Notes under the pieces: model-generated
Databases searched by the model: none
Seen by the model: only the letters and a program-made list of their open reading frames with translations
Told to the model about the DNA's origin: nothing
In this document: piece by piece, positions 1 to 64,000 of the stretch
Numbering within the stretch: position 1 is the stretch's first letter
Layout: every line of letters begins with the position of its first letter
Assembly: GCF_900103215.1 (NCBI RefSeq)
Contig: NZ_FNGV01000005.1
Span: forward strand, 186,001 to 250,000
Direction of reading: 5' to 3'
Source: Kriegella aquimaris
GTDB lineage: Bacteria > Bacteroidota > Bacteroidia > Flavobacteriales > Flavobacteriaceae
Length of the DNA stretch: 64,000 nt
Program-made: the position numbers and the translations under genes

Positions 1-49
1 CAACGGTTTCACCTTTTAAAGCTCGTAAAAAGAGGTCGTTTTTAATCAT
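1..49 (-). CDS. hemE: Uroporphyrinogen decarboxylase, N-terminal fragment (cut by window edge)
   Basis: Only the first 16 codons are in the window. They read MIKNDLFLRALKGETV on the minus strand from an ATG at 49-47, which is the usual start of flavobacterial HemE. HemE decarboxylates uroporphyrinogen III to coproporphyrinogen III in the cytoplasm. It follows hemCD in the same direction after 123 bp, so it acts directly on the product of its neighbour. The call rests on a short N-terminus plus gene context. Confidence 0.72.
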   Translation of the reverse strand, partial: MIKNDLFLRALKGETV

Positions 50-172
50 ATATCATGTATTCATCGTTATGCGCTAAAAGCGTTGCGTATCGTGGCGCAT
101 AATGCCATAAGTCATTTATAAAGATTCAACAGTTCGTCTTAGCACCGAAATTGGTTATAAGAAAGAAGATGT

Positions 173-1756
173 TCATTTCTCAATATATGTTTGGTTCACT
201 AAATCAATTACACTCTCTGCAGTGGGTATTCTAGCTACCCGAACATCCTTAAAATGTTTTCTGGCCTCTGCAGCGGTGGTTTCCCCAATGCAATAAGCTA
301 TTTTATCAGCATTGTTCTGCAGGAGATAGCTGGTTACCGTGGAAGGGCTAAAGAACAAGACACCTTTTGTACTGTCATCGACTACGACGGGAGCATGTTT
401 TGTACGGTATGCCTCAATTTCGTTGACGGTAATATTACTCTCGGACAAAATGTTGGGAATATCATCCATTCTTAAGTTACTACAGAAGTAGGTAACTTCC
501 AATCCCTCCATATAATCAACCAAATACTTGGCCAACTTTTCGGCATTTTTTTCTTGGTGTTTTACCGATCCTATTTTGCGTTCGATCAAACGTTTTGTTT
601 TTCGGCCTACGCAATAGATGTTTTTAAACTTTAATTCTTCAGCGGGAACATTGGTCAAAAGTGCCTCTACGGCATTTTGGCTGGTCAAGATTACATTCTT
701 TATTTCAGACTTTAAAACATTGGCCGCAATACGATTCGGACTAATCTTGATGAAGTCTTCTGATTTGACCAAGATGCCTTCTTTGAATTGTTGTATTTGT
801 TCAGCGGTTAGGCTTTTGGTAGAAAAAATCGTAGCGCGCCCAGTGAAGTTTTGTATATCGTTCATCAGGCGTTTTGCCCCACGGCCGAGTATATTCTCGG
901 CACATTCTCGACCTAAGTTTTCATGCATCCCTAGCGGGGCGGTAAATTCAGCCTCTAATTTTTTACTGCCGTCTTCGGTTAAAAGCACCCCTTTTAACGT
1001 AACTACATCTTTCTTGTTGATGTAAGCCAAAGCCCCGATAGGCGCGGTACAACCACCTTCTAATATTCTCAAAAACTCTCTTTCAAGGGTGGTGCAGATA
1101 GCTGTCGGTTCATGGTTCAATTGAGCACAAGATTGGCGGACTTCTTCATCATTTTCCATAGCGACGACCATTATCGCACCCTGTGCGGGTGCAGGTACCA
1201 TCCAAGTAAGGCCAATGGTATTTTCGGGCTCTAGCCCAATACGTTCCAATCCTGCAGCTGCAAAAATGGCTCCGTTCCAATCGTTATTATTCAATTTCTC
1301 GAGACGGGAATTCACATTGCCCCTCAAATCAACTACGGTATGTGTAGGATACCTATTCAACCATTGTGCCTTTCGACGCAAGCTTCCAGTCGCGATTACG
1401 GCATCACGTTGGGCTAAAAACTCTTCATTGTCCTTAAAGGCCATAATATCCATGAAATTGCCACGTTGCAAAACTGCTGCCTGCACAATGCCTTTTGGCA
1501 ACATAGTAGGCACGTCTTTCATGGAATGAACGGCAATATCAATATCACCATTGAGCATGGCAATATCCAAGGTTTTGGTAAAAACCCCTGTGATACCAAG
1601 TTCGTGTAATGGTTTATCCAACACAAGGTCGCCTTCTGATTTTACAGGAACCAATTGCGCGTGATAACCTAATGTTTCAAGCTTTTGTTTTACGGTATTG
1701 GCCTGCCATAACGCTAGTTCGCTATCGCGGGTACCTATTCGAATAGATTTGCTCAT
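173..1756 (-). CDS. hemC: Hydroxymethylbilane synthase fused to uroporphyrinogen-III synthase
   Basis: A 527-residue bifunctional protein. Residues 1 to about 300 are porphobilinogen deaminase: the start SIRIGTRDSELALWQA, the RRKAQW and DLRGNVNSRL segments, and the dipyrromethane-cofactor cysteine in EGGCTAPIGA near residue 237. From about residue 303 the rest matches HemD (uroporphyrinogen-III synthase), including TSQNAVEALL and the FFSPSTV segment. It makes hydroxymethylbilane and cyclises it to uroporphyrinogen III. Ordinary HemC is about 310 residues, so the length itself shows the fusion, which is common in Flavobacteriaceae. The start ATG overlaps the hemA stop by 4 bp, indicating translational coupling. 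Confidence 0.95.
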   Translation of the reverse strand: MSKSIRIGTRDSELALWQANTVKQKLETLGYHAQLVPVKSEGDLVLDKPLHELGITGVFTKTLDIAMLNGDIDIAVHSMKDVPTMLPKGIVQAAVLQRGNFMDIMAFKDNEEFLAQRDAVIATGSLRRKAQWLNRYPTHTVVDLRGNVNSRLEKLNNNDWNGAIFAAAGLERIGLEPENTIGLTWMVPAPAQGAIMVVAMENDEEVRQSCAQLNHEPTAICTTLEREFLRILEGGCTAPIGALAYINKKDVVTLKGVLLTEDGSKKLEAEFTAPLGMHENLGRECAENILGRGAKRLMNDIQNFTGRATIFSTKSLTAEQIQQFKEGILVKSEDFIKISPNRIAANVLKSEIKNVILTSQNAVEALLTNVPAEELKFKNIYCVGRKTKRLIERKIGSVKHQEKNAEKLAKYLVDYMEGLEVTYFCSNLRMDDIPNILSESNITVNEIEAYRTKHAPVVVDDSTKGVLFFSPSTVTSYLLQNNADKIAYCIGETTAAEARKHFKDVRVARIPTAESVIDLVNQTYIEK

Positions 1757-3009
1757 TGAGGTTCGACTTCTAGTTGAAATACTTTTTGGATAAGCTCCAA
1801 ACTATTGTCTGCATCGATATCAGTTTCCTTAAGATGATTGGCAAACTGTTTGGTGATTTTTTGAATGATGCGGTTCGATATGATATCGGCCTGTTCAGGG
1901 TCGAAATCGGAACTTTTCTTCGACTGATAGTCAAGCTCCTCTTCTTTCATGGTCTTTAGTTTCCTTTTCAACGCTTTAATCACAGGTGCAAATTTCCGGG
2001 TTTCAAGCCATTGTGTAAAATCAGACATCACCTCGTCTATTATCACTTCTGCTTGTGGAATAAACTGTTTTCTACGTTCTAGTGTGTCATCGGTCATTCG
2101 AGAGAGTTGATCTAGATGTATTACAGTTACATTGTCAAGTGTGGCAATGTCGTCCGATACGTTTTTGGGTATGGAAAGGTCTAAGACCAATAAAGGTTTT
2201 TTGGTGTAAATGAGTTCTTTTGAAATTGTGGGCAATTGGGCCCCCGTAGCTACGACAAGTACGTCAGCTTTACGAATCTCCGCTTGAAGATCGCCATGGT
2301 CTTTAACTGTAAGGTTGAATTTGCCTGCAATTCTTTCCGCTTTGTTCTTTGTGCGGTTAATAAGTGTAATATGTGGATTCTTGGTATGTTTGATTAGATT
2401 TTCACAGGTGTTTCTTCCAATTTTTCCTGTTCCGAAAAGCAAAATGTTTTTGTCCGAGATATTCGGAACTTCTTTAAGAATGTATTGAACCGAAGCAAAG
2501 GCGACTGATGTAGCACCTGATGAAATCTCCGTTTCGTTTTTAATACGCTTGCTGGCCTGAATAACGGAATTACATAAACGTTCTATAAACGGGTTTGCAA
2601 TGTCAAGTTTTTTAGAGCGGTTGAAACTCTGCCTTAATTGACTTATAATTTCAAAATCGCCTAAAATTTGACTATCGAGCCCCGTGCCTACACGAAAAAG
2701 GTGGGCAATGGCCTCATTGTTCTTATATACATAGGCTACTTCTTGAAATTCTTCCAAGGTGCCTTCGGTATTATCACAAAGTAGTTTTATTAATTGAAAT
2801 GGATGTTGGGCAAAACCGTGTAATTCTGTGCGGTTACAAGTCGAAGTGACCAGAAGACCATCTATTTCTTGGGCTTTCGCCTGAACGAGCAGACGTTCCA
2901 TTGCCACGGTGTCAAGGCTGAAATTACCACGAACTTTGGCATCGGCTTTTTTATAGCTGAGCCCAATCGTATAAAAAGAATTGTGCTTGGAGATGTGATA
3001 CTCTTTCAT
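1753..3009 (-). CDS. hemA: Glutamyl-tRNA reductase
   Basis: First committed step of C5-pathway tetrapyrrole synthesis: NADPH-dependent reduction of glutamyl-tRNA to glutamate-1-semialdehyde. The catalytic cysteine lies in TSTCNRTE near residue 58 and the nucleotide-binding segment LLFGTGKIGRN near residue 195. The C-terminus is the helical dimerisation domain. An in-frame ATG also exists at 3021. I prefer 3009 (MKEYHISKHNSF) because family members begin this way and a -7-like element lies only 8 bp upstream of 3021. First gene of the leftward hemA-hemCD-hemE operon, divergent from an AraC-type regulator. Confidence 0.95.
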   Translation of the reverse strand: MKEYHISKHNSFYTIGLSYKKADAKVRGNFSLDTVAMERLLVQAKAQEIDGLLVTSTCNRTELHGFAQHPFQLIKLLCDNTEGTLEEFQEVAYVYKNNEAIAHLFRVGTGLDSQILGDFEIISQLRQSFNRSKKLDIANPFIERLCNSVIQASKRIKNETEISSGATSVAFASVQYILKEVPNISDKNILLFGTGKIGRNTCENLIKHTKNPHITLINRTKNKAERIAGKFNLTVKDHGDLQAEIRKADVLVVATGAQLPTISKELIYTKKPLLVLDLSIPKNVSDDIATLDNVTVIHLDQLSRMTDDTLERRKQFIPQAEVIIDEVMSDFTQWLETRKFAPVIKALKRKLKTMKEEELDYQSKKSSDFDPEQADIISNRIIQKITKQFANHLKETDIDADNSLELIQKVFQLEVEPQ

Positions 3010-3028
3010 GAAGTTGTTCAATCGGTAG

Positions 3029-3036
3029 CAAAAATA
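3029..3036 (-). promoter_or_regulatory. Candidate -7 element for hemA
   Basis: Read on the minus strand this is TATTTTTG, a perfect TAnnTTTG Bacteroidota -7 box. It lies about 20 bp upstream of the preferred hemA start at 3009. No convincing -33 TTG is visible at the usual distance, so support is partial. Confidence 0.35.
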
Positions 3037-3097
3037 ATTTTACATTATCAATAAAAATAACGCTAGAGGAACAATTAGTGTCGATTAAAGTGTTTTT

Positions 3098-3110
3098 GCT
3101 GAAATTCAGC
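3098..3110. promoter_or_regulatory. Palindrome in the hemA/araC-type divergent spacer
   Basis: GCTGAA-A-TTCAGC is a perfect 6-bp inverted repeat around one base, roughly in the middle of the 200-bp spacer between hemA and the divergent AraC-type gene. Its place and symmetry fit an operator. No bound protein can be named from sequence. Confidence 0.3.
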
Positions 3111-3211
3111 GTTAAATTCCTGTAAATCCGCTATTTTTACAGTGAAATAGTGGTTTTTCATAAATATTATTTAGAACATTTCTAAATAGAAATGCAAATT
3201 CGAATAAAGCT

Positions 3212-4099
3212 ATGTTGCAAGAAAATGTCGCTCAAGGTTCTTTTGATGAGGTGCTTCTCGAAGACGGATTTTATGTTTTGAAGATTCAGAACGATGCCTC
3301 AGAACTTCAGAAAGTTACCCGTCAAATCGATAGTACCTATATACAGTTTCACTTTTGCTTAAAAGGTCGCGCGAAGTTCGTTTTTAATGAAGGCAGGTAT
3401 GCTTTGGAAGTTTCGGAAGAAAATTCTTTATTGTTGTACAATACACAAATTGATTTGCCGATGAACCTTGAATTGGCGCCCAATTCATGGATGGTATCTA
3501 TAATCATGACAATTCGTAAATTTCATTCCCTCTTTTCAAAAGAGGCTGATTTCATTCCTTTTTTGGTAGAAGGGAACAAAGAAAAGAAGTACTATGCTCA
3601 GGAGGGAGTTTCTCCTGGAATAGCGGTTATTTTAAGTCAAATGATGAATTATAATCTCCATCCATCCATTAAGCAACTGTATATAAAGGGGAAGGTGTAT
3701 GAGCTTATTTCTCTATATTTTAATAAAAGTGCAGACGCAGACGCTGAACAATGTCCTTTTCTTGTTGATGAAGATAATGTCAGGCGCATTCGAAAGGCAA
3801 AGGAAATTATTATTTCCCGAATGTCAGAACCACCAAGTTTGGTGGAACTCTCCCAAGAAATAGGGCTATCATTAAAAAAGCTCAAAGAAGGTTTTAAACA
3901 AATCTATGGTGATTCGGTATATAGCTTTTTGTTCGATTACAAGATGGAGCACGCCCGTAAATTGTTAGAATCCGGACAACATAATGTCAATGAAGTAGGC
4001 CTTAGGGTTGGATATAGTACCAGTAGTCATTTTATTTCGGCCTTTAAAAAGAAATACGGTACCACCCCAAAAAAATATGTGATGTCTTTGGCAAAATGA
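3212..4099 (+). CDS. AraC-family transcriptional regulator beside hemA
   Basis: A 295-residue cytoplasmic regulator. The C-terminal 100 residues (about 195-292) form two helix-turn-helix motifs, including LVELSQEIGLSLKKLKEGFK and the signature VGYSTSSHFISAFKKKYGTTPKKY. The N-terminal 190 residues are a poorly conserved sensing domain, no cupin motif is obvious. It is divergent from hemA with a shared spacer containing a palindrome. From memory, this regulator type sits next to hemA or hemH in many Flavobacteriia, so haem or iron control is the natural inference but is not shown by sequence. Confidence 0.88.
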   Translation: MLQENVAQGSFDEVLLEDGFYVLKIQNDASELQKVTRQIDSTYIQFHFCLKGRAKFVFNEGRYALEVSEENSLLLYNTQIDLPMNLELAPNSWMVSIIMTIRKFHSLFSKEADFIPFLVEGNKEKKYYAQEGVSPGIAVILSQMMNYNLHPSIKQLYIKGKVYELISLYFNKSADADAEQCPFLVDEDNVRRIRKAKEIIISRMSEPPSLVELSQEIGLSLKKLKEGFKQIYGDSVYSFLFDYKMEHARKLLESGQHNVNEVGLRVGYSTSSHFISAFKKKYGTTPKKYVMSLAK

Positions 4100-4227
4100 T
4101 TTAATTATGCCATAAAAAAATGCTTATGAAAGGATTAAATCGTGATACTGGATTTAAAACATCCATAATGTTCTATGAAATCAAACGAAAATATCGATAT
4201 TTAGCCTTCTATAAATTTTAAAATCCT

Positions 4228-5019
4228 ATGAGAACATTTTTGCATGCCTTTATTTTATGCGTCGCGCTTACTTTTTTGGTAGGATGTGGCACCACTAAAA
4301 TTAATCAAGACGTATCCTTTAAGCAAGAACCCGGGGTCGCGCTCGACAGTCGCTACAAAATACCGCCGGCTCAACTTTTGGTTTTTACGAAAACCAATGG
4401 TTTTAGGCATAAATCAATAGAAAAAGGGGTCGCTACGCTTCGTAAATTGGGACTTGAAAACAATTTCGGGGTTGTTCACACGGAAGACTCACTACAGTTT
4501 AACACCGAAACCTTAAAAAGATACCAATTGGTAGTCTTTTTAAGCACGACTATGGACGTTTTGGGGGATGAGCAAGAAGCGGCTTTTAAAAGCTATATAA
4601 ATAACGGAGGAAATTATATGGGTATACATGCCGCCGCAGATACTGAGTACGATTGGCCTTGGTACGGAGAATTGGCAGGCGCCTATTTTTTAAGTCACCC
4701 CAAACAACAGGAGGCTAAAATAGAGGTTGTTGATCGAACCCATGCTTCGACCAAGCATTTAAATGATACTTGGTTGCATTTTGATGAATGGTATAATTAT
4801 AAGAATATCAATCCGAATTTAAATGTATTGATGAAATTGGATGAAAGCAGTTATGAAGGCGGAAAAAATGGAGACAATCACCCGATTGCCTGGTACCATG
4901 AGTTTGATGGTGGACGCGCTTTTTATACAGGTCTTGGTCATACCGATGAATCTTATGATGAACCCGACTTCAGACAGCACTTGTTAGGTGGAATTGAATA
5001 TTGTTTAGGACGTAAATAA
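4228..5019 (+). CDS. ThuA-like lipoprotein
   Basis: A 263-residue protein with a lipoprotein signal ending in LVGC (Cys20), so it is exported and lipid-anchored. Residues about 47-260 are the ThuA/glutamine-amidotransferase-like fold: LLVFTKTNGFRHKSI, YINNGGNYMGIHAAADTE and GRAFYTGLGHTDESY. ThuA-like proteins take part in metabolism of trehalose and other 3-keto sugars. The precise substrate is unknown. It stands alone between the AraC-type gene and a strong bidirectional terminator. The GMC-type sugar oxidoreductase operon at the far end of the window could be functionally related, but that is inference. Confidence 0.85.
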   Translation: MRTFLHAFILCVALTFLVGCGTTKINQDVSFKQEPGVALDSRYKIPPAQLLVFTKTNGFRHKSIEKGVATLRKLGLENNFGVVHTEDSLQFNTETLKRYQLVVFLSTTMDVLGDEQEAAFKSYINNGGNYMGIHAAADTEYDWPWYGELAGAYFLSHPKQQEAKIEVVDRTHASTKHLNDTWLHFDEWYNYKNINPNLNVLMKLDESSYEGGKNGDNHPIAWYHEFDGGRAFYTGLGHTDESYDEPDFRQHLLGGIEYCLGRK

Positions 5020-5049
5020 ACGAATTCAAGCTTTTGTTCTAGTAGTAAG

Positions 5050-5093
5050 AAAAAATGGTAAAACCGACTTAAGAGTCGGTTTTACCATTTTTT
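5050..5093. terminator. Bidirectional intrinsic terminator
   Basis: A perfect 20-bp stem (5050-5069 with 5074-5093) around the 4-nt loop TAAG. A run of six A starts one side and six T ends the other, so it can stop transcription both ways. It lies between the convergent ThuA-like and DUF1460 genes. Confidence 0.9.
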
Positions 5094-5240
5094 AATTTGA
5101 TCTACATGGTAAGCGGCGTCTGTAAAATACAACGAAATACGTCAAACACCTATATACAAAAGATAGAAACAGAGAACTATTGGTTTTACAAACCAAGTAG
5201 TCTGTCTGTTCTATTCTTTAATTTCGAATGCTTTAAAAGG

Positions 5241-6083
5241 CTAAATAGGCCTAGCCACCATGATGCCCGTATTCTTCTTTATGTGCTTCAAGTAGTCGGC
5301 AAGGGGTAATTTAGAGACTTCGACTTTCATGGAGCCCGTTGATGCATGTAGCAAATGAATGCGGCTGTCTTTCTCTCGGATCGCGATACCCGTATGAGTG
5401 ACATCTAAACCATTGATGGAAGTCGCCAGGGCGATAATATCCCCGCTTTGAATTAAATGTTCACTGGCCTCGATTGCTGCTTGTGGGAGAACGCAAATAG
5501 ATTTGTTGTTCAAATAATTTTCGGAAGCCTGAATTTTTTTGAAGTTGACATCATCCTTTAAAAAGGGATAAAGTTCGCGATGTGAACTCATAAAATTGAT
5601 GGGCTTGGTAATCTCCACTCCCCCGATTTCCCCGGTGATATCCTGTAGTAATCCTTTTTGCTCGTTATTGGCAATCCATTCAGAAAAGTAGTGAAGTCGC
5701 GAGGCATAACCATCTAGTTTTCCATTATTATACCGAATGGTTTCTAATTTTTTCGTAAAGTCTTCAAAGTCGGACTGCCCTTTTCGAAGCATCAATGCAA
5801 GAGCGAGTACATTCTCGACATAGGTGGTACAGTCCAGTCCCTGCAAGTTGATTACCAGTGATTCCGTTTCTCCTATTTCCAAGGTCTTTGCCACATAAGG
5901 GATGCCTATGAAGGTTTTTCCAATAGCAACAAGCGTTTTGCCGAAGTCGTTTCCGTCGAAACCCTTGATTTCAATAATCTTGTTTTCCACCGCTTGTCTA
6001 TCGGCCGGGGAGCAGGTGATATCTTGGGAAATAATCATATTACTGAAAAATAAAAATAGGCCAACTAAGACAGCAATCTTCAT
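5241..6083 (-). CDS. DUF1460 family secreted amidase/peptidase-like protein
   Basis: A 280-residue protein with an N-terminal signal peptide (residues 1-20, ending ISQ). It matches the DUF1460 family (NlpC/P60-like cysteine hydrolases acting on N-acetylmuramoyl-L-alanine bonds). The likely nucleophile is Cys85 in GLDCTTYVE and the likely histidine is His230 in VTHTGIAI. Length is normal for the family. A role in peptidoglycan turnover or recycling in the periplasm is inferred from the family. Downstream of, and co-directional with, the TraB/GumN gene (30 bp gap), so the two may share a transcript. Confidence 0.85.
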   Translation of the reverse strand: MKIAVLVGLFLFFSNMIISQDITCSPADRQAVENKIIEIKGFDGNDFGKTLVAIGKTFIGIPYVAKTLEIGETESLVINLQGLDCTTYVENVLALALMLRKGQSDFEDFTKKLETIRYNNGKLDGYASRLHYFSEWIANNEQKGLLQDITGEIGGVEITKPINFMSSHRELYPFLKDDVNFKKIQASENYLNNKSICVLPQAAIEASEHLIQSGDIIALATSINGLDVTHTGIAIREKDSRIHLLHASTGSMKVEVSKLPLADYLKHIKKNTGIMVARPI

Positions 6084-6113
6084 AATCGTTTTATTTAATT
6101 CAAAAGTACTGAT

Positions 6114-9100
6114 TTAATAACCATGATACCCATACACTCCATACCCATTGGGCCTATAAACCTCTGCCCGTTGCCTGTCTTTTAGCATAAAGGCTTCCGT
6201 GGCGTAATCCATGACTTCGTCGTCGCTATCGGTATCTTCGATATGCAAACCATCATTTTGATAATAAGGTTCAGTGGTCAGTGCTTTTCCATTTTCAAAG
6301 ACCAACAAATGCAAGTTGAAATTGGTGCTATATTCAGATCGGTCGCGTGTTTTGAAATAATAGCCTGTAAATTTCTTGCCATTATACTGTAGTGGTCGTT
6401 GATTGAGAAAAACTGGGGTATCTTGTTCTTCGTTGTCCAATTCTGACCCCGTAAGTACCGAGGCTGCCAGGTAACACTGACTTCGATACTTTGAAGGGAA
6501 GAGATTCAACTTGCCAATGGACTTTAGTCTATTGAAAAGAAGTGCCCTACTGTCATTATTTGCTGCCAGTTTATCTAGCATTCCTTTGGGTAGCGGCTTT
6601 TCGTCTTCAGCTAATAAAACAGTGTATACCGTTTGTATGCGATGATCGTCTACGAATTGTAATCTATCGAAAAACTGGTTTACTTCCTTTTCCTGAATAA
6701 AAGGATAAAGCAAAATGGCGTAATCTTCCAATACCGATTTTTTAGGGCTGTGGTTTCGCTCAATATTCGGATTGCTCGATAGCCCTGATAGCCGTTTGAG
6801 CTGAATTTTGGCATCACTTAAAATTTGCTTGCGATACTTTTTGTAGCTTTTTGGTTTAACCAATCCGTTAGCCTTTAATTTGGCCAATAACGAAAAAATG
6901 GGTGGTTTATATTCTTCAATCGTACTGAAATCCAATAGTTGCGGATATAACTTACGAGCTTTAGGTAGGCTGTCAAAGTAGGGTTTGAAAATTTTCCGGA
7001 TTTCAAATGTATTTGACACCAAAGGCAAATCTTTGGTCATCAGCTCCAATAATAATTTGGTCGACGCTCCGTCCGATTTTTTAGCAATAGCCTGTAAAAT
7101 TTTAGTTTGGGCACGAGAATTATCATAAGATTTTTCATAAAAGTTCTTGAAAAAGTCTACCGTTCGCGGGGCTTTTAACGCGCCTAATTTTTGGATAAGA
7201 TAGGCTTGAATATACTTTTTGTCATCAGGGTATTCAAATTCAGAAATGTAATACTCCAACGAATCGATATGATTGTTATCGAACTTAATTAGCGGATAAC
7301 CATCTACCAGAATACTATCATTGGCACTTAGCGCAGCGAAAAACTCTTGGGTTTTATCACCTATAATGCTCCTGCCAATAAGTGTGTCAAGGGGGTGGAA
7401 GTGGTCAAAAAACTCTGAAATAAACCGACTGGGCCGGGTGAGGGTATCAATTTGGGCTTTGACTTCATAGAGAAGGCCGCCCTGTACAACGTTTTTGATT
7501 ACAATGCCCCTTGTACTTGCCGTATCGGTCAATATTAACTGCATTTCATAGCAATTTTCTGAAATTATTGTGTCCTTGGCTTCGTGAATTCTAAAGTTTT
7601 TGCGGGTATACAATTTTTTACGCAGGGCCCAGACAGAATCGATATTTGGGAACATTAAAAAATCGTGTGATTTGTTGAGTTCTACGGTTATGGCCTCATT
7701 GTTTTTGTTTTGGTAGATTGTTTTCTTGCTGAACGCATTATACCCCTTAGGTTTCCCTTTGCCGGAAAAATAGTTGTTGCTATTCTCAACGAACTTGGGA
7801 GGTTCAACGGGACTTATTGTTTTGAAAAACAGAGATGTATCGATTATCGATTTAAATTTCTCCAGATAAACAGGCTCTTTTATTTGAAAGGAATCGAAAT
7901 ATGTCTGTGCTTCTTTATCATTGGAGGTCAAAACCCCTAAAAGATAGTAGTCACCTCTTTTAAGCGTGGTCTTTAAATGTAAACTTTTGTTTTTGATAAC
8001 ATCGACAAAAGCTGAGGAAATTAAGGTAGCACCATCGAAGGGCTTATAAATGGGTTTGAGTTTGAGGTTTTGATAAAACCTTTTTTGAATTTGCTTAAGC
8101 TCGAAAGTATCGGCTTCAATAAAATTGAAATCATTGAGTGTCGCTTTGCGAAGAAAGAAATAGCTGTCAGTAATCGAATCGTAACCCTGTATTGTTCGAT
8201 TGCCACTACGGAACCTATTGGTGAAGGTGTGGTATGCCGGCATACGCACTTTAAAATCTTGGAATCCTGAGGAGATGGAAGCATGCGCTTTACTGGATTT
8301 TTTAAAATGTATGCTATTAAATATTGTATCGGAATGTTGGGTCACATAATCACCGTCGCCACCCATTTTAAAAATAAGAATTTCGAGAGGCGTCAGATAT
8401 ATATGATAGCGTTGATAGTCACCATTTTTTAACTGGTTTTTAATGTCAAGCCCAGAGAATCCTTCGTTTTCTATTCGTTTTTTTTCAATAATCTTTCCAG
8501 GAATATTTTCGAATAGTAATTTGTCAAGATCGTCGAGGGTATAAACGTTGTCTTGTTTTAAATAGGAAAAGGTTGGAATACGATTTATCATGACATAGCT
8601 TCCGTTTGCCAAGTCTGGTGAAATATAGGTAGTATTTACGTATTCTGACACGGGATATAATTTGTGAGGAAGATCAATGCTAAAAAGCCCATCATCGGGC
8701 TCCTGCGGAGTATAGGTGTTATCCCGAAAAGAATTTTCGAATTTCTCTTTAAGTCTTTGCCCTTTTGTACCGGCCTTTGAGGTCAACGGTTTTACCGCAT
8801 ACCCCATATTTCTTAATAGGGCTATTACGCCTTCTTTTCCGGGTAAATGAGCAGCACCAATACCTGTAAAGACCTTGGCCGTTCGCATGACCGAATCAAG
8901 CTGTTGCGCCATATTCTCGTTACGCACAAAGAGCATGTTTTTCATGTAATGACCAGTATACATGGCTTTGTCGATTGAATCTAACAAATCGATGTTGCGA
9001 TTGCGATAGGCATCTTGTAATATTGTTGAGGGGTCTTGTAGCCGCATCTTTTTCTGTAGCCATTCATCGGGTTTTGGTTTCAGAGCATTTAAACTCGCTC

Positions 9101-9638
9101 GACCGACTAATGCTGCCGACTCGGCAAGATTTTCCAAGGCTACCACCTTTTTCCCAAGCTTTTTTCCCGCTTGATATATGAACATATCGAGATAGGTGTC
9201 TTCCTCAAAGTTTTGGGAATAGGCATCGGTGCGGTACAAAATACTATTCACCCGCCGATCCTCGAAGGCCAAATAAGCTCCAATTTCTTTTTTGCTAGGG
9301 TTCCGTATCGCAAACGGGTAGGTGTAAAAACCTTTGGGAACAAAACCATTTCCCTGGCCGTAACCTCTCAGGCCGACACCATGGCCTTCTTCGAGCCAAG
9401 TGCCTGGGTCAGACTCTAGCGCGATAACCTCGCTTTTGTCCAAAGCATCGTAAAATACATCGTCCAATCGAAAAGCAATTCTCTTGCTGACATGCATAGT
9501 ACCATACAGGTAAGAGGTCTCTTTTAGTCCGTTACCAGAAATTTCCCATAACAAACTGTTATTTTCCTGGGCAAGGCCAAAAAACGGACTCAAAAATAAT
9601 AGTAAGATATAAGCCGAGCGCATATTGAGAAAAGCCAT
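6114..9638 (-). CDS. TraB/GumN family protein with a very long C-terminal extension
   Basis: A 1174-residue secreted protein (signal peptide to about residue 23, FFGLAQ). Residues about 25-290 are the TraB/GumN (Tiki-like, erythromycin-esterase-related) fold. The first GxxH is LYGTMHV, with a following ALESDPGT and the second motif VFTGIGAAHLPGKEGV. The remaining ~880 residues match nothing I recognise. They look like a soluble alpha/beta protein followed by helical segments of repeat character (for example about residues 770-950). Ordinary TraB/GumN proteins are near 300 residues. Family knowledge suggests a metal-dependent peptidase, the activity here is unproven. It sits upstream of the DUF1460 hydrolase, so an envelope role is plausible. 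Confidence 0.8.
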   Translation of the reverse strand: MAFLNMRSAYILLLFLSPFFGLAQENNSLLWEISGNGLKETSYLYGTMHVSKRIAFRLDDVFYDALDKSEVIALESDPGTWLEEGHGVGLRGYGQGNGFVPKGFYTYPFAIRNPSKKEIGAYLAFEDRRVNSILYRTDAYSQNFEEDTYLDMFIYQAGKKLGKKVVALENLAESAALVGRASLNALKPKPDEWLQKKMRLQDPSTILQDAYRNRNIDLLDSIDKAMYTGHYMKNMLFVRNENMAQQLDSVMRTAKVFTGIGAAHLPGKEGVIALLRNMGYAVKPLTSKAGTKGQRLKEKFENSFRDNTYTPQEPDDGLFSIDLPHKLYPVSEYVNTTYISPDLANGSYVMINRIPTFSYLKQDNVYTLDDLDKLLFENIPGKIIEKKRIENEGFSGLDIKNQLKNGDYQRYHIYLTPLEILIFKMGGDGDYVTQHSDTIFNSIHFKKSSKAHASISSGFQDFKVRMPAYHTFTNRFRSGNRTIQGYDSITDSYFFLRKATLNDFNFIEADTFELKQIQKRFYQNLKLKPIYKPFDGATLISSAFVDVIKNKSLHLKTTLKRGDYYLLGVLTSNDKEAQTYFDSFQIKEPVYLEKFKSIIDTSLFFKTISPVEPPKFVENSNNYFSGKGKPKGYNAFSKKTIYQNKNNEAITVELNKSHDFLMFPNIDSVWALRKKLYTRKNFRIHEAKDTIISENCYEMQLILTDTASTRGIVIKNVVQGGLLYEVKAQIDTLTRPSRFISEFFDHFHPLDTLIGRSIIGDKTQEFFAALSANDSILVDGYPLIKFDNNHIDSLEYYISEFEYPDDKKYIQAYLIQKLGALKAPRTVDFFKNFYEKSYDNSRAQTKILQAIAKKSDGASTKLLLELMTKDLPLVSNTFEIRKIFKPYFDSLPKARKLYPQLLDFSTIEEYKPPIFSLLAKLKANGLVKPKSYKKYRKQILSDAKIQLKRLSGLSSNPNIERNHSPKKSVLEDYAILLYPFIQEKEVNQFFDRLQFVDDHRIQTVYTVLLAEDEKPLPKGMLDKLAANNDSRALLFNRLKSIGKLNLFPSKYRSQCYLAASVLTGSELDNEEQDTPVFLNQRPLQYNGKKFTGYYFKTRDRSEYSTNFNLHLLVFENGKALTTEPYYQNDGLHIEDTDSDDEVMDYATEAFMLKDRQRAEVYRPNGYGVYGYHGY

Positions 9639-9732
9639 TAAATGTGTTGAACTCCAGTGTTTTTGGGGATGCTCATTTTTTGCATGCCCATTAAAGGAAA
9701 ATATTGGTGTAGAGTCAAAGGTATAACGAACA

Positions 9733-10809
9733 TTAAAGATTTCTATTTTTCGCTTCGTCCATATTTTTCACGTACAAGCGGGTATGCGCCAAACTTTCGG
9801 GATAATTCTTCTGCATAAATGAAATTAATTTTTCGCGTACAAGTACGCGTAAATCCCACGCATCTGAAGAATTTCCAGCGCTCATCAGAGCTCTAACCTC
9901 TACAAAACCAGCTTTTGAATCGGTTACCTGAATATTGTTCACTTCGCCATCCCAAAGCTTTGAACCTTTCAAAATATTGGTTAATTCAGCTCGAAGCGCA
10001 TCGAAGGGCACGAGGTAATCGGTGTATAAAAAAACCGTTCCTAAAATATCTGATGAAGTCTTGGTCCAGTTTTGAAAGGGTTTTTCGATAAAATAAGTTG
10101 TTGGTACTACCAACCTCCGCTTATCCCAAATTTTAACGACAACATAAGTTAAGGTGATTTCCTCGATACGGCCCCACTCCCCCTCTACAATAACCACGTC
10201 ATCGAGTTTGATAGGCTGGGCTATGGCAATTTGTATTCCAGCTAGAATGGTTCCGATCATTTTTTGTGCCGAGAATCCAATAATGATTCCCGCTACACCG
10301 GCGGAAGCAAATATGCTTACCCCAATTTCGCGAATACCCTCAAAACTCATTAGAGCAATACCCAACGCAAGAATTACGATTATAAATATGGCTATACGCT
10401 CTAAAATATTGAACTGTGTGGTAATTTTCCTTGCCTTTAAATTATCAGCGGCATGAACGTCGTACTTTTCAATAACTCGGTGTTTGACGATTTTGAGTAT
10501 GTTTAAAATAAGCCATGTGAAAGAAAAAATGAATAAAAGTGTACTGGTTTTTTTGAACCAATAACCATGCTCATCCAGGCCAAAAAGCATTCGGAGGGAT
10601 TGCATTCGAATCAAAAAAGAAAGAAAGATAAAAAGCAGCGGCCGACTTATTTTTTTTACCGCCTTGGCGGGAATCAAATATTTTGGATTCTTGCCATACG
10701 AGCTCAATATTTTGATGACAATAAAGTAAATGATCAAGATGAGAAGAAACGCCCCGCTTAGGTATATCAAAGAAGGGTTGTTCACATTATTAAAAAGAGA
10801 ATCTAGCAT
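9733..10809 (-). CDS. MscS-family mechanosensitive ion channel
   Basis: A 358-residue inner-membrane protein with several N-terminal transmembrane helices (for example about 15-35, 50-68, 85-110, 135-155). The pore helix and beta domain follow: ASAGVAGIIIGFSAQKMIG and the PIKLDDVVIVEGEWGRIEEI segment that marks MscS. Its role is pressure release on osmotic downshift. It is divergent from hemH, with about 170 bp between the two starts. Confidence 0.9.
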   Translation of the reverse strand: MLDSLFNNVNNPSLIYLSGAFLLILIIYFIVIKILSSYGKNPKYLIPAKAVKKISRPLLFIFLSFLIRMQSLRMLFGLDEHGYWFKKTSTLLFIFSFTWLILNILKIVKHRVIEKYDVHAADNLKARKITTQFNILERIAIFIIVILALGIALMSFEGIREIGVSIFASAGVAGIIIGFSAQKMIGTILAGIQIAIAQPIKLDDVVIVEGEWGRIEEITLTYVVVKIWDKRRLVVPTTYFIEKPFQNWTKTSSDILGTVFLYTDYLVPFDALRAELTNILKGSKLWDGEVNNIQVTDSKAGFVEVRALMSAGNSSDAWDLRVLVREKLISFMQKNYPESLAHTRLYVKNMDEAKNRNL

Positions 10810-10951
10810 TTGAAGGCTTTGTTTTGACTTTGTGATACAACTTATAAAAATAGGGGGTTTAAGCTGTTAAATCGGTGTGAAAAATTGTTTTTTTCTATAC
10901 TGCGATTAGAAAGTTATGGATAGTATTGAGATAAACCACGCTCACAAACAC

Positions 10952-10959
10952 TATTTTTG
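10952..10959 (+). promoter_or_regulatory. Candidate -7 element for hemH
   Basis: TATTTTTG fits TAnnTTTG perfectly and ends 21 bp before the hemH ATG. A TTG at 10926-10928 could be the -33 element, 23 bp away, at the long end of the usual spacing. Confidence 0.5.
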
Positions 10960-10980
10960 TGGCTTGAAAAATGAAATGGT

Positions 10981-12012
10981 ATGAAAGGAGTTTTACTAGT
11001 TAATTTGGGCTCGCCCGACAATCCTACACCTAAAGATGTCAAGCCTTACTTAGATGAGTTTTTAATGGACGAGCGAGTTATCGACACTCCTAAATGGCTA
11101 AGGAATATCATTGTTCGTGGTATCATTTTACAAACGCGACCGAAGAAATCGGCGGCCGCATATCAAAAAATATGGTGGGAAGAAGGCTCTCCATTAATTG
11201 TGATTTCGGAACGTTTTGCGGCGAAGGTCCGTGGGGAGACGAAAATGCCGGTAGCTTTGGGTATGCGTTATGGAAGCATGTCGATTAAAAATGCTTTGGT
11301 AGAACTTGAGGCGAAAGGTGTTGATGAGGTGCTTTTGGTTCCATTATACCCACACTATGCGATGTCATCTTATGAAACTGTTGTCGTCAAGACAATGGAA
11401 GAGCAGCAAGCACATTTTCCGAAAATGCGTTTGACCACCCTGCCCGCATTTTATAAGAATGAAGGTTATATCGAAGTATTGTCAAAAAGCATAGCCGAGG
11501 GGTTAAAAAATTTCGATTACGACCACATTTTGTTTTCTTATCACGGTATTCCAGAACGACACATTCGAAAATCTGATCCTACTCGTTTTCATTGCAAAAT
11601 CGATGGTCAGTGTTGTAGCACCAATTCTGTTGCGCATAATACCTGTTATCGCCATCAATGTTTTGATACTACCGAGCGTGTAAAAGCATATTTAGGGTTG
11701 CCAGATGAAAAGGTGAGCAATTCGTTTCAATCGCGGTTGCCCAACGACCCATGGTTAAAACCGTATACCGATTTTGAATTCGAGCGGTTTCCTAAGGAAG
11801 GGAAAAAAAAATTAGCGGTCATAACTCCCGCCTTTGTATCAGATTGCCTTGAAACTTTGGAGGAAATTGCAATGGAAGGCAAGCACCAGTTTCAGGATGC
11901 AGGGGGAGAAGATTACAAGCATATACCTTGTTTAAATGACGACGATGCTTGGGTAAATGTTATGGCTAAATGGGTCAACAACTGGGAAACCACAGGAGAA
12001 CTACCTTCTTAG
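10981..12012 (+). CDS. hemH: Ferrochelatase
   Basis: A 343-residue ferrochelatase that inserts ferrous iron into protoporphyrin IX. Diagnostic segments are the start GVLLVNLGSPDNPTPKDVKP, the region LVPLYPHYAMSSYETV, and SYHGIPERHI near residue 185 with the metal-handling histidine. A cysteine-rich stretch follows (DGQCC, then CYRHQC). NSFQSR and PAFVSDCLETLEEI match the C-terminal half. A MATE transporter follows 23 bp downstream, so the two are probably co-transcribed. Confidence 0.96.
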   Translation: MKGVLLVNLGSPDNPTPKDVKPYLDEFLMDERVIDTPKWLRNIIVRGIILQTRPKKSAAAYQKIWWEEGSPLIVISERFAAKVRGETKMPVALGMRYGSMSIKNALVELEAKGVDEVLLVPLYPHYAMSSYETVVVKTMEEQQAHFPKMRLTTLPAFYKNEGYIEVLSKSIAEGLKNFDYDHILFSYHGIPERHIRKSDPTRFHCKIDGQCCSTNSVAHNTCYRHQCFDTTERVKAYLGLPDEKVSNSFQSRLPNDPWLKPYTDFEFERFPKEGKKKLAVITPAFVSDCLETLEEIAMEGKHQFQDAGGEDYKHIPCLNDDDAWVNVMAKWVNNWETTGELPS

Positions 12013-12035
12013 TATTAAGTAGCAATGAATAATAA

Positions 12036-13424
12036 ATGGCAAAAGTATCTACAGAGGAATTAGGTTCAGAGCCCATAGGTAAATTGCTGGTAAGGCAGTC
12101 GGTACCGGCAGCAATAGGAATTTTAGTAATGTCGCTCAATGTTTTGGTCGACTCTATTTTTGTAGGCAATTGGATCGGGTCTATTGCTATTGCCGCTATC
12201 AATGTGGTTTTGCCGGTTTCTTTTTTTATTGGCGCATTGGGTATGGCTATTGGTATCGGTGGGTCGAGTATAATTTCTCGGGCATTGGGTGCCGGCAATA
12301 AGGATAAGGCGTTAAAAACGTTTGGCAACCAGATTACTTTAACGCTTTTGGCGACCATTTCAATGGTCGCATTGGGTTTGTTTTATGTGGATACCCTGAT
12401 TCCTGCCTTTGGAGGTAAAGGAGCCATTTTCGACCCGGCGAAGATTTATTATACCATAGTGCTTTATGGTGTTCCTTTTTTGGCCATTTGTATGATGGGC
12501 AATACAGTTATAAGAGCTGAGGGGAAACCAAAGTTTGCCATGATAGCCATGATCATACCTTCGGTGGGTAATCTAGTTATGGATTACCTATTCATCTACA
12601 TTTTTGATTGGGGTATGACTGGTGCAGCATGGGCGACCACCGTGGGTTATGTATTGTGCTTTGGCTATATTCTATATTTCTTTCTCTCCAGGGATTCAGA
12701 ACTAAAAATAAATTTCTCTCATTTCGGACTTAACAAAGGCATCTTAAAGGAAATCAGTTCGCTAGGTTTTGTAACACTATCGAGGCAGGCTGTTACCAGT
12801 GTGGTCTATTTGTTAATGAATAATATTCTTTTTGGTTTAGGGGGTGAGGCCATGGTAGCGGTTTATGCCATTATCGGCCGTATGTTGATGTTTGCTCTAT
12901 TCCCAGTTTTTGGGGTCACTCAAGGTTTTTTGCCTATTGCAGGGTTCAATTATGGAGCTAAAAAGTACAATAGAGTACGTGAATCGATAAATACAGCTAT
13001 TAAGTATGCCGCTCTTATGGCAACCATAGTGTTTATTGGTTTAATGATTTTTCCGGCGGAAATAGCTGCGTTGTTTTTAAGCGATAAGCCGGGACTGTCA
13101 GCAGTCGAACTTGCGACGAATAGATATGTTTTAGAACATACACCTTCAGCTATGCGATGGGTTTTTGCGGCAACCCCGATAGTTGCATTGCAATTAATAG
13201 GGGCAGCTTATTTTCAGGCCATAGGTAAGGCGGTTCCTGCGCTTCTTTTAACTTTAACACGTCAGGGCTTCTTTTTTATACCACTCATTTTAATTCTTCC
13301 AATTTATTTTAAAGAACTCGGGGTGTGGATTTCCTTTCCCATCGCTGACGTTCTTGCCACTTTGGTTACGGGATATTTTTTACGTAAGGAGATAAAGGCC
13401 ACCCTTTTGAATACTACTTCTTAA
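12036..13424 (+). CDS. MATE-family multidrug/metabolite efflux transporter
   Basis: A 462-residue integral membrane protein with about 12 transmembrane helices in two MatE repeats. Typical segments are GKLLVRQSVPAAIGILVMS, NVLVDSIFVGNWIG and FGVTQGFLPIAGFNYGAKKY. It exchanges Na+ or H+ for organic substrates. The 23-bp spacing from hemH suggests one operon, so export of a porphyrin or haem-related compound can be imagined, but the substrate cannot be read from sequence. Confidence 0.92.
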   Translation: MAKVSTEELGSEPIGKLLVRQSVPAAIGILVMSLNVLVDSIFVGNWIGSIAIAAINVVLPVSFFIGALGMAIGIGGSSIISRALGAGNKDKALKTFGNQITLTLLATISMVALGLFYVDTLIPAFGGKGAIFDPAKIYYTIVLYGVPFLAICMMGNTVIRAEGKPKFAMIAMIIPSVGNLVMDYLFIYIFDWGMTGAAWATTVGYVLCFGYILYFFLSRDSELKINFSHFGLNKGILKEISSLGFVTLSRQAVTSVVYLLMNNILFGLGGEAMVAVYAIIGRMLMFALFPVFGVTQGFLPIAGFNYGAKKYNRVRESINTAIKYAALMATIVFIGLMIFPAEIAALFLSDKPGLSAVELATNRYVLEHTPSAMRWVFAATPIVALQLIGAAYFQAIGKAVPALLLTLTRQGFFFIPLILILPIYFKELGVWISFPIADVLATLVTGYFLRKEIKATLLNTTS

Positions 13425-13554
13425 GCATAAAATTATCGTATACGATTATAGTAGTGTCATTTTAGGGCTGTCCTTACATTAATGTAATTCTTTATAAGCA
13501 CTTGTTTTGCTATGATTTTGGCTTATATAAAGCTGGACTTCACGGCGGTTACAG

Positions 13555-14367
13555 TTATTTTAAGACGGTACTTTCGTAATTTTCTCGAACCAAATTTTCT
13601 CCATATTTCCGTTCCAATCGCCTAACAGTAAAATGTGCTTGAGCCATATTTTGAAAATGATTAATAAAAGCTAGATTGATGGCAGCGCCACCTGCTGCAC
13701 CTATAAGAGGTATAGCCTGAGCAACAAATTTTTCTGATACCTGCACACTAAAACGCGATGCTATAACGCTTATTAAACGTAAAAGCGGATTACTACTTCC
13801 TTTCAACATTCCTTCCACTAATTTGGAAGAGGCTCCTTTCACTGCAGTATTCAAGGCAATTCGGGTTGCATAGTATCCTGTTTCAAGACCATCATCATGT
13901 TTTGATTTACCTCCTAGGGCAAAAACCTGTAGACATGCCAATTGTGTATCAAATTCCGTAAGATTTTCACCTTCGCTACGTGCAATATCCATAATCGACC
14001 GCATCATAAACTTTGTAGCTACCGTTAGGTCTACTGCAAAAGCAGCAGCTCCCAAAGCGCCTCCGACCGCTCCGGATGAGGTAACCAATGCTTTATAGGC
14101 CTTATTCCATGGCGCTGAATTACTTGTACGCTTCTGTCGCATAGTTATCAAATTCGACTTTACCACCGTATGAAGCACTTTGTGCGTAACCTGTTGTAAC
14201 CATTGCTGCTGCTTTTGGGGTAACATATCAATGCGATTTTCGATTAGTGTACCGACTTTGTTCAGACCTTGCATGGCCAATCCGATGCGTTCCATTTTCA
14301 GTTTCGCTTGCTGTAAGGCCAGCAGGTCTTCAGAACTCAAGGTATTTTGTGAGGTGGTAGATATCAT
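13555..14367 (-). CDS. EcsC family protein
   Basis: Matches the EcsC family over most of its length: AAAFAVDLTVATKFMMRSIM followed by DIARSEGENL, LEVFALGG-type segment LQVFALGGKSKH, and IPLIGAAGGAAINLAFINHF. Two or three glycine/alanine-rich hydrophobic helices suggest membrane association. Cellular role unknown. The frame can start at 14409, but the extra 14 residues are unlike the family, so I start at MISTTSQ (14367). Convergent with the MATE gene across a 130-bp spacer that holds two short palindromes but no clear terminator. Confidence 0.8.
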   Translation of the reverse strand: MISTTSQNTLSSEDLLALQQAKLKMERIGLAMQGLNKVGTLIENRIDMLPQKQQQWLQQVTHKVLHTVVKSNLITMRQKRTSNSAPWNKAYKALVTSSGAVGGALGAAAFAVDLTVATKFMMRSIMDIARSEGENLTEFDTQLACLQVFALGGKSKHDDGLETGYYATRIALNTAVKGASSKLVEGMLKGSSNPLLRLISVIASRFSVQVSEKFVAQAIPLIGAAGGAAINLAFINHFQNMAQAHFTVRRLERKYGENLVRENYESTVLK

Positions 14368-14445
14368 TGGACTTGGAGTTATATAGTTTAGTATAAAGAT
14401 AGTCTCCAATAATTATACCGTATTCGGAAGTATGAACCAATACAC

Positions 14446-15369
14446 TTAAAGAGATTTTAAATGGGTGTACATTTTCTCTCGACCTTTTGCATCTGGTAAA
14501 GACCCTAGTCCTGCGCCCATGTTGTCAATGGCATGATGCGGTTTTGAAGTGCCAGGAATCACGCAATTGACCGCCTCATGGGAAACAATGAATTTTAAAA
14601 AATACTGTGCCCAACTATTAATTTCATAGGCCTTACACCAATCGGGAAGGTTTTTCCCCTTTACTAGACCAAAAAGTCGACCACTTTCGTAGGGTTGATT
14701 GATGATGGTGGCCGTTTTATTTCGTTGACAAGTTTCAAAAAGTGACTTCTCTGCATTTCGCGAACGAATCGAATAATTAAACTGTACAAAGTCTGGTTTT
14801 TCCTGAAGAATGATTTTTTCCAAAGTTTCATGGGCGGAATCCAAGTAATGGGTGAGGCCCCAGTATCTAATCTTACCTTCTTCTTTCCATTTTTTTAGTG
14901 TTTTTACGTGGGTCTGCCAGTCGACGAGGTTGTGTATTTGCATCAAATCCATTGTAGTTCGTTGCATTTTTTTGAAGGAAGCGTTCATTTGGTCTATTCC
15001 TGCCGCCCTTCCCGATGTCCACACTTTGGTGGCATAGAAAAATGAACTTTCAAATTCTGGATCATGGGTCAGGTTGCCTACCACAGCCTCTGAACTGCCA
15101 TACATTGGAGAAGAATCGATGACTTTGCCCCCAAACTTTTTCATTTCATCCAGCACTTGTCTTAAAATCACCAAGTCTTTGGCGGAATCGCCGACATCAA
15201 AGGTTTGCCATGTGCCTACCCCTATAATCGGGAGCTGTTCGCCTGAGCTTGGAATACTACGTGTACTCATTTTTTGTGTTTTGGAAAAACTGACAAGAGT
15301 TGGTGAAGCCGCTAAACCTAAACTACCTAGTCCGTACATTTTCAATATTTCCCTTCTTGATAGTGTCAT
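14446..15369 (-). CDS. Aldo/keto reductase with Tat-type signal
   Basis: A 307-residue NADPH-dependent oxidoreductase fold. The N-terminus carries a twin-arginine-like signal (SRREILKMYGLGSLGLAASP), so it is probably exported folded. Catalytic residues are visible: Asp and Tyr in DSSPMYGSSEAVVG, Lys in FYATKVW and His in LMQIHNLVDW. Known family chemistry is carbonyl/alcohol interconversion. The substrate is unknown. Transcribed away from the sulfatase gene. Confidence 0.86.
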   Translation of the reverse strand: MTLSRREILKMYGLGSLGLAASPTLVSFSKTQKMSTRSIPSSGEQLPIIGVGTWQTFDVGDSAKDLVILRQVLDEMKKFGGKVIDSSPMYGSSEAVVGNLTHDPEFESSFFYATKVWTSGRAAGIDQMNASFKKMQRTTMDLMQIHNLVDWQTHVKTLKKWKEEGKIRYWGLTHYLDSAHETLEKIILQEKPDFVQFNYSIRSRNAEKSLFETCQRNKTATIINQPYESGRLFGLVKGKNLPDWCKAYEINSWAQYFLKFIVSHEAVNCVIPGTSKPHHAIDNMGAGLGSLPDAKGREKMYTHLKSL

Positions 15370-15599
15370 GATGCCGCCTTTACTAAATTTTCCTTTAAAT
15401 TAAGATTTTAATGCAATACAAGGTGTTAAAATTGGAAAGTGCGGCATCTTTTCCAAGAAGCTGGCATCTAGGTTATACTCGCTTCACATTTGTTTGTCCA
15501 TGGCATATGTTTGATTTGTCAAGCGATTTCCGATTCCATCTTTTTTGTTACATTTAAAGGCATAGAATTAAGGAAGAACTAAAACCTAAAACTGAAATA

Positions 15600-17354
15600 A
15601 TGTTGACTCGAAAAATGCGCCTGCTATTTGTATCCTTTTTTTTGACAATTTCCGTATTTGTCAATGCCCAAACTAAAAACAGGCCGAATGTAATTCTCAT
15701 TATTGCAGATGACCAAGGATATGGTGATTTGGGAGTTACTGGCAATCCACATATAAAGACTCCGGTTCTTGATAAACTTGCAGCTGAAAGTATTCGATTC
15801 AATAATTTCAATGTCTCCCCGGTGTGTGCACCTACTCGATCTAGTTTGATGACCGGTCGATATTCGTTGCGCACTGGTATGCGCGACACGTACAATGGCG
15901 GGGCGACCATGGCGGGTAGTGAAGCGACCATAGCCGAAGTATTGAAACAGGCGGACTATACCACGGGCATTTTTGGAAAATGGCATTTGGGTGATAATTA
16001 CCCGAGCAGGCCACAAGACCAAGGGTTCGATGAGTCAGTGATTCATCTTTCGGGAGGTATGGGCCAAGTGGGTGATTTTACGACTTATTTTAAAGGTGAT
16101 CGTAGCTATTTTGACCCTGTTCTTTGGCATAACGGACAACAAGAAGCCTATACAGGCTATTGCAGTGATATTTTTACGGATGAGGCCATTGATTTTATAT
16201 CGTCCCATAGCGAAAAACCCTTTTTCTGCTACCTGTCTTTTAATGCGCCCCATACACCGCTTCAGGTGCCCGAAAAATATTATGAGATGTATAAGGGCAT
16301 TGATCCAACTTCTGGCTTTGATGATGGTCGGCCTTTTCCGGAAATGAGTGAGAAAGATAAAGAAGATGCACGAAAAGTATACGCCATGGTGACCAATATT
16401 GATGATAATTTGAAGCGTCTATTTCGGAAGCTAAAAGACTTGAAAATCGAAAAGAATACGATAATCATCTTTATGACGGATAATGGTCCGCAGCAGGCAC
16501 GGTACGTGGCGGGTATGCGGGGGAAGAAGGGAAGCGTCTACCGTGGTGGTACACGAGTCCCCTTTTATTTTAAATATCCTGAACGGTATAAAAAAGATAT
16601 GGATATAGAAACCATGGCGGCCCATATCGATGTTTTGCCCACATTGGCAGAAATCTGTAAAGTACAAGTGCCGCATGATCGCAAAATTGATGGAAAAAGT
16701 TTGGTTCCACTATTAAATGGGTCCGCAGTAGATTGGGCAGAAAGACCATTTTTTTCGTATTGGACACGGAGGTATCCGGAAAAATATAATAATATGTCAC
16801 TACAAAAAGGAGATTACAAACTTGTAGGCCACACTGATTATGATGCTTCTTTTGAAGACTTTGAATTGTTTGATCTTAAATACGACCCTTTTGAACAGCA
16901 CAATATAGTCTCAAAGCAAGGCGAGATAGCTAAAAGTTTAAAAGTGGAACTCGATGAGCAGTATAATGAGCTCATACAATCTGAAAATCTGGTCAATCCG
17001 CAACACATACTTATAGGTACTCCCCATGAAAACCCTATTTTTCTAAATAGAAACGATGCTGATGGTGAGCGCGGTATTTGGGCCCAAGAGGAAATTTTTG
17101 GGAAATGGGCGGTCAATATTACCAAGGGTCGTTATAATATCAAATTCAAATTTGTCAAGCCTTTGAAGGAAGTGGGTCAAATGGTACTCGAAACGGGCCC
17201 CGTAATCAATCAATTCAAAAATGAGGAAACAGGTATTGATGTACTGCAGATGAATGATGTGTATTTACCCAGTATAAAAGGAGACTTAATACCTATTTAC
17301 AATACGAAATCAAAAAAAATACTTCCATTTTGGGTAGAACTAGAAAAATTTTAA
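15600..17354 (+). CDS. Secreted arylsulfatase (S1 family)
   Basis: A 584-residue protein with a signal peptide (to about residue 23, FVNAQ). The formylglycine motif C-x-P-x-R is at Cys76 (SPVCAPTRSSLMTGR). Metal-binding residues lie in LIIADDQGYGDLG and FMTDNGPQ. FGKWHLG and FNAPHTPLQ are typical. It removes sulfate esters and is usually directed at sulfated algal polysaccharides in marine flavobacteria. The C-terminal ~100 residues are an accessory region. Maturation needs a formylglycine-generating enzyme, and none is seen in the window. No SusCD or glycosidase lies beside it, so it is an isolated sulfatase. An ATG at 15615 is an alternative start. Confidence 0.93.
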   Translation: MLTRKMRLLFVSFFLTISVFVNAQTKNRPNVILIIADDQGYGDLGVTGNPHIKTPVLDKLAAESIRFNNFNVSPVCAPTRSSLMTGRYSLRTGMRDTYNGGATMAGSEATIAEVLKQADYTTGIFGKWHLGDNYPSRPQDQGFDESVIHLSGGMGQVGDFTTYFKGDRSYFDPVLWHNGQQEAYTGYCSDIFTDEAIDFISSHSEKPFFCYLSFNAPHTPLQVPEKYYEMYKGIDPTSGFDDGRPFPEMSEKDKEDARKVYAMVTNIDDNLKRLFRKLKDLKIEKNTIIIFMTDNGPQQARYVAGMRGKKGSVYRGGTRVPFYFKYPERYKKDMDIETMAAHIDVLPTLAEICKVQVPHDRKIDGKSLVPLLNGSAVDWAERPFFSYWTRRYPEKYNNMSLQKGDYKLVGHTDYDASFEDFELFDLKYDPFEQHNIVSKQGEIAKSLKVELDEQYNELIQSENLVNPQHILIGTPHENPIFLNRNDADGERGIWAQEEIFGKWAVNITKGRYNIKFKFVKPLKEVGQMVLETGPVINQFKNEETGIDVLQMNDVYLPSIKGDLIPIYNTKSKKILPFWVELEKF

Positions 17355-17470
17355 GAAGTTTCTAACTCTTAATTGATTTTGCCAAGGTTGAAATCTGTGA
17401 AAAACCACGAATTCAAGCGTCGAAAACCTCAAAAAATTTCGGGTGAACACCGCTATTAGATAGGGGGCAT

Positions 17471-17502
17471 TTACCCCTTTTTATATGGCTTTTATCCCTT
17501 TT
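17471..17502 (+). repeat. Tandem TTA(C/T)CCCTTTT direct repeat with 21-bp spacing
   Basis: TTACCCCTTTT at 17471 and TTATCCCTTTT at 17492 differ at one position and start exactly 21 bp (two helical turns) apart. That geometry fits a pair of half-sites for a dimeric regulator. It is in the 554-bp gap between the sulfatase and the gene at 17909. A short GGGG/CCCC hairpin with a T run (17462-17482), which could serve as a weak sulfatase terminator, overlaps the first copy. The rest of the gap holds only the 37-codon ORF at 17641. Confidence 0.35.
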
Positions 17503-17640
17503 ATCTACTGTGATTATTATTTAACTAATTGTTTTTCAGGTATTTATGCGTAATCGTTGTTTCCACCTCTTACCATGGTGCCTTCTTTCAGGTGTTTAAT
17601 AGGCTACTTTTAATCTAAGAAATCACTAAAAAATGGTAAA

Positions 17641-17754
17641 ATGGAAACTTCACTCAGCGAAAAAGTAATTTGTAGAATAAACTACTGTCTTATTATGGCC
17701 GTTGCGGTAATTGGCATCATACTAATTTGCATAAGTATTAGTAATGCAGTGTAA
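17641..17754 (+). CDS. Possible 37-aa single-pass membrane peptide
   Basis: ATG to TAA reads 37 residues: a charged start (METSLSEKVICRINY) followed by a hydrophobic stretch of about 20 residues (MAVAVIGIILICISIS). It lies in an otherwise empty gap, after the 21-bp direct repeat. TACTTTTA at 17605-17612 is one base off a -7 box. It is too short for statistical support, and no family is recognised. Confidence 0.3.
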   Translation: METSLSEKVICRINYCLIMAVAVIGIILICISISNAV

Positions 17755-17908
17755 AAGAGATGAATTTGAAATAATAGACACAATTTCTTGTCTAGAATAT
17801 TTCTTCCTATCTTTAAAGTAAAGGTGTTGCCCAGATAATTATGTATAACAACTTTTACAGTTTTCTTCCCCCGTTTGAACATATTTCTAAACTTCTAACA
17901 CATATATT

Positions 17909-18421
17909 ATGAATGAAAAGAGAAACCGCCCATGGGTGTTTTGGGTATCAATTGCCCTCAATGTTATACTACTACTTTACATGCTTTTTTGGGGTAAGAG
18001 TTCATCAATTGCCACGGATCCTGAAAAAGCTATTAATGACCAATTAATCAGCATTTCTCAATCCGATTCATTGAGTAGCGAGTATGTGAAAACCCGGTAT
18101 AGTCTTATTAACGAGAGCTTGGGATACGATGATGACCGTAATTTTTGGTTTTCAATGAACACCTTGGAAAATTACATTGCCTATGTTAAAAAAGAATCAG
18201 AGAAAAATGGATATACAAATTTAGGTCTTCGCATTTACAATGCGGCCTATCCCAAACGGGCTGATAAAACATGGCCAAAACCTGGATATGCTACGGTTGT
18301 AATAGTTCCGACATTTGAGGAAGAACATCCTGAACGTTCAGGCTTTGTGCCTATGCCACCTCCACCGCCAACAGACGCAGCGAATATTAAGAGATTGAAT
18401 TATGCACACGGGGGAAACTAG
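17909..18421 (+). CDS. Hypothetical protein with N-terminal membrane anchor
   Basis: 170 residues. One transmembrane helix (about residues 9-28, WVFWVSIALNVILLLYMLF) precedes a soluble domain of about 135 residues with a run of prolines (MPPPPPTD) near the C-terminus. I do not recognise a family. The domain is probably periplasmic, given the charged N-terminus MNEKRNR. It precedes the membrane-protein/histidine kinase/response regulator genes in the same direction but is separated by about 200 bp and an inverted repeat. Confidence 0.65.
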   Translation: MNEKRNRPWVFWVSIALNVILLLYMLFWGKSSSIATDPEKAINDQLISISQSDSLSSEYVKTRYSLINESLGYDDDRNFWFSMNTLENYIAYVKKESEKNGYTNLGLRIYNAAYPKRADKTWPKPGYATVVIVPTFEEEHPERSGFVPMPPPPPTDAANIKRLNYAHGGN

Positions 18422-18429
18422 AAATCGGT

Positions 18430-18476
18430 GACATCTGTAAAGGCTAATTTTATAAATTACCGCCGATACAGATGTC
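18430..18476. repeat. Inverted repeat after the 17909 gene
   Basis: GACATCTGTA (18430-18439) pairs perfectly with TACAGATGTC (18467-18476) across a 27-nt loop. There is no T run, so it is not a classic terminator. It could be an RNA hairpin or an operator upstream of the two-component operon. Confidence 0.35.
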
Positions 18477-18617
18477 TGTTTATATTGGTGTAACCATCAT
18501 TAAATCGATGAACATCAATTAAATAGCACAATTTTATTGCGTGTTAATTTATTTAAGTGCCACGATAACCGAAGTGCTATTTTGAAAAAGGGACAACATT
18601 TCTAATGCGTAGTTCAT

Positions 18618-19256
18618 ATGTCAATAAACCATTTGTTTTTAATTACATTTCTAGAGTTGGTAACGGCTATGATTGCCACAGTCCTATTTAAGAAATATGT
18701 AGCTTCTAAAGAGAAGTATTTTCTATATTTTCTATGGTTTACACTAATATTTGAAATTATTGGTGCGATAATGCGCTATGTATTTGAATGGAAAACTATC
18801 GGGTACTATAACTTTTATATTTTGATTAGTTTTCTATTCTATTATTATTGGTATTATACCATAATACAAAACAAATCCATTAAGAACATAATCTTAATTT
18901 TTAGTGTGCTCTTCTTGGGGGTAGCACTTTATAATCTCTTTTTTCAAAGTTGGTTTGAGTATCACCAATATACCTTTGTTGTAGGGGCATTGCTTACATT
19001 GATTTGTACCATTTTCCACTTTTGGCAACTGCTGCATAGTGACGAGATTCTAGAGGTAAAGTATAAATTAAGTTTTTGGATCTCTACAGGCTTATTATTA
19101 TTCAACATAGGCATGGTGCCTTTTATGTTACTTTCACACCATCTAAATTTAAAAGGTGACAGTTATTATTTAATTCTTATCACATTAAATGTTATTTTGT
19201 ATGGTTGTTATATAATCGGTTTTCTATGGACGAAGGAGAAGTACAATCGTTTCTAA
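18618..19256 (+). CDS. Hypothetical multi-pass membrane protein, putative sensor partner
   Basis: 212 residues, nearly all hydrophobic, with about seven predicted transmembrane helices (for example FLITFLELVTAMIATVLF, ILISFLFYYYWYYTIIQ, LILITLNVILYGCYIIGFLW). No family recognised. Its 3' end overlaps the ATG of the histidine kinase gene by about 31 bp, so the two are translationally coupled. Such a partner is likely the sensory or membrane module for the small kinase that follows. That role is inference. Confidence 0.75.
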   Translation: MSINHLFLITFLELVTAMIATVLFKKYVASKEKYFLYFLWFTLIFEIIGAIMRYVFEWKTIGYYNFYILISFLFYYYWYYTIIQNKSIKNIILIFSVLFLGVALYNLFFQSWFEYHQYTFVVGALLTLICTIFHFWQLLHSDEILEVKYKLSFWISTGLLLFNIGMVPFMLLSHHLNLKGDSYYLILITLNVILYGCYIIGFLWTKEKYNRF

Positions 19257-19990
19257 TTATCTTTTCGGTAATAGCCATTTGTTTGGCACTGACGGTAATT
19301 GTGCTCTTTATCGTTTTTCTACAGCGTAAAAACAAGCTTTTGCTACAACAAGCTAAAACAAAGGAAGCTTTTGAGAAAGAACTATCAGAGACACAGATTG
19401 AGATTCGGGAAGAAACCTTGCGCAATATTAGTTGGGAGTTGCACGACAATATTGGCCAGTTGATGACCTTGGCAAAGATTCAGGTGCAAATGGAGGAACA
19501 TCGTTCAGACAGTATCAAGGAGGCCTCCGATACGATTGGCATGGCCCTTCAAGAATTACGTGTGCTGTCAAAGTTGATCAATCCAGAAGCATTAAAAAGC
19601 TTGACTTTGGAAGAAGCTGTGCAACTCGAGATCGAGCGCTTTAATCGATTACAGGTCTTAGAAGCCCTTTTAAAAGTTGAAGGTGAACCCAGAACTTTGA
19701 ACCCCAAAGAAGAAATTATAATTTTCAGAATATTACAAGAGTTCTTTTCGAATACGATTAAACACTCCAAAGCCTCGATTTTGATTGTAGAGATCCAATA
19801 TCACGGAGCTTACCTTTCAATAAGGGCGGCCGATAACGGAATCGGATTTGAACAAATCGACGAAAAAGTTTCAGGTATCGGCATGAAGAACATGAAAAAT
19901 AGGGCGAAACTGGTGAATGCAGACTTGAAAATTACAGCTGAAAAAAATAAAGGCACCCAACTCACATTGGTTTATAATTTTGTAGATTAA
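19226..19990 (+). CDS. Sensor histidine kinase, NarL-partner type (HPK7/HisKA_3)
   Basis: One N-terminal transmembrane helix (SFLIIFSVIAICLALTVIVL) and a short coiled coil precede the phosphoacceptor box SWELHDNIGQLMTLAK (His near residue 73). The HATPase domain carries ADNGIGFEQ and GIGMKNMKNRAKL. It has no large extracellular sensor of its own. The overlapping upstream membrane protein probably supplies sensing. The frame extends to a TTG at 19205, the ATG at 19226 is more likely. The response regulator follows after 27 bp. Confidence 0.9.
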   Translation: MDEGEVQSFLIIFSVIAICLALTVIVLFIVFLQRKNKLLLQQAKTKEAFEKELSETQIEIREETLRNISWELHDNIGQLMTLAKIQVQMEEHRSDSIKEASDTIGMALQELRVLSKLINPEALKSLTLEEAVQLEIERFNRLQVLEALLKVEGEPRTLNPKEEIIIFRILQEFFSNTIKHSKASILIVEIQYHGAYLSIRAADNGIGFEQIDEKVSGIGMKNMKNRAKLVNADLKITAEKNKGTQLTLVYNFVD

Positions 19991-20017
19991 GATAACTATT
20001 GATATTATAAGATAACT

Positions 20018-20653
20018 ATGACCTATTCCGTCGTAATAGTCGATGATCATATTTTATTATCGCAGGCAATAAGTGGCCTTGTTCAGAGCTTTAGCCGGTT
20101 CAATGCATTATATATATGTAAAAACGGCAAAGAATTATTGGATAAATTCGAGAGCCCTAAGAATATACCTGATATCGTTCTGATGGACATTAACATGCCC
20201 ATTCTCAACGGTATCGAAACTACTGAAATTTTAAAGAGCAAATATCCTGATGTAAAAGTTTTGGCGCTTTCCATTGAAGAAAACGAAGAGACCATATTAA
20301 ATATGCTCAGGGCCGGGGCCAGGGGTTATTTAATGAAAGATACAAAAAGAGAAATTCTTGAAGAGGCACTTTTACAGATAGCTGATAAAGGCTATTATCA
20401 CACCAATACCGTCACGAAAATACTGGTCGGTACTTTAGATAAAAAGTTGACTGAAGTTCAATTGAAAGACCGTGAAGTGGAGTTTTTACGATTGGCCTGT
20501 ACTGAAAAAACCTATAAGGAAATTGCCGATGAAATGTGTTTGAGCCCTAAGACCATCGAGGGATATCGCGATGCACTTCATGAAAAACTTCATATAAAAA
20601 ATAGAATAGGACTGGTTCTTTATGCTATCCGCAATAAGATTTTCACACCCTAG
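20018..20653 (+). CDS. LuxR/NarL-family response regulator
   Basis: 211 residues. The receiver domain (1-120) has the acidic pair IVDD and phosphoacceptor Asp57 in VLMDINMPILNG, with a conserved Lys in YLMKDTKRE. The C-terminal LuxR-type helix-turn-helix (about 145-205) includes YKEIADEMCLSPKTIEGYR. It is the partner of the kinase immediately upstream. Targets are unknown. The repeat pairs upstream at 17471 and 18430 are candidates. Confidence 0.94.
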   Translation: MTYSVVIVDDHILLSQAISGLVQSFSRFNALYICKNGKELLDKFESPKNIPDIVLMDINMPILNGIETTEILKSKYPDVKVLALSIEENEETILNMLRAGARGYLMKDTKREILEEALLQIADKGYYHTNTVTKILVGTLDKKLTEVQLKDREVEFLRLACTEKTYKEIADEMCLSPKTIEGYRDALHEKLHIKNRIGLVLYAIRNKIFTP

Positions 20654-20783
20654 ACACACTTATATATTTGTCGTAATGCAAGGCTTCGACAACAATTTTA
20701 TTTTTACTTTTGGGGCTCCAAAACAAGGCCCGAATTAAAAAATGTAGCCTCGCTATTGGAAAACTTTCTGTAGGAAATAGGGA

Positions 20784-21335
20784 ATGGGAGAATACTATCA
20801 ATATATCAAGGCGCTACATCTTATTTTTGTGATTACCTGGTTTGCGGGACTTTTCTATATTCCACGGCTGTTTATTTACCATATTGAGGCCTCTGCAAAA
20901 CCCGCTCCCGAAAAAGAGATATTGTCAAAGCAATTGCAGTTAATGGCAAGGCGTCTCTGGAACATCATTACATGGCCTTCTGCCATATTGGCTATTTTCT
21001 TCGCGATTTGGTTATTGGTATTAATGCCCGAATGGCTACAACAATCTTGGATGCACGTTAAATTGGCCTTTGTCCTCCTTTTGATTTTATATCATTTGAA
21101 AACACATCAAATCTTTAAACAATTACAGCGTAATGAAATAAAGTATACCTCCCGCTTCATGCGCATTTGGAATGAAGGGGCGACTGTGATATTGTTTGCT
21201 GTGATTTTTCTGGTCATTCTAAAAAGTGCCTTTAGTTGGCTTTTCGGTGTAGTTGGTATTGCGGTTTTAGGATTATTGTTGATGCTGGGTATCCGTCTGT
21301 ATAAACGAGTTCGAGACAAGAATAATGAAGCATAA
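20784..21335 (+). CDS. hemJ: HemJ-like protoporphyrinogen IX oxidase (CopD/UPF0093 family)
   Basis: 183 residues with four to five transmembrane helices. The start KALHLIFVITWFAGLFYIPR followed by LFIYHIEA is the HemJ signature, with the conserved His12. The second conserved residue is Lys93 in HVKLAFVLLLILYH. HemJ oxidises protoporphyrinogen IX to protoporphyrin IX, the substrate of ferrochelatase, so it completes the set with hemA, hemC/D, hemE and hemH in this window. Proteins of this family are often labelled CopD. From memory, hemH and this gene are neighbours in other flavobacteria, here they are 8.8 kb apart. Confidence 0.78.
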   Translation: MGEYYQYIKALHLIFVITWFAGLFYIPRLFIYHIEASAKPAPEKEILSKQLQLMARRLWNIITWPSAILAIFFAIWLLVLMPEWLQQSWMHVKLAFVLLLILYHLKTHQIFKQLQRNEIKYTSRFMRIWNEGATVILFAVIFLVILKSAFSWLFGVVGIAVLGLLLMLGIRLYKRVRDKNNEA

Positions 21336-21516
21336 TACCTAAGAAAATTTGAAGTACGATATGGTGATGCAGTTTTCTGCCATTGTTTGTACTGAAAGCA
21401 TTGTTTTATTACTACACCACAATACCTTGTTGCTTAAATTCACGTTACTGTTTTGATACAATGTTACTGCTGAACGTAGAGGCAAATTGTGCATGAAATA
21501 ATGGTGTGATATTTGC

Positions 21517-21524
21517 TACCTTTG
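21517..21524 (+). promoter_or_regulatory. Candidate -7 element overlapping the annotated kinase frame
   Basis: TACCTTTG is a perfect TAnnTTTG match. It lies inside the extended 5' end of the kinase frame, which argues that translation begins downstream of it, at TTG 21543. Confidence 0.45.
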
Positions 21525-21542
21525 AATCTAAAAGCCAGACTC

Positions 21543-23009
21543 TTGCTCCGAAAGCTATCGCTCCGTTACCGTATATTCTTTGCCATGATTTTGTTGGTGG
21601 TCATTGCTTGGATATTAATTTCAGCTATAACGGTTTATCAATATCGTGAGCAGTTGCAAGATTATCACGAAAATCGCTTGGAACGAAAAGAGCAACAAAT
21701 CAAGCAAAGCTTGAACTATACCCTGCATGAGACTACCTATCCGGTTACGACTGAAAACCTCGGTCTGATATTTAGCGAAGAGATTTATGTTATCGCAGAT
21801 GTTCATAATAAGAACTTCAATATCTATGATCTTGAAGGACAACTAATCAAGAGTTCCCGACCTAAATTTGATAATGAATCGGTTCCTGCATGTCTTGATG
21901 CAAAAGTGATGAACTCATTAGAGGCAAGTGTAACTAAACGATACGTAGAAGAGAACTCGGCTGCGGGAGATAACTACTTGGCTTCTTATACTTATATCAA
22001 CGACGGAAGATTTAAACCAATCGGTATTTTAAATATGCCTTATTATGAAGACAATTCCTTTTATGATATGGAATTGCGGGAGCTGTTAATGCGTTTGGGA
22101 GGTGCTTTCTTGTTTATGTTATTCATTGCCATAGGCTTGGCATATTTTATTTCGAAATATATTACGCGTTCTTTGGAGACCGTTTCTGATATGCTGGAGA
22201 AGACCAATCTGACCAAACAAAACCAGAAGATATTTATTGAAGAACCCAGTGAAGAAATCGAGAAATTGGTGACTTCCTACAATGCCATGATTGATGAATT
22301 GGAACAAAGTGCCGTGAAATTGGCCCGTAGCGAGAGGGAACAGGCATGGCGCGAGATGGCCAAACAAGTGGCGCATGAAATCAAGAATCCTTTGACCCCG
22401 ATGCGGTTGAGTGTGCAAAGTTTTGAGCGTAAGTTCGATCCGAAAGATCCGGATATAGAGAAAAAGGTAGGTGAATATTCCAAGACCTTGATACAACAGA
22501 TTGATACCATGAGTAGCATTGCTTCCGCCTTTTCCAACTTTGCGCAAATGCCGGCTCAGCAGAATGAAACTCTTAATGTTGTCGAAATAGTAAAATTGGC
22601 TCTTGACATCTTTAATGAGAACTATATTCATTTTATAGCGGATGAGGATGAAATTGTGGCTAAAATGGACCGTACCCAATTGATTCGGGTGGTGACCAAT
22701 CTGGTCAAGAATGCGATACAAGCTGTACCAGAGGTGGAGGCCCCTAGTATTTTGGTTTCCGTAACCTCCGAAGAAAACTATCTTAAATTATGTGTGGCTG
22801 ATAATGGCGTAGGCATTGCCGATGACTTTAGTGGCAAAATTTTTGAACCTAAATTTACCACTAAATCAAGTGGAATGGGCCTAGGGCTTGGCATGGTTAA
22901 AAATATTGTTGAAACCTATAAAGGAAGCATCGAGTTTACCTCTAAACCGGGCAAGGGCACTGTGTTCACCGTTAAACTCCCAAAAGCAAAACCACTCCAA
23001 ATAGTATAA
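21543..23009 (+). CDS. Sensor histidine kinase, NtrY-like with HAMP
   Basis: Two transmembrane helices (about residues 12-34 and 175-200) bracket a periplasmic domain of about 140 residues. A HAMP linker follows (ISKYITRSLETVSDMLEKTN). Then come the H-box EMAKQVAHEIKNPLTPMRLS, N-box TNLVKNAIQAVPE and DNGVGIADDF with GLGLGMVKNIVETY. There is no in-frame ATG before the first helix. I place the start at TTG 21543 (reads LLRKLSLRYRIFF) just after a -7-like box. TTG at 21513 would add 10 residues. No response regulator is adjacent, so it is an orphan kinase. A crotonase gene follows after 19 bp. Confidence 0.9.
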   Translation: MLRKLSLRYRIFFAMILLVVIAWILISAITVYQYREQLQDYHENRLERKEQQIKQSLNYTLHETTYPVTTENLGLIFSEEIYVIADVHNKNFNIYDLEGQLIKSSRPKFDNESVPACLDAKVMNSLEASVTKRYVEENSAAGDNYLASYTYINDGRFKPIGILNMPYYEDNSFYDMELRELLMRLGGAFLFMLFIAIGLAYFISKYITRSLETVSDMLEKTNLTKQNQKIFIEEPSEEIEKLVTSYNAMIDELEQSAVKLARSEREQAWREMAKQVAHEIKNPLTPMRLSVQSFERKFDPKDPDIEKKVGEYSKTLIQQIDTMSSIASAFSNFAQMPAQQNETLNVVEIVKLALDIFNENYIHFIADEDEIVAKMDRTQLIRVVTNLVKNAIQAVPEVEAPSILVSVTSEENYLKLCVADNGVGIADDFSGKIFEPKFTTKSSGMGLGLGMVKNIVETYKGSIEFTSKPGKGTVFTVKLPKAKPLQIV

Positions 23010-23028
23010 TTTTAAAAATTACCTGATT

Positions 23029-23811
23029 ATGTCATATAACACGCTGATCGTCTCAAAAAAGGCTGCCATTGCTAAGGTAACTATTGACCGACCAAAAAAA
23101 TTGAATGCGCTTAATAAGGAAATGATTCAAGAACTACATGAAGCTTTCAAAGTCCTTGAAAAGGATAGCGAAATAAAGGTCATTATTTTAACGGGTAGTG
23201 GTGAAAAGGCTTTTGTTGCAGGAGCTGATATTTCAGAGTTTGCCGATTTTTCGGTGAAGGAAGGGGGCAAATTGGCGGCCCAAGGTCAAAAGCTACTTTT
23301 TGATTTTGTAGAGAACTTATCGACACCCGTGATAGCAGCGGTTAATGGGTTTGCTTTGGGTGGTGGTCTCGAACTGGCCATGGCCTGTCATTTTAGGGTA
23401 GCGAGTGACAATGCCAAAATGGGATTACCTGAAGTTTCCTTAGGTGTAATTCCGGGTTATGGAGGAACACAGCGCCTTCCCCAATTAATAGGTAAGGGCA
23501 GGGCAATGGAACTCATTATGACCGCAAGTATGATTTCTTCCGACATGGCCTTGAATTATGGTTTGGTGAATCATGTAGTAACTCAAGAAGAGCTGATTCC
23601 TTTTTGTGAAAAGCTGGCGGGTAAGATATCGAATAATTCTCCTGTTGCCATTTCCAATGCAATAAAAGCCGTAAATGCGGGTTTTATGAATAACAAAAAC
23701 GGATTTGCTACTGAGATTGAGGCTTTTGGAGCCAGTTTTGGAACCGATGATTTTATAGAGGGCACTTCAGCCTTTTTAGAGAAAAGAAAGGCCGAATTTC
23801 CAGGGAAATAG
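23029..23811 (+). CDS. Enoyl-CoA hydratase/isomerase (crotonase)
   Basis: A 260-residue crotonase. The oxyanion-hole segments are KAFVAGADISEF and GFALGGGLELAMACHF. The catalytic glutamates fit LPEVSLGVIPGYGGTQRLP. It hydrates trans-2-enoyl-CoA in beta-oxidation-type pathways. The exact acyl chain is not predictable. It is spaced 19 bp from the kinase and 21 bp from the next gene, suggesting a three-gene transcript. Confidence 0.93.
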   Translation: MSYNTLIVSKKAAIAKVTIDRPKKLNALNKEMIQELHEAFKVLEKDSEIKVIILTGSGEKAFVAGADISEFADFSVKEGGKLAAQGQKLLFDFVENLSTPVIAAVNGFALGGGLELAMACHFRVASDNAKMGLPEVSLGVIPGYGGTQRLPQLIGKGRAMELIMTASMISSDMALNYGLVNHVVTQEELIPFCEKLAGKISNNSPVAISNAIKAVNAGFMNNKNGFATEIEAFGASFGTDDFIEGTSAFLEKRKAEFPGK

Positions 23812-23832
23812 CAAATCATCAAATACCTACTT

Positions 23833-25383
23833 ATGAGCCTAAGAAAAAGTCTTCCAATGCTTTTTTTTGTATTGTGTTTAGGGGCTTCCAACGCACAGAA
23901 TATAGCTGTTGATTATACTTTTGGAGAAAAATATAAGGATAGGTATAAATTTTCCAATCTTTTATCCATTTCCAATGACGATAATGGGGGCTCGGTACTG
24001 GTTCGAGCTTATTATACGGGTGTAATACTTAAACCCAAAGGCTATTTCATTGAACATTACGATAAAGATTTAGCGCTTATTTCTGAGTACAACTATAAAC
24101 TAAAGAATTCCAATTTTGTGGAAGGCTACGTTAGAAACGGTCAAGTATATCTTTTATTTTTAGACTATAACTATGATAGTCGATCATATGAGTATGTCGT
24201 ACATCGGAGTCCGATTACTGAGATGAACTTTACGGAGGAAACCTTGCTTTCCATTCCTTCCAAAGAAGTGAAAAATCCTTTGGATAAAAACTATTATAAC
24301 CGAAATTTCACATCAGGTTTTACTACTTCTGTACTTTTTGATGAAGAGAAAACGGCTTTTGTAATTAGTACACATTTTAAAAAAGGAAAGAATAACAATC
24401 ATTTTATTTATATGTTCGACACGAGCTTGAGAAAGTTAGTGGAACATGACTTTTCAGCAGAGGTGGAAGAAAAAAATTATGCTTTCGAGAGTGTAGCAGT
24501 TTCTAAAAACTTAAAAACGGCTTACATCGTTGGTAAAGCCTATTTTAAGAAAAAGAGATTTAATGCCCAAGAACGTAAATTTCAGTATGAACTTATTAAA
24601 ATTTCACAGAAAGGGGGCCAAATACAAACATTTGATGATACCGGTAAATTTTCGGAGGGCCTAAAGCCTATTATTCATGAAAATGACATGTATTGTGTTG
24701 GTTTTTATGCAGATAGAAAAGACAACCGCTATAATGGACTTTCATATTTTAAGTTAGACCCAAATAGCTTGGCTATACGCTCGAAAAAATATAATCCTTT
24801 TTCCGAACAGTTCATGATGGACAAGTTCGGGCGCGAAGAAGATAAAGAAATTAAAAATCTTGTATTTAAAAACGCAAGTGTCACTACTGAAGGCGACCTT
24901 TTGTTTAATGCGGAGGAGTATTTTGTTACCTCAAGTGTTCAAGCAAACTCAAGCGGTGGTAGGGTAAAGGTACAACGGTACCATCATAACGACATCGTAA
25001 GTGCTAAATTGAACGCCAATGGCGATGTCATTTGGATCCGGAATATCAACAAAGCAGAGGTCACACAAGGTGATGGGGCTTATGCATCCTATAGTTCGTG
25101 TACCAAAGATGGCAGTACCTATTTCTTCATAAGCACCTCCGCCGAAAACCCACAAATATTACCGGGTGAAAGACTACTTTTCAAGCAAGGTCTTAGTCGA
25201 AATCGCAATGTTTTTACTATTCAGTTGGATCCACAAGGGCATATCAGTTATGAAAAACTAATTGATGATAAAGAGGCTAGGCTCCCTTTAATGGTCTCCA
25301 AACCTTTGATAGCACCCACTAATGATTTACTATTTTACGCCAAACGTGGTAGTAAAAAGCAACTAGTCAAAGTGGTCTTGTAA
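23833..25383 (+). CDS. Hypothetical secreted protein, beta-rich
   Basis: 516 residues with a signal peptide (cleavage near ASNAQ, residue 21). The rest lacks membrane segments and is rich in alternating hydrophobic/polar strands, aromatic residues and Asn/Asp-Gly turns, as in beta-propeller or beta-barrel-like proteins. I recognise no family. It follows the crotonase by 21 bp in the same direction and is probably co-transcribed, though the functional link is unclear. Confidence 0.7.
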   Translation: MSLRKSLPMLFFVLCLGASNAQNIAVDYTFGEKYKDRYKFSNLLSISNDDNGGSVLVRAYYTGVILKPKGYFIEHYDKDLALISEYNYKLKNSNFVEGYVRNGQVYLLFLDYNYDSRSYEYVVHRSPITEMNFTEETLLSIPSKEVKNPLDKNYYNRNFTSGFTTSVLFDEEKTAFVISTHFKKGKNNNHFIYMFDTSLRKLVEHDFSAEVEEKNYAFESVAVSKNLKTAYIVGKAYFKKKRFNAQERKFQYELIKISQKGGQIQTFDDTGKFSEGLKPIIHENDMYCVGFYADRKDNRYNGLSYFKLDPNSLAIRSKKYNPFSEQFMMDKFGREEDKEIKNLVFKNASVTTEGDLLFNAEEYFVTSSVQANSSGGRVKVQRYHHNDIVSAKLNANGDVIWIRNINKAEVTQGDGAYASYSSCTKDGSTYFFISTSAENPQILPGERLLFKQGLSRNRNVFTIQLDPQGHISYEKLIDDKEARLPLMVSKPLIAPTNDLLFYAKRGSKKQLVKVVL

Positions 25384-25509
25384 CGCATCAATTCCTACTT
25401 TAAAATAATTTTCGCCCAATATCGTCATATCGGCATAGAGAAGAAGTATTGCTGTTATTTAACAGTAGAGATATGGATAAATTCCATAAATTTGGAATAA
25501 ATCCATAAA

Positions 25510-26583
25510 TTGAGCACAGAAAATTATCTAAAGGGTCGCGGAGCACAACAGAATACAACCAATAAATTTTCGGAATTTAGCTATGAAACCCGAGATGATT
25601 TCTTGGAGTTTTGCCGAATTGAGGGTGAAGATTCCGATAATAACAAAACCCAGTATATTCCGATTTTTCCGAAGACCATTGTGAACAAAGTCACGAGCCC
25701 TGATGTAGGAATGATGTATTCTATGAACCCTTATCAAGGTTGTGAGCACGGTTGCATCTATTGCTACGCACGAAACGCCCATGAATTTTGGGGCTACAGT
25801 GCCGGACTAGATTTTGAACGGAAGATATTATTGAAAAAAGATGCTCCCGAACTCCTTGAAAAAAAATTAAGAAGTAAGAATTGGAAGGCTACCACTATCG
25901 TACTCTCGGGAAACACCGATTGTTACCAGCCCGCGGAAAAGAAATTTAAAATAACTCGAGAATGTTTGAAAGTGTTTCTAAAATATCGACATCCAGTTGG
26001 TATAATCACTAAAAACGCTTTAATTTTACGCGACCTCGATATTCTTAAGGAGCTTGCCAAGGATAATCTGATAGCCGTAAACGTATCAGTTACTTCACTC
26101 TCAGAAGAAACGCGACGCATCTTGGAACCCCGAACGACCACGATTACAAAACGTCTTGAGACTATTCGGGTACTCTCCGATAATAATGTTCCCGTCAATG
26201 CCATGCTAGCTCCCATTATTCCCGGCATAAATAGCCATGAGATTATAAATTTGGCGAAGGCGGTTTCCGAAAACGGAGCAAGTTCCTTCGCATTCACGGT
26301 TGTAAGGTTGAATGGGGCCATAGGCCAGATTTTTACAGATTGGATTAAAAAAACGCTTCCCGATAGGGCTGAAAAGGTTTTGCACCAAATACAGGAATGC
26401 CATGGGGGAACCTTGAACGACAGTCGATTCGGAATTAGAAGTAGGGGTGAAGGGAAAATAGCTACCCAAATACATGATTTGGTACGCATTGCTCGTCACA
26501 CTTATTTTAAAGATAAATCGCTCCCGAAGTTGAATATGGAGCTTTTTGAACAATATAGAAATGGTCAAATGAAATTATTTTAA
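25510..26583 (+). CDS. PA0069-family radical SAM protein
   Basis: 357 residues. The iron-sulfur motif C-x3-C-x2-C is Cys78, Cys82 and Cys85 in GCEHGCIYCYARNAHEFWG, the PA0069/SplB-like signature. VLSGNTDCYQPAEK and EPRTTTITKRLETI are also family segments. It binds a 4Fe-4S cluster and cleaves S-adenosylmethionine, its substrate is not established. The start is a TTG (codons TTG AGC ACA), there is no suitable ATG upstream. It is monocistronic. Confidence 0.92.
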   Translation: MSTENYLKGRGAQQNTTNKFSEFSYETRDDFLEFCRIEGEDSDNNKTQYIPIFPKTIVNKVTSPDVGMMYSMNPYQGCEHGCIYCYARNAHEFWGYSAGLDFERKILLKKDAPELLEKKLRSKNWKATTIVLSGNTDCYQPAEKKFKITRECLKVFLKYRHPVGIITKNALILRDLDILKELAKDNLIAVNVSVTSLSEETRRILEPRTTTITKRLETIRVLSDNNVPVNAMLAPIIPGINSHEIINLAKAVSENGASSFAFTVVRLNGAIGQIFTDWIKKTLPDRAEKVLHQIQECHGGTLNDSRFGIRSRGEGKIATQIHDLVRIARHTYFKDKSLPKLNMELFEQYRNGQMKLF

Positions 26584-26662
26584 AAATTAGCAATGAAAAT
26601 TGTCCAATAACATCCTCCATAATCGTCTTTAGGATATAAAAACAATTAAAAATTTTAAAATC

Positions 26663-27010
26663 ATGAGCAATTTTCTATTTTTATTTAGAGGAGGAGACGC
26701 AACTTGGACCGAACAAACACCAGAAGAAATGCAAGCACATATGCAAAAATGGGGCGCTTGGATGGGTGGTCTAAAAGAGAAAGGACAACTGGTTGACGGT
26801 CTGCCCTTGGCCAAGAGCGGCAATGTAGTGCATAAATCAGGAGAGGTGATTACCGATGGCCCTTTTGCAGAGGGTGCTGAGGTTGTTGGCGGATACCTCA
26901 TTGTATCGGCCAATGACCAAAAAGGTGCAGTTGAAATTTCAAAGGGCTGCCCTATTTTTGAACACGATGGAAATGTTGAGGTTAGAGAGATTATGTCAAT
27001 GAACATGTAG
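26663..27010 (+). CDS. YCII-related (DGPF) domain protein
   Basis: 115 residues. The YCII/DGPF motif is plain: ITDGPFAEGAEVVGGYLIV. The His/Asp arrangement typical of YciI-like enzymes is only partly preserved. Genes of this type are usual partners of ECF42 sigma factors, one of which lies 60 bp downstream. In those systems the protein's own function is not well defined. Confidence 0.9.
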   Translation: MSNFLFLFRGGDATWTEQTPEEMQAHMQKWGAWMGGLKEKGQLVDGLPLAKSGNVVHKSGEVITDGPFAEGAEVVGGYLIVSANDQKGAVEISKGCPIFEHDGNVEVREIMSMNM

Positions 27011-27033
27011 TTCAAAAGAAATTCTTTGTTGAG

Positions 27034-27062
27034 AGCCCGGTAATTGTGTCGGGCTTTTTATT
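27034..27062 (+). terminator. Intrinsic terminator between YCII and ECF42 genes
   Basis: AGCCCG (27034-27039) pairs with CGGGCT (27050-27055), followed by TTTTATTTTT. It ends 9 bp before the sigma gene ATG, so it would attenuate read-through from the YCII gene into the sigma gene. Confidence 0.7.
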
Positions 27063-27070
27063 TTTATATT

Positions 27071-28324
27071 ATGAAGGAAGCAAAAAATAAATATCTCGTC
27101 GAACATGCCTTTCGGCATGGGTATGGTAGGATAGTTTCTTTCTTGGTGCACAAATTTGGCCCGGCACATTTAGAAAAAATTGAAGATGCTGTGCAAGATT
27201 CTTTGGTTAAGGCAATGCAGGTTTGGGCTTATGAAACACCTCCAAAAAATACCACTTCGTGGTTGTTACGTGTCGCCAATAACAACCTGATAGATACGCT
27301 TCGAAGAGATAAGAAAATGTTTCATGGCGATGTCAATTCTATTTTTAATGTAGATCGGTCTGAGCAAGAAGAGGTGAATTTGAACGATACTATCAATGAT
27401 AGTCAGTTGAAAATGATTTTTGCCTGTTGTCACCCTTCCTTATCGCAAGAATATCAGATAGTACTCAGTTTAAAATTGATTGGTGGTTTTGGTAATAAAG
27501 AGATTGCCAAGGCTCTTTTGAAAAAGGAAGAATCTATTGCGAAATCATTTACAAGAGCTAAAAATCGATTGAAACATCATGTGAAGACACTGGATGTTCC
27601 ATTGGAAATGGGGTTGAGTTCAAGGTTGGCGATTGTATTGAAAATTATCTATTTACTTTTTTCTGAAGGATATTCCACAAGTTTTGGCGAGAAGCTTATA
27701 AAAAAGGATATCTGCCTCGAAGCAATTCGTTTGGCAGTGCTACTATCGAAAAATAAATACGCTAGTCAACCGGAAGTACATGCATTGTTAGCCCTTATGT
27801 GTTTTCATGCGGCCAGGTTCGAGGCTAGGGTGGATCAAAATGGTGATATGGTAGATTTAGAACATCAAGACAGGAGTTTATACAATTGGGAATTGATCAA
27901 AATCGGAATACACCATTTAGAAAATGCCGCGGTAGATACGAATCCTTCGAGTTACCATTTACAGGCAGCAATTTCGTATTACCACAGTACCGCCAAGAAT
28001 TTTGATCAAACCGAATGGAAAAGTATTCTGCGATTGTATGAGCTTCAGCTGTCAAAACAGTACTCACCCATTGTACAATTGAACAGAATAGTGCCCTACC
28101 ACAAAGTATACGGGGCGGAAAAAGCGCTACGGGAACTTCATGATTTCGAAAAGAGTCCTTATTTTTTAAACGATGTCCTTTTTTATGCGCTTAAGGCCGC
28201 AGTTTTATCCGAATTAAACCGTTATGAAGATGCTAAGTCAGCACTTAAAAAAGCCATTGCTTTAACAACCAATACTATGGAAAAGGTTCACCTATCCAAA
28301 AAACTGAAAGCACTAAATTCATAA
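27071..28324 (+). CDS. ECF42-type RNA polymerase sigma factor with C-terminal TPR-like extension
   Basis: About 417 residues, more than twice an ordinary ECF sigma. Sigma region 2 is near the N-terminus (EDAVQDSLVKAMQVW, SWLLRVANNNLIDTLRRDKK). Region 4 is near residues 110-170 (LSLKLIGGFGNKEIAKALLK). A DUF6596-type region (AIVLKIIYLLFSEGYSTS) and TPR-like helices form the rest. ECF42 proteins lack a classical anti-sigma and the extension is thought to control activity. The frame runs upstream to a TTG at 27044, but that lies in a terminator, so ATG 27071 is chosen. The neighbouring YCII gene is the expected partner. Confidence 0.92.
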   Translation: MKEAKNKYLVEHAFRHGYGRIVSFLVHKFGPAHLEKIEDAVQDSLVKAMQVWAYETPPKNTTSWLLRVANNNLIDTLRRDKKMFHGDVNSIFNVDRSEQEEVNLNDTINDSQLKMIFACCHPSLSQEYQIVLSLKLIGGFGNKEIAKALLKKEESIAKSFTRAKNRLKHHVKTLDVPLEMGLSSRLAIVLKIIYLLFSEGYSTSFGEKLIKKDICLEAIRLAVLLSKNKYASQPEVHALLALMCFHAARFEARVDQNGDMVDLEHQDRSLYNWELIKIGIHHLENAAVDTNPSSYHLQAAISYYHSTAKNFDQTEWKSILRLYELQLSKQYSPIVQLNRIVPYHKVYGAEKALRELHDFEKSPYFLNDVLFYALKAAVLSELNRYEDAKSALKKAIALTTNTMEKVHLSKKLKALNS

Positions 28325-28449
28325 ACAGTGCATATTCTACTTCCTTTTCGATTTCTTTCTTCATTCCATAATTATCAAATAAGTGGGTTGAAGATGTTTA
28401 CTTTTTGATTTTCGTGGAACCAATGGTCGTAAATGTAAATTATAAACTT

Positions 28450-29022
28450 ATGACCATGAGAAAATCATTATTTTTAGTAGTAGCATTCTTTTTGATGCTT
28501 GGTATCGCTCAAGCACAAGATTTTAATTTTGGAGTAAAGGGAGGGATCAATATAGCTTCAATAGGCGGCAATTCTTACGTCGGACTTGGAGGTTTTGGCT
28601 CTAAAGTTGCCTTCCATTTGGGAGGTGTGGCCGAAGTTCCCATTTCCGAGAAATTCTCGATTCAGCCCGAACTGCTATATTCCTCACAAGGTAGCAAATG
28701 GAATTATAATTCGTCGGATGGTAATCTAAAATTGGACTATATCAATTTACCGATTCTAGGCAAATATCATATCATTAAAGGGTTGAGTGCCGAAGCCGGA
28801 CCCATGGTAGGTTATTTGATTTCAACAAACGAGGAAGCGGAAGACAGTCGTTTTTCAAAATTGGATGTTGCTTTTGCAATTGGTGCTTCTTATCGCTTAA
28901 ACGACAATATTTTCTTTGGCTTGCGCTATAACAAGGGAATATTGAATATCAACAACGACTCGAATATCGACGGGAGCAATCAAAACAATGTGTTTCAAAT
29001 TTTTGATGGATATTCTTTTTAG
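28450..29022 (+). CDS. Outer-membrane beta-barrel protein
   Basis: About 190 residues with a signal peptide (LMLGIAQAQDFN). It has the small PorT/OmpW-like barrel pattern: FNFGVKGGINIASIGG, PISEKFSIQPELLYSSQGS, INLPILGKYHIIKGLSAEAG, and a C-terminal aromatic (GYSF). About eight strands would span the outer membrane. The function is unknown, such barrels are often abundant porin-like or adhesion proteins. The frame extends upstream to a TTG at 28405, ATG 28450 (or 28456) fits the signal peptide. Confidence 0.87.
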   Translation: MTMRKSLFLVVAFFLMLGIAQAQDFNFGVKGGINIASIGGNSYVGLGGFGSKVAFHLGGVAEVPISEKFSIQPELLYSSQGSKWNYNSSDGNLKLDYINLPILGKYHIIKGLSAEAGPMVGYLISTNEEAEDSRFSKLDVAFAIGASYRLNDNIFFGLRYNKGILNINNDSNIDGSNQNNVFQIFDGYSF

Positions 29023-29060
29023 ACAGTGCTTATTCATATAAGACCTTTCAAAATAAGGTT

Positions 29061-29141
29061 TATAGAGGCCAATTTAAAGCTGATATTGAGTTTATAATGA
29101 CTTCGATGAGACGCTTAAAGTTGGTCTCTATAGTTTTTTTT
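29061..29141 (+). terminator. Long imperfect hairpin with T run
   Basis: 29061-29079 pairs with 29114-29132 over 19 positions with a few mismatches or G-U pairs, followed by eight T at 29134-29141. It follows the outer-membrane protein gene and faces the convergent HD-domain gene. Confidence 0.6.
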
Positions 29142-29195
29142 CAGGTGATATTAGACAATTCACCTTGATAGCTTCCTACTGGTAAAAGTCAAATT

Positions 29196-29867
29196 TTACC
29201 CTTTTATCCCCAACGGGTTCCATTCTTTATAAAACTGCTCTAGATAATCTAACATGAACTGATGGCGCGCTTCAGCTAATTTTTTGCCGGTTGCGGTATT
29301 CATTTTATCCTTTAAGAGTAGAAGCTTTTCGTAAAAATGATTGATGGTAGGAGCGTTTGAGTTTTTATAAGCTTCTTTTGTCTGGTTTAATTTTGGGGCA
29401 ATACTTGGGTTGTAAAGTTGCCTGTTTTTAAAACCTCCATAATTAAATGCGCGAGCAATGCCGATAGCCCCCATGGCATCTAAACGATCAGCATCTTGAA
29501 CTACCTGTAGTTCTAAGGAACTGAATTGAATACAATCTGGCCGTTCCAAACTATTCTTAAATGAGATGTTTTCTATAATTTTAACGACATGCTGTATCGT
29601 ATTTTTCCCCACACCCAGGTTGCTTAAAAACACTAGGGCAAGCTTGGGGCCAACGGTGTCATCGCCGTCATGGAATTTAGCATCGGCGATATCGTGTAAT
29701 AGGGCCGACAAACTAACAGTCAGCACATCTACTTTTTCTTCTTTGGCGATAAGCAAGGTATTGTTGAATACCCGCTGAATATGAAACCAATCATGCCCCC
29801 CTTCCGCACCTTGCAAGGTTTCTTTTACAAAGGCAATAGTTTGTTCGACAATTTCGGTATTGTTCAT
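29196..29867 (-). CDS. HD-domain phosphohydrolase
   Basis: 223 residues. The HD metal-binding set is visible: His in GHDWFHIQRVFNN, the His-Asp pair in LSALLHDIADAKFHDGDD, and Asp in QDADRLDAMGAIGIAR. It resembles YedJ/YpgQ-type nucleotide phosphohydrolases. The substrate is probably a nucleotide but is unassigned. Its ATG overlaps the acyltransferase stop by 4 bp, so the two genes are translationally coupled. Confidence 0.88.
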   Translation of the reverse strand: MNNTEIVEQTIAFVKETLQGAEGGHDWFHIQRVFNNTLLIAKEEKVDVLTVSLSALLHDIADAKFHDGDDTVGPKLALVFLSNLGVGKNTIQHVVKIIENISFKNSLERPDCIQFSSLELQVVQDADRLDAMGAIGIARAFNYGGFKNRQLYNPSIAPKLNQTKEAYKNSNAPTINHFYEKLLLLKDKMNTATGKKLAEARHQFMLDYLEQFYKEWNPLGIKG

Positions 29868-30598
29868 GTATTGTGAATTCCTGAAATTACTTTTTCCTCC
29901 ACGTCGCTTATTAATTCATCAAAATCCCCATTGTTTTCGATGGGTTGGTGTACTTGAAAAGTGATGTGATTCCCGAGTCCATACGGAAATTTACCATATT
30001 TCATCATTTTCCATGAATTGTTAATACTAATCGGCACCAATAAGGCTGTGGGCGCATTTTTTAATAATAGTTTCAAGCCTGTGGGTTGAAATTTTTTAGG
30101 ATGCCCATCACGACTTCGAGTACCTTCGGGAAAAATTACAGCGCTTCGGTTATGTTCGTTGATGTATTTCCCCAATTTGGCAATTTCCCGTAATGCTTGC
30201 TTACTGTCATTTCTATCGATAAGAGCAGAGCCCCCATGCCGAAGGTTATAGGAAACACTGGGAATCCCCCTCCCCAACTCTATTTTGCTCACAAATTTTG
30301 GATGGTTTTTTCGCATAAACCAACTGATGGGAGAAATGTCGTGCATGCTTTGATGGTTTGGTACAATAATCAAAGGTCGATCAGTGGGAATACTATATGG
30401 ATTGGAGAAAGAATAGGTGGTACCCAAAATATGTGTGCAACGCATCAAGCACAAATTCATAAGACTAACACTTCTTTTGTGTGCTTCGTATCCAAAAAAT
30501 CGATGGCAGCACCACTGAACGGGGTGAAAGACCAATAGTGTCAGTGCAAAGAAAAATATAAAAATGACCGACAAAGGATATGCGAGTAATTTTTGCAT
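29864..30598 (-). CDS. 1-acyl-sn-glycerol-3-phosphate acyltransferase
   Basis: About 244 residues. One or two N-terminal hydrophobic segments anchor it to the inner membrane. Acyltransferase motif I is NHQSMHD (H-x4-D) and motif III is FPEGTRSRDG. VPISINNSWKM is another family segment. It acylates lysophosphatidic acid to phosphatidic acid in phospholipid synthesis. The frame extends to a TTG at 30613, the ATG at 30598 is the real start. A -7-like box lies immediately before this ATG, which would give a nearly leaderless mRNA. Confidence 0.9.
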   Translation of the reverse strand: MQKLLAYPLSVIFIFFFALTLLVFHPVQWCCHRFFGYEAHKRSVSLMNLCLMRCTHILGTTYSFSNPYSIPTDRPLIIVPNHQSMHDISPISWFMRKNHPKFVSKIELGRGIPSVSYNLRHGGSALIDRNDSKQALREIAKLGKYINEHNRSAVIFPEGTRSRDGHPKKFQPTGLKLLLKNAPTALLVPISINNSWKMMKYGKFPYGLGNHITFQVHQPIENNGDFDELISDVEEKVISGIHNT

Positions 30599-30602
30599 AG
30601 CA

Positions 30603-30610
30603 CAAAAATA
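30603..30610 (-). promoter_or_regulatory. Candidate -7 element for the acyltransferase gene
   Basis: On the minus strand TATTTTTG matches TAnnTTTG and ends 4 bp before the ATG at 30598. Transcription would then start at or within a few bases of the start codon. It abuts the MITE-like element at 30616. Confidence 0.4.
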
Positions 30611-30615
30611 CAAGA

Positions 30616-30751
30616 GCCTGTCTAAAAAGCCTAACCTATACGTAATTACAAATCCTAGGAGATAGAAATGAAGTAATCTGTATTCTGATTTTCAAAAACT
30701 TACAGATTTATTTCTTCTTTGTAAATATGTTTTAAAGTCTTTTAGACAGGC
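30616..30751. mobile_element. 136-bp MITE-like element with 12-bp terminal inverted repeats
   Basis: GCCTGTCTAAAA (30616-30627) and its exact complement TTTTAGACAGGC (30740-30751) bound a 136-bp AT-rich, non-coding segment. A nested 8-bp inverted repeat, AATCTGTA (30675-30682) with TACAGATT (30701-30708), lets the interior fold as well. This is the form of a miniature inverted-repeat element mobilised by a transposase elsewhere. No target duplication is obvious. It separates the bacilliredoxin and acyltransferase genes. Confidence 0.45.
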
Positions 30752-30782
30752 ACTTTTAAAGATACATTTTTTGCAAGGTATA

Positions 30783-31193
30783 TTAACAGAACTCGTTATA
30801 AGCCTCAATCAAATTTTCAGCAATAAGTTCTGCCGGACGCCCTTCAATATGGTGACGTTCGATCATATGTACCAATTCGCCGTTTTTGAACAACGCCATA
30901 CTCGGTGATGATGGAGGAAACGGAACCATAAGATTACGGGCAGCATTGACAGCTTCGGTATCTACACCCGCAAAAACGGTTACGGCATGATCTGGCTTTT
31001 TATCATTATGAAGACTAAGTTTTGCTGCAGGTCTTGCATTGGCCGCGGCACAACCACAAACTGAATTTACCACAACAAGCGTTGTGCCCTCTTTATTAAT
31101 TGCTTTTTCGACTGCTTCAGCCGTATATAATTCTTCAAACCCGGCAGAAGCCAAGTCATTTCGCATCGGTTTTACTAATTCTTCGGGATACAT
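30783..31193 (-). CDS. BrxA/BrxB-family bacilliredoxin
   Basis: 136 residues, thioredoxin-like fold of the YphP/YqiW family. The CGC active site is Cys46-Gly-Cys48 in VNSVCGCAAANARPA. DKKPDHAVTVFAGVDTEAV and PPSSPSMALFKNGELVHMIE are characteristic. In Firmicutes these proteins remove bacillithiol from oxidised proteins. Some Bacteroidota also make bacillithiol, so a thiol-redox role in the cytoplasm is likely. Confidence 0.94.
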   Translation of the reverse strand: MYPEELVKPMRNDLASAGFEELYTAEAVEKAINKEGTTLVVVNSVCGCAAANARPAAKLSLHNDKKPDHAVTVFAGVDTEAVNAARNLMVPFPPSSPSMALFKNGELVHMIERHHIEGRPAELIAENLIEAYNEFC

Positions 31194-31355
31194 AATCTTT
31201 TTATTTAAATTGTTTTGTGGGATGTCAAAGATACTACATCTGTCGCATTAAGTATATAGACCTTAACTTTTCATTAAAAACTACCTTTTTAGAAGTTGAA
31301 TATCTTGATCAGAAATGCTTAAAGGACGTGTTGAGGTTGAGGATAACTAGGTTTT

Positions 31356-31394
31356 AGGTTTAAAATATATCGGCATGGTTTTAATTTTAAACCT
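31356..31394. repeat. 11-bp perfect inverted repeat upstream of the DnaJ/TerB gene
   Basis: AGGTTTAAAAT (31356-31366) pairs exactly with ATTTTAAACCT (31384-31394) over a 17-nt loop. No T run follows, so an operator or leader hairpin is more likely than a terminator. It lies in the 342-bp gap between the bacilliredoxin start and the DnaJ/TerB gene start, which holds nothing else I can support. Confidence 0.4.
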
Positions 31395-31535
31395 GTCACT
31401 GAGCTCTTTAGTGGTGTTTTTACTATAGATATATTTAGGGTAATGCGAAATTAAGGTGACATGTTTTTCTTTGACTTAGTCGGCATATTCTTCTTCTCCT
31501 GCAAAATCATATCTTTGCCGAAAATTAAACAATTT

Positions 31536-32270
31536 ATGATTAAATGGTTTGCTGCCATCTTAGGCTATTATCTCTTTCGCTTTCCCGGCGCAATCCTGGG
31601 GTTTTTGGTAGGGAGTTTTATTGACAACCTTCGCGGCGACGGTCGTGCGAAAACCGTATTCAGCGATATGACTCGGCAAAGCGTATCACCAGCCGATTTT
31701 GAACTAAATTTACTCTCACTCTGTTCTATCGTAATCAAGGCTGACGGACAGGTCAGTCAACGTGAGATGGACTATGTACGTCAATATTTCGTGGGAACGT
31801 ATGGTAAAGATAAGGCCAATGCCATATTTCGAACCTTCAATGAAATCAATAAAAAGCATGAAATTTCGGCACAACGGATCTGCACTTTTTTAAACCAACG
31901 GACTCGTTACGAGGTACGATTGCAATTATTGCATTTCTTGTTCGGTATTGCTCAGGCCGACGGTTCGGTAAGTAAGCCTGAGGTAGTTAAAATTCGGGAA
32001 ATTGCGGGATACTTGCGTGTGTCGCTACGCGATTTTGAAAGTATAATGGCAATGTTTATCAAATCTGCCGATAATGCCTATAAGATTTTGGAGATTGAAA
32101 AATCCGCATCCAATGATGAGGTGAAAAAGGCGTACCGCACTATGGCTAAAAAGTATCATCCTGATAGGGTAAACACTGAAAATGAAGCCATTAAAAAGGG
32201 CGCTGAAGAGAAGTTCAAAGAGGTGCAGTTGGCTTACGAAACCATTCAAAAAGAGCGTGGAATCAGCTAA
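31536..32270 (+). CDS. DjlA-like membrane protein with TerB and DnaJ domains
   Basis: About 244 residues. An N-terminal glycine-containing helix ([20 protein letters not shown]) anchors it. A TerB-like domain follows (about 50-165, [38 protein letters not shown]). The C-terminal J domain includes [15 protein letters not shown] with the HPD motif. This is the DjlA arrangement, a membrane-bound DnaK co-chaperone linked to envelope stress. The frame extends upstream to 31461, but [13 protein letters not shown] at 31536 is the natural start. Confidence 0.9.
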
Positions 32271-32508
32271 GGTACCCTTAAATTTTATCAGAATATTGGT
32301 ACGGCTCTAAGAACCTGATATTGGCGATAAAGCCAAATTCAAAATGAATTGGAAAAGGCTCCCGTAAAACTGCTTAGGTAGGGCTATAAAAGATAAATTC
32401 TGGTCCTTTGAAGACCCTAGGGTTGCGTCTGAAACGATGTATCGATAAATGTAAATTCGGGGCATTATTAAGAATTATTGTATGTTTGCGTTTGGTTAAT
32501 TTTTTTTT

Positions 32509-33090
32509 ATGAATGATACATGGTTCTACATAAAACTCGGTCTTGAACATGTACTAGATTTTGGAGCCTATGATCACATTCTGTTTTTGACGGCTCTTGC
32601 CATACCGTTTACTTTCAAAGAGTGGAAAAAAGTAGTTTTATTAGCAACCGTTTTTACGGTGGCCCATTGCGGTTCGCTATTGTTGTCGGTGTATGATGTT
32701 CTTAGGGTCGATGTGGGTCTTATTGAATTCTTAATTCCCGTGACCATTATTTTGACTGTACTTTTCAATAAATTCAGCATAAATGGTTCAACGTCTTTAG
32801 GGTTATACTTGCACATATTGGTTACCGCTTTTTTCGGGTTGATTCATGGTTTTGGGTTTTCCAATTATTTCAACATGCTCATGGCAGGAGAAGAGCAAAA
32901 ATTAATGCCCCTCTTTGGTTTTGCGTTGGGGATTGAATTTTCCCAGGTTTTAATCATACTTATGGTTTTATTAATCGCTTACATCGTTCAAGATGTTTTT
33001 AGGATAGATAATACCAGATTTGTCAAAGTGGCATCGATTTTAGTCGCAATTATTACAATACCTATGCTCATTACTGCGTTTCCCTGGTAG
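32509..33090 (+). CDS. HupE/UreJ-family membrane protein
   Basis: 193 residues with six or so transmembrane helices. Family histidines are at EHVLDFGAYDHILFL, VAHCGSLLLS and LIHGFGFSNYF. HupE/UreJ proteins are linked to nickel or other metal transport, but in flavobacteria they often stand alone without hydrogenase or urease genes, as here, so substrate is open. Confidence 0.88.
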   Translation: MNDTWFYIKLGLEHVLDFGAYDHILFLTALAIPFTFKEWKKVVLLATVFTVAHCGSLLLSVYDVLRVDVGLIEFLIPVTIILTVLFNKFSINGSTSLGLYLHILVTAFFGLIHGFGFSNYFNMLMAGEEQKLMPLFGFALGIEFSQVLIILMVLLIAYIVQDVFRIDNTRFVKVASILVAIITIPMLITAFPW

Positions 33091-33183
33091 TATTTTAGTT
33101 AAAAATTAACCGTGTAAAATTGTGGGTATTTTACAAAGCCGGTATCTTAGTACTTCAGTACATTTTAAGTTGTTGCCTCTTAC

Positions 33184-33624
33184 ATGAAAAAAATCAAACA
33201 GGAAAAATACGATAGAGCCTATTTGCGAATGGCGGAAGAATGGGGCAAATTGTCTTATTGTAGACGTAAACAGGTAGGGGCTATTATTGTAAAAGATCGT
33301 ATGATTATATCCGATGGATATAATGGTACGCCCACAGGTTTCGAGAATGTTTGTGAAGATGAAGAGGGATATACCAAATGGTATGTACTGCATGCCGAAG
33401 CGAACGCTATAAGCAAAGTAGCATCCTCTACACAGTCATGCGAAGAAGCTACCTTATACATTACCTTATCACCTTGTCGTGAGTGCAGTAAATTAATTCA
33501 CCAGTCTGGCATAAAACGTGTAGTGTATCAAAAAGCGTACAAAGATGATTCAGGATTACAATTTCTTAGTAAGGCCGGGGTTGAGTTGGTACATTTACCT
33601 GTGATTACGGAAACCGTAGTCTAA
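33184..33624 (+). CDS. Deoxycytidylate (dCMP) deaminase
   Basis: 146 residues. Zinc ligands and catalytic Glu lie in HAEANAIS and SPCRECSKLI. KQVGAIIVKD and DGYNGTPTGFENVC are dCMP-deaminase signatures. It converts dCMP to dUMP for thymidylate synthesis. An S41 protease gene follows after 11 bp, so they are probably one transcript. That pairing is common in flavobacteria. Confidence 0.93.
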   Translation: MKKIKQEKYDRAYLRMAEEWGKLSYCRRKQVGAIIVKDRMIISDGYNGTPTGFENVCEDEEGYTKWYVLHAEANAISKVASSTQSCEEATLYITLSPCRECSKLIHQSGIKRVVYQKAYKDDSGLQFLSKAGVELVHLPVITETVV

Positions 33625-33635
33625 AAACGATAGTA

Positions 33636-35258
33636 ATGAGAAAGAAACACACCTACATCTGGCCGACTGTAATAGCCGCCACTTTGGCGTTGGGCATATT
33701 CGTAGGGGGTAAGCTTCACTTTACAGATTCTCCTGAGAGGCTTTTTAGCTCAAACTCCAAAAAAGACAAGCTCAATCGACTGATTGATTATATCGATTAT
33801 GAATATGTCGACGAAATCAATACGGATAGTATTGTCGATGTTACCGTGAACAATATTTTGGAAAAATTGGACCCACATTCGGTGTACATTCCAAAAAAGG
33901 AAATGGGCAAGATATCGGAGAATATGAAAGGTGATTTTGTTGGGATAGGTATTAATTTTTATCCTTACAAGGATACCATTTCTGTAATAAGAACCATTGA
34001 AAATGGGCCAAGTTTTCTGAATGGCATAAAGGCAGGTGATCGCATTCTAATGGCTGACGATGATACCTTGTACGGAAAAAATATATCTGATGAGGCTATC
34101 ATAGATAGACTCAAGGGCAAACAAGGGGCGCCGGTAAACTTAAGGGTCTATCGAAAAACGGAGGATAGAACATTCAATGTAACGGTAAAACGTGATGTTG
34201 TGCCCTTAAAGAGTGTCGAGGCATATTATATGCTTACACCCGATATGGGGTATCTTAAGGTAAATCGTTTCGCGGAATCAACTTTTAAGGAATTTAAGAA
34301 GACACTTAAAGAGCTGCGAAAGCGGGGCGCCAAGAAACTGACGTTGGATCTTAGAGATAATCCTGGGGGTTATTTAGGTATTGCCGAACAAATGGCCGAT
34401 GAATTCTTAGAGGAAGGCAAACTCATTCTGTTTACTAAAAACAAAAAAGGAAAGGTTGATAAAATTTATGCTACAGACGATGGTGATTTTGAAGACAAAC
34501 CCGTTTATGTGCTTATTAACGAACGCTCTGCTTCTGCCAGTGAAATTATTGCCGGGGCTCTACAAGACAATGATGTAGGCACTATTATTGGGCGTCGCTC
34601 CTTTGGAAAAGGGTTAGTCCAACGTGAAATGGATCTAGGTGATGGCTCGGCAGTGCGATTGACCGTATCGCGATATTATACACCCACTGGACGCTCTATT
34701 CAGAAGTCTTATGACGGGGGAAACAAAGACTATTATCAGAAATTTATTGATAGATACCACAGTGGCGAAATGGTATCCGTTGATAGTATAAAAGTGGCTG
34801 ATTCACTTAAATTCACTACGCCTAAAGGTAAGGTGGTCTACGGGGGTGGGGGTATTATTCCTGATGTTTTCGTGCCTATTGGCACTAACGAAGAAGAGGT
34901 GTTGGAAAGTATTGAAGGTTTGTTCTCCTATTTTGTTTTTGAACATCTCGATGAAAATAGAGCGCTTTATGAGGGGCTGTCCCGCGAAGAGTTCGTTAGT
35001 GAGTTTAGAGTAGACGATATTCTTTTTGAACGGTTTCTTGATTATTTGGTTGCCCAAAGGCTTAAAATGAATTTCTATGATTTCGAAGGCCGCATTAAAC
35101 TTTATTTGAAAGCTGCCTTGGCCGAACAGTTATACGACCCCAACCTTAGTGCTGAAATTCGAAGCAGTGCTGATACAATGCTCCAGCAGGTGCTCCAAAT
35201 TGATATGCCAAATGCGGCATCTCAAAAAGAAACTGATCGTATAGGTGCCTCAAACTGA
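33636..35258 (+). CDS. S41-family C-terminal processing peptidase
   Basis: 540 residues with an N-terminal signal anchor (TVIAATLALGIFVGG). A PDZ domain lies at about 95-180 (GDFVGIGINFYPYKDTISVI, GIKAGDRILMADD). The S41 core carries Ser in NERSASASEIIAGAL and Lys in GRRSFGKGLVQ, the Ser-Lys dyad. A ~130-residue helical C-terminus follows. It acts in the periplasm on protein C-termini. Targets are unknown. Confidence 0.94.
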   Translation: MRKKHTYIWPTVIAATLALGIFVGGKLHFTDSPERLFSSNSKKDKLNRLIDYIDYEYVDEINTDSIVDVTVNNILEKLDPHSVYIPKKEMGKISENMKGDFVGIGINFYPYKDTISVIRTIENGPSFLNGIKAGDRILMADDDTLYGKNISDEAIIDRLKGKQGAPVNLRVYRKTEDRTFNVTVKRDVVPLKSVEAYYMLTPDMGYLKVNRFAESTFKEFKKTLKELRKRGAKKLTLDLRDNPGGYLGIAEQMADEFLEEGKLILFTKNKKGKVDKIYATDDGDFEDKPVYVLINERSASASEIIAGALQDNDVGTIIGRRSFGKGLVQREMDLGDGSAVRLTVSRYYTPTGRSIQKSYDGGNKDYYQKFIDRYHSGEMVSVDSIKVADSLKFTTPKGKVVYGGGGIIPDVFVPIGTNEEEVLESIEGLFSYFVFEHLDENRALYEGLSREEFVSEFRVDDILFERFLDYLVAQRLKMNFYDFEGRIKLYLKAALAEQLYDPNLSAEIRSSADTMLQQVLQIDMPNAASQKETDRIGASN

Positions 35259-35277
35259 CGGTTCGCTGAAATGCCGT

Positions 35278-35481
35278 TTAATCTTTCTCTATTTTTTTCT
35301 GAATTTTCTTAGAAGTAAGATAAATGAGCAATAGCACTATGGCACATAACGACGCTACAATGCCGATCAAAGCAATAACACTATTGCCTTCCAACGGATT
35401 TTCGAAATTTACCAAGGTTACGTTATAGGCGATTAGTAAAACGGCCATCGTAATCAATATAATTGTTAAAGTCTTGTTCAT
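35278..35481 (-). CDS. Small two-helix membrane protein
   Basis: 67 residues with two transmembrane helices (TLTIILITMAVLLIAYNVTL and VIALIGIVASLCAIVLLLIY) and a basic tail (SKKIQKKIEKD). No known domain. The stop is 19 bp from the convergent S41 gene. Composition and a clean ATG make it a credible gene. Confidence 0.65.
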   Translation of the reverse strand: MNKTLTIILITMAVLLIAYNVTLVNFENPLEGNSVIALIGIVASLCAIVLLLIYLTSKKIQKKIEKD

Positions 35482-35553
35482 AGTTTTATAAAATAATTGG
35501 GTATAGCCGTGTTCAGACTACAATCAATGAAAGCTTGAGGTTTATCTAATTAG

Positions 35554-36144
35554 TTAAGCGTTGAACAACTCATTGATGTTCGCTGCAAACAATTTTACTG
35601 CTATCGCCATTAAAATTACTCCAAATATTTTTCTAATAATATTTACGCCACTTTTACCCAGCACTTTTTCAATACGGCGCGACGACTTTAAAACAAGGTA
35701 TACAAAAACGGTATTGATCATAATGGCAACGATGATGTTTTCAACGTCGTATTCAGCTCTGAGCGATAGTAGTGAGGTAAGCGTCCCTGCCCCTGCTATT
35801 AAAGGGAATGCAATGGGTACTATTGAAGCACTTTCGGGTTCGTCATCGTGGTACAATGAAATCCCTAAAATCATTTCTATGGCCAAAAAGAAAATTATAA
35901 AGGCTCCGGCGACGGCAAAAGAATTCACATCGATTCCAATGAGGTTTAGAATTTCATCCCCTACGAATAGAAAAGCAACCATGATGATGGCAGCTACGAC
36001 TGACGCTTTCTCAGATTGTATATGCCCCACTTTATTGCGAAGGCCAATAATAATAGGAATACTTCCTAAAATATCGATAACTGCAAAGAGTATCATTGTT
36101 GCAGTAGTTATTTCCCTGATGTCAAAATTCAGATTTAACGACAT
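35554..36144 (-). CDS. MarC-family integral membrane protein
   Basis: 196 residues with six transmembrane helices. Family segments are ATMILFAVIDILGSIPIIIG, SIVPIAFPLIAGAGTLTSLL and VNIIRKIFGVILMAIAVKLF. MarC proteins were once linked to multiple antibiotic resistance, but the function is unsettled. Confidence 0.92.
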   Translation of the reverse strand: MSLNLNFDIREITTATMILFAVIDILGSIPIIIGLRNKVGHIQSEKASVVAAIIMVAFLFVGDEILNLIGIDVNSFAVAGAFIIFFLAIEMILGISLYHDDEPESASIVPIAFPLIAGAGTLTSLLSLRAEYDVENIIVAIMINTVFVYLVLKSSRRIEKVLGKSGVNIIRKIFGVILMAIAVKLFAANINELFNA

Positions 36145-36261
36145 AGCTTTGAAATTTTCGGCAAAGCTACATTTTCCTATGCGGATTTCTAGTGAGTTAC
36201 ATAGATTTATTATATAAAAAGTACGTTGGAAAAACTATCTTTGGTCCCAGATTCAAATCAC

Positions 36262-36834
36262 ATGTTCCAGTTAGGAAAAACTATAATATCAGAAGAAATT
36301 ATTGAGCAAGATTTTGTGTGCAATCTTAATGCATGTAAAGGGGCTTGTTGTATAGACGGAGATGCGGGAGCACCGTTGGAAGAGAAAGAAACCGAGATAC
36401 TCGTGGATATTTATAGTAAGGTAAAACCCTTCTTACGCCCAGAAGGTATTGCTGCAATTGACGAACAAGGGTGTTTTGTTAAAGGAGATGATGGAGAATG
36501 GGAAACCCCACTAGTAAATGGTAGCGAATGCGCCTTTGTTACATTTTCCGAGAACGGTATTACCAAATGTGGTTTGGAGGAAGCTTATATACAAGGGGCG
36601 ACCAAATGGAAAAAACCGGTTTCATGCCATTTGTATCCGATACGGGTTCGACAATATACAGAGCTTACGGCTGTTAATTACCATAAATGGGAAATTTGTG
36701 ACCCCGCTTGCGCTCTTGGCGAACAACTGAAAGTGCCTATCTATAAATTTGTCAAAGAAGCCTTGATACGTAAATTCGGTACAAAATGGTATGCCGAATT
36801 GGAACTAGTGGCGGAAGAATACACTAAATTGTAG
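36262..36834 (+). CDS. DUF3109 cysteine-rich protein
   Basis: About 190 residues. The cysteine set is CNLNACKGACC, then SECAFV, TKCGLEE, SCHLYPIR and CDPACALG, the YkgJ-like/DUF3109 metal-binding pattern, probably an iron-sulfur or zinc site. The frame extends to a TTG at 36226. ATG 36262 (MFQLGKTIISEEI) matches the family. Its 3' end overlaps the convergent kinase gene by 11 bp. Confidence 0.92.
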   Translation: MFQLGKTIISEEIIEQDFVCNLNACKGACCIDGDAGAPLEEKETEILVDIYSKVKPFLRPEGIAAIDEQGCFVKGDDGEWETPLVNGSECAFVTFSENGITKCGLEEAYIQGATKWKKPVSCHLYPIRVRQYTELTAVNYHKWEICDPACALGEQLKVPIYKFVKEALIRKFGTKWYAELELVAEEYTKL

Positions 36835-38785
36835 GTATGTGTAGTATTACTTGTGTGCCTGCCGAAGTATCGTCGTCATGGTAAAGATCTATTATCTCTA
36901 TATCAAACGAATTTTGGTAATCCTTTGAAAAATTTGCCAATCTTTCTTTGGTAATGGCAATTCCTACCGATTTTCTTTTGAGCACCTTACTCTCCTTTAT
37001 TTTTTCAGCGGCTTTACGGCCAACACCATTATCTATAATGCTGATATGCATAAAACCCTTATCATCTTTTGTAATATTTAGGTTTATTTTCTTTTCGTCG
37101 TTTTTAGACGAGAGACCATGCCATAGCGCATTTTCTAAAAAGGGCTGAAGAATCAAAGAAGGAATTTTTACCTGATGTACGTTGATATCATCGGCTACGG
37201 TAATTGTAAAGTTAATTTCGTTCGAAAAGCGAATATTCTCGATATTCATATACAATTCTACCGTTTCCAATTCTTCGGCCAATGGTATCTCCCTTAAAGA
37301 AGATGCTTCTAGTATTTTGCGCACTAATTTTGAAAACTTATTTAGGTAATGTACCGCGTTCTTCTGTTCGTTATTAATGATGTACAATTTGATAGAATTC
37401 AAAGAATTGAACAGAAAATGCGGATTCATCTGGCTACGGAGCATACTTTGCTCTAAGGTCAATAATTTTTTTTCATTTTTAAGCTGATACTGACGGTAGA
37501 GAATATAGAATATACCGGCCAATAGTGCCAAGGCAATACCTGTAATCAACAAAATCGTATCGGTTTTTTGATTGGTTTTTCGAATCTCCTCTTCGTAACC
37601 TTGGCTTTGTTTATTTGTATTATGGCGAAGTAGGATGTCATAAACATAGCGAATGTTCCGATCGCTCGAAATTTCATCATCAAAATGCCTGGCTTTTTTA
37701 TAGTATTCCAAAGCACTCTTATAGTCTTCTTTCTTAATCGCCAGTTCCGATAATAGTTCATTAGCCTGTGAAATGGTACTTGGCAGGTTGTAATTCATGG
37801 CGAGTTGCAGGCCCTCTTGTAGGTTTTTCTCTGCTTCATCATAACGTTTCAATTGCATCAACCCCCAGCCCAAGTTAACATAAGTGCCCGATATTACCTC
37901 TTGGTTTTTTAGCTCTTTCGCTACGGTTAATGCCCTATCGAGGATCTCTAAAGCTTGCTCAGGCCTATCTTGTTTTATAAATATCTTTGCGATACTATTA
38001 TCACAGATAATACGGCCCATTTCAGAATCTATTTCCTCGTTGTAGGCCAAAGAAGTTTTGTATTTTTTAAGTGCCCCATTTAAATCTCCCTGAGCTTCTA
38101 GACATTCACCGATGTTCTGGTTATTGATGGCCATGCCCAACTTACTCCCTAGTTCTTCTTCGATTATCAATGATTCTCGAAATTTTTCCAATGCAAGATC
38201 ATACTGTTCCATTGTTTGGTAAATGTTACCAATGTTGTTCAATGATACAGTAATGCTTTTCTTGATTCCTTTTGACTTGTTTTTGACAGAATCTGCTAAA
38301 TCAAACGCCTTTTGAGTGTAGTCGAGTGCCAATTTTATCGCATCTATTTTACGATATACGACCCCGATCATATTAAGGCTATAAACCTCAAATTCAAGAC
38401 TTTTTGCTTCTTTCGCGACTTCAAGAGCCTTTTCATGTAGAGCTAGCGCTCTATCGAATTGTGAGATATAACGATAGCGTCTCCCCATCTGATTCAGGGC
38501 ATACGTTTGACCATACAAATATTTTTTTTCGCCTGCTACATCGGCAAAATAGAGCATAAGAAGGGTGTCGTTGACTTTTGACCCAATGGCTTGGTCGATT
38601 CCAAAATAGGTTTTGGGTTTGGCCGAAATAAGACTGTCGACTGTTGCTTTAAAACTTGTCGGGACAACCTGTGAAAAAGAGCTCACGTAAAAAAGGCAAA
38701 AAAGGAATAAAACAATAATTCGTCTGCCCCACACAACTGAGGCCAAAGCCTTTTTGAAGTAAATATGTAGGGTAGGTGACAGCAT
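36824..38785 (-). CDS. LytS/YehU-type sensor histidine kinase with TPR sensor
   Basis: 653 residues. A signal peptide or N-terminal helix (IIVLFLFCLFYVSSFSQ) precedes five to seven TPR repeats in the periplasm (about 60-390, for example NIGNIYQTMEQYDLALEKF and YVNLGWGLMQLKRYDEAEKN). One transmembrane helix follows (LLITGIALALLAGIFYILY, about 412-432), then a His_kinase domain (QMNPHFLFNSLNSI) and HATPase (IIDNGVGRKAAE). It pairs with the LytTR regulator immediately downstream (9 bp). The TPR input suggests protein or peptide sensing. Confidence 0.93.
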   Translation of the reverse strand: MLSPTLHIYFKKALASVVWGRRIIVLFLFCLFYVSSFSQVVPTSFKATVDSLISAKPKTYFGIDQAIGSKVNDTLLMLYFADVAGEKKYLYGQTYALNQMGRRYRYISQFDRALALHEKALEVAKEAKSLEFEVYSLNMIGVVYRKIDAIKLALDYTQKAFDLADSVKNKSKGIKKSITVSLNNIGNIYQTMEQYDLALEKFRESLIIEEELGSKLGMAINNQNIGECLEAQGDLNGALKKYKTSLAYNEEIDSEMGRIICDNSIAKIFIKQDRPEQALEILDRALTVAKELKNQEVISGTYVNLGWGLMQLKRYDEAEKNLQEGLQLAMNYNLPSTISQANELLSELAIKKEDYKSALEYYKKARHFDDEISSDRNIRYVYDILLRHNTNKQSQGYEEEIRKTNQKTDTILLITGIALALLAGIFYILYRQYQLKNEKKLLTLEQSMLRSQMNPHFLFNSLNSIKLYIINNEQKNAVHYLNKFSKLVRKILEASSLREIPLAEELETVELYMNIENIRFSNEINFTITVADDINVHQVKIPSLILQPFLENALWHGLSSKNDEKKINLNITKDDKGFMHISIIDNGVGRKAAEKIKESKVLKRKSVGIAITKERLANFSKDYQNSFDIEIIDLYHDDDTSAGTQVILHIPTI

Positions 38786-38794
38786 AGAAATATC

Positions 38795-39529
38795 CTATAA
38801 CATGTCAAGAAAATCCGACTTCTTTTGTCTAGAGACAGGTATTTTATGATTCGACTTTAGCACGACGTAGCCGTCTGTTTTGAGGAATTCCTTTATCTTA
38901 TTTAAATTTATGATATAAGAATTGTGGATACGAAAAAAAGAATCTTGAGGGAGAAGCTCATTAACTTCCTTTAATTTTTTGGTTAAGACAATCTTTTGTC
39001 CATCGGAAAGAAATATAGTACTATAATTCCCATCAGATTCGGCATACAGTATCTCGTCGCTCTCCAAGAACATCAACTTTCCATCAGTGTTGAGTGTTAT
39101 CTTTTTATGCACGGAATTCGAATTAAAATTCAGAAGTATTTTTTCTAATCTTTCCGCCGTGAAATTTTTGGCATTAAACTTTTTAATTTTGACAATGGTG
39201 TCTTTCAAGTCATCGGTATCAATAGGCTTTAATAGATAATCAATGGCCTCGTTCTTAAGGGCCTTAATGGCGTATTGGTTATAGGCAGTGGTTATAACCA
39301 CCGGAAAATTCTTGTTCTTTAATTTTTGTATGAATTGAAAACCATCCATTGTAGGCATTTCAATATCAAGAAATAAACAATCAGGTGTATTACTGTCCAA
39401 ATAGTCCAACGCCTCCATTGGATCGGTAAAAGATGCGTTCACCTTTATTTCATTGCTAAAATTGGTAAGTTCCCAAGATAGGCTTTGTAGGGCTTTTATT
39501 TCGTCATCGACTATTACGGCTTCCAACAT
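38795..39529 (-). CDS. LytTR-family response regulator
   Basis: 244 residues. The receiver domain (1-120) has phosphoacceptor Asp55 in CLFLDIEMPTMDG. The LytTR DNA-binding domain (about 140-244) includes DEILYAESDGNYSTIFLSDG and FFRIHNSYIINLNKIKEF. Such regulators bind pairs of 9-bp direct repeats separated by 12-13 bp. A match lies upstream at 39753-39782. First gene of the leftward pair with the LytS-type kinase. Confidence 0.95.
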   Translation of the reverse strand: MLEAVIVDDEIKALQSLSWELTNFSNEIKVNASFTDPMEALDYLDSNTPDCLFLDIEMPTMDGFQFIQKLKNKNFPVVITTAYNQYAIKALKNEAIDYLLKPIDTDDLKDTIVKIKKFNAKNFTAERLEKILLNFNSNSVHKKITLNTDGKLMFLESDEILYAESDGNYSTIFLSDGQKIVLTKKLKEVNELLPQDSFFRIHNSYIINLNKIKEFLKTDGYVVLKSNHKIPVSRQKKSDFLDML

Positions 39530-39590
39530 ATTATATAAGGTGTAAAAAAATGGTTGTGGTTAATGCGACTTTGAGATTCTGTAAGTTACC

Positions 39591-39598
39591 CAAATATA
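39591..39598 (-). promoter_or_regulatory. Candidate -7 element for the LytTR/LytS operon
   Basis: On the minus strand TATATTTG matches TAnnTTTG, about 60 bp before the regulator ATG. A further 8-bp inverted repeat, GTACCGAT (39629-39636) with ATCGGTAC (39655-39662), lies just upstream on the same strand. Confidence 0.4.
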
Positions 39599-39752
39599 AA
39601 ATTAAGTATGCGATTTCAAAGAAAAGATGTACCGATGGATATAATTTGAGTACAATCGGTACGAATTTAGACTAAATCGGGATTGCCGTTGACCATTTAT
39701 CCTTAGACACAATTAGCAGCACCATCGGTTTGCCCTTATTTATGGGGTGTTT

Positions 39753-39782
39753 ACCGTTTATACAGAATACCTTACCATTTAT
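39753..39782 (+). promoter_or_regulatory. Tandem LytTR-type binding box
   Basis: TTACCGTTTATACA (39751) and TTACCATTTATACA (39772) are identical but for one base and start 21 bp apart. The core ACCGTTTAT (39753-39761) fits the published LytTR consensus [TA][AC][CA]GTTN[AG][TG] at every position. ACCATTTAT (39774-39782) differs once, and the spacer is 12 nt. A third ACCATTTAT is at 39692-39700. The box lies between the LytTR gene and the divergent 68-aa gene, in the direction of the latter. The rest of this 382-bp spacer shows only short inverted repeats. Confidence 0.6.
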
Positions 39783-39911
39783 ACAATATGACTTTCGACG
39801 TGGGTATGCATCATATACTTTAGGGCAAGATTAAAATAGATATACTGTTTTCGGTTTCCCCATATGGGTGAAAATTAGAAAGTACGAGTTATAAAAACTA
39901 ATTCCGAAGTC

Positions 39912-40118
39912 ATGAAAAAATGTGTAGTAATGTTTATACTGTTCATAGCGGCCTTGGTTATTACTATTTATATTGAACCGGAAGCAAATAACAGCAAAGG
40001 TCAAGATTTAGCCGTGCACGAAAAGGTTCACATTAAAGATTTGGTCGAACAAAAAGCAGTATCAACGGATTTTGAACAACAACAAGTTTCATCATATGTA
40101 CATGTCGTCGATAATTAA
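39912..40118 (+). CDS. Small secreted or membrane-anchored peptide (68 aa)
   Basis: 68 residues: a hydrophobic N-terminus (KKCVVMFILFIAALVITIYI) that can act as signal or anchor, then a polar 45-residue tail rich in Glu, Lys, Gln and Val. No family recognised. It is the only gene facing the LytTR box, from which it is 130 bp away, so it is a candidate target of that two-component system. TACTTTAG at 39816 is one base from a -7 box. Confidence 0.5.
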   Translation: MKKCVVMFILFIAALVITIYIEPEANNSKGQDLAVHEKVHIKDLVEQKAVSTDFEQQQVSSYVHVVDN

Positions 40119-40959
40119 TGATTACACTGACACATAGATGTATCGGCTATCAATGTTCGTTTTTTTCGAAATTGTTTCGGTTTTCATAAATAAAGTATTG
40201 AAAATGAAAACTTTGTAAGTTAATTCGTTATCTTTAAAGTAAGTCGTATGTCTGAAAGACATTAAGTATGCTTGATGCTTTTAAATAAAAATGGAAAATC
40301 GCTTTATGATAGTAGCCTAACTTGAGAATTTTGGGCTTGTTTTAAGTATGTTCAACAATTAAAAGGGGTAATAAAATAGTAGATATTGGCGATTTAAATG
40401 CAGTTTTAGTCGTTCAAAAGCGGTATTATTTGAGGCTGAAATAGGTGTTGTATCAATTTAACTCTTGCCTATGCAGAATTGTATTTTTTAGGGAGGAAGG
40501 TTGGATTGTTTTAACCTTGAAGTGAGAACATATTGGAATTTTAATAACATTTTTAAACTAATAATATACAGTGAAATTGTAATGATTTTATGAAACTGCC
40601 AACCCATAGGTACGGCTCTTAGGACACATGTTGAAAAAAGAGCATGTTAGTGTTTATAGACAGCCTATCTGATGAATTGTTGCATCTTGAATGCCTAACC
40701 AACTTGTTGGTTTCGTATTTTGCTTGACAAATAGGTTTCGGGGGAACTACCTAAGTCAGCAGCAAATGCAACATGAATCAATTTTGATACATCGGAGGGG
40801 CCGTACGGTTTGGCGGTATCATAATTAACTTTTATTTGTTTATTTTATAAGCTGGAAATCATATATTCTGGCTTTTTTTATGTCAAAATGTTTCGTTAAC
40901 AGGGCGATTGCGGGTGTACAGTTTAAATTTGGGAAATGAGAAAAATATTTTGAATAGCT
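40119..40959. other. 841-bp spacer upstream of the HTCS gene
   Basis: No supported CDS or RNA gene. It holds a 16-nt palindrome AACCAAC-TT-GTTGGTT (40697-40712), about 250 bp before the HTCS ATG, as a possible operator, and otherwise AT-rich sequence. Unusually long for this gene-dense window. Confidence 0.4.
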
Positions 40960-43900
40960 ATGAAAAAAAAGAAAATCGTAGTTAACTTCTCAAAAATCGT
41001 GGGTCTTGTCTTAATTTTTGTGGGCAATTGCCATCTTTTTTCACAATCACAAATTACTTTTAGACAATTATCAATTAAAGATGGGCTTTCCCAGAATAGT
41101 GCCATATCTGTTTCTCAAGATAGTATAGGGTATTTGTGGATTGCTACACAAGACGGTCTCAATCGGTACGACGGCAGGTCATTTACTACATTCCCCTATA
41201 CCTTTGTAGATATTACCAAACCCGATTACAGTAATCTCGGCAAAGTATATACTGATAGACAGGGCGGGGTTTGGATAATTCCCATGGATCGCACACTCAG
41301 AAAATTCGAACCAACAGCGGAAATATTCGAATCACTACCAGGAATCAATGATGCCAGCACGCTCATTCAAGGTGATAAATTGAATTATTGGGTTGGCACT
41401 TATAATAACGGATTATTTCGTGTGAAACCGGATTTAAAGGGGGGTTCTGAATATAAGGTGGAGCAGGTATTGTCGTCAGACCAACTCAACACAACCATTT
41501 TCAATATTGTCCAACATACCGATGGAAAACTCTTGCTCACCACCGAGAAGAAAATCATCTTGTTTGACCCAGCTACCTTCAAATCGGAATATATAGAACC
41601 AACTACCCTATATGGGGAGCCAATCGACGTAAATTTTAGCGATATCGTTTTGGACAAGATGGGTAGGGAGTGGATTGGTACATATGGTGACGGACTGTAT
41701 TTTGGGGAAATTGGGGGTAATGGTCTTCGGCGTATTTCGGACCTTGATTTTACCGATCCACTACCTCAAAATCTCAATATTATCGATTTATATATAGATT
41801 CAAGAGATCGGTTGTGGGTCGCTACCTACGGTCGAGGACTATATATGATAAACTTTGAGCAAGAAAAAATACAACATTTTAGCTCCGAAAAACACAATCC
41901 GCAGGCCTTGCATTATGACGATATCCTCTGTATATATGAAGATTATTCCGGTACATTATGGTATGGAACCGATGGTGCCGGGCTGAGCTATTATGATGAG
42001 TACCTTGAGAAATTCAATTCGTTTACCAATTATCAGACCCCAGAGCGTATTAGCATTGATGTGGTACGAGCCATTACTTTGGATAAAGATGATAATGTAT
42101 GGGTCGGCACATCAGGAAAGGGGTTGACCCAATATCAACCGGAAACCAACAGCTGGCAAACATTTATCGCTGAGGCGGGTGACACCAATACCATTTCCTC
42201 CAATAGGATTATGGCCTTGCAAACCGATACCGATGGTAATCTTTTAATCGGTACTCAGGGTGGCGGACTTAACATTTTGGACAATGACGGCCAATTCACG
42301 CAATTTTCACCAACAAGTAATCCTAGCCTGTCGGCAAATACCATCTGGACTATTTATAAAGATCGTAAGAATAGATATTGGTTGGGTACCCGGGAGCAAG
42401 GCCTAGTGCAATTCAATAAGGAAAAGGGGGAAATTCTTTCGTACAAATATGATTCTGGGCTCTCTAGTAATAACATTAGGGCGATTACAGAAGACGATAG
42501 CGGCAATCTGTGGATGGCTACCGATGCTGATGGAATTGTTCATTTGGATCTTCAAACAGGCAAATTCATGCATTACGTTAATGACCCAAAGAAAAACTCG
42601 TTGTCGAACAATAGTCTGAAGACCTTATATTTCGCACCGAACGGTATCTTGTGGATCGGCACAAACGGAAGCGGGTTGGACGCTTTTGACACCAAAAGTC
42701 AAAAATTCTATAATTACAATATACAAGATGGGTTGGCCAACAACGTTATCTACGCCATATTGCCCGATAGTCATGGAAGCCTATGGTTGAGCTCCAATAA
42801 GGGAATCACAAGATTTACTCCTGGCGATAACTGGCAATCACAGCCGCAAATCACAAATTATACCAACTATGACGGGCTCGCCACCGAATTCAATACCGGT
42901 GCCTATTATAAACATAAAAATGGCGCGCTTTATTTCGGAGGGTTAGAGGGGTTCTATTGGTTTAAACCTAATCAAATTAGAGAAAACAATATACTTCCTA
43001 AAACAACTATTACCGGGCTGGATATTTTGAACCAACCTTATCCCCTTCAAAAAAATAGAGAACTGCGGCATGACCAAAACACACTGTCTTTCAGTTTTTC
43101 TAGCATGCAATACTCCCTTCCCGAAAAGAATCAGTATCAGTATAAATTGCAGAACTATGACAACGAGTGGGTTTCTTCGGGAAACACCAATTTTGCAAGA
43201 TACACACAATTGCCTCCAGGAGATTATGAATTTTTGGTAAAAAGTAGCAATTACGATGGGGTTTGGAACGAAAGCCCTGCAAGCTATAGTTTTTCGATAG
43301 CACCTCCCTGGTATCTAAGTTCCTGGGCGAAAATCGTCTATTCGGTGTTATTCATGGCATTGATTTTTGGAGTGTATCGCTATGTAATTTGGAGATGGAA
43401 AGTGAAACTTGACCTTGAGCGAAAGGAAGAAGAAACTCAAAGGCTTAAAAAGCTAAATGATTTTAAATCTAAACTGTATACCGATATTTCACACGAATTT
43501 CGCACACCCTTGACATTAATTTCGGCCCCTGTGGATAAGAAAATGGCAGAAGGAAAATTGTCACATAACGATTTCGTGAGCTTTTCGATGATCAAACGAA
43601 ACACCCAACGATTAATAGCCTTGGTAGACCAACTGCTACATTTGGCCAAACTCGAAAAAGGCGAATTGAAGTTAAGGATAGACAAGGGCAACCTTGGACT
43701 TTTTTTGGGAATGATAACTACTTCCTTTGAGTATAAGGCGCAGGAGAGAAATATCACATATACTATAACCATTGAAAATTTAGACGTTGCTTGGTTCGAT
43801 GAAGATGCTCTGGAGAAAATCGTTACCAATTTACTCTCCAATGCTTTTAAATATGGAAGTCAAGGAGGTGAGTGTCATTTCAAAGCTATACGGTCAGAGG

Positions 43901-44991
43901 ACAACATATTGATTAGCGTGAAGAACACCGTGGAAAAGCATTCAGATATTGATGTTGATAAATTGTTTACACGCTTTTACCAGCAGGATGCTCATGCCGA
44001 TGGAGCGGGAATAGGACTTTCAATGGTGAAAGAACTAGTACATTTGTATCATGGGCAGACATCCGTAGCTATGGAGCGCGAAGATCTTATTCACTTTCAA
44101 ATACGTTTACCTATTGAAAAAGGAGCATTTGGAAAAGAGGAGTTTTGTAAAACAACCTCAGAGATTCCTGATAGGGTTTCGAATACTGCGTTGGTAAGCG
44201 GTGAAAGTTTGCAGGTAGGTCAAAAAGAAGGGGTTCGTCCGATACTTTTGATTGTTGAGGATCAGAAAGAGGTACGTGAATTTCTGAAATCGGTATGGCA
44301 TACAAAATATGAGGTGTACGAGGCGTACAATGGACAGAAGGGTGTCGAAAAAGCTTTGGAAATTGTACCTGACCTTATCATCAGCGATGTGCGTATGCCC
44401 ATTTGTGACGGTATAGAGTTGTGTAATAGACTAAAGACAGATGAACGTACGAGCCATATCCCCATTATTTTGCTTACTGCAGGTATAAGCGAAGAGAATG
44501 AACTAAGAGGCCTGCGCTCGGGTGCAGATGATTTTATAACCAAACCCTTCAAGTTGAGTATACTTGAAACGCGTGTGGCAAATTTTATAGCAACTAGAAA
44601 AAGGCTTCGAAGCCGTTACAGCCAAGAGTTGGTACTTGAGGCAAAAGATATTGCGATTACGCCCACAGATGAGATTTTTTTGAATCGGGTACAGCGAATT
44701 TTGGACGAACATTTGTCGGACGCAAGTTTCAATGCCGCGGCATTTGGCGAACGTATAGGCATGAGCCGTATGCAATTGCACCGTAAATTACAGGCCTACA
44801 CGGGCCTAAGTACTACCGAATTTATTCGTTCACAACGTTTACGGCAGGCTGCTCAAATCTTAAAAACTACTGACATTACCATTAATGAGGTGGCCTATAC
44901 CGTAGGCTTTAATACCCCGTCTTATTTTATCAAATGCTTCAAGGAAACTTATAAAAAAACACCCTCAGAGTATCTTCAATCTCCTAATTGA
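40960..44991 (+). CDS. Hybrid two-component system regulator (HTCS)
   Basis: 1343 residues in one chain. After a signal peptide there are about 14 two-component-regulator-propeller repeats forming two periplasmic beta-propellers (pattern GYLWIATQDGLNRYDG). A Y_Y_Y domain follows at about 715-780, a transmembrane helix at about 787-808, then a HisKA box DISHEFRTPLTLIS (His near 844) and HATPase (NLLSNAFKYG, GAGIGLSMVKELVHLYHG). The receiver has Asp near 1142 (LIISDVRMPICDG), and an AraC-type DNA-binding domain lies at about 1235-1343. The usual DxGxG of the ATPase is replaced by SVKNTVEKHSDID, as I recall for a flavobacterial subgroup. HTCSs normally control an adjacent glycan-use locus, none is here. 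Confidence 0.96.
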   Translation: MKKKKIVVNFSKIVGLVLIFVGNCHLFSQSQITFRQLSIKDGLSQNSAISVSQDSIGYLWIATQDGLNRYDGRSFTTFPYTFVDITKPDYSNLGKVYTDRQGGVWIIPMDRTLRKFEPTAEIFESLPGINDASTLIQGDKLNYWVGTYNNGLFRVKPDLKGGSEYKVEQVLSSDQLNTTIFNIVQHTDGKLLLTTEKKIILFDPATFKSEYIEPTTLYGEPIDVNFSDIVLDKMGREWIGTYGDGLYFGEIGGNGLRRISDLDFTDPLPQNLNIIDLYIDSRDRLWVATYGRGLYMINFEQEKIQHFSSEKHNPQALHYDDILCIYEDYSGTLWYGTDGAGLSYYDEYLEKFNSFTNYQTPERISIDVVRAITLDKDDNVWVGTSGKGLTQYQPETNSWQTFIAEAGDTNTISSNRIMALQTDTDGNLLIGTQGGGLNILDNDGQFTQFSPTSNPSLSANTIWTIYKDRKNRYWLGTREQGLVQFNKEKGEILSYKYDSGLSSNNIRAITEDDSGNLWMATDADGIVHLDLQTGKFMHYVNDPKKNSLSNNSLKTLYFAPNGILWIGTNGSGLDAFDTKSQKFYNYNIQDGLANNVIYAILPDSHGSLWLSSNKGITRFTPGDNWQSQPQITNYTNYDGLATEFNTGAYYKHKNGALYFGGLEGFYWFKPNQIRENNILPKTTITGLDILNQPYPLQKNRELRHDQNTLSFSFSSMQYSLPEKNQYQYKLQNYDNEWVSSGNTNFARYTQLPPGDYEFLVKSSNYDGVWNESPASYSFSIAPPWYLSSWAKIVYSVLFMALIFGVYRYVIWRWKVKLDLERKEEETQRLKKLNDFKSKLYTDISHEFRTPLTLISAPVDKKMAEGKLSHNDFVSFSMIKRNTQRLIALVDQLLHLAKLEKGELKLRIDKGNLGLFLGMITTSFEYKAQERNITYTITIENLDVAWFDEDALEKIVTNLLSNAFKYGSQGGECHFKAIRSEDNILISVKNTVEKHSDIDVDKLFTRFYQQDAHADGAGIGLSMVKELVHLYHGQTSVAMEREDLIHFQIRLPIEKGAFGKEEFCKTTSEIPDRVSNTALVSGESLQVGQKEGVRPILLIVEDQKEVREFLKSVWHTKYEVYEAYNGQKGVEKALEIVPDLIISDVRMPICDGIELCNRLKTDERTSHIPIILLTAGISEENELRGLRSGADDFITKPFKLSILETRVANFIATRKRLRSRYSQELVLEAKDIAITPTDEIFLNRVQRILDEHLSDASFNAAAFGERIGMSRMQLHRKLQAYTGLSTTEFIRSQRLRQAAQILKTTDITINEVAYTVGFNTPSYFIKCFKETYKKTPSEYLQSPN

Positions 44992-45007
44992 CCAACATTA
45001 GTCACTG

Positions 45008-45076
45008 TGTTACATCTATTGCATACATTGTTACATATGTAATATTCGTTGTGTGCTTGCTTCAATAGCTTTGATT
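45008..45076 (+). promoter_or_regulatory. Promoter/operator block shared with 51702-51770
   Basis: Two copies of GTTACAT at 45009 and 45030 (21 bp apart), with CTATTGCAT between. A -7-like TAGCTTTG at 45066-45073 lies exactly 36 bp after the second copy, and TTG at 45049-45051. The block at 51702 has the same elements at the same distances, and 43 of 69 positions match without gaps. It starts 17 bp after the HTCS stop and precedes the lipoprotein gene at 45114. The repeat spacing fits a dimeric AraC- or LytTR-type protein, and the HTCS is the nearest candidate. Confidence 0.65.
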
Positions 45077-45113
45077 CATTGATAAAATAGATGTTTCTGA
45101 ATTTTTAGTTGGT

Positions 45114-45536
45114 ATGAAAGTGAAGTACACATTAATCGGTTTGTGTTTTTTTCATCTATTGGCTTCATGTGAGAATTTGGGCGAAGATATTGAAGAGAGA
45201 ATAGGTGAGAATACAGGGGAAACCTGTTTGTTTCCTGATCATCAGACGATTCCTGCGTATATGCGTGCTCTAAGAGATGAGTATAACGCTCAAATGTTGA
45301 CACCTGATTCAGAGGGTAATATGCAATCTTACGAAAAATGCAAAGCAAATCTTGAGGCTGCCGAATTATACTGGAGCAATTTGGATAATGTAAATCATCT
45401 TTTAGACGATTATTGTCCTGAACGTAATAGTAAACGGAACCAAGAACATAGAAGGGATGTAGAAAAACTTAGAAGTGACCTTCAAAGGCAAATCAATGAA
45501 ACAAATTGCGAATCGGTTTTTGGGGAAGGGGAATAA
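45114..45536 (+). CDS. Small four-cysteine lipoprotein
   Basis: 140 residues. The lipoprotein signal ends in LLASC (Cys19). The mature part is mainly helical and charged, with four cysteines at 38, 76, 101 and 132 that could form two disulfides in the periplasm. The lipoprotein at 52697 has the same layout (39, 71, 91, 116) and similar residues around the last three. No known family. First gene after the shared promoter block. Confidence 0.7.
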   Translation: MKVKYTLIGLCFFHLLASCENLGEDIEERIGENTGETCLFPDHQTIPAYMRALRDEYNAQMLTPDSEGNMQSYEKCKANLEAAELYWSNLDNVNHLLDDYCPERNSKRNQEHRRDVEKLRSDLQRQINETNCESVFGEGE

Positions 45537-45620
45537 ACCATGGTAATCTTGGTTTCGAACCCTGAAAAAATTACTATAAAAATGTGTGACGGTAAAACTT
45601 GAATTATTAAGAACTATTTG

Positions 45621-46043
45621 ATGAACAAGCTTAAATGTTTATTACTTATAATTTGTTTGGGAACCTGTTCAGTAGTACGGGCACAGACCCATAGTACCAA
45701 AGAAACTAAGGTAATATTGGTAGTAAGTGCCAACACTCAGGTAGTAACCCATATGGTTTTGTTCAACTCCTTTGAAAAACTGAAGAGACAAGAGGTTGAG
45801 AATGCTTTTCCTAATAGTAAGTTTTACATAGGTCTCTTAAAGGGAAACTATATTTTAGACGACTACGGGCTTAAACCTGAGAAAGACACCGAGGTGATTA
45901 TCTATTCGAACCGACAAGTTTTTCAGGAAGAGCCATTTTTGGCTGGGGAAGACATTGCATTGGGTGATAAGATTAAGCTTGGGAACAGAACGGCACGCAT
46001 AATTTCAAACAAAAAGGGAGAAATAACGCTAAGAACACACTGA
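45621..46043 (+). CDS. Hypothetical secreted protein
   Basis: 140 residues with a signal peptide (CLGTCSVVRAQ). The mature ~115 residues appear alpha/beta, with segments such as EVENAFPNSKFYIGLLKGNY and EVIIYSNRQVF. No family recognised. The frame extends one codon upstream to TTG, ATG 45621 is used. It lies 84 bp after the lipoprotein gene, probably the same operon. Confidence 0.62.
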   Translation: MNKLKCLLLIICLGTCSVVRAQTHSTKETKVILVVSANTQVVTHMVLFNSFEKLKRQEVENAFPNSKFYIGLLKGNYILDDYGLKPEKDTEVIIYSNRQVFQEEPFLAGEDIALGDKIKLGNRTARIISNKKGEITLRTH

Positions 46044-46069
46044 TAAGAATTTGAGAAAAACTTAAGGAG

Positions 46070-46174
46070 ATGACAAGCAAAAAAATTGAACGAGGGATTA
46101 ACATGGTTTTTTTGGGTATTTTTATTTTGGCCACCTTTCTAATCGTTGCAGCACTTTGGGCAAATTATTTCTAA
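46070..46174 (+). CDS. Possible 34-aa single-pass membrane peptide
   Basis: ATG to TAA gives 34 residues: a basic start (MTSKKIERGIN) and one hydrophobic helix (MVFLGIFILATFLIVAALWA). AAGGAG lies directly in front of the ATG, which is unusual here and supports translation. The frame stays open for another 62 codons after the TAA (to 46363), so this may be the start of a broken or read-through gene. Follows the secreted-protein gene by 26 bp. Confidence 0.4.
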   Translation: MTSKKIERGINMVFLGIFILATFLIVAALWANYF

Positions 46175-46381
46175 TTCATAAAGTTTATTGATGCCTATGT
46201 TAAGTTTACCGGTGATATAGAAAATCGTGCTGTTTACACATATTTTCTTGAACCGTACTTGCTAGCTATTATTTTCAAATTTTTTAAGAGGAGAGATGTG
46301 GGTCTATGCCTGTCAAGAAAGTCAAAAACCATGTTTACTTTTTCAAAAAAAAGACACCAATAAGTATAAAACTATAAAATT

Positions 46382-47176
46382 ATGAAAACAATGAATTATT
46401 TACTTGCCATCGCATTCGTTTTTACGGTAGGCTCTTGTTCAAAAGAAAAACCTGCTGAAAATGAAGATTTGGCCGCTGTCGATTTTAGAGGGCGGATGTC
46501 TCATGAAATTCAAGAACCACAAAAAATTCTTGAATTGGATCTGCATAAATTCTATGTGCTCAATCAGCTCGCCAAACTTGATTTTGAAAAGAGACAATTG
46601 GAAGAATTAATCGATGGGGGCAGAAAAGATTTGATACCCAAATTAGAATTGACGATGAAGTCTTTCTCTGAATATGAAACACAATTGTTAGATATACAAA
46701 AGGCCATATGTTCTTTTTTAGGATTCATTGCCGATGAATTGGCAGAACTTGCTTCAGCAGGGGATTCAGATGCTGAAAAAAAACTATGGGAAATGGACGA
46801 GAAACTAAAAGAGTGTGGCATAGAGGTCTCATATGCTTATTTCGAAATTAGTGGTGTCAATTATGCCACTTTGCCCAAAACCAAAACTGTGGGCGGTTGC
46901 AAAATTCCGAAACGAGCCTTTAAAGCCTGTGATGTTCCTTTATCATTAGGAGAGCATATTGTCTTGACTAATGATAGACTTGACCAAGTAATCATTAAAT
47001 CCGGGAAGGGCCAGACGATAGGTAAAGCAGAGCTAATTGGAAAAAGCAAGGTAATTGATGGGTATTATGAATATGCACTTACGATATCTTCTTCAATAGG
47101 CTCTCAATTGTCAATGGAAGTTTCCAAAAAAGATGAGATATATAATGTACCAATTGTGGTTGCAGAGGGCATTTAG
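46382..47176 (+). CDS. Hypothetical lipoprotein
   Basis: 264 residues with a lipoprotein signal (VFTVGSC, Cys19). A helical first half (about 45-150) contains a likely coiled coil (KFYVLNQLAKLDFEKRQLEE), followed by a beta-rich second half (about 165-264). No known family. It is upstream of the CHAT gene, 137 bp away, in the same direction. Confidence 0.65.
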   Translation: MKTMNYLLAIAFVFTVGSCSKEKPAENEDLAAVDFRGRMSHEIQEPQKILELDLHKFYVLNQLAKLDFEKRQLEELIDGGRKDLIPKLELTMKSFSEYETQLLDIQKAICSFLGFIADELAELASAGDSDAEKKLWEMDEKLKECGIEVSYAYFEISGVNYATLPKTKTVGGCKIPKRAFKACDVPLSLGEHIVLTNDRLDQVIIKSGKGQTIGKAELIGKSKVIDGYYEYALTISSSIGSQLSMEVSKKDEIYNVPIVVAEGI

Positions 47177-47313
47177 CAGAAAGAATTTAGCGCAAGTTCC
47201 CAAAGATGTAATTGTATATTTTTGGGAATCTTGTTTTTTCAGTACCTTAAAATTCTTAGCGTATTTAGAAGTAATTTCTTCAATCATTTTATGCCCCGAA
47301 GAATGAGCGATAA

Positions 47314-50235
47314 ATGAAAAAGAAAACTTTTTATATCAAATACATGCGCAGTACTTGCCTATTGGTCTTTTTTTTCTTTGTTTCGGTAGGTGCAGTATCT
47401 CAGAATATCGCCGATAAAGAAAAATTGGTAGAAAAGTTTTATTTCAAGGGCTTGGAGTTGACCAACACTAAAAAAGACAGTTCTTTTTTTTATTACCGAC
47501 TGGCATTACAACACGCAGAAGAATTACAACACCATTCCGACGCGATTGAAATTCTTTTTGGATTGATTTTAACAGCCCGAAAACATGGTGATATAGAGCA
47601 TCATCAGATTTTTTTACAAGAAATTGACTCTATTCTGACAAATGAGGATGTTCGTATTGCATTAGACGATTACCAATATTATGAAAATAGGTTTATTTAT
47701 GAAAAGGCCACCTATTTCTATGACCTACTAGAGTATGATCAGGCAAAGAGAGACTTTCAAAAGCTGTATACCCTTCTTTCAAAAAAAGAACTCGTCAAGT
47801 TAGATGAATACGAGTACAACCTCTTAATTCATACCACAAACTATCTTGCACTAATCTATAGTCATAATTCGAAATATGATTTGGCAGAGACCTATTTTAA
47901 CCGATCGCTAAATTTCATTCAAAGCAATCCAGTTGACGAATCGGAAACTTATAGATTAGCTACGCTGCAATTGTTGGCCCAGTTACATAGGTTTACCCAA
48001 AACTATAAGAAATCCAATACTATTCTTAATGAGGTTCTGGGTGCTTATAAAGTTCGGTATGCCAAAAATAAAGGTTATAAAAACAATGTGAATGCGGCCT
48101 ATGGCAAGTTGGTGGAAATTGCAATAGACCAAGGAAATCTACAAAAGGCATTATCCAATTTACAAGAAGCCCAAGAATATCTTTTAGATAATGACCCCTT
48201 CTACAAAGATTATCTGATCTTATATGGAGATATTTATTCTGGTCTTAAGAACGATGAAAAATCTTTGGAAAGCTACCAAGAAGCACTTCGACTTTTTCAA
48301 GAATACCGCCAAAACCAACCCCACCAAGACATTGCCGAAGTCCAAGGAAAGATTGCTGAACTTTACTTAAAGCAAAAAAACTATCAAGAAGGGCTGAAAA
48401 CGGTTAAAATAGCCTTCAATGCTGAGGGAAGTAATATTAAAATCACAGATTATAAGCATAATCCAAATCCGACCCAGGTTTTTTCAAAAACTCAACTACT
48501 ACATTTACTAGATGTAAAATTGCAACTTTTGCAAGGCACCTATGAAAAAGCAAGCGATGCCTCGGTTCTAGAGGCGATGCTAAAAACAAGCAATAACATT
48601 TTAGAAACTTTCGACCTGCTAAAAACAGAATTCGACAGCAAACTCGACAAACAGTTTCTGGCCGAGAAAGCCTATCCTATCTTCCATCGTATGATGGGGG
48701 TTGCCTTTATGGCTTACAAAAGCGACCATTCGCCAGAAGTGCTGGAACTAGCTCTTAATATTGCTGAAAAAAATAAAGATTTTGTTTTGTTGGAAGCCCT
48801 TCGTAATGCGCAGGCGGTCCAATACGGTGATGTGCCGCAAAAAGTAATGGATAAAGAGGCGCAACTGCGAGCAGAAATCACCCATTTTGAAAAAGAAATT
48901 TTCGACACCACTGGCGGCACAACCGAATTTTCAGACCAGCTTTTTATCTTGAAACAAAAATATTATGGTTTGTTGGACACGTTGAAACAGAAATATCCAA
49001 AATACCACGATTTAAAATATGGTAGCCAAACCATGGATCTTGCGACGATACGGAATACTGTTATTGGAGATGGGAATACTTTACTATCCTATACGATGAC
49101 CGATAATTATCTTTACATTATTGTTCTCGACAACAAAGATGAAAACTTTATAAAACTCCCCTTCTCGGAGGCCGACAGGGAAGATATTCGCAAATTTTAT
49201 CGGCTACTTTCAAAACCGGATTTAAACGGAGCGGAAGAAGAAGTGATTATTTTAGGTGAAAATCTTTTCGACAAACTTCTAAAAGAACCTTTGAAATATT
49301 TCAAGGGGCAAAACCTGACTATAATTCCCGATGGTGAACTTTATTATCTACCATTTGACATTTTGCATGAAAATGGGTCTTATTTATTAAAAACAAAGAG
49401 TATTGGTTATGGTAATTCAGTTGCCTCCCTAATCGCGCTCAACAAAAAAAGATCGATTAGCAAGAACAAGGTTTTGGCCTTTGCCCCGAATTTTACCGAT
49501 GCTGTAGTGTCGAGTACCGACCGACAATTCGGAAAATTGCTTTATAACGATGATGAGGTAGCTAATATTAGTTCGTTCTACGATACCGAAACCGTTCTGG
49601 ACGAAAAAGCCACCTTGGCCAGTTTTAAAATGAAGAATTCACATTTCAATATGCTTCATTTGGCCACACATGCCTCGGCCAATGATGAGTATCCTGATTA
49701 TTCGTATTTGGCTTTTAGTCAGGGGAAAGATAGTAGCGAGGGCAACATTCTTTATATTAAAGACCTTTACAATATCACCTTAAATGCCGATATGGTGACT
49801 TTGAGCGCTTGCCAGACCGGCATCGGAAAACTACAAAAAGGGCAAGGCATGCTGAGCCTTTCAAAAGGCTTTTATTATGCCGGTGCGAAATCATTGGTGA
49901 ATACCCTGTGGAAAATCAACGACAAAAGCAGCGTAAAGTTAATGAAGTACTTTTATGAGGGGTTAAGTAACGGACAGGGTAAATCGGAAGCTTTGCGAAA
50001 GGCGAAGCTCAAATATCTGGCAAGTACTGATGATAACCTGTTGAAGCACCCTTACTATTGGTCTGCTTTTGTCGTTTCAGGAGATGTGTCACCCATAAGC
50101 CCCAATCACTTTTGGGAATATACTGTTATGGGTGTTTTGATTTTAGGAATTGTTCTTCTCTACATTGTTGGGCGTAGAAATTTTTTTCGTAGTAATCGAA
50201 GTACTTTCAACATTAAAATAAATATGAAAAGGTGA
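47314..50235 (+). CDS. TPR-CHAT domain protein, caspase-like, periplasm-facing
   Basis: 973 residues. A signal peptide (STCLLVFFFFVSVGAVSQ) is followed by TPR-type helices (about 60-380, for example LYGDIYSGLKNDEKSLESYQ). The CHAT domain is about 640-925, with catalytic-type His in LHLATHAS (near 782) and Cys in TLSACQTG (near 832). A C-terminal transmembrane helix (about 934-955) ends in a basic tail, so TPR and CHAT should face the periplasm. CHAT belongs to the caspase/separase clan, and both dyad residues are present. The convergent sigma/anti-sigma pair begins right after its stop. Confidence 0.9.
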   Translation: MKKKTFYIKYMRSTCLLVFFFFVSVGAVSQNIADKEKLVEKFYFKGLELTNTKKDSSFFYYRLALQHAEELQHHSDAIEILFGLILTARKHGDIEHHQIFLQEIDSILTNEDVRIALDDYQYYENRFIYEKATYFYDLLEYDQAKRDFQKLYTLLSKKELVKLDEYEYNLLIHTTNYLALIYSHNSKYDLAETYFNRSLNFIQSNPVDESETYRLATLQLLAQLHRFTQNYKKSNTILNEVLGAYKVRYAKNKGYKNNVNAAYGKLVEIAIDQGNLQKALSNLQEAQEYLLDNDPFYKDYLILYGDIYSGLKNDEKSLESYQEALRLFQEYRQNQPHQDIAEVQGKIAELYLKQKNYQEGLKTVKIAFNAEGSNIKITDYKHNPNPTQVFSKTQLLHLLDVKLQLLQGTYEKASDASVLEAMLKTSNNILETFDLLKTEFDSKLDKQFLAEKAYPIFHRMMGVAFMAYKSDHSPEVLELALNIAEKNKDFVLLEALRNAQAVQYGDVPQKVMDKEAQLRAEITHFEKEIFDTTGGTTEFSDQLFILKQKYYGLLDTLKQKYPKYHDLKYGSQTMDLATIRNTVIGDGNTLLSYTMTDNYLYIIVLDNKDENFIKLPFSEADREDIRKFYRLLSKPDLNGAEEEVIILGENLFDKLLKEPLKYFKGQNLTIIPDGELYYLPFDILHENGSYLLKTKSIGYGNSVASLIALNKKRSISKNKVLAFAPNFTDAVVSSTDRQFGKLLYNDDEVANISSFYDTETVLDEKATLASFKMKNSHFNMLHLATHASANDEYPDYSYLAFSQGKDSSEGNILYIKDLYNITLNADMVTLSACQTGIGKLQKGQGMLSLSKGFYYAGAKSLVNTLWKINDKSSVKLMKYFYEGLSNGQGKSEALRKAKLKYLASTDDNLLKHPYYWSAFVVSGDVSPISPNHFWEYTVMGVLILGIVLLYIVGRRNFFRSNRSTFNIKINMKR

Positions 50236-50250
50236 TGAAATTCACAGGGT

Positions 50251-50269
50251 CTCGCTAGTCGAGTTTTTT
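50251..50269 (+). terminator. Compact terminator after the CHAT gene
   Basis: CTCG (50251-50254) pairs with CGAG (50260-50263), then six T. The stem is short, and it overlaps the 3' end of the convergent anti-sigma gene (stop at 50255-50257). Confidence 0.45.
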
Positions 50270-50983
50270 CAATAGCTCTTTTGCCGCTTCTTGTTTAAAG
50301 CCATTTCGGTCTATTAGTTTCTGCAATTGGTCTTCACTTTTGGTAATCGCTCGAAGTTTAAGGTATGAAAGTGCCAAATACCATCTGGCACGATCTTTCA
50401 GTTGGCCATCATTTTTAATATAGGTTTCCAGTATTGAAGCGGCCTCTTGGTGCCGATTCAATTGCATCAACACAACAGCCTCATAAAAGTCGATGTATGG
50501 GTCGCCCTGCTGTATTTGTAGTTCTTCGAAGAGTTTAAGTGCCAACATGTAGTCTTGATCCTCGTAGGCCGTAAAGGCTCTGGTTTTGAGATCTTTCAAT
50601 TGTTCACCACGTTCGATGGGGTGTACTACGTTTTCATAAGGTGCAAAATTGGCAGCGTACAACTGGTCGGTGTTCAAGTCGGTATTGTTGAAAAACAAAA
50701 GCCAAGATCCTAGTGCGATCAATAAGGCAAACGAAGCAGCAATCAACCATGGGCGCATGCGCACGACTCTGGTTTTTGCTGTTGTCGCTTCTATGTTAAG
50801 ACCAGCGAACATTGCTTTGATTTCTTGACGCTCCTCTTTTTTGAGCGAACGTTGAAGTTCTTTTTGAAACTCAAAGTCTGTAGCAAATGCTGTATCAGTT
50901 TTAAGCAAACGTGCTAACTCCTCCAATTGATTTTCGGAGAGGGAACCTTCAAAATATCCGTTAATCAATTCGTGTTTATCCAT
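50255..50983 (-). CDS. Anti-sigma-like membrane protein with periplasmic TPR domain
   Basis: 242 residues. The cytoplasmic N-terminus (1-75) has the Bacteroidota anti-sigma-like pattern INGYFEGSLSENQLEELARL. A transmembrane helix at 79-98 follows a basic stretch (TRVVRMRP). The periplasmic C-terminus (about 118-242) has two to three TPR-like repeats (AYEDQDYMLALKLFEELQ, VLMQLNRHQEAASILETYI). No zinc-binding motif or FecR domain. It overlaps the sigma gene by 8 bp, so it is coupled to it. Anti-sigma function is inferred from topology and position. Confidence 0.78.
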   Translation of the reverse strand: MDKHELINGYFEGSLSENQLEELARLLKTDTAFATDFEFQKELQRSLKKEERQEIKAMFAGLNIEATTAKTRVVRMRPWLIAASFALLIALGSWLLFFNNTDLNTDQLYAANFAPYENVVHPIERGEQLKDLKTRAFTAYEDQDYMLALKLFEELQIQQGDPYIDFYEAVVLMQLNRHQEAASILETYIKNDGQLKDRARWYLALSYLKLRAITKSEDQLQKLIDRNGFKQEAAKELLKKLD

Positions 50984-51530
50984 CGTTGCGTTGAATTAGC
51001 TCTTTTAGTGATTTCAAACAGCGCGATTTTTGGCTTTTAACTACATTCTTGTTATCATAGCCCTGTACGCTCATAATTTCTTCCAGTTTTAGGCCTTGCA
51101 AATAGAACAGTTCTAAAATTTCACGACACTTGTCACCTAATTTTTTAAAATTTTCCACCATTTTTTTTTGGTATTCGCTAGGGCCTTCATCTTCATACAC
51201 ATCATCGATTACCGCCTTTTCTTTTTGGTCAAAAACATAGGTCTCTTCGGTGGCTATTTCCTTGGTATCCCTGAACTTTTTAAAAAGCATAAACTTTCCA
51301 GTACTGAATAGGTAGGTTTTTAGACTGCCATTCAAGTGGTCCAGCTTTCCTGCTAGGGCGTTTTCGTAGAGTGCTATAATGGCATCCTGGAAAATATCCT
51401 CTAAGGTATCATCTGCTTTGGTGTATCGCGAGGCGAATCTGAAAAATTCGGACTTGTATCCGCGATATACGTCTTTTAGCGCATTTCTGTCCCGCCTTTT
51501 CAATTGGGCAATCAGCTGCTGGTCATTCAT
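50976..51530 (-). CDS. ECF RNA polymerase sigma factor
   Basis: 184 residues. Sigma region 2 spans about 20-85 (RYTKADDTLEDIFQDAIIAL, TYLFSTGKFMLFKKFRDTKE) and region 4 about 120-180 (EILELFYLQGLKLEEIMSVQ, NKNVVKSQKSRCLKSLKEL). The linker between them is acidic and rather long. It is co-transcribed with the membrane protein downstream. Targets unknown. The promoter block of the divergent DUF4412 operon starts 170 bp upstream. Confidence 0.92.
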   Translation of the reverse strand: MNDQQLIAQLKRRDRNALKDVYRGYKSEFFRFASRYTKADDTLEDIFQDAIIALYENALAGKLDHLNGSLKTYLFSTGKFMLFKKFRDTKEIATEETYVFDQKEKAVIDDVYEDEGPSEYQKKMVENFKKLGDKCREILELFYLQGLKLEEIMSVQGYDNKNVVKSQKSRCLKSLKELIQRNDG

Positions 51531-51701
51531 TAGTGTACTATTAGTAAAAAGGTAAACATTCTTTAAATATATATTTTTTTATCCGTGATGTTGACCTTTT
51601 CGAATGTTAGGTACTAATGTGTGTAAAAGAAATAGAGCTTATATGTAAAGGCCTTTAAAATAAGTAGAAAAAACTTTTTAAAAGGTAGGTTAATTATAGC
51701 A

Positions 51702-51770
51702 TGTTACATCTCTTGCATGTTCGGTTACATATAGTATATGATTTGTTGCTAGTCCATACTAGATTCGAGT
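51702..51770 (+). promoter_or_regulatory. Promoter/operator block shared with 45008-45076
   Basis: GTTACAT at 51703 and 51724 (21 bp apart), CTCTTGCAT between them, TTG at 51743-51745, and TAGATTCG (one base off TAnnTTTG) at 51760-51767, 36 bp after the second copy. All spacings equal those of the block at 45008. The DUF4412 gene starts at 51806, 38 bp further on. An open frame runs from the ATG at 51701 through this block, but it is non-coding by this reading. Confidence 0.65.
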
Positions 51771-51805
51771 TAGGAAAAATTGACAGGAACAAAAAAAACA
51801 GAGAA

Positions 51806-52660
51806 ATGAAAACGAAAAAAAACAGCAAGTTGCTAATTATTTTATTCCTATTGGTAGGAATGAATGCTCAGGCGCAATTCTTTAAAAAGATAGCTAAAAG
51901 TGCCGAAAAAGCGGCAGAACGAACGGTTTTAAAAAAGACAGAGCAAAAGACGTCCGAAAAAACCGATCAAGCCCTCGATGATATTCTTAATATGGATTTC
52001 GGTTCAATGGGCGGGTCTAATGTAGACCCTTCGACCTTACCGAAGTCTTACGAGTTCGATTGGCGCTATACCTTACAGATGTCACACGAGAAGGGAGATA
52101 TGAAATTCCATTATTTCTTATCGGAAGATGGCGGGGCCTTTGGTAGTAGACCAGAAATGGCACAAGGTGGAACCGTAATGGGTAACATGCTCATGGTAAT
52201 TGACCCTACGCTTTCAATAACTACAATATTGATGGATAATGGCGGGAGAAAAACGGGAACTGTAATGTCAAATCCTGATATAGTCAACGAAGCTACCCAA
52301 GAAAGTGATTTGAGCGATTATGAGTTTAAGGAAATTGGCACGAAGAAAATTTTGGGTTTCACGTGTCAAGGCTTCGAAATGGAAAGTGAAGACCACAGAA
52401 TGACAATGTATGTGGCCTTTGATGCTCCAGTGAGCTTCAATAGCATGTACAGTGGTAATAATTCTAAACAGATGCCTAAAGGCTTTGATCCCAAATGGTT
52501 TGAAAAGATGGGGGATAACAGTTTGTTGATGGAAATGGATTTTCACAATAAGAAGAAACCAAAGGAGAGTGCTAAGATGACCTGTGTTGCCTTGGAAAAG
52601 GAACCTCTGCAAATAGATGTTTCTCAATACGAGTTTCTACAGATGCAAGTACAAAAATAA
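51806..52660 (+). CDS. DUF4412 domain secreted protein
   Basis: About 284 residues with a signal peptide (LIILFLLVGMNAQAQ). A charged helical stretch (KKIAKSAEKAAERTVLKKTE) precedes the DUF4412 domain (about 85-280, SYEFDWRYTLQMSHEKGDMK, KKILGFTCQGFEMESEDHRM). Function unknown. The family is periplasmic and common in Bacteroidota. The frame extends upstream to 51701, but MKTKKNSKLL at 51806 gives the signal peptide. First gene of an apparent operon reaching to 54205. Confidence 0.85.
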   Translation: MKTKKNSKLLIILFLLVGMNAQAQFFKKIAKSAEKAAERTVLKKTEQKTSEKTDQALDDILNMDFGSMGGSNVDPSTLPKSYEFDWRYTLQMSHEKGDMKFHYFLSEDGGAFGSRPEMAQGGTVMGNMLMVIDPTLSITTILMDNGGRKTGTVMSNPDIVNEATQESDLSDYEFKEIGTKKILGFTCQGFEMESEDHRMTMYVAFDAPVSFNSMYSGNNSKQMPKGFDPKWFEKMGDNSLLMEMDFHNKKKPKESAKMTCVALEKEPLQIDVSQYEFLQMQVQK

Positions 52661-52696
52661 GAGTGTAATAATAATCAATAACTAAGAATTAAAATC

Positions 52697-53050
52697 ATGA
52701 AAACAATTAAAGAAATGAAAACAAGACTTTTTTTGATCGGCTGTGGTGCTGCAATAATCACATTCACAAGTGGGTGTAGTAAAGACAACCCTTTGAATCC
52801 CAATGGAAATTGTTTCGGTGGAAATTGGGCGGACCAATATACCAATGAGTTACAGGCTTGGTCGAATGCTGCCACTGCTTATAGCCAAGAACCAAGCCAG
52901 GCAAATTGTACAAACTATAAAAATGCTGCAAAGGCTTATCTGAATGCTTTAGATGACATTTATGACTGTGTGCCCAATACAAGTCGGGCCGAAATTGACA
53001 GAGCCATAAAAGAAGCCAAGGCCGATATTGATCAAGAAAGTTGTGATTAA
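52697..53050 (+). CDS. Small four-cysteine lipoprotein, paralogue-like to the 45114 gene
   Basis: 117 residues. The lipoprotein signal ends in FTSGC (Cys27). The mature chain has cysteines at 39, 71, 91 and 116, the same number and order as the 45114 protein. The third cysteine is followed by a Pro (CVP here, CP there), and the C-terminus is a charged helix ending at the last Cys in both. No named family. It lies 36 bp after the DUF4412 gene, in the operon with the shared promoter block. Confidence 0.7.
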   Translation: MKTIKEMKTRLFLIGCGAAIITFTSGCSKDNPLNPNGNCFGGNWADQYTNELQAWSNAATAYSQEPSQANCTNYKNAAKAYLNALDDIYDCVPNTSRAEIDRAIKEAKADIDQESCD

Positions 53051-53157
53051 AAATTTTTCACATGAGTCATTTTAACATCTTGTAGAGCCTTGAAATATTT
53101 TGGTTTATTACGAGATGTTAAATGGCAAATTGAGATTTAACCAAGATTCTAATAGCA

Positions 53158-53799
53158 ATGAAAACACTAGGAATAGTATTAGTGACCTTTGCCCTTGTTT
53201 CGTGTACGGGAGAGGTAAAAGAAAAACTGAGAAAAGTGAAGCAGAACGTTTCGAACGTGACTACCATTGCCGATAGGGCTCAAGAAGCTAATGCCGACTT
53301 CGAAAAACTAAAGGATGCCAAGCCATTAACCAATGAGCAGTTGAAGGAGTGGTTGCCCGCATCCTTGAATGGGTGGGAGCGGACAAGTTTTGGTGTAGGT
53401 AAAACTGGCTATATGAACGTTGCCTCTATTGAGGGTGGTTTCACAAACGAAATCGTCATAAAATCTGATACGGGTGAATCGGAAACCGTACGGCAGAAAT
53501 TCTCGGTCAGCCTTGTAGATGGGGCAGGTCCATCGGGAAGCATCATGGTAGCAGGCCTTGGTATGGCCGCAAAGATGGATATGGAAGAGGAGAACGAAAA
53601 CAAACATACCATGGCAATAACGGTTAATGGTATTCGCGCGCAACAGACCTTTCATAAAAAACGAAACGAGACGGCCCTTCAATTTGTTTATGGCAAACGT
53701 TTGGGAGTCATTGCCAACGGCGTAAAAATGAATCCCGAGGAAACTTGGGCAATGATCGAAAAATTGGATTTGAAAAAACTGACCGATACAGCAGAATGA
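53158..53799 (+). CDS. Hypothetical lipoprotein
   Basis: 213 residues. Short lipoprotein signal (VTFALVSC, Cys16). A helical segment (EKLRKVKQNVSNVTTIADRA) is followed by a globular domain (about 55-205) with LPASLNGWERTSFGVGKTGY and LQFVYGKRLGVIANGVKM. I know no function for it. It lies 107 bp after the four-Cys lipoprotein and 43 bp before the DUF4870 gene. Confidence 0.68.
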   Translation: MKTLGIVLVTFALVSCTGEVKEKLRKVKQNVSNVTTIADRAQEANADFEKLKDAKPLTNEQLKEWLPASLNGWERTSFGVGKTGYMNVASIEGGFTNEIVIKSDTGESETVRQKFSVSLVDGAGPSGSIMVAGLGMAAKMDMEEENENKHTMAITVNGIRAQQTFHKKRNETALQFVYGKRLGVIANGVKMNPEETWAMIEKLDLKKLTDTAE

Positions 53800-53842
53800 A
53801 TTGCCAAATAAAAAAAGTTTAAATCACTAAATAAATAGAAAA

Positions 53843-54205
53843 ATGGAAACCACTAGAACCAAATCGCAAAATGCCGAAGCGGCAACTGCAAACGAAGAAT
53901 CGAAGAGAATTGCGGTAATTGCCTATATCACATTTATTGGGCTAATCATCGCCTTCGTAATGAATAATGATAAAAAACAGGATTTCGCTAGCTATCATAT
54001 CCGCCAGTCTTTGGGACTTTGTATCACCGGACTTGCCCTTGGTGTTATTGGTGTCATTCCCATATTGGGTTGGATTATCAACATTATCGGCATATTCGTG
54101 TTACTCTATATGTGGATTATGGCCTTAATGAACGCCATCAACGAAAAAGAAAAGCCCGCTCCAATTTTAGGAAAGAAATATGAGGAGTGGTTTAAGAACA
54201 TTTAA
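53843..54205 (+). CDS. DUF4870/Tic20-like membrane protein
   Basis: 120 residues with three transmembrane helices: AYITFIGLIIAFVMN, SLGLCITGLALGVIGVIPIL and WIINIIGIFVLLYMWIMALM. QDFASYHIRQSLGL is the family signature. Function unproven. Last gene of the DUF4412-lipoprotein operon. Confidence 0.88.
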   Translation: METTRTKSQNAEAATANEESKRIAVIAYITFIGLIIAFVMNNDKKQDFASYHIRQSLGLCITGLALGVIGVIPILGWIINIIGIFVLLYMWIMALMNAINEKEKPAPILGKKYEEWFKNI

Positions 54206-54511
54206 GTAAAAAGCATCGAAGCGATTCATAGGGTAGTTTTCCACATGATTTTTTGCAGCAAGTAATGTTTGATTGCATTACTAGGTCGGAAATGGACTTC
54301 TTTTTTTGAAAGGGATCTGCTTATTTGCAATTGACACAAAATTTGATGCCAATTATACAATTTCAAAATATGTTGGCACAAGGTTTGATACCTTGGTATT
54401 CGAATTAAGGGAATGAACATTTTGAATCGTATTCGTATTCTGAGCCGTTAGGAGCCCCTAAAAAGTTTAACCATTTATGTTTTTCGACATAAACTGTAAA
54501 CATCGCAAATC

Positions 54512-54595
54512 ATGAAGTCTATTATAACTTACGTTGTGTTACTTACTATTGCTTTTTTAAGCCTGATTTCTTGTTTAAGTATGGCGCTTACCTAA
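54512..54595 (+). CDS. Possible 27-aa hydrophobic or lipoprotein-like peptide
   Basis: ATG to TAA reads a signal-like sequence with a lipobox-like LISC (MKSIITYVVLLTIAFL then LISC). The frame remains open for 42 codons after the TAA, to 54724, and that part reads like protein (FFEVVVYITDEGNQIIEG). It may be a small lipoprotein gene with an in-frame stop. The surrounding 946-bp gap (54206-55151) otherwise holds a hairpin, a terminator and the nrd leader. Confidence 0.3.
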   Translation: MKSIITYVVLLTIAFLSLISCLSMALT

Positions 54596-54665
54596 TACAA
54601 TACTCATTTCTTTGAGGTAGTAGTATATATAACCGACGAAGGAAACCAAATCATAGAAGGTCATT

Positions 54666-54687
54666 TATACCATTTAAAAATGGTATA
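54666..54687. repeat. 10-bp inverted repeat with 2-nt loop
   Basis: TATACCATTT (54666-54675) and AAATGGTATA (54678-54687) are exact complements around AA. There is no T run. Could be an operator or an mRNA hairpin near the 3' end of the interrupted small ORF. Confidence 0.35.
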
Positions 54688-54785
54688 TAAATTACTTGAA
54701 ATTAGCATTTTACATAGTTTGTGAAAATTTATGGTGACACAATAGTCTCTTAAGAAGAGAGGCAATTAAAATGCAATAAAATTTT

Positions 54786-54830
54786 AAACCAAAAAGTATG
54801 TTTTTATATACTTTTTGGTTTGTTTTTTTT
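54786..54830 (+). terminator. Intrinsic terminator upstream of nrdB
   Basis: A 14-bp perfect stem (54786-54799 with 54808-54821), 8-nt loop, then TGTTTTTTTT. It would end transcripts coming from the DUF4870 operon or the small ORF at 54512. Confidence 0.75.
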
Positions 54831-55151
54831 AAGTCCTTTTTTTAAAATATTTATACTTTCCAAAAGGTCAATGAACATCACTTGCCAAGCTACATTTCAA
54901 CAGATCGTGTTAAAAACTTTGTATCCTTATTGTATGAATCCCCTTTCCCGATCGCCTATAATTTTCCATCTTTGTTAATCCCGACAGTGAGGTAATTTTC
55001 ACCCTAACTTATCGAAGGTTAAAATAATTGCACATACCAATTGTCTCTTCCACTTTATCAGAAAACGGAAGTGTAAGACAAGAGAAATGAAAAACGCAAT
55101 CGCCTTTTGGGCGAAAAAATTAAGTAAAAAGAAAATAAAAACTATAACACC

Positions 55152-56141
55152 ATGTCAACAGCAGAAGAGCCCATTTTAACCGAAAACGCAGACCGTTTTG
55201 TGATTTTTCCTATCAAACACCATGATCTATGGGATTGGTATAAAAAATGTGAGGCTTGTTTTTGGACTGCTGAAGAGATAGACCTTCATCAAGACCTTAC
55301 CGATTGGGAGACCAAATTGAGTGGTGACGAACAATATTTTATCAAGCACATATTGGCTTTTTTCGCAGCCTCCGATGGTATTGTAAATGAGAATCTTGCC
55401 GAAAATTTTGTGAGTGAAGTGCAGTATGCCGAGGCTAAATTTTTCTATGGTTTTCAGATTATGATGGAGAACATTCATTCAGAAACCTACTCGCTCCTAA
55501 TCGACACCTATGTGAAAGATGAAAAGGAAAAGAACATTTTGTTTAACGCCATCGAGAACTTTCCGGCGATTAAGAAAAAGGCGGACTGGGCTCTAAAATG
55601 GATTGATTCCCCAAGTTTCGCAGAGCGATTGATTGCTTTTGCCGCTGTAGAGGGTATTTTCTTCTCTGGGGCATTTTGTTCGATTTTTTGGTTGAAGAAA
55701 AGAGGGTTGATGCCCGGCCTTACGTTCTCCAATGAGTTGATTTCCCGTGATGAGGGTATGCATTGTGATTATGCCGTGCATTTGCATAACAAACATTTGA
55801 TAAATAAAGTGCCCAAAGCACGAATTACCGATATTTTGACGAATGCTCTTGATATAGAGCGGGAATTCATAACCGAATCTCTTCCGGCCAGTCTGATTGG
55901 AATGAATTCCAAGCTTATGACCCAGTATTTAGAATTTGTAACAGATCGTCTTTTGGTCGAACTTGAATGTGAAAAGGTATATAATTCAACGAATCCTTTT
56001 GATTTCATGGATATGATTTCACTTCAGGGCAAGACGAATTTCTTTGAGAAACGTGTATCGGAATATCAAAAAGCTGGAGTTCTTAATAATAAAGAAAAGG
56101 ACGAAGATTCTCAGAAAATCAGTTTTGACGCTGATTTTTAG
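55152..56141 (+). CDS. nrdB: Ribonucleoside-diphosphate reductase beta subunit (class I)
   Basis: 329 residues. Diiron ligands fit [10 protein letters not shown]-type segment [29 protein letters not shown] and [11 protein letters not shown]. The radical tyrosine is Tyr99 in [11 protein letters not shown], as in eukaryote-like R2. It generates the tyrosyl radical used by NrdA to reduce ribonucleotides. A 30-codon ORF (55087-55179) overlaps its start codon in another frame. nrdA follows after 147 bp. Confidence 0.97.
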
Positions 56142-56288
56142 TCGGTTCCTCATGCTTGGATGACAATGAACTAACAGATGTCTTTTTAAGATGTCTTCCT
56201 TATAGTAAAAAACAAATCAAAACCCCCAGAGTTGAGTATTGTACATGTGCTGTAATTACTTGATTCATAACACCTTAATTCAGAAATT

Positions 56289-58778
56289 ATGTATGTATTA
56301 AAAAGAGACGGAAGAAAAGAGCCGATGATGTTCGATAAGATCACGGCAAGGGTAAGAAAATTATGTTATGGCCTAAATGAACTGGTAGATCCTATCAAAG
56401 TTTCTATGCGTGTTATTGAGGGGCTATACGATGGGGTGACAACTTCCGAGCTTGATAATTTGGCGGCTGAGATTGCGGCTACCATGACTACTACGCATCC
56501 TGATTTTGCAAAGTTGGCTGCGCGAATTTCTGTTTCCAACTTACATAAAAATACGAAGAAGTCTTTCTCTGAAACCATGAAAGATTTATATGAGTATGTG
56601 AATCCCAGAACAGGCAAGAAGGCTCCTTTGTTGTCTGATGAGGTTTATAAGGTAGTTTCTGAAAATTCCGAGCAATTAGATTCCACGATCATTTATAATC
56701 GCGATTTTGGCTATGACTATTTTGGATTTAAAACTTTAGAGCGTTCGTATCTTTTGAAATTGAACGGTAATATTGCCGAACGTCCGCAACATATGTTGAT
56801 GCGGGTTTCTATAGGGATTCACTTAGGTGATCTCGAAGCCGCTATGGAGACTTATGAACTCATGTCAAAGAAGTATTTTACACATGCGACACCGACATTG
56901 TTTAATTCAGGAACCCCGAAGCCACAAATGTCTTCCTGTTTCCTATTGGCGATGAAAGATGATAGCATCGACGGAATATATGATACCTTAAAACAGACCG
57001 CTAAAATTTCACAATCGGCCGGGGGCATCGGATTATCTATTCATAATGTAAGGGCTACGGGATCATACATTGCCGGTACCAATGGGACCTCTAACGGGAT
57101 TGTTCCCATGTTAAAAGTTTACAACGATACAGCACGTTATGTTGATCAAGGAGGAGGAAAAAGAAAAGGAAGCTTTGCAATCTATGTAGAGCCCTGGCAT
57201 GCCGATATTTACGATTTTCTAGATTTGAAAAAGAATCATGGTAAGGAAGAAATGCGTGCCCGTGACCTTTTCTACGCAATGTGGATTCCTGATTTGTTCA
57301 TGAAAAGGGTGGAAGCCAATGAAAGTTGGACCTTGATGTGCCCAAATGAATGTCCAGGGCTTTTTAACCATCACAGTGAAGAATTTGAAAAACTATACCT
57401 ATCGTATGAGGCTGAAGGTAAAGGTCGTAAGACTGTAAGGGCCCGAGAACTTTGGGAGAAAATATTGGAATCACAAATTGAGACCGGTACCCCTTATATG
57501 CTTTATAAAGATGCGGCCAACCGTAAGAGCAATCAACGGAATTTGGGTACCATTCGTTCCTCCAACCTTTGTACGGAGATAATGGAGTATACTTCACCAG
57601 ATGAAGTGGCAGTGTGTAACTTGGCCTCGATTGCGCTACCTATGTTTATCAAAGGGGGCAAGTTTGACCATAAAGAACTATTTCGGGTAACGAAGAGAGT
57701 TACAAGAAACTTGAACCGTGTTATTGATCGAAATTATTATCCGGTAAAAGAGGCTGAAAATTCAAATATGCGGCACAGGCCAATCGGTTTGGGTATTCAG
57801 GGGCTGGCTGATGCATTTATTATGTTGCGTTTGCCTTTTACCAGTGATGAAGCCAAAGAATTGAACCAAGAAATTTTTGAGACCTTATATTTTGCAGCAG
57901 TTACCGCTTCTATGGAAATGGCTCAAGAAGAAGGGGTGTATTCTACTTATAAAGGGTCGCCTATTTCACAGGGTGAATTTCAACACAACCTTTGGGGTAT
58001 AAAAGATGAAGAGCTCTCAGGAAGATGGGATTGGGGCAAACTTCGTAAAAGTGTTAAAAAGCACGGCGTACGCAATTCACTATTAGTTGCGCCTATGCCA
58101 ACGGCGTCTACTTCCCAAATATTAGGTAATAACGAGTGTTTTGAGCCTTACACATCCAATATTTATACACGTAGGGTGCTATCTGGAGAATTTATAGTTG
58201 TAAATAAGCACTTGTTGGAAGACTTGGTAAATTTAGGTTTGTGGAATGAGAACCTGAAGCAAGAGTTGATGCGGGCCAATGGTTCCATACAGCACATTGA
58301 TAATATTCCTGATGATATCAAAGAACTCTACAAGACGGTATGGGAGCTTAGTATGAAAGATATTATCGACATGAGCCGTCAACGTGGGTACTTTATTGAC
58401 CAGAGTCAATCATTGAACTTGTTTATGGAGAATGCAAACTATTCAAAATTGACTTCTATGCATTTCTATGCATGGAAAAGCGGTTTAAAGACAGGAATGT
58501 ACTATCTGCGTACGAAGGCGGCTGTAGATGCCATTAAATTTACTTTGGATAACACCAAGAAAAAGGAAGTGCCGGTAAGCGTAACTGCGGAAGCCGAAGT
58601 AGTTTCCGTTTCACCAACTGCCGCTAAGGCGATTGAAGTAAAGCCAACAGCGATTTCAGAATCACCTCAGGCGGCCGAGACAGATATACAGCCTATGACC
58701 GCAGAAGAAATGCGCGAAATGATTGCACGGGCAAAAGAAGGTCAAGCAGATGATGACTGCTTAATGTGCGGGTCATAA
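56289..58778 (+). CDS. nrdA: Ribonucleoside-diphosphate reductase alpha subunit (class I)
   Basis: 829 residues. An N-terminal ATP-cone (about 1-90, [20 protein letters not shown]) gives allosteric activity control. Active-site residues are the Cys in [11 protein letters not shown] and the N-x-C-x-E set in [10 protein letters not shown]. The C-terminal redox pair is CLMC in DDCLMCGS. About 60 residues of low-complexity linker (rich in Ala, Pro, Val, Glu) precede that tail. It converts ribonucleoside diphosphates to deoxy forms with NrdB. Confidence 0.97.
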
Positions 58779-58826
58779 TTACAAGGTTGTGATTATTAGA
58801 TAGCTCCACAATAACATTATTGATTG

Positions 58827-58855
58827 AAAACCCTGGTATACGCCGGGGTTTTTCT
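58827..58855 (+). terminator. Intrinsic terminator after nrdA
   Basis: AAAACCCTGG (58827-58836) pairs with CCGGGGTTTT (58843-58852), one G-U pair, 6-nt loop, T run at the end. Confidence 0.8.
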
Positions 58856-59073
58856 ATTAAAAGATTCTTTTAAATGATAATGATTTTGAATAATTTTTTG
58901 CAGAAAATGTAGCTGTGTTTGTCGGTAGGAAGAAAACGAAATTCTTGAGCGTAATAAAAAGGGGGGTAAATAAAATTCTTCGAAGAATGGATTTTAACGG
59001 CTAGCTGCCTATAATCTGGAATCTGGCTTTTAGAAATAAGCGTACTGCGTATCCAAATAAAAACAAAAATACT

Positions 59074-59157
59074 TTATTTTTCAATGTAAGGCTTTACCAC
59101 TACTGATAAGGCATATACCACAATGTAGATAAGCAGAATGATCAAATAATTGTCCAT
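59074..59157 (-). CDS. Possible 27-aa single-pass membrane peptide
   Basis: On the minus strand an ATG at 59157 opens 27 codons to a TAA at 59074. The product starts MDN, has a hydrophobic helix (YLIILLIYIVVYALSVVV) and ends KPYIEK. It has the look of a real small membrane protein but no family or strong ribosome site. It is the only coding candidate in the 713-bp gap 58779-59491, apart from the nrdA terminator. Confidence 0.35.
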   Translation of the reverse strand: MDNYLIILLIYIVVYALSVVVKPYIEK

Positions 59158-59491
59158 GCCCCGAAACTTTTGAATTACGTAATATATACGGATTAACAAC
59201 GTATTAAAGATGATGAAAAAAGTGAATTAAGACAAAACAAATGTTAAATTTTATCAAATGACCTGTTTGAAGTTAAATTTTTAAGGAATTTCTTTAACTG
59301 AAACCTTTAAAAGGTAAATGTTCATTGATGTCCTGTGAATCCAAAATCGCTTTTTTCTGTTCTCTCGGCATATTTTAGGTAGAAGTCTTAGAGTCATTTT
59401 TTTCGATACTGGATAAAACGGACTAAGACCCATCTAAAAATACGACCCACATTTCTTATATTTAGATTCCATTTCATAAAACAAAGCGAAT

Positions 59492-60859
59492 ATGAAGCAA
59501 CGTAAATTCACACTTGAGGAAAATGAGATTCCGGAAAACTGGTATAATATTGTGGCAGATATGCCAAACAAGCCTTTGCCGCCTTTGCATCCGGGTACTT
59601 TAGAGCCTTTGGGGCCTGAAGCACTTGAACCTTTGTTTCCGAAAGCCTTGATAGAACAAGAAATGAGTGCCGACAAATGGATCTCCATTCCTGAGGAGGT
59701 GCGTGATCTATATTCCTTATGGAGACCAACACCCTTGTATCGTGCGTATGGGCTAGAGAAGGCACTGGATACTCCTGCCAAGATTTATTACAAATATGAA
59801 GGGGTGAGTCCTTCAGGTTCGCATAAGCCCAATACGGCCGTTCCACAGGCCTATTATAACAAGATGGAAGGTGTGAAACGAATTACTACGGAGACCGGGG
59901 CCGGGCAATGGGGCAGTGCGTTGAGTTTTGCATGTCAACATTTTGGTCTCGAATGTGATGTTTATATGGTAAAACTTTCATACCATCATAAACCCTACAG
60001 AAAATCGATGATGAACGCATGGGGAGCCAATGTTTATGCCTCCCCGACTAATTTGACAGAAGCCGGCAGAAAGATACTGGCCCAAGATCCCGATAGTCCG
60101 GGCTCTTTGGGTATTGCTATTTCCGAAGCCGTTGAAATGGCCGCGCAACGTGAGGATACCAAATACGCTTTAGGTAGCGTATTAAACCATGTGAAATTAC
60201 ACCAGACGATTATTGGGCAAGAAGCGATTAAGCAAATGGAAAAAGCGGGTGACATGCCCGATATTGTTATTGCACCTTTTGGAGGCGGTTCTAATTTTGC
60301 GGGACTTGCATTTCCTTTTTTACGATTGAATTTCGAAGAAAGTCGAAATATACGATGTATTGCCAGCGAGCCGACCTCCTGTCCTAAATTGACACGAGGC
60401 GTATTTCGTTACGATTTTGGTGACACAGGCGGCATGACCCCCTTATTGCCGATGTATACTTTGGGCCATGATTTTGTTCCTGCACCTATTCACGCAGGGG
60501 GTTTGCGCTATCACGGTGCTGGTGTCATCGTCAGCCAATTGTTAAGAGATAACCTTATAGAAGCCGTAGCCCATGACAATGTTGAGGTATTCGAAGCAGG
60601 TGTATTATTCGCTAAAACGGAGGGTATTATTCCCGCGCCAGAGGCCACGCATGGCATTGCCACGGTAATTGCAGAAGCCGAAAAATGCAAAAAAGAAGGA
60701 AAGAGCAAAACCATTCTGTTCAATCTATGTGGTCATGGCAATTTTGACATGAAGGCCTATGATGACTATTTTGATGGAAAAATTGTAAAACATGAACTTT
60801 CTCAGGAAGAAATCAATGCTTCCATTGCCAAATTGAATACGCCCGAGATACCCTCTTAA
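59492..60859 (+). CDS. TrpB2-type tryptophan synthase beta chain-like PLP enzyme
   Basis: 455 residues, longer than TrpB1 (about 400). The PLP lysine is Lys112 in GSHKPNTAV. ETGAGQWGSALSFAC, PFGGGSNFAGLAFPF and the N-terminal WYNIVADMP mark the TrpB2 branch, which condenses indole and serine to tryptophan, probably without TrpA control. No other trp gene is nearby. A strong terminator follows. Confidence 0.93.
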   Translation: MKQRKFTLEENEIPENWYNIVADMPNKPLPPLHPGTLEPLGPEALEPLFPKALIEQEMSADKWISIPEEVRDLYSLWRPTPLYRAYGLEKALDTPAKIYYKYEGVSPSGSHKPNTAVPQAYYNKMEGVKRITTETGAGQWGSALSFACQHFGLECDVYMVKLSYHHKPYRKSMMNAWGANVYASPTNLTEAGRKILAQDPDSPGSLGIAISEAVEMAAQREDTKYALGSVLNHVKLHQTIIGQEAIKQMEKAGDMPDIVIAPFGGGSNFAGLAFPFLRLNFEESRNIRCIASEPTSCPKLTRGVFRYDFGDTGGMTPLLPMYTLGHDFVPAPIHAGGLRYHGAGVIVSQLLRDNLIEAVAHDNVEVFEAGVLFAKTEGIIPAPEATHGIATVIAEAEKCKKEGKSKTILFNLCGHGNFDMKAYDDYFDGKIVKHELSQEEINASIAKLNTPEIPS

Positions 60860-60907
60860 AAGAGATTTATTGAGGATATTTCAATTTTTAAGGAATATGG
60901 TTCACAA

Positions 60908-60938
60908 AAAAAACAGCTACGTAAAGTAGCTGTTTTTT
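60908..60938. terminator. Bidirectional intrinsic terminator
   Basis: AAAAAACAGCTAC (60908-60920) pairs perfectly with GTAGCTGTTTTTT (60926-60938) around GTAAA. A and T runs flank both sides. It separates the convergent trpB2-type and TIM-barrel genes. Confidence 0.9.
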
Positions 60939-60963
60939 ATAGTATAAAGCTTATAATGTATGT

Positions 60964-61884
60964 CTACATAAAAGTATCCTCATGAATATAGGCATCGATA
61001 ACAGCTTGCTCGCCGGCTTTGCCTTCTTTTGAGTTCCCGTGTTCCATGCCTAAAACGCCGTCAAAACCTTTTTCATGAATCCACTTAAAGACATTCTTAT
61101 AGTTGATTTCGCCGGTGGTGGGCTCTTTACGTCCTGGGTTGTCACCGATTTGAATGTATGCAACTTCATCCCAAGTAAGATCCATATTATGAATAAGGTG
61201 CCCCTCAGTCTTTTGCATGTGGTAGATGTCGAACAATATTTTGCACGATGGGCTACCTACCCCTTTACATATCATATAGGTTTGATCCGAATTCTGTAAA
61301 TACAGGTCGGGAGAATCGGATAACGGTTCAAGTACCATAACCAATCCATGGGGTTCTAAAATCTCGGCTCCTCTTTTTAATGCTTCGATAATGTTGCCAT
61401 CTTGTACGCCAATCGGCAGCTTTCTTTCGAATCCACCAGGCACTACGGTCATCCATTTAGCGTTGACGCGTTTCGCGACTTCAACGGCTCTTTTACAACC
61501 GTCCAAAAATATATCGATATACTCTTGTTTGCCAGCCGCAAGGGTATTTGCCATGTTGCCCCCTTTGTCAACTACGAATACACCCATGGTCATTCCTCGT
61601 TTTGCCAAGGTTTCACCCATTTTGGTCTGCAAAGCGACGTCGCGTTTCATCATACCGTTATCTTCAAAGGCTGTAAACCCTTGATCGGCCATGAAATTGA
61701 TTTGGTCGATGGGGTCATCGCCAGCAAGATTTTTAAACATGCCCAAATGGGGCGCATACTTTAAATTAAATTGATGTTTTTGTGCGTTCATGCTCAAATT
61801 GCTCGATGCGGCCAAGCTTACACCTCCGAGCGAAAGTGCTCCACCGGTAATGGCCGTTTTTTGTATAAAATTTCTTCTCTTCAA
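60964..61884 (-). CDS. Tat-exported sugar isomerase/epimerase-like TIM-barrel protein (hydroxypyruvate isomerase family)
   Basis: 306 residues. The N-terminus (KRRNFIQKTAITGGALSLGG) is a twin-arginine signal, so the enzyme is probably periplasmic. The AP-endonuclease-2 type TIM barrel shows metal ligands in MVLEPLSD, FDIYHMQKTEGH, and QIGDNPGRKEPTTGEINY, and ends GVLGMEHGNS. Substrate unknown, likely a ketose or keto-sugar derivative. The start codon is TTG, no ATG is available. It lies 14 bp after the subunit-3-like gene, in one operon. Confidence 0.88.
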   Translation of the reverse strand: MKRRNFIQKTAITGGALSLGGVSLAASSNLSMNAQKHQFNLKYAPHLGMFKNLAGDDPIDQINFMADQGFTAFEDNGMMKRDVALQTKMGETLAKRGMTMGVFVVDKGGNMANTLAAGKQEYIDIFLDGCKRAVEVAKRVNAKWMTVVPGGFERKLPIGVQDGNIIEALKRGAEILEPHGLVMVLEPLSDSPDLYLQNSDQTYMICKGVGSPSCKILFDIYHMQKTEGHLIHNMDLTWDEVAYIQIGDNPGRKEPTTGEINYKNVFKWIHEKGFDGVLGMEHGNSKEGKAGEQAVIDAYIHEDTFM

Positions 61885-61898
61885 AATGGGTTGTTTAT

Positions 61899-62546
61899 TT
61901 ATAGTGACCAGGCTTTACCTTCGGTCAGTTCATTTAAATCGGCACATCCTATGTATTCTCCCGGAATCGGTAAATAGGCCATTAATTTTTCGCCTACATA
62001 TTCAGAGGTTTTGTACCCCATGATGGTCAATCCTCTTAGGTTATTGGCAAATGCAAAACGCGATACTCCTTCTTCAAGCTCCGCGGGCTCACCATTGGCA
62101 ACTGCTTTTTGATAGGCGTTGATAAGTTTGAAATATTTCGTCTCATCTTCTTTGGAGACCTTTAATGAACTGGCCAATACCGGTTCTAAGTCTTCCGATG
62201 AAAGATCGGCTATTTTTTCCTTACCTGAGTCTTTTTGGGCTTTGCTTAAGAAGTTGCCCATCGACATTTTAACAAAGTCTTGCTGTTCCTTGTCCATTAC
62301 TTGATCAGCGAACCGATCGATAAACAAATTTACTTGAACTTCTGAAGCAGAGGGAGTGTCGGTCTTTGGTAAAATAATATCCACTAATTTGGTCAGTGCG
62401 GCTCCCTCTTCCTGAGAAAAGAAATCCGGGGTCCATGCCAGAATGGTTTCGTTTTGACAACTTTGAACAATGCTGATCAATGTAGGAGTGGCGACCGTAT
62501 AACCGAGCGCCAAGCCCATATTTTTGAGTGCTTTTCTTCTATCCAT
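61899..62546 (-). CDS. Gluconate 2-dehydrogenase subunit 3-like protein
   Basis: 215 residues. Signal-like N-terminus (DRRKALKNMGLALGYTVATP), with a twin-arginine-like RR and a Cys after ISIVQS. LVDIILPKTDTPSASEVQV and VNLFIDRFADQVM are the family's segments. The small subunit supports a GMC flavoprotein in the periplasm. Its ATG overlaps the GMC stop by one base (TAATG), a tight coupling. Confidence 0.9.
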   Translation of the reverse strand: MDRRKALKNMGLALGYTVATPTLISIVQSCQNETILAWTPDFFSQEEGAALTKLVDIILPKTDTPSASEVQVNLFIDRFADQVMDKEQQDFVKMSMGNFLSKAQKDSGKEKIADLSSEDLEPVLASSLKVSKEDETKYFKLINAYQKAVANGEPAELEEGVSRFAFANNLRGLTIMGYKTSEYVGEKLMAYLPIPGEYIGCADLNELTEGKAWSL

Positions 62547-64000
62547 TATATATTTCCTTTTTTAAGTTCTTTAACCGCATGGTCTGCAGCCCTGGCTGTA
62601 AATGCCATATAAGTCAATGATGGGTTTACACAGCTGGCAGAGGTCATAAATGACCCGTCAGTGACGTAAACGTTGGGCACGTCGTGCAGTTGGTTGTTCC
62701 CGTTCAGTACCGACGTTTTTCTACTACGTCCCATTCTAGCGGTACCCATTTCGTGAATACCCAGACCTAAACCAGTTGGTCCATCATGCCCTTCGACATC
62801 ACGTAATCCTGCTTTTTCCAACATTTCTACTGCAGATTGCTGCATATCTTTACGCATGTTGAATTCGTTTTCCTGTAAATCGGCATCAAAAGTAACCGTA
62901 GGAAGTCCCCAGCCATCGAGTTTGTCGTAATCCAAGGTCATTCTGTTATCTTGATAAGGGAGCACTTCCCCAAAACCACCAATACCCATTCTCCAACCTC
63001 CCGGTTTGAGTACACTTTCTTTAAGATCTTTTCCGTAAGAGAGTTCTGCCACTGTTTCTTCCCAATTGCCCCTACTGGCTCCGCCCTGATATCCGAATCC
63101 ACGTTTGTAGTCTTTTCTATCCGAAGCACCGCCCAGGTTTCTAAATCGTGGAATATATACCCCATTGGGCCTTCTACCTTTATAATATTTATCTTCGAAA
63201 CCATCAAAATTCCCCGATGCCCCCACGCCAAGATGATGGTCCATAATGTTTCGGCCTAATTGATCGGAATCGTTACCCATACCGTTGGGGAATCGATCCG
63301 ATTTTGATTGCATTAAGATAGAGGTCGATGCAATCGACGAAGCACAAAGAAAAATAACTTTGGCTTTGAACTCATGGGTTTCCTTCGTTATGCGATCAAT
63401 AACTTTAACACCAGTGGCCCTTTTAGTATCGGGATCGTACATTACCTCGTGTACTATAGAGTCTGGGCGCAAAGTCATGTTTCCCGTCGCTTCTGCAGCC
63501 GGTAGGGTCGATGACAAACTACTGAAGTAACCTCCAAAAGGACATCCGCGTATGCATCTGTTTCTAAATTGGCATTTGGTACGCCCGTCAAATTCTTTGG
63601 TCCCTGTAATATGAGCGACCCGACCAATGGTAACGGCGCGGTCGTCGAAACCTGCCATTACTTTGTTTTTGAATTGCTCTTCGACGCAATTCATTTCCAT
63701 GGGAGGTAAAAAGTTACTATCAGGTAATTGAGGTAAGTTGAGTGCTTCACCACTGACCCCTATATAATCTTCTACTTTCGCATACCAAGGGGCAATATCC
63801 TTATAACGAACGGGCCAATCGACCGCAATACCATCCTTCAGATTCGCCGTAAAATCAATATCGCTCCAACGGTAACTCTGACGACCCCATTGCAGCGAAC
63901 GCCCACCTACGTGGTAGCCCCGCATCCAGTCGAAACGTCTAATTTCGTTGTAAGGGTGTTCCAAGTCGTTTACGAACCACATTTTACTCGCAGCGTTCGT
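62546..64000 (-). CDS. GMC-family oxidoreductase, large subunit (5' end outside window)
   Basis: 485 codons are visible and the frame is still open at the window edge, so the FAD-binding N-terminus lies outside. The internal ATG at 63982 is not the true start. Segments GRSLQWGRQSYRWSDIDF, GRTKCQFRNRCIRGCPFGGY (cysteine cluster), GLGLGIHEMGTARMG and the C-terminal VTDGSFMTSASCVNPSLTYM show the gluconate-2-dehydrogenase-like GMC branch. The histidines in LGLGIHEMG and the N in the end motif are catalytic-type. It oxidises sugars or sugar alcohols and passes electrons on, possibly to a cytochrome c not seen here. Confidence 0.92.
   Translation of the reverse strand, partial: TNAASKMWFVNDLEHPYNEIRRFDWMRGYHVGGRSLQWGRQSYRWSDIDFTANLKDGIAVDWPVRYKDIAPWYAKVEDYIGVSGEALNLPQLPDSNFLPPMEMNCVEEQFKNKVMAGFDDRAVTIGRVAHITGTKEFDGRTKCQFRNRCIRGCPFGGYFSSLSSTLPAAEATGNMTLRPDSIVHEVMYDPDTKRATGVKVIDRITKETHEFKAKVIFLCASSIASTSILMQSKSDRFPNGMGNDSDQLGRNIMDHHLGVGASGNFDGFEDKYYKGRRPNGVYIPRFRNLGGASDRKDYKRGFGYQGGASRGNWEETVAELSYGKDLKESVLKPGGWRMGIGGFGEVLPYQDNRMTLDYDKLDGWGLPTVTFDADLQENEFNMRKDMQQSAVEMLEKAGLRDVEGHDGPTGLGLGIHEMGTARMGRSRKTSVLNGNNQLHDVPNVYVTDGSFMTSASCVNPSLTYMAFTARAADHAVKELKKGNI

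Follow-up and report, generated by a model that had tools for sequence, protein, structure and literature searches.

An HTCS gene of Kriegella aquimaris and its conserved direct-repeat sites indicate a probable regulon of envelope protein genes

Introduction

Two short blocks of DNA in Kriegella aquimaris, copy A (positions 45008-45076) and copy B (51702-51770), align without gaps at 43 of 69 letters, and each lies ahead of genes for predicted envelope proteins. Which regulator reads these blocks, and what does it control? Both lie in a stretch of 64,000 nucleotides that was analysed as a whole (the window). An earlier note on this DNA had proposed a local regulon and had put forward, as the best candidate regulator, the hybrid two-component system (HTCS) whose gene ends just upstream of copy A. 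In this protein, a membrane sensor kinase, a receiver and an AraC-type DNA-binding domain are predicted to form one chain. What is known of HTCSs concerns mostly glycan sensors linked to PULs. In this study we follow the two blocks through the genome of K. aquimaris and through other genomes, and we weigh the HTCS against other regulators. Genomes and loci are given by our own handles (G and L numbers) where they have to be told apart.

Results

Three sites with one rigid layout

When block A was slid along both strands of the window, the mean was about 18.8 matching letters (standard deviation 3.7), the runner-up on the + strand reached 37 and the top position on the - strand 35. In both copies GTTACAT occurs twice with a period of 21 bp, starting at 45009 and 45030 in copy A and at 51703 and 51724 in copy B, and the letters between the repeats are CTATTGCAT and CTCTTGCAT, respectively. 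The -7 boxes, TAGCTTTG (45066-45073) and TAGATTCG (51760-51767), lie at +57 from the first repeat and 36 bp from the second. Thus, the alignment, the repeats, their spacing, the middle motif and the distance to the box were all reproduced as the earlier note gave them. The TTG that it added to the architecture is common to A and B (+40), but it is absent from the third copy (below) and elsewhere weakly favoured or not conserved, and we dropped it. The third-ranked ungapped match of the window, at 13425 (37/69), was dropped because it lacks GTTACAT. The features of the two sites are:

45009-45025, + strand: site A half-site 1, made up of GTTACAT and a second box (repeat alignment, half-site logo)
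45030-45046, + strand: site A half-site 2, which begins 21 bp after the first and covers the place expected for -33 (alignment, logo)
45066-45073, + strand: site A -7 box, TAGCTTTG, at exactly +57, where 34/35 ortholog sites have TAnnTT
51703-51719, + strand: site B half-site 1 (repeat alignment)
51724-51740, + strand: site B half-site 2 (repeat alignment)
51760-51767, + strand: site B -7 box, TAGATTCG (+57 position)

The exact pattern GTTACAT-N14-GTTACAT occurs at three places in the 6.06-Mb genome, all on one contig (C17), whereas about 0.1 would be expected by chance, as estimated from the base composition of the window. The third place, copy C, lies 86 kb from copy A and matches copy A at 45/69 and copy B at 40/69 letters. 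Even though it was retrieved through the repeats alone, it carries TACCTTTG at the identical +57; TAnnTT(T/C)G starts at 0.08% of window positions. Copy C is upstream of a gene for a GAF-AraC regulator, with a RimK-type gene on its other side. A regulon with a member 86 kb away is not only local, and in G011 and G194 the GAF-AraC sites are also far from the HTCS. The genome-wide scan, which the earlier note had proposed, yielded this third exact copy but no excess when up to two mismatches were allowed (54 versus 86 for the reversed pattern). Our claim is thus restricted to exact or near-exact sites.

Recurrence of the sites in other genomes

A scan of 84,980 species genomes for the pattern of repeats plus box gave at least 113 stretches, holding 116 sites. 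Among the stretches listed, 108 are from Bacteroidota and the other five comprise two Chlorobiota, one Clostridia MAG, one Ruminococcaceae MAG and one Parablautia genome. In 115 of the 116 listed sites, letters that the pattern did not fix reveal a second box in each half, which makes the half-site about 17 bp long with two contact regions. The same two-box logo of 17 bp appears in both halves, in these 115 listed sites as in 35 sites found behind HTCS orthologs. No clear -33 box is seen in the logo; half-site 2 occupies its place.

Of the 116 listed sites, 50 lie no more than 700 bp after the end of an HTCS gene of the same strand, and 42 no more than 100 bp, compared with 0.25% for random positions. 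The other 66 lack an HTCS end over these 700 bp, in which some of the fetched loci end, and they include sites from Prevotella. In seven loci of Prevotella and relatives (L053, L054, L059, L076, L087, L111 and L123), the repeats and box stand before large secreted or hydrolase-like genes. An HTCS with the helix sequence SRMQLHRK (below) was not found nearby in these seven, and a different regulator sharing the motif may act there.

Sites behind the orthologs of the HTCS

The regulator that we propose has the following gene:

40960-44991, + strand: HTCS (Pfam: Reg_prop, Y_Y_Y, HisKA, HATPase, receiver, AraC-type DNA-binding domain)

The Pfam hits place sensor, kinase, receiver and AraC-type domain within one chain, and the stop codon ends 17 bases ahead of the first GTTACAT of copy A. 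Because the pattern-found set was picked by the site, we reversed the test and sought HTCS orthologs by protein in 199 genomes of the family, K. aquimaris included; the two sets overlap in some genomes. We obtained 41 ortholog proteins at 42-61% identity, long paralog matches at 29-39% and two further matches, at 49%, that cover the C-terminal part alone. At least 12 of the 14 repeat letters were present within 400 bp after the stop in 25 of 40 orthologs (own included) and in none of 29 paralogs, a subset of those from the protein search. The remaining orthologs mostly have concerted variants in the same place, for example GAAACAT or GGAACAT. Counted in this wider form, a 21-bp repeat of the GNNACA(T/A) type lies within about 130 bp behind the HTCS gene in 37 of 40 orthologs, among them L203, whose first half is TGAACAT. 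No GNNACAW pair at 21-bp spacing was found in the 29 paralog flanks over 800 bp. In G011 a wider scan placed the site 473 bp behind the HTCS (13/14 letters, with TAGTTTTA at +57), and in G157 it lies about 1 kb behind the HTCS, ahead of the GAF-AraC gene. The G142 ortholog has a stop in the matched stretch, its DNA-binding domain is not in view, and it has no site. L187 (G103), whose hit ends at aa 1054, stands outside the 40 and was read separately; it has Met in the helix and the site GTTACAT/GGTACAT.

The box is just as rigid. Among the ortholog sites, which were not picked by the box, the start of TAnnTT falls exactly on +57 in 34 of 35, and at every other offset from -12 to +12 it is found in at most one. 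This count covers 35 of the 40 orthologs; L183, L189, L210, L212 and L213 had no site placed at first scoring, and in L183, L210, L212 and L213 a site was present on later reading. The earlier note had named, as evidence against its proposal, related genomes that keep the genes while losing the repeats. Such loss was not seen for the HTCS gene, since 37 of 40 orthologs keep the repeat.

One helix residue and the half-site variant

The two forms of half-site follow a residue in the DNA-binding domain:

44770-44772, + strand: codon for Met1271, within SRMQLHRKL of the first AraC-domain recognition helix, the proposed specificity residue (helix/half-site association)

Orthologs with SRMQLHRK have GTTACA(T/A) halves, with a single-letter change in one half in G026, G103 and G011. 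Where Thr or Ser takes this position, the halves are of the GNAACA type; L203, L209 and L211 show other letters. The association fits all 27 ortholog rows in which both site and helix are in view (the site of L210 was read later), and predictions written beforehand for ten orthologs with unseen helix came out correctly in all ten. In the pattern-found set, among the matches listed, Met is present in 49 of 49 HTCSs adjoining exact sites. It is found in none of 20 paralogs, which are from the 29 above or their kind, and in one of the 26 helices that were read in K. aquimaris. The latter come from 33 matches, of which three were without a locus, two unaligned and two unread, while some gave the helix of a neighbour. 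In an alignment the Met1271 position falls on a Trp of SoxS, and that Trp contacts DNA.

In a tree of 28 of the 40 ortholog rows, built with the DNA-binding domain left out, the Thr/Ser rows form one branch inside the Met rows. The change from Met to Thr/Ser is thus a single one on the tree, and neither the rows nor the ten predictions are independent. An own TPR-type HTCS that has Thr in the helix was considered as a further test of this rule and rejected, because the GNAACAT repeat is absent behind it. Therefore, the residue does not determine the site by itself. Behind this TPR-sensor HTCS (L037:1717-4536, G000:C17) come lipoprotein-like genes and, at about 130 bp, a 21-bp repeat of another sequence (ATCTATCAT / ATCTACCAT).

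These figures also bear on a reading in which several HTCSs of one DNA-binding lineage share the site, and another HTCS, or several, acts in K. aquimaris. SRMQLHRK is present in HTCSs adjoining exact sites with or without a Reg_prop-type match (some fetched loci end early), and some genomes hold sites that the HTCS ortholog does not explain. Across 49 genomes, 37 exact 28-mers were found versus 4 for the reversed pattern. They comprise 28 in 18 of the 25 genomes with a Met ortholog, 7 in 5 of the 12 with a Thr/Ser ortholog and 2 in 1 of the 12 without an HTCS match at E 1e-150. If our reading holds, another HTCS must act on the seven sites in the Thr/Ser genomes; the flanks of five were inspected, with SRMQLHRK upstream in one (G015). 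In K. aquimaris, however, Met occurs at this position only in the HTCS at 40960-44991 among the 26 helices read, and we regard the shared-site reading as improbable.

Site C and two other candidate regulators

Action at a distance is best tested at site C. The site stands before the GAF-AraC gene in all six genomes with an HTCS ortholog and in none of the four without one (one-sided exact p of 1 in 210 over the ten genomes). It retains at least 13 of 14 letters in the six and at most 9 in the other four, where the absence concerns this HTCS ortholog and HTCSs with other sensors may be present. The distance from the HTCS to the GAF-AraC site is 76-90 kb in G000, G011 and G194; in G026 and G131 the GAF-AraC site is the very site behind the HTCS, and in G157 it lies 1 kb behind the HTCS. 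In G001 the GAF-AraC is 64% identical, the scanned stretch has no site, and no HTCS match reaches the ortholog range. The identity is 44-45% in G119, G199 and G217, so that orthology is less sure there and G001 is the only close ortholog among the four.

Since GAF-AraC is itself an AraC-family protein and has the site upstream in 6 of the 10 genomes examined, it could bind the sites, regulating its own gene as well as operons A and B. We give this reading as small a chance as the shared-site one. G001 keeps GAF-AraC without the site or the HTCS ortholog, as do G119, G199 and G217, so the site is missing in 4 of the 10 genomes that have the gene, and a GAF domain is found in 2 of 113 listed site loci. 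Less probable still is the LytTR response regulator (38795-39529), a further candidate of the earlier note: its gene lies 5.5 kb upstream of site A and the repeat spacing fits, LytTR proteins also using direct repeats about two turns apart, but LytTR domains are present in 2 of 113 listed site loci and are thus not regularly linked to the sites, the second conserved box of each half-site fits two helix-turn-helix units, and LytTR binding would leave the HTCS-lineage link unexplained. The sites linked to its orthologs, the helix association and the co-occurrence with the GAF-AraC site agree with the earlier note in favouring the HTCS at 40960-44991, which is well supported as the candidate regulator.

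Target genes

The predicted targets behind sites A and B are:

45114-45536, + strand: A1, lipoprotein, lipobox Cys19 plus Cys 38, 76, 101 and 132
45621-46043, + strand: A2, secreted protein of the KETKVILVV type (TTG 45618 is the start of the mechanical ORF)
51806-52660, + strand: B1, DUF4412 protein with a signal-peptide-like start (Pfam PF14371)
52697-53050, + strand: B2, lipoprotein, lipobox Cys27 plus Cys 39, 71, 91 and 116
53158-53799, + strand: B3, lipoprotein (a relative is first behind a site in L093)

A2 is a predicted member of operon A on account of the 82-bp gap. The mechanical ATG of B1 at 51701 is an unlikely start because it overlaps site B. The earlier note had placed a four-cysteine lipoprotein in both operons, which holds for A1 and B2 if the lipobox Cys is counted separately.

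A comparison of 69 window queries (GAF-AraC included) with 110 listed first genes behind sites gave 11 queries with a relative. These are A2, B1, B2, B3 and GAF-AraC; the HTCS, together with three more ORFs that resemble regulators or kinases; and two ORFs that stand isolated. A2 has relatives among 5 of the 110 first genes (one at E 1.7e-7) and B1 among 9. A relative of B2 is the first gene after HTCS and site in L038, and a look-alike of B3 lies behind a G101 site. A1 is rare, being found in the own genome and, at weak similarity, in one other among 60 searched. Behind the HTCS ortholog of G027, the second ORF encodes a weak relative (E 8.6e-4). Against the argument from relatives counts the isolated ORF 28405-29022, which has a strong relative in one locus and is itself without such a site upstream; the other, 26663-27010, has a weak one.

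No SusC, SusD or glycoside hydrolase was found in 38 proteins behind 26 ortholog loci and the own one, nor did a scan of 20 window proteins yield susC/susD products or glycan enzymes. The downstream proteins include lipoproteins, DUF4412, collagen-like and lipocalin-like proteins, kinds that suggest an envelope role for the putative regulon.

Several further features lie near the two operons. A TPR-CHAT protein is encoded between them (47314-50235), and beside it, in the opposite orientation, lie an ECF sigma gene (50976-51530) and a TPR gene (together 50255-51530). Downstream of operon B, 54785-54822 holds a 17-pair A/T-rich hairpin with a T run, which gives a terminator-like match on each strand.

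A small protein behind many orthologs

A survey of the first ORF within 1.5 kb of the HTCS gene covered 27 of the 40 ortholog loci. In 15 of them the first ORF behind HTCS and site encodes a protein of 45-51 aa with no signal peptide (IYLSIDHLKxGxYxLNIxLxNKVxKS), for example L190:5558-5704 and L198:1216-1350, plus 13 similar loci. The protein occurs in 39 of the 199 family genomes and is absent from that of K. aquimaris. Its located copies have the repeat upstream in 27 of 28 cases (of 30 loci). Matches to Por_Secre_tail were found for 9 of the 15 proteins at E up to 1, the best at 1.4e-5.

Discussion

Taking together the sites, their rigid spacing, the link to one HTCS lineage and the helix/half-site association, all read from the DNA and protein sequences, we propose that A, B and C are very probably activator-dependent promoters of one HTCS regulon. 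The HTCS would be triggered through its sensor and, once phosphorylated, would bind as a side-by-side pair to the two 17-bp half-sites 21 bp apart. Its first helix-turn-helix would read GTTACAT and its second the TnnTA box about 10 bp on. With the downstream half-site over the -33 region, RNA polymerase would be set at a fixed distance on the TAnnTTTG -7 box. For a start a few bases past the box, the bound pair would extend from about -69 to -32 and may replace the -33 contact. Control by phosphorylation is assumed from published sections on Bacteroides HTCSs (PMC11253607). The predicted output comprises the lipoprotein and the secreted protein of operon A, the DUF4412 protein and the lipoproteins of operon B, and the GAF-AraC regulator, the last of which would make a two-step cascade. 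The downstream genes indicate that the HTCS would turn on envelope protein genes and a second regulator, not genes for sugar use.

At araI1-araI2, AraC occupies 17-bp half-sites in a 21-bp repeat, the downstream one adjoining or over the -35 region. The K. aquimaris sites are similar, with 17-bp half-sites at 21 bp and the downstream one over -33, even though AraC is a one-component sugar regulator with another sequence and another sigma factor.

The earlier note knew of no described counterpart. However, the passages of Ravcheev et al. (2013, PMC3878776) on predicted HTCS sites of Bacteroides thetaiotaomicron describe direct repeats of two conserved sites, 21 bp on average; HTCS_Man has two 16-bp sites with a 5-bp spacer, and some of the predicted regulons include distant genes. 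Because of this spacing, the Kriegella architecture belongs to a known kind, and the AraC-type HTCS, the direct repeat of about 21 bp upstream of targets, as expected of an HTCS regulon, and the distant targets are all shared. As those passages have it, the HTCSs were chosen because they adjoin susC/susD, and they control glycan utilisation, whereas the Kriegella half-site is based on GTTACAT, the predicted targets are non-glycan and a site lies just behind the HTCS gene. For BT4124 and BT4663, which are of the same protein class, the mBio 2024 sections (PMC11253607) report that phosphorylation of receiver plus DNA-binding fragments frees a buried recognition helix, with promoter binding seen by gel shift. 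Unlike the Kriegella targets, their promoters are those of PULs of a gut Bacteroides, and these sections give no half-site code. In the open-access literature, to which our search was confined, we found no account of the motif or the regulon, nor one for DUF4412. As far as searched, what appears to be new is the motif, the set of non-glycan targets, the helix association and the conserved place of the site after the HTCS gene.

A broader proposal is possible, though we think it is rather unlikely to hold as a whole. A widespread flavobacterial HTCS lineage may have left glycan sensing and may control, from a promoter fixed in place just behind its own gene, a regulon related to the envelope or to secretion. 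One residue of the first recognition helix would then decide between the half-sites (GTT with Met, GNA with Thr/Ser). The first-gene protein of 45-51 aa that one large branch has resembles a type IX secretion sorting-domain tail and might report on secretion or feed back to it.

Our findings tie one HTCS lineage by sequence to a rigid promoter and to recurring lipoprotein, DUF4412 and regulator targets. The helix/half-site association can be tested by a one-residue swap. In addition, the analysis suggests a route to assign HTCSs to their targets across the Bacteroidota without expression data.
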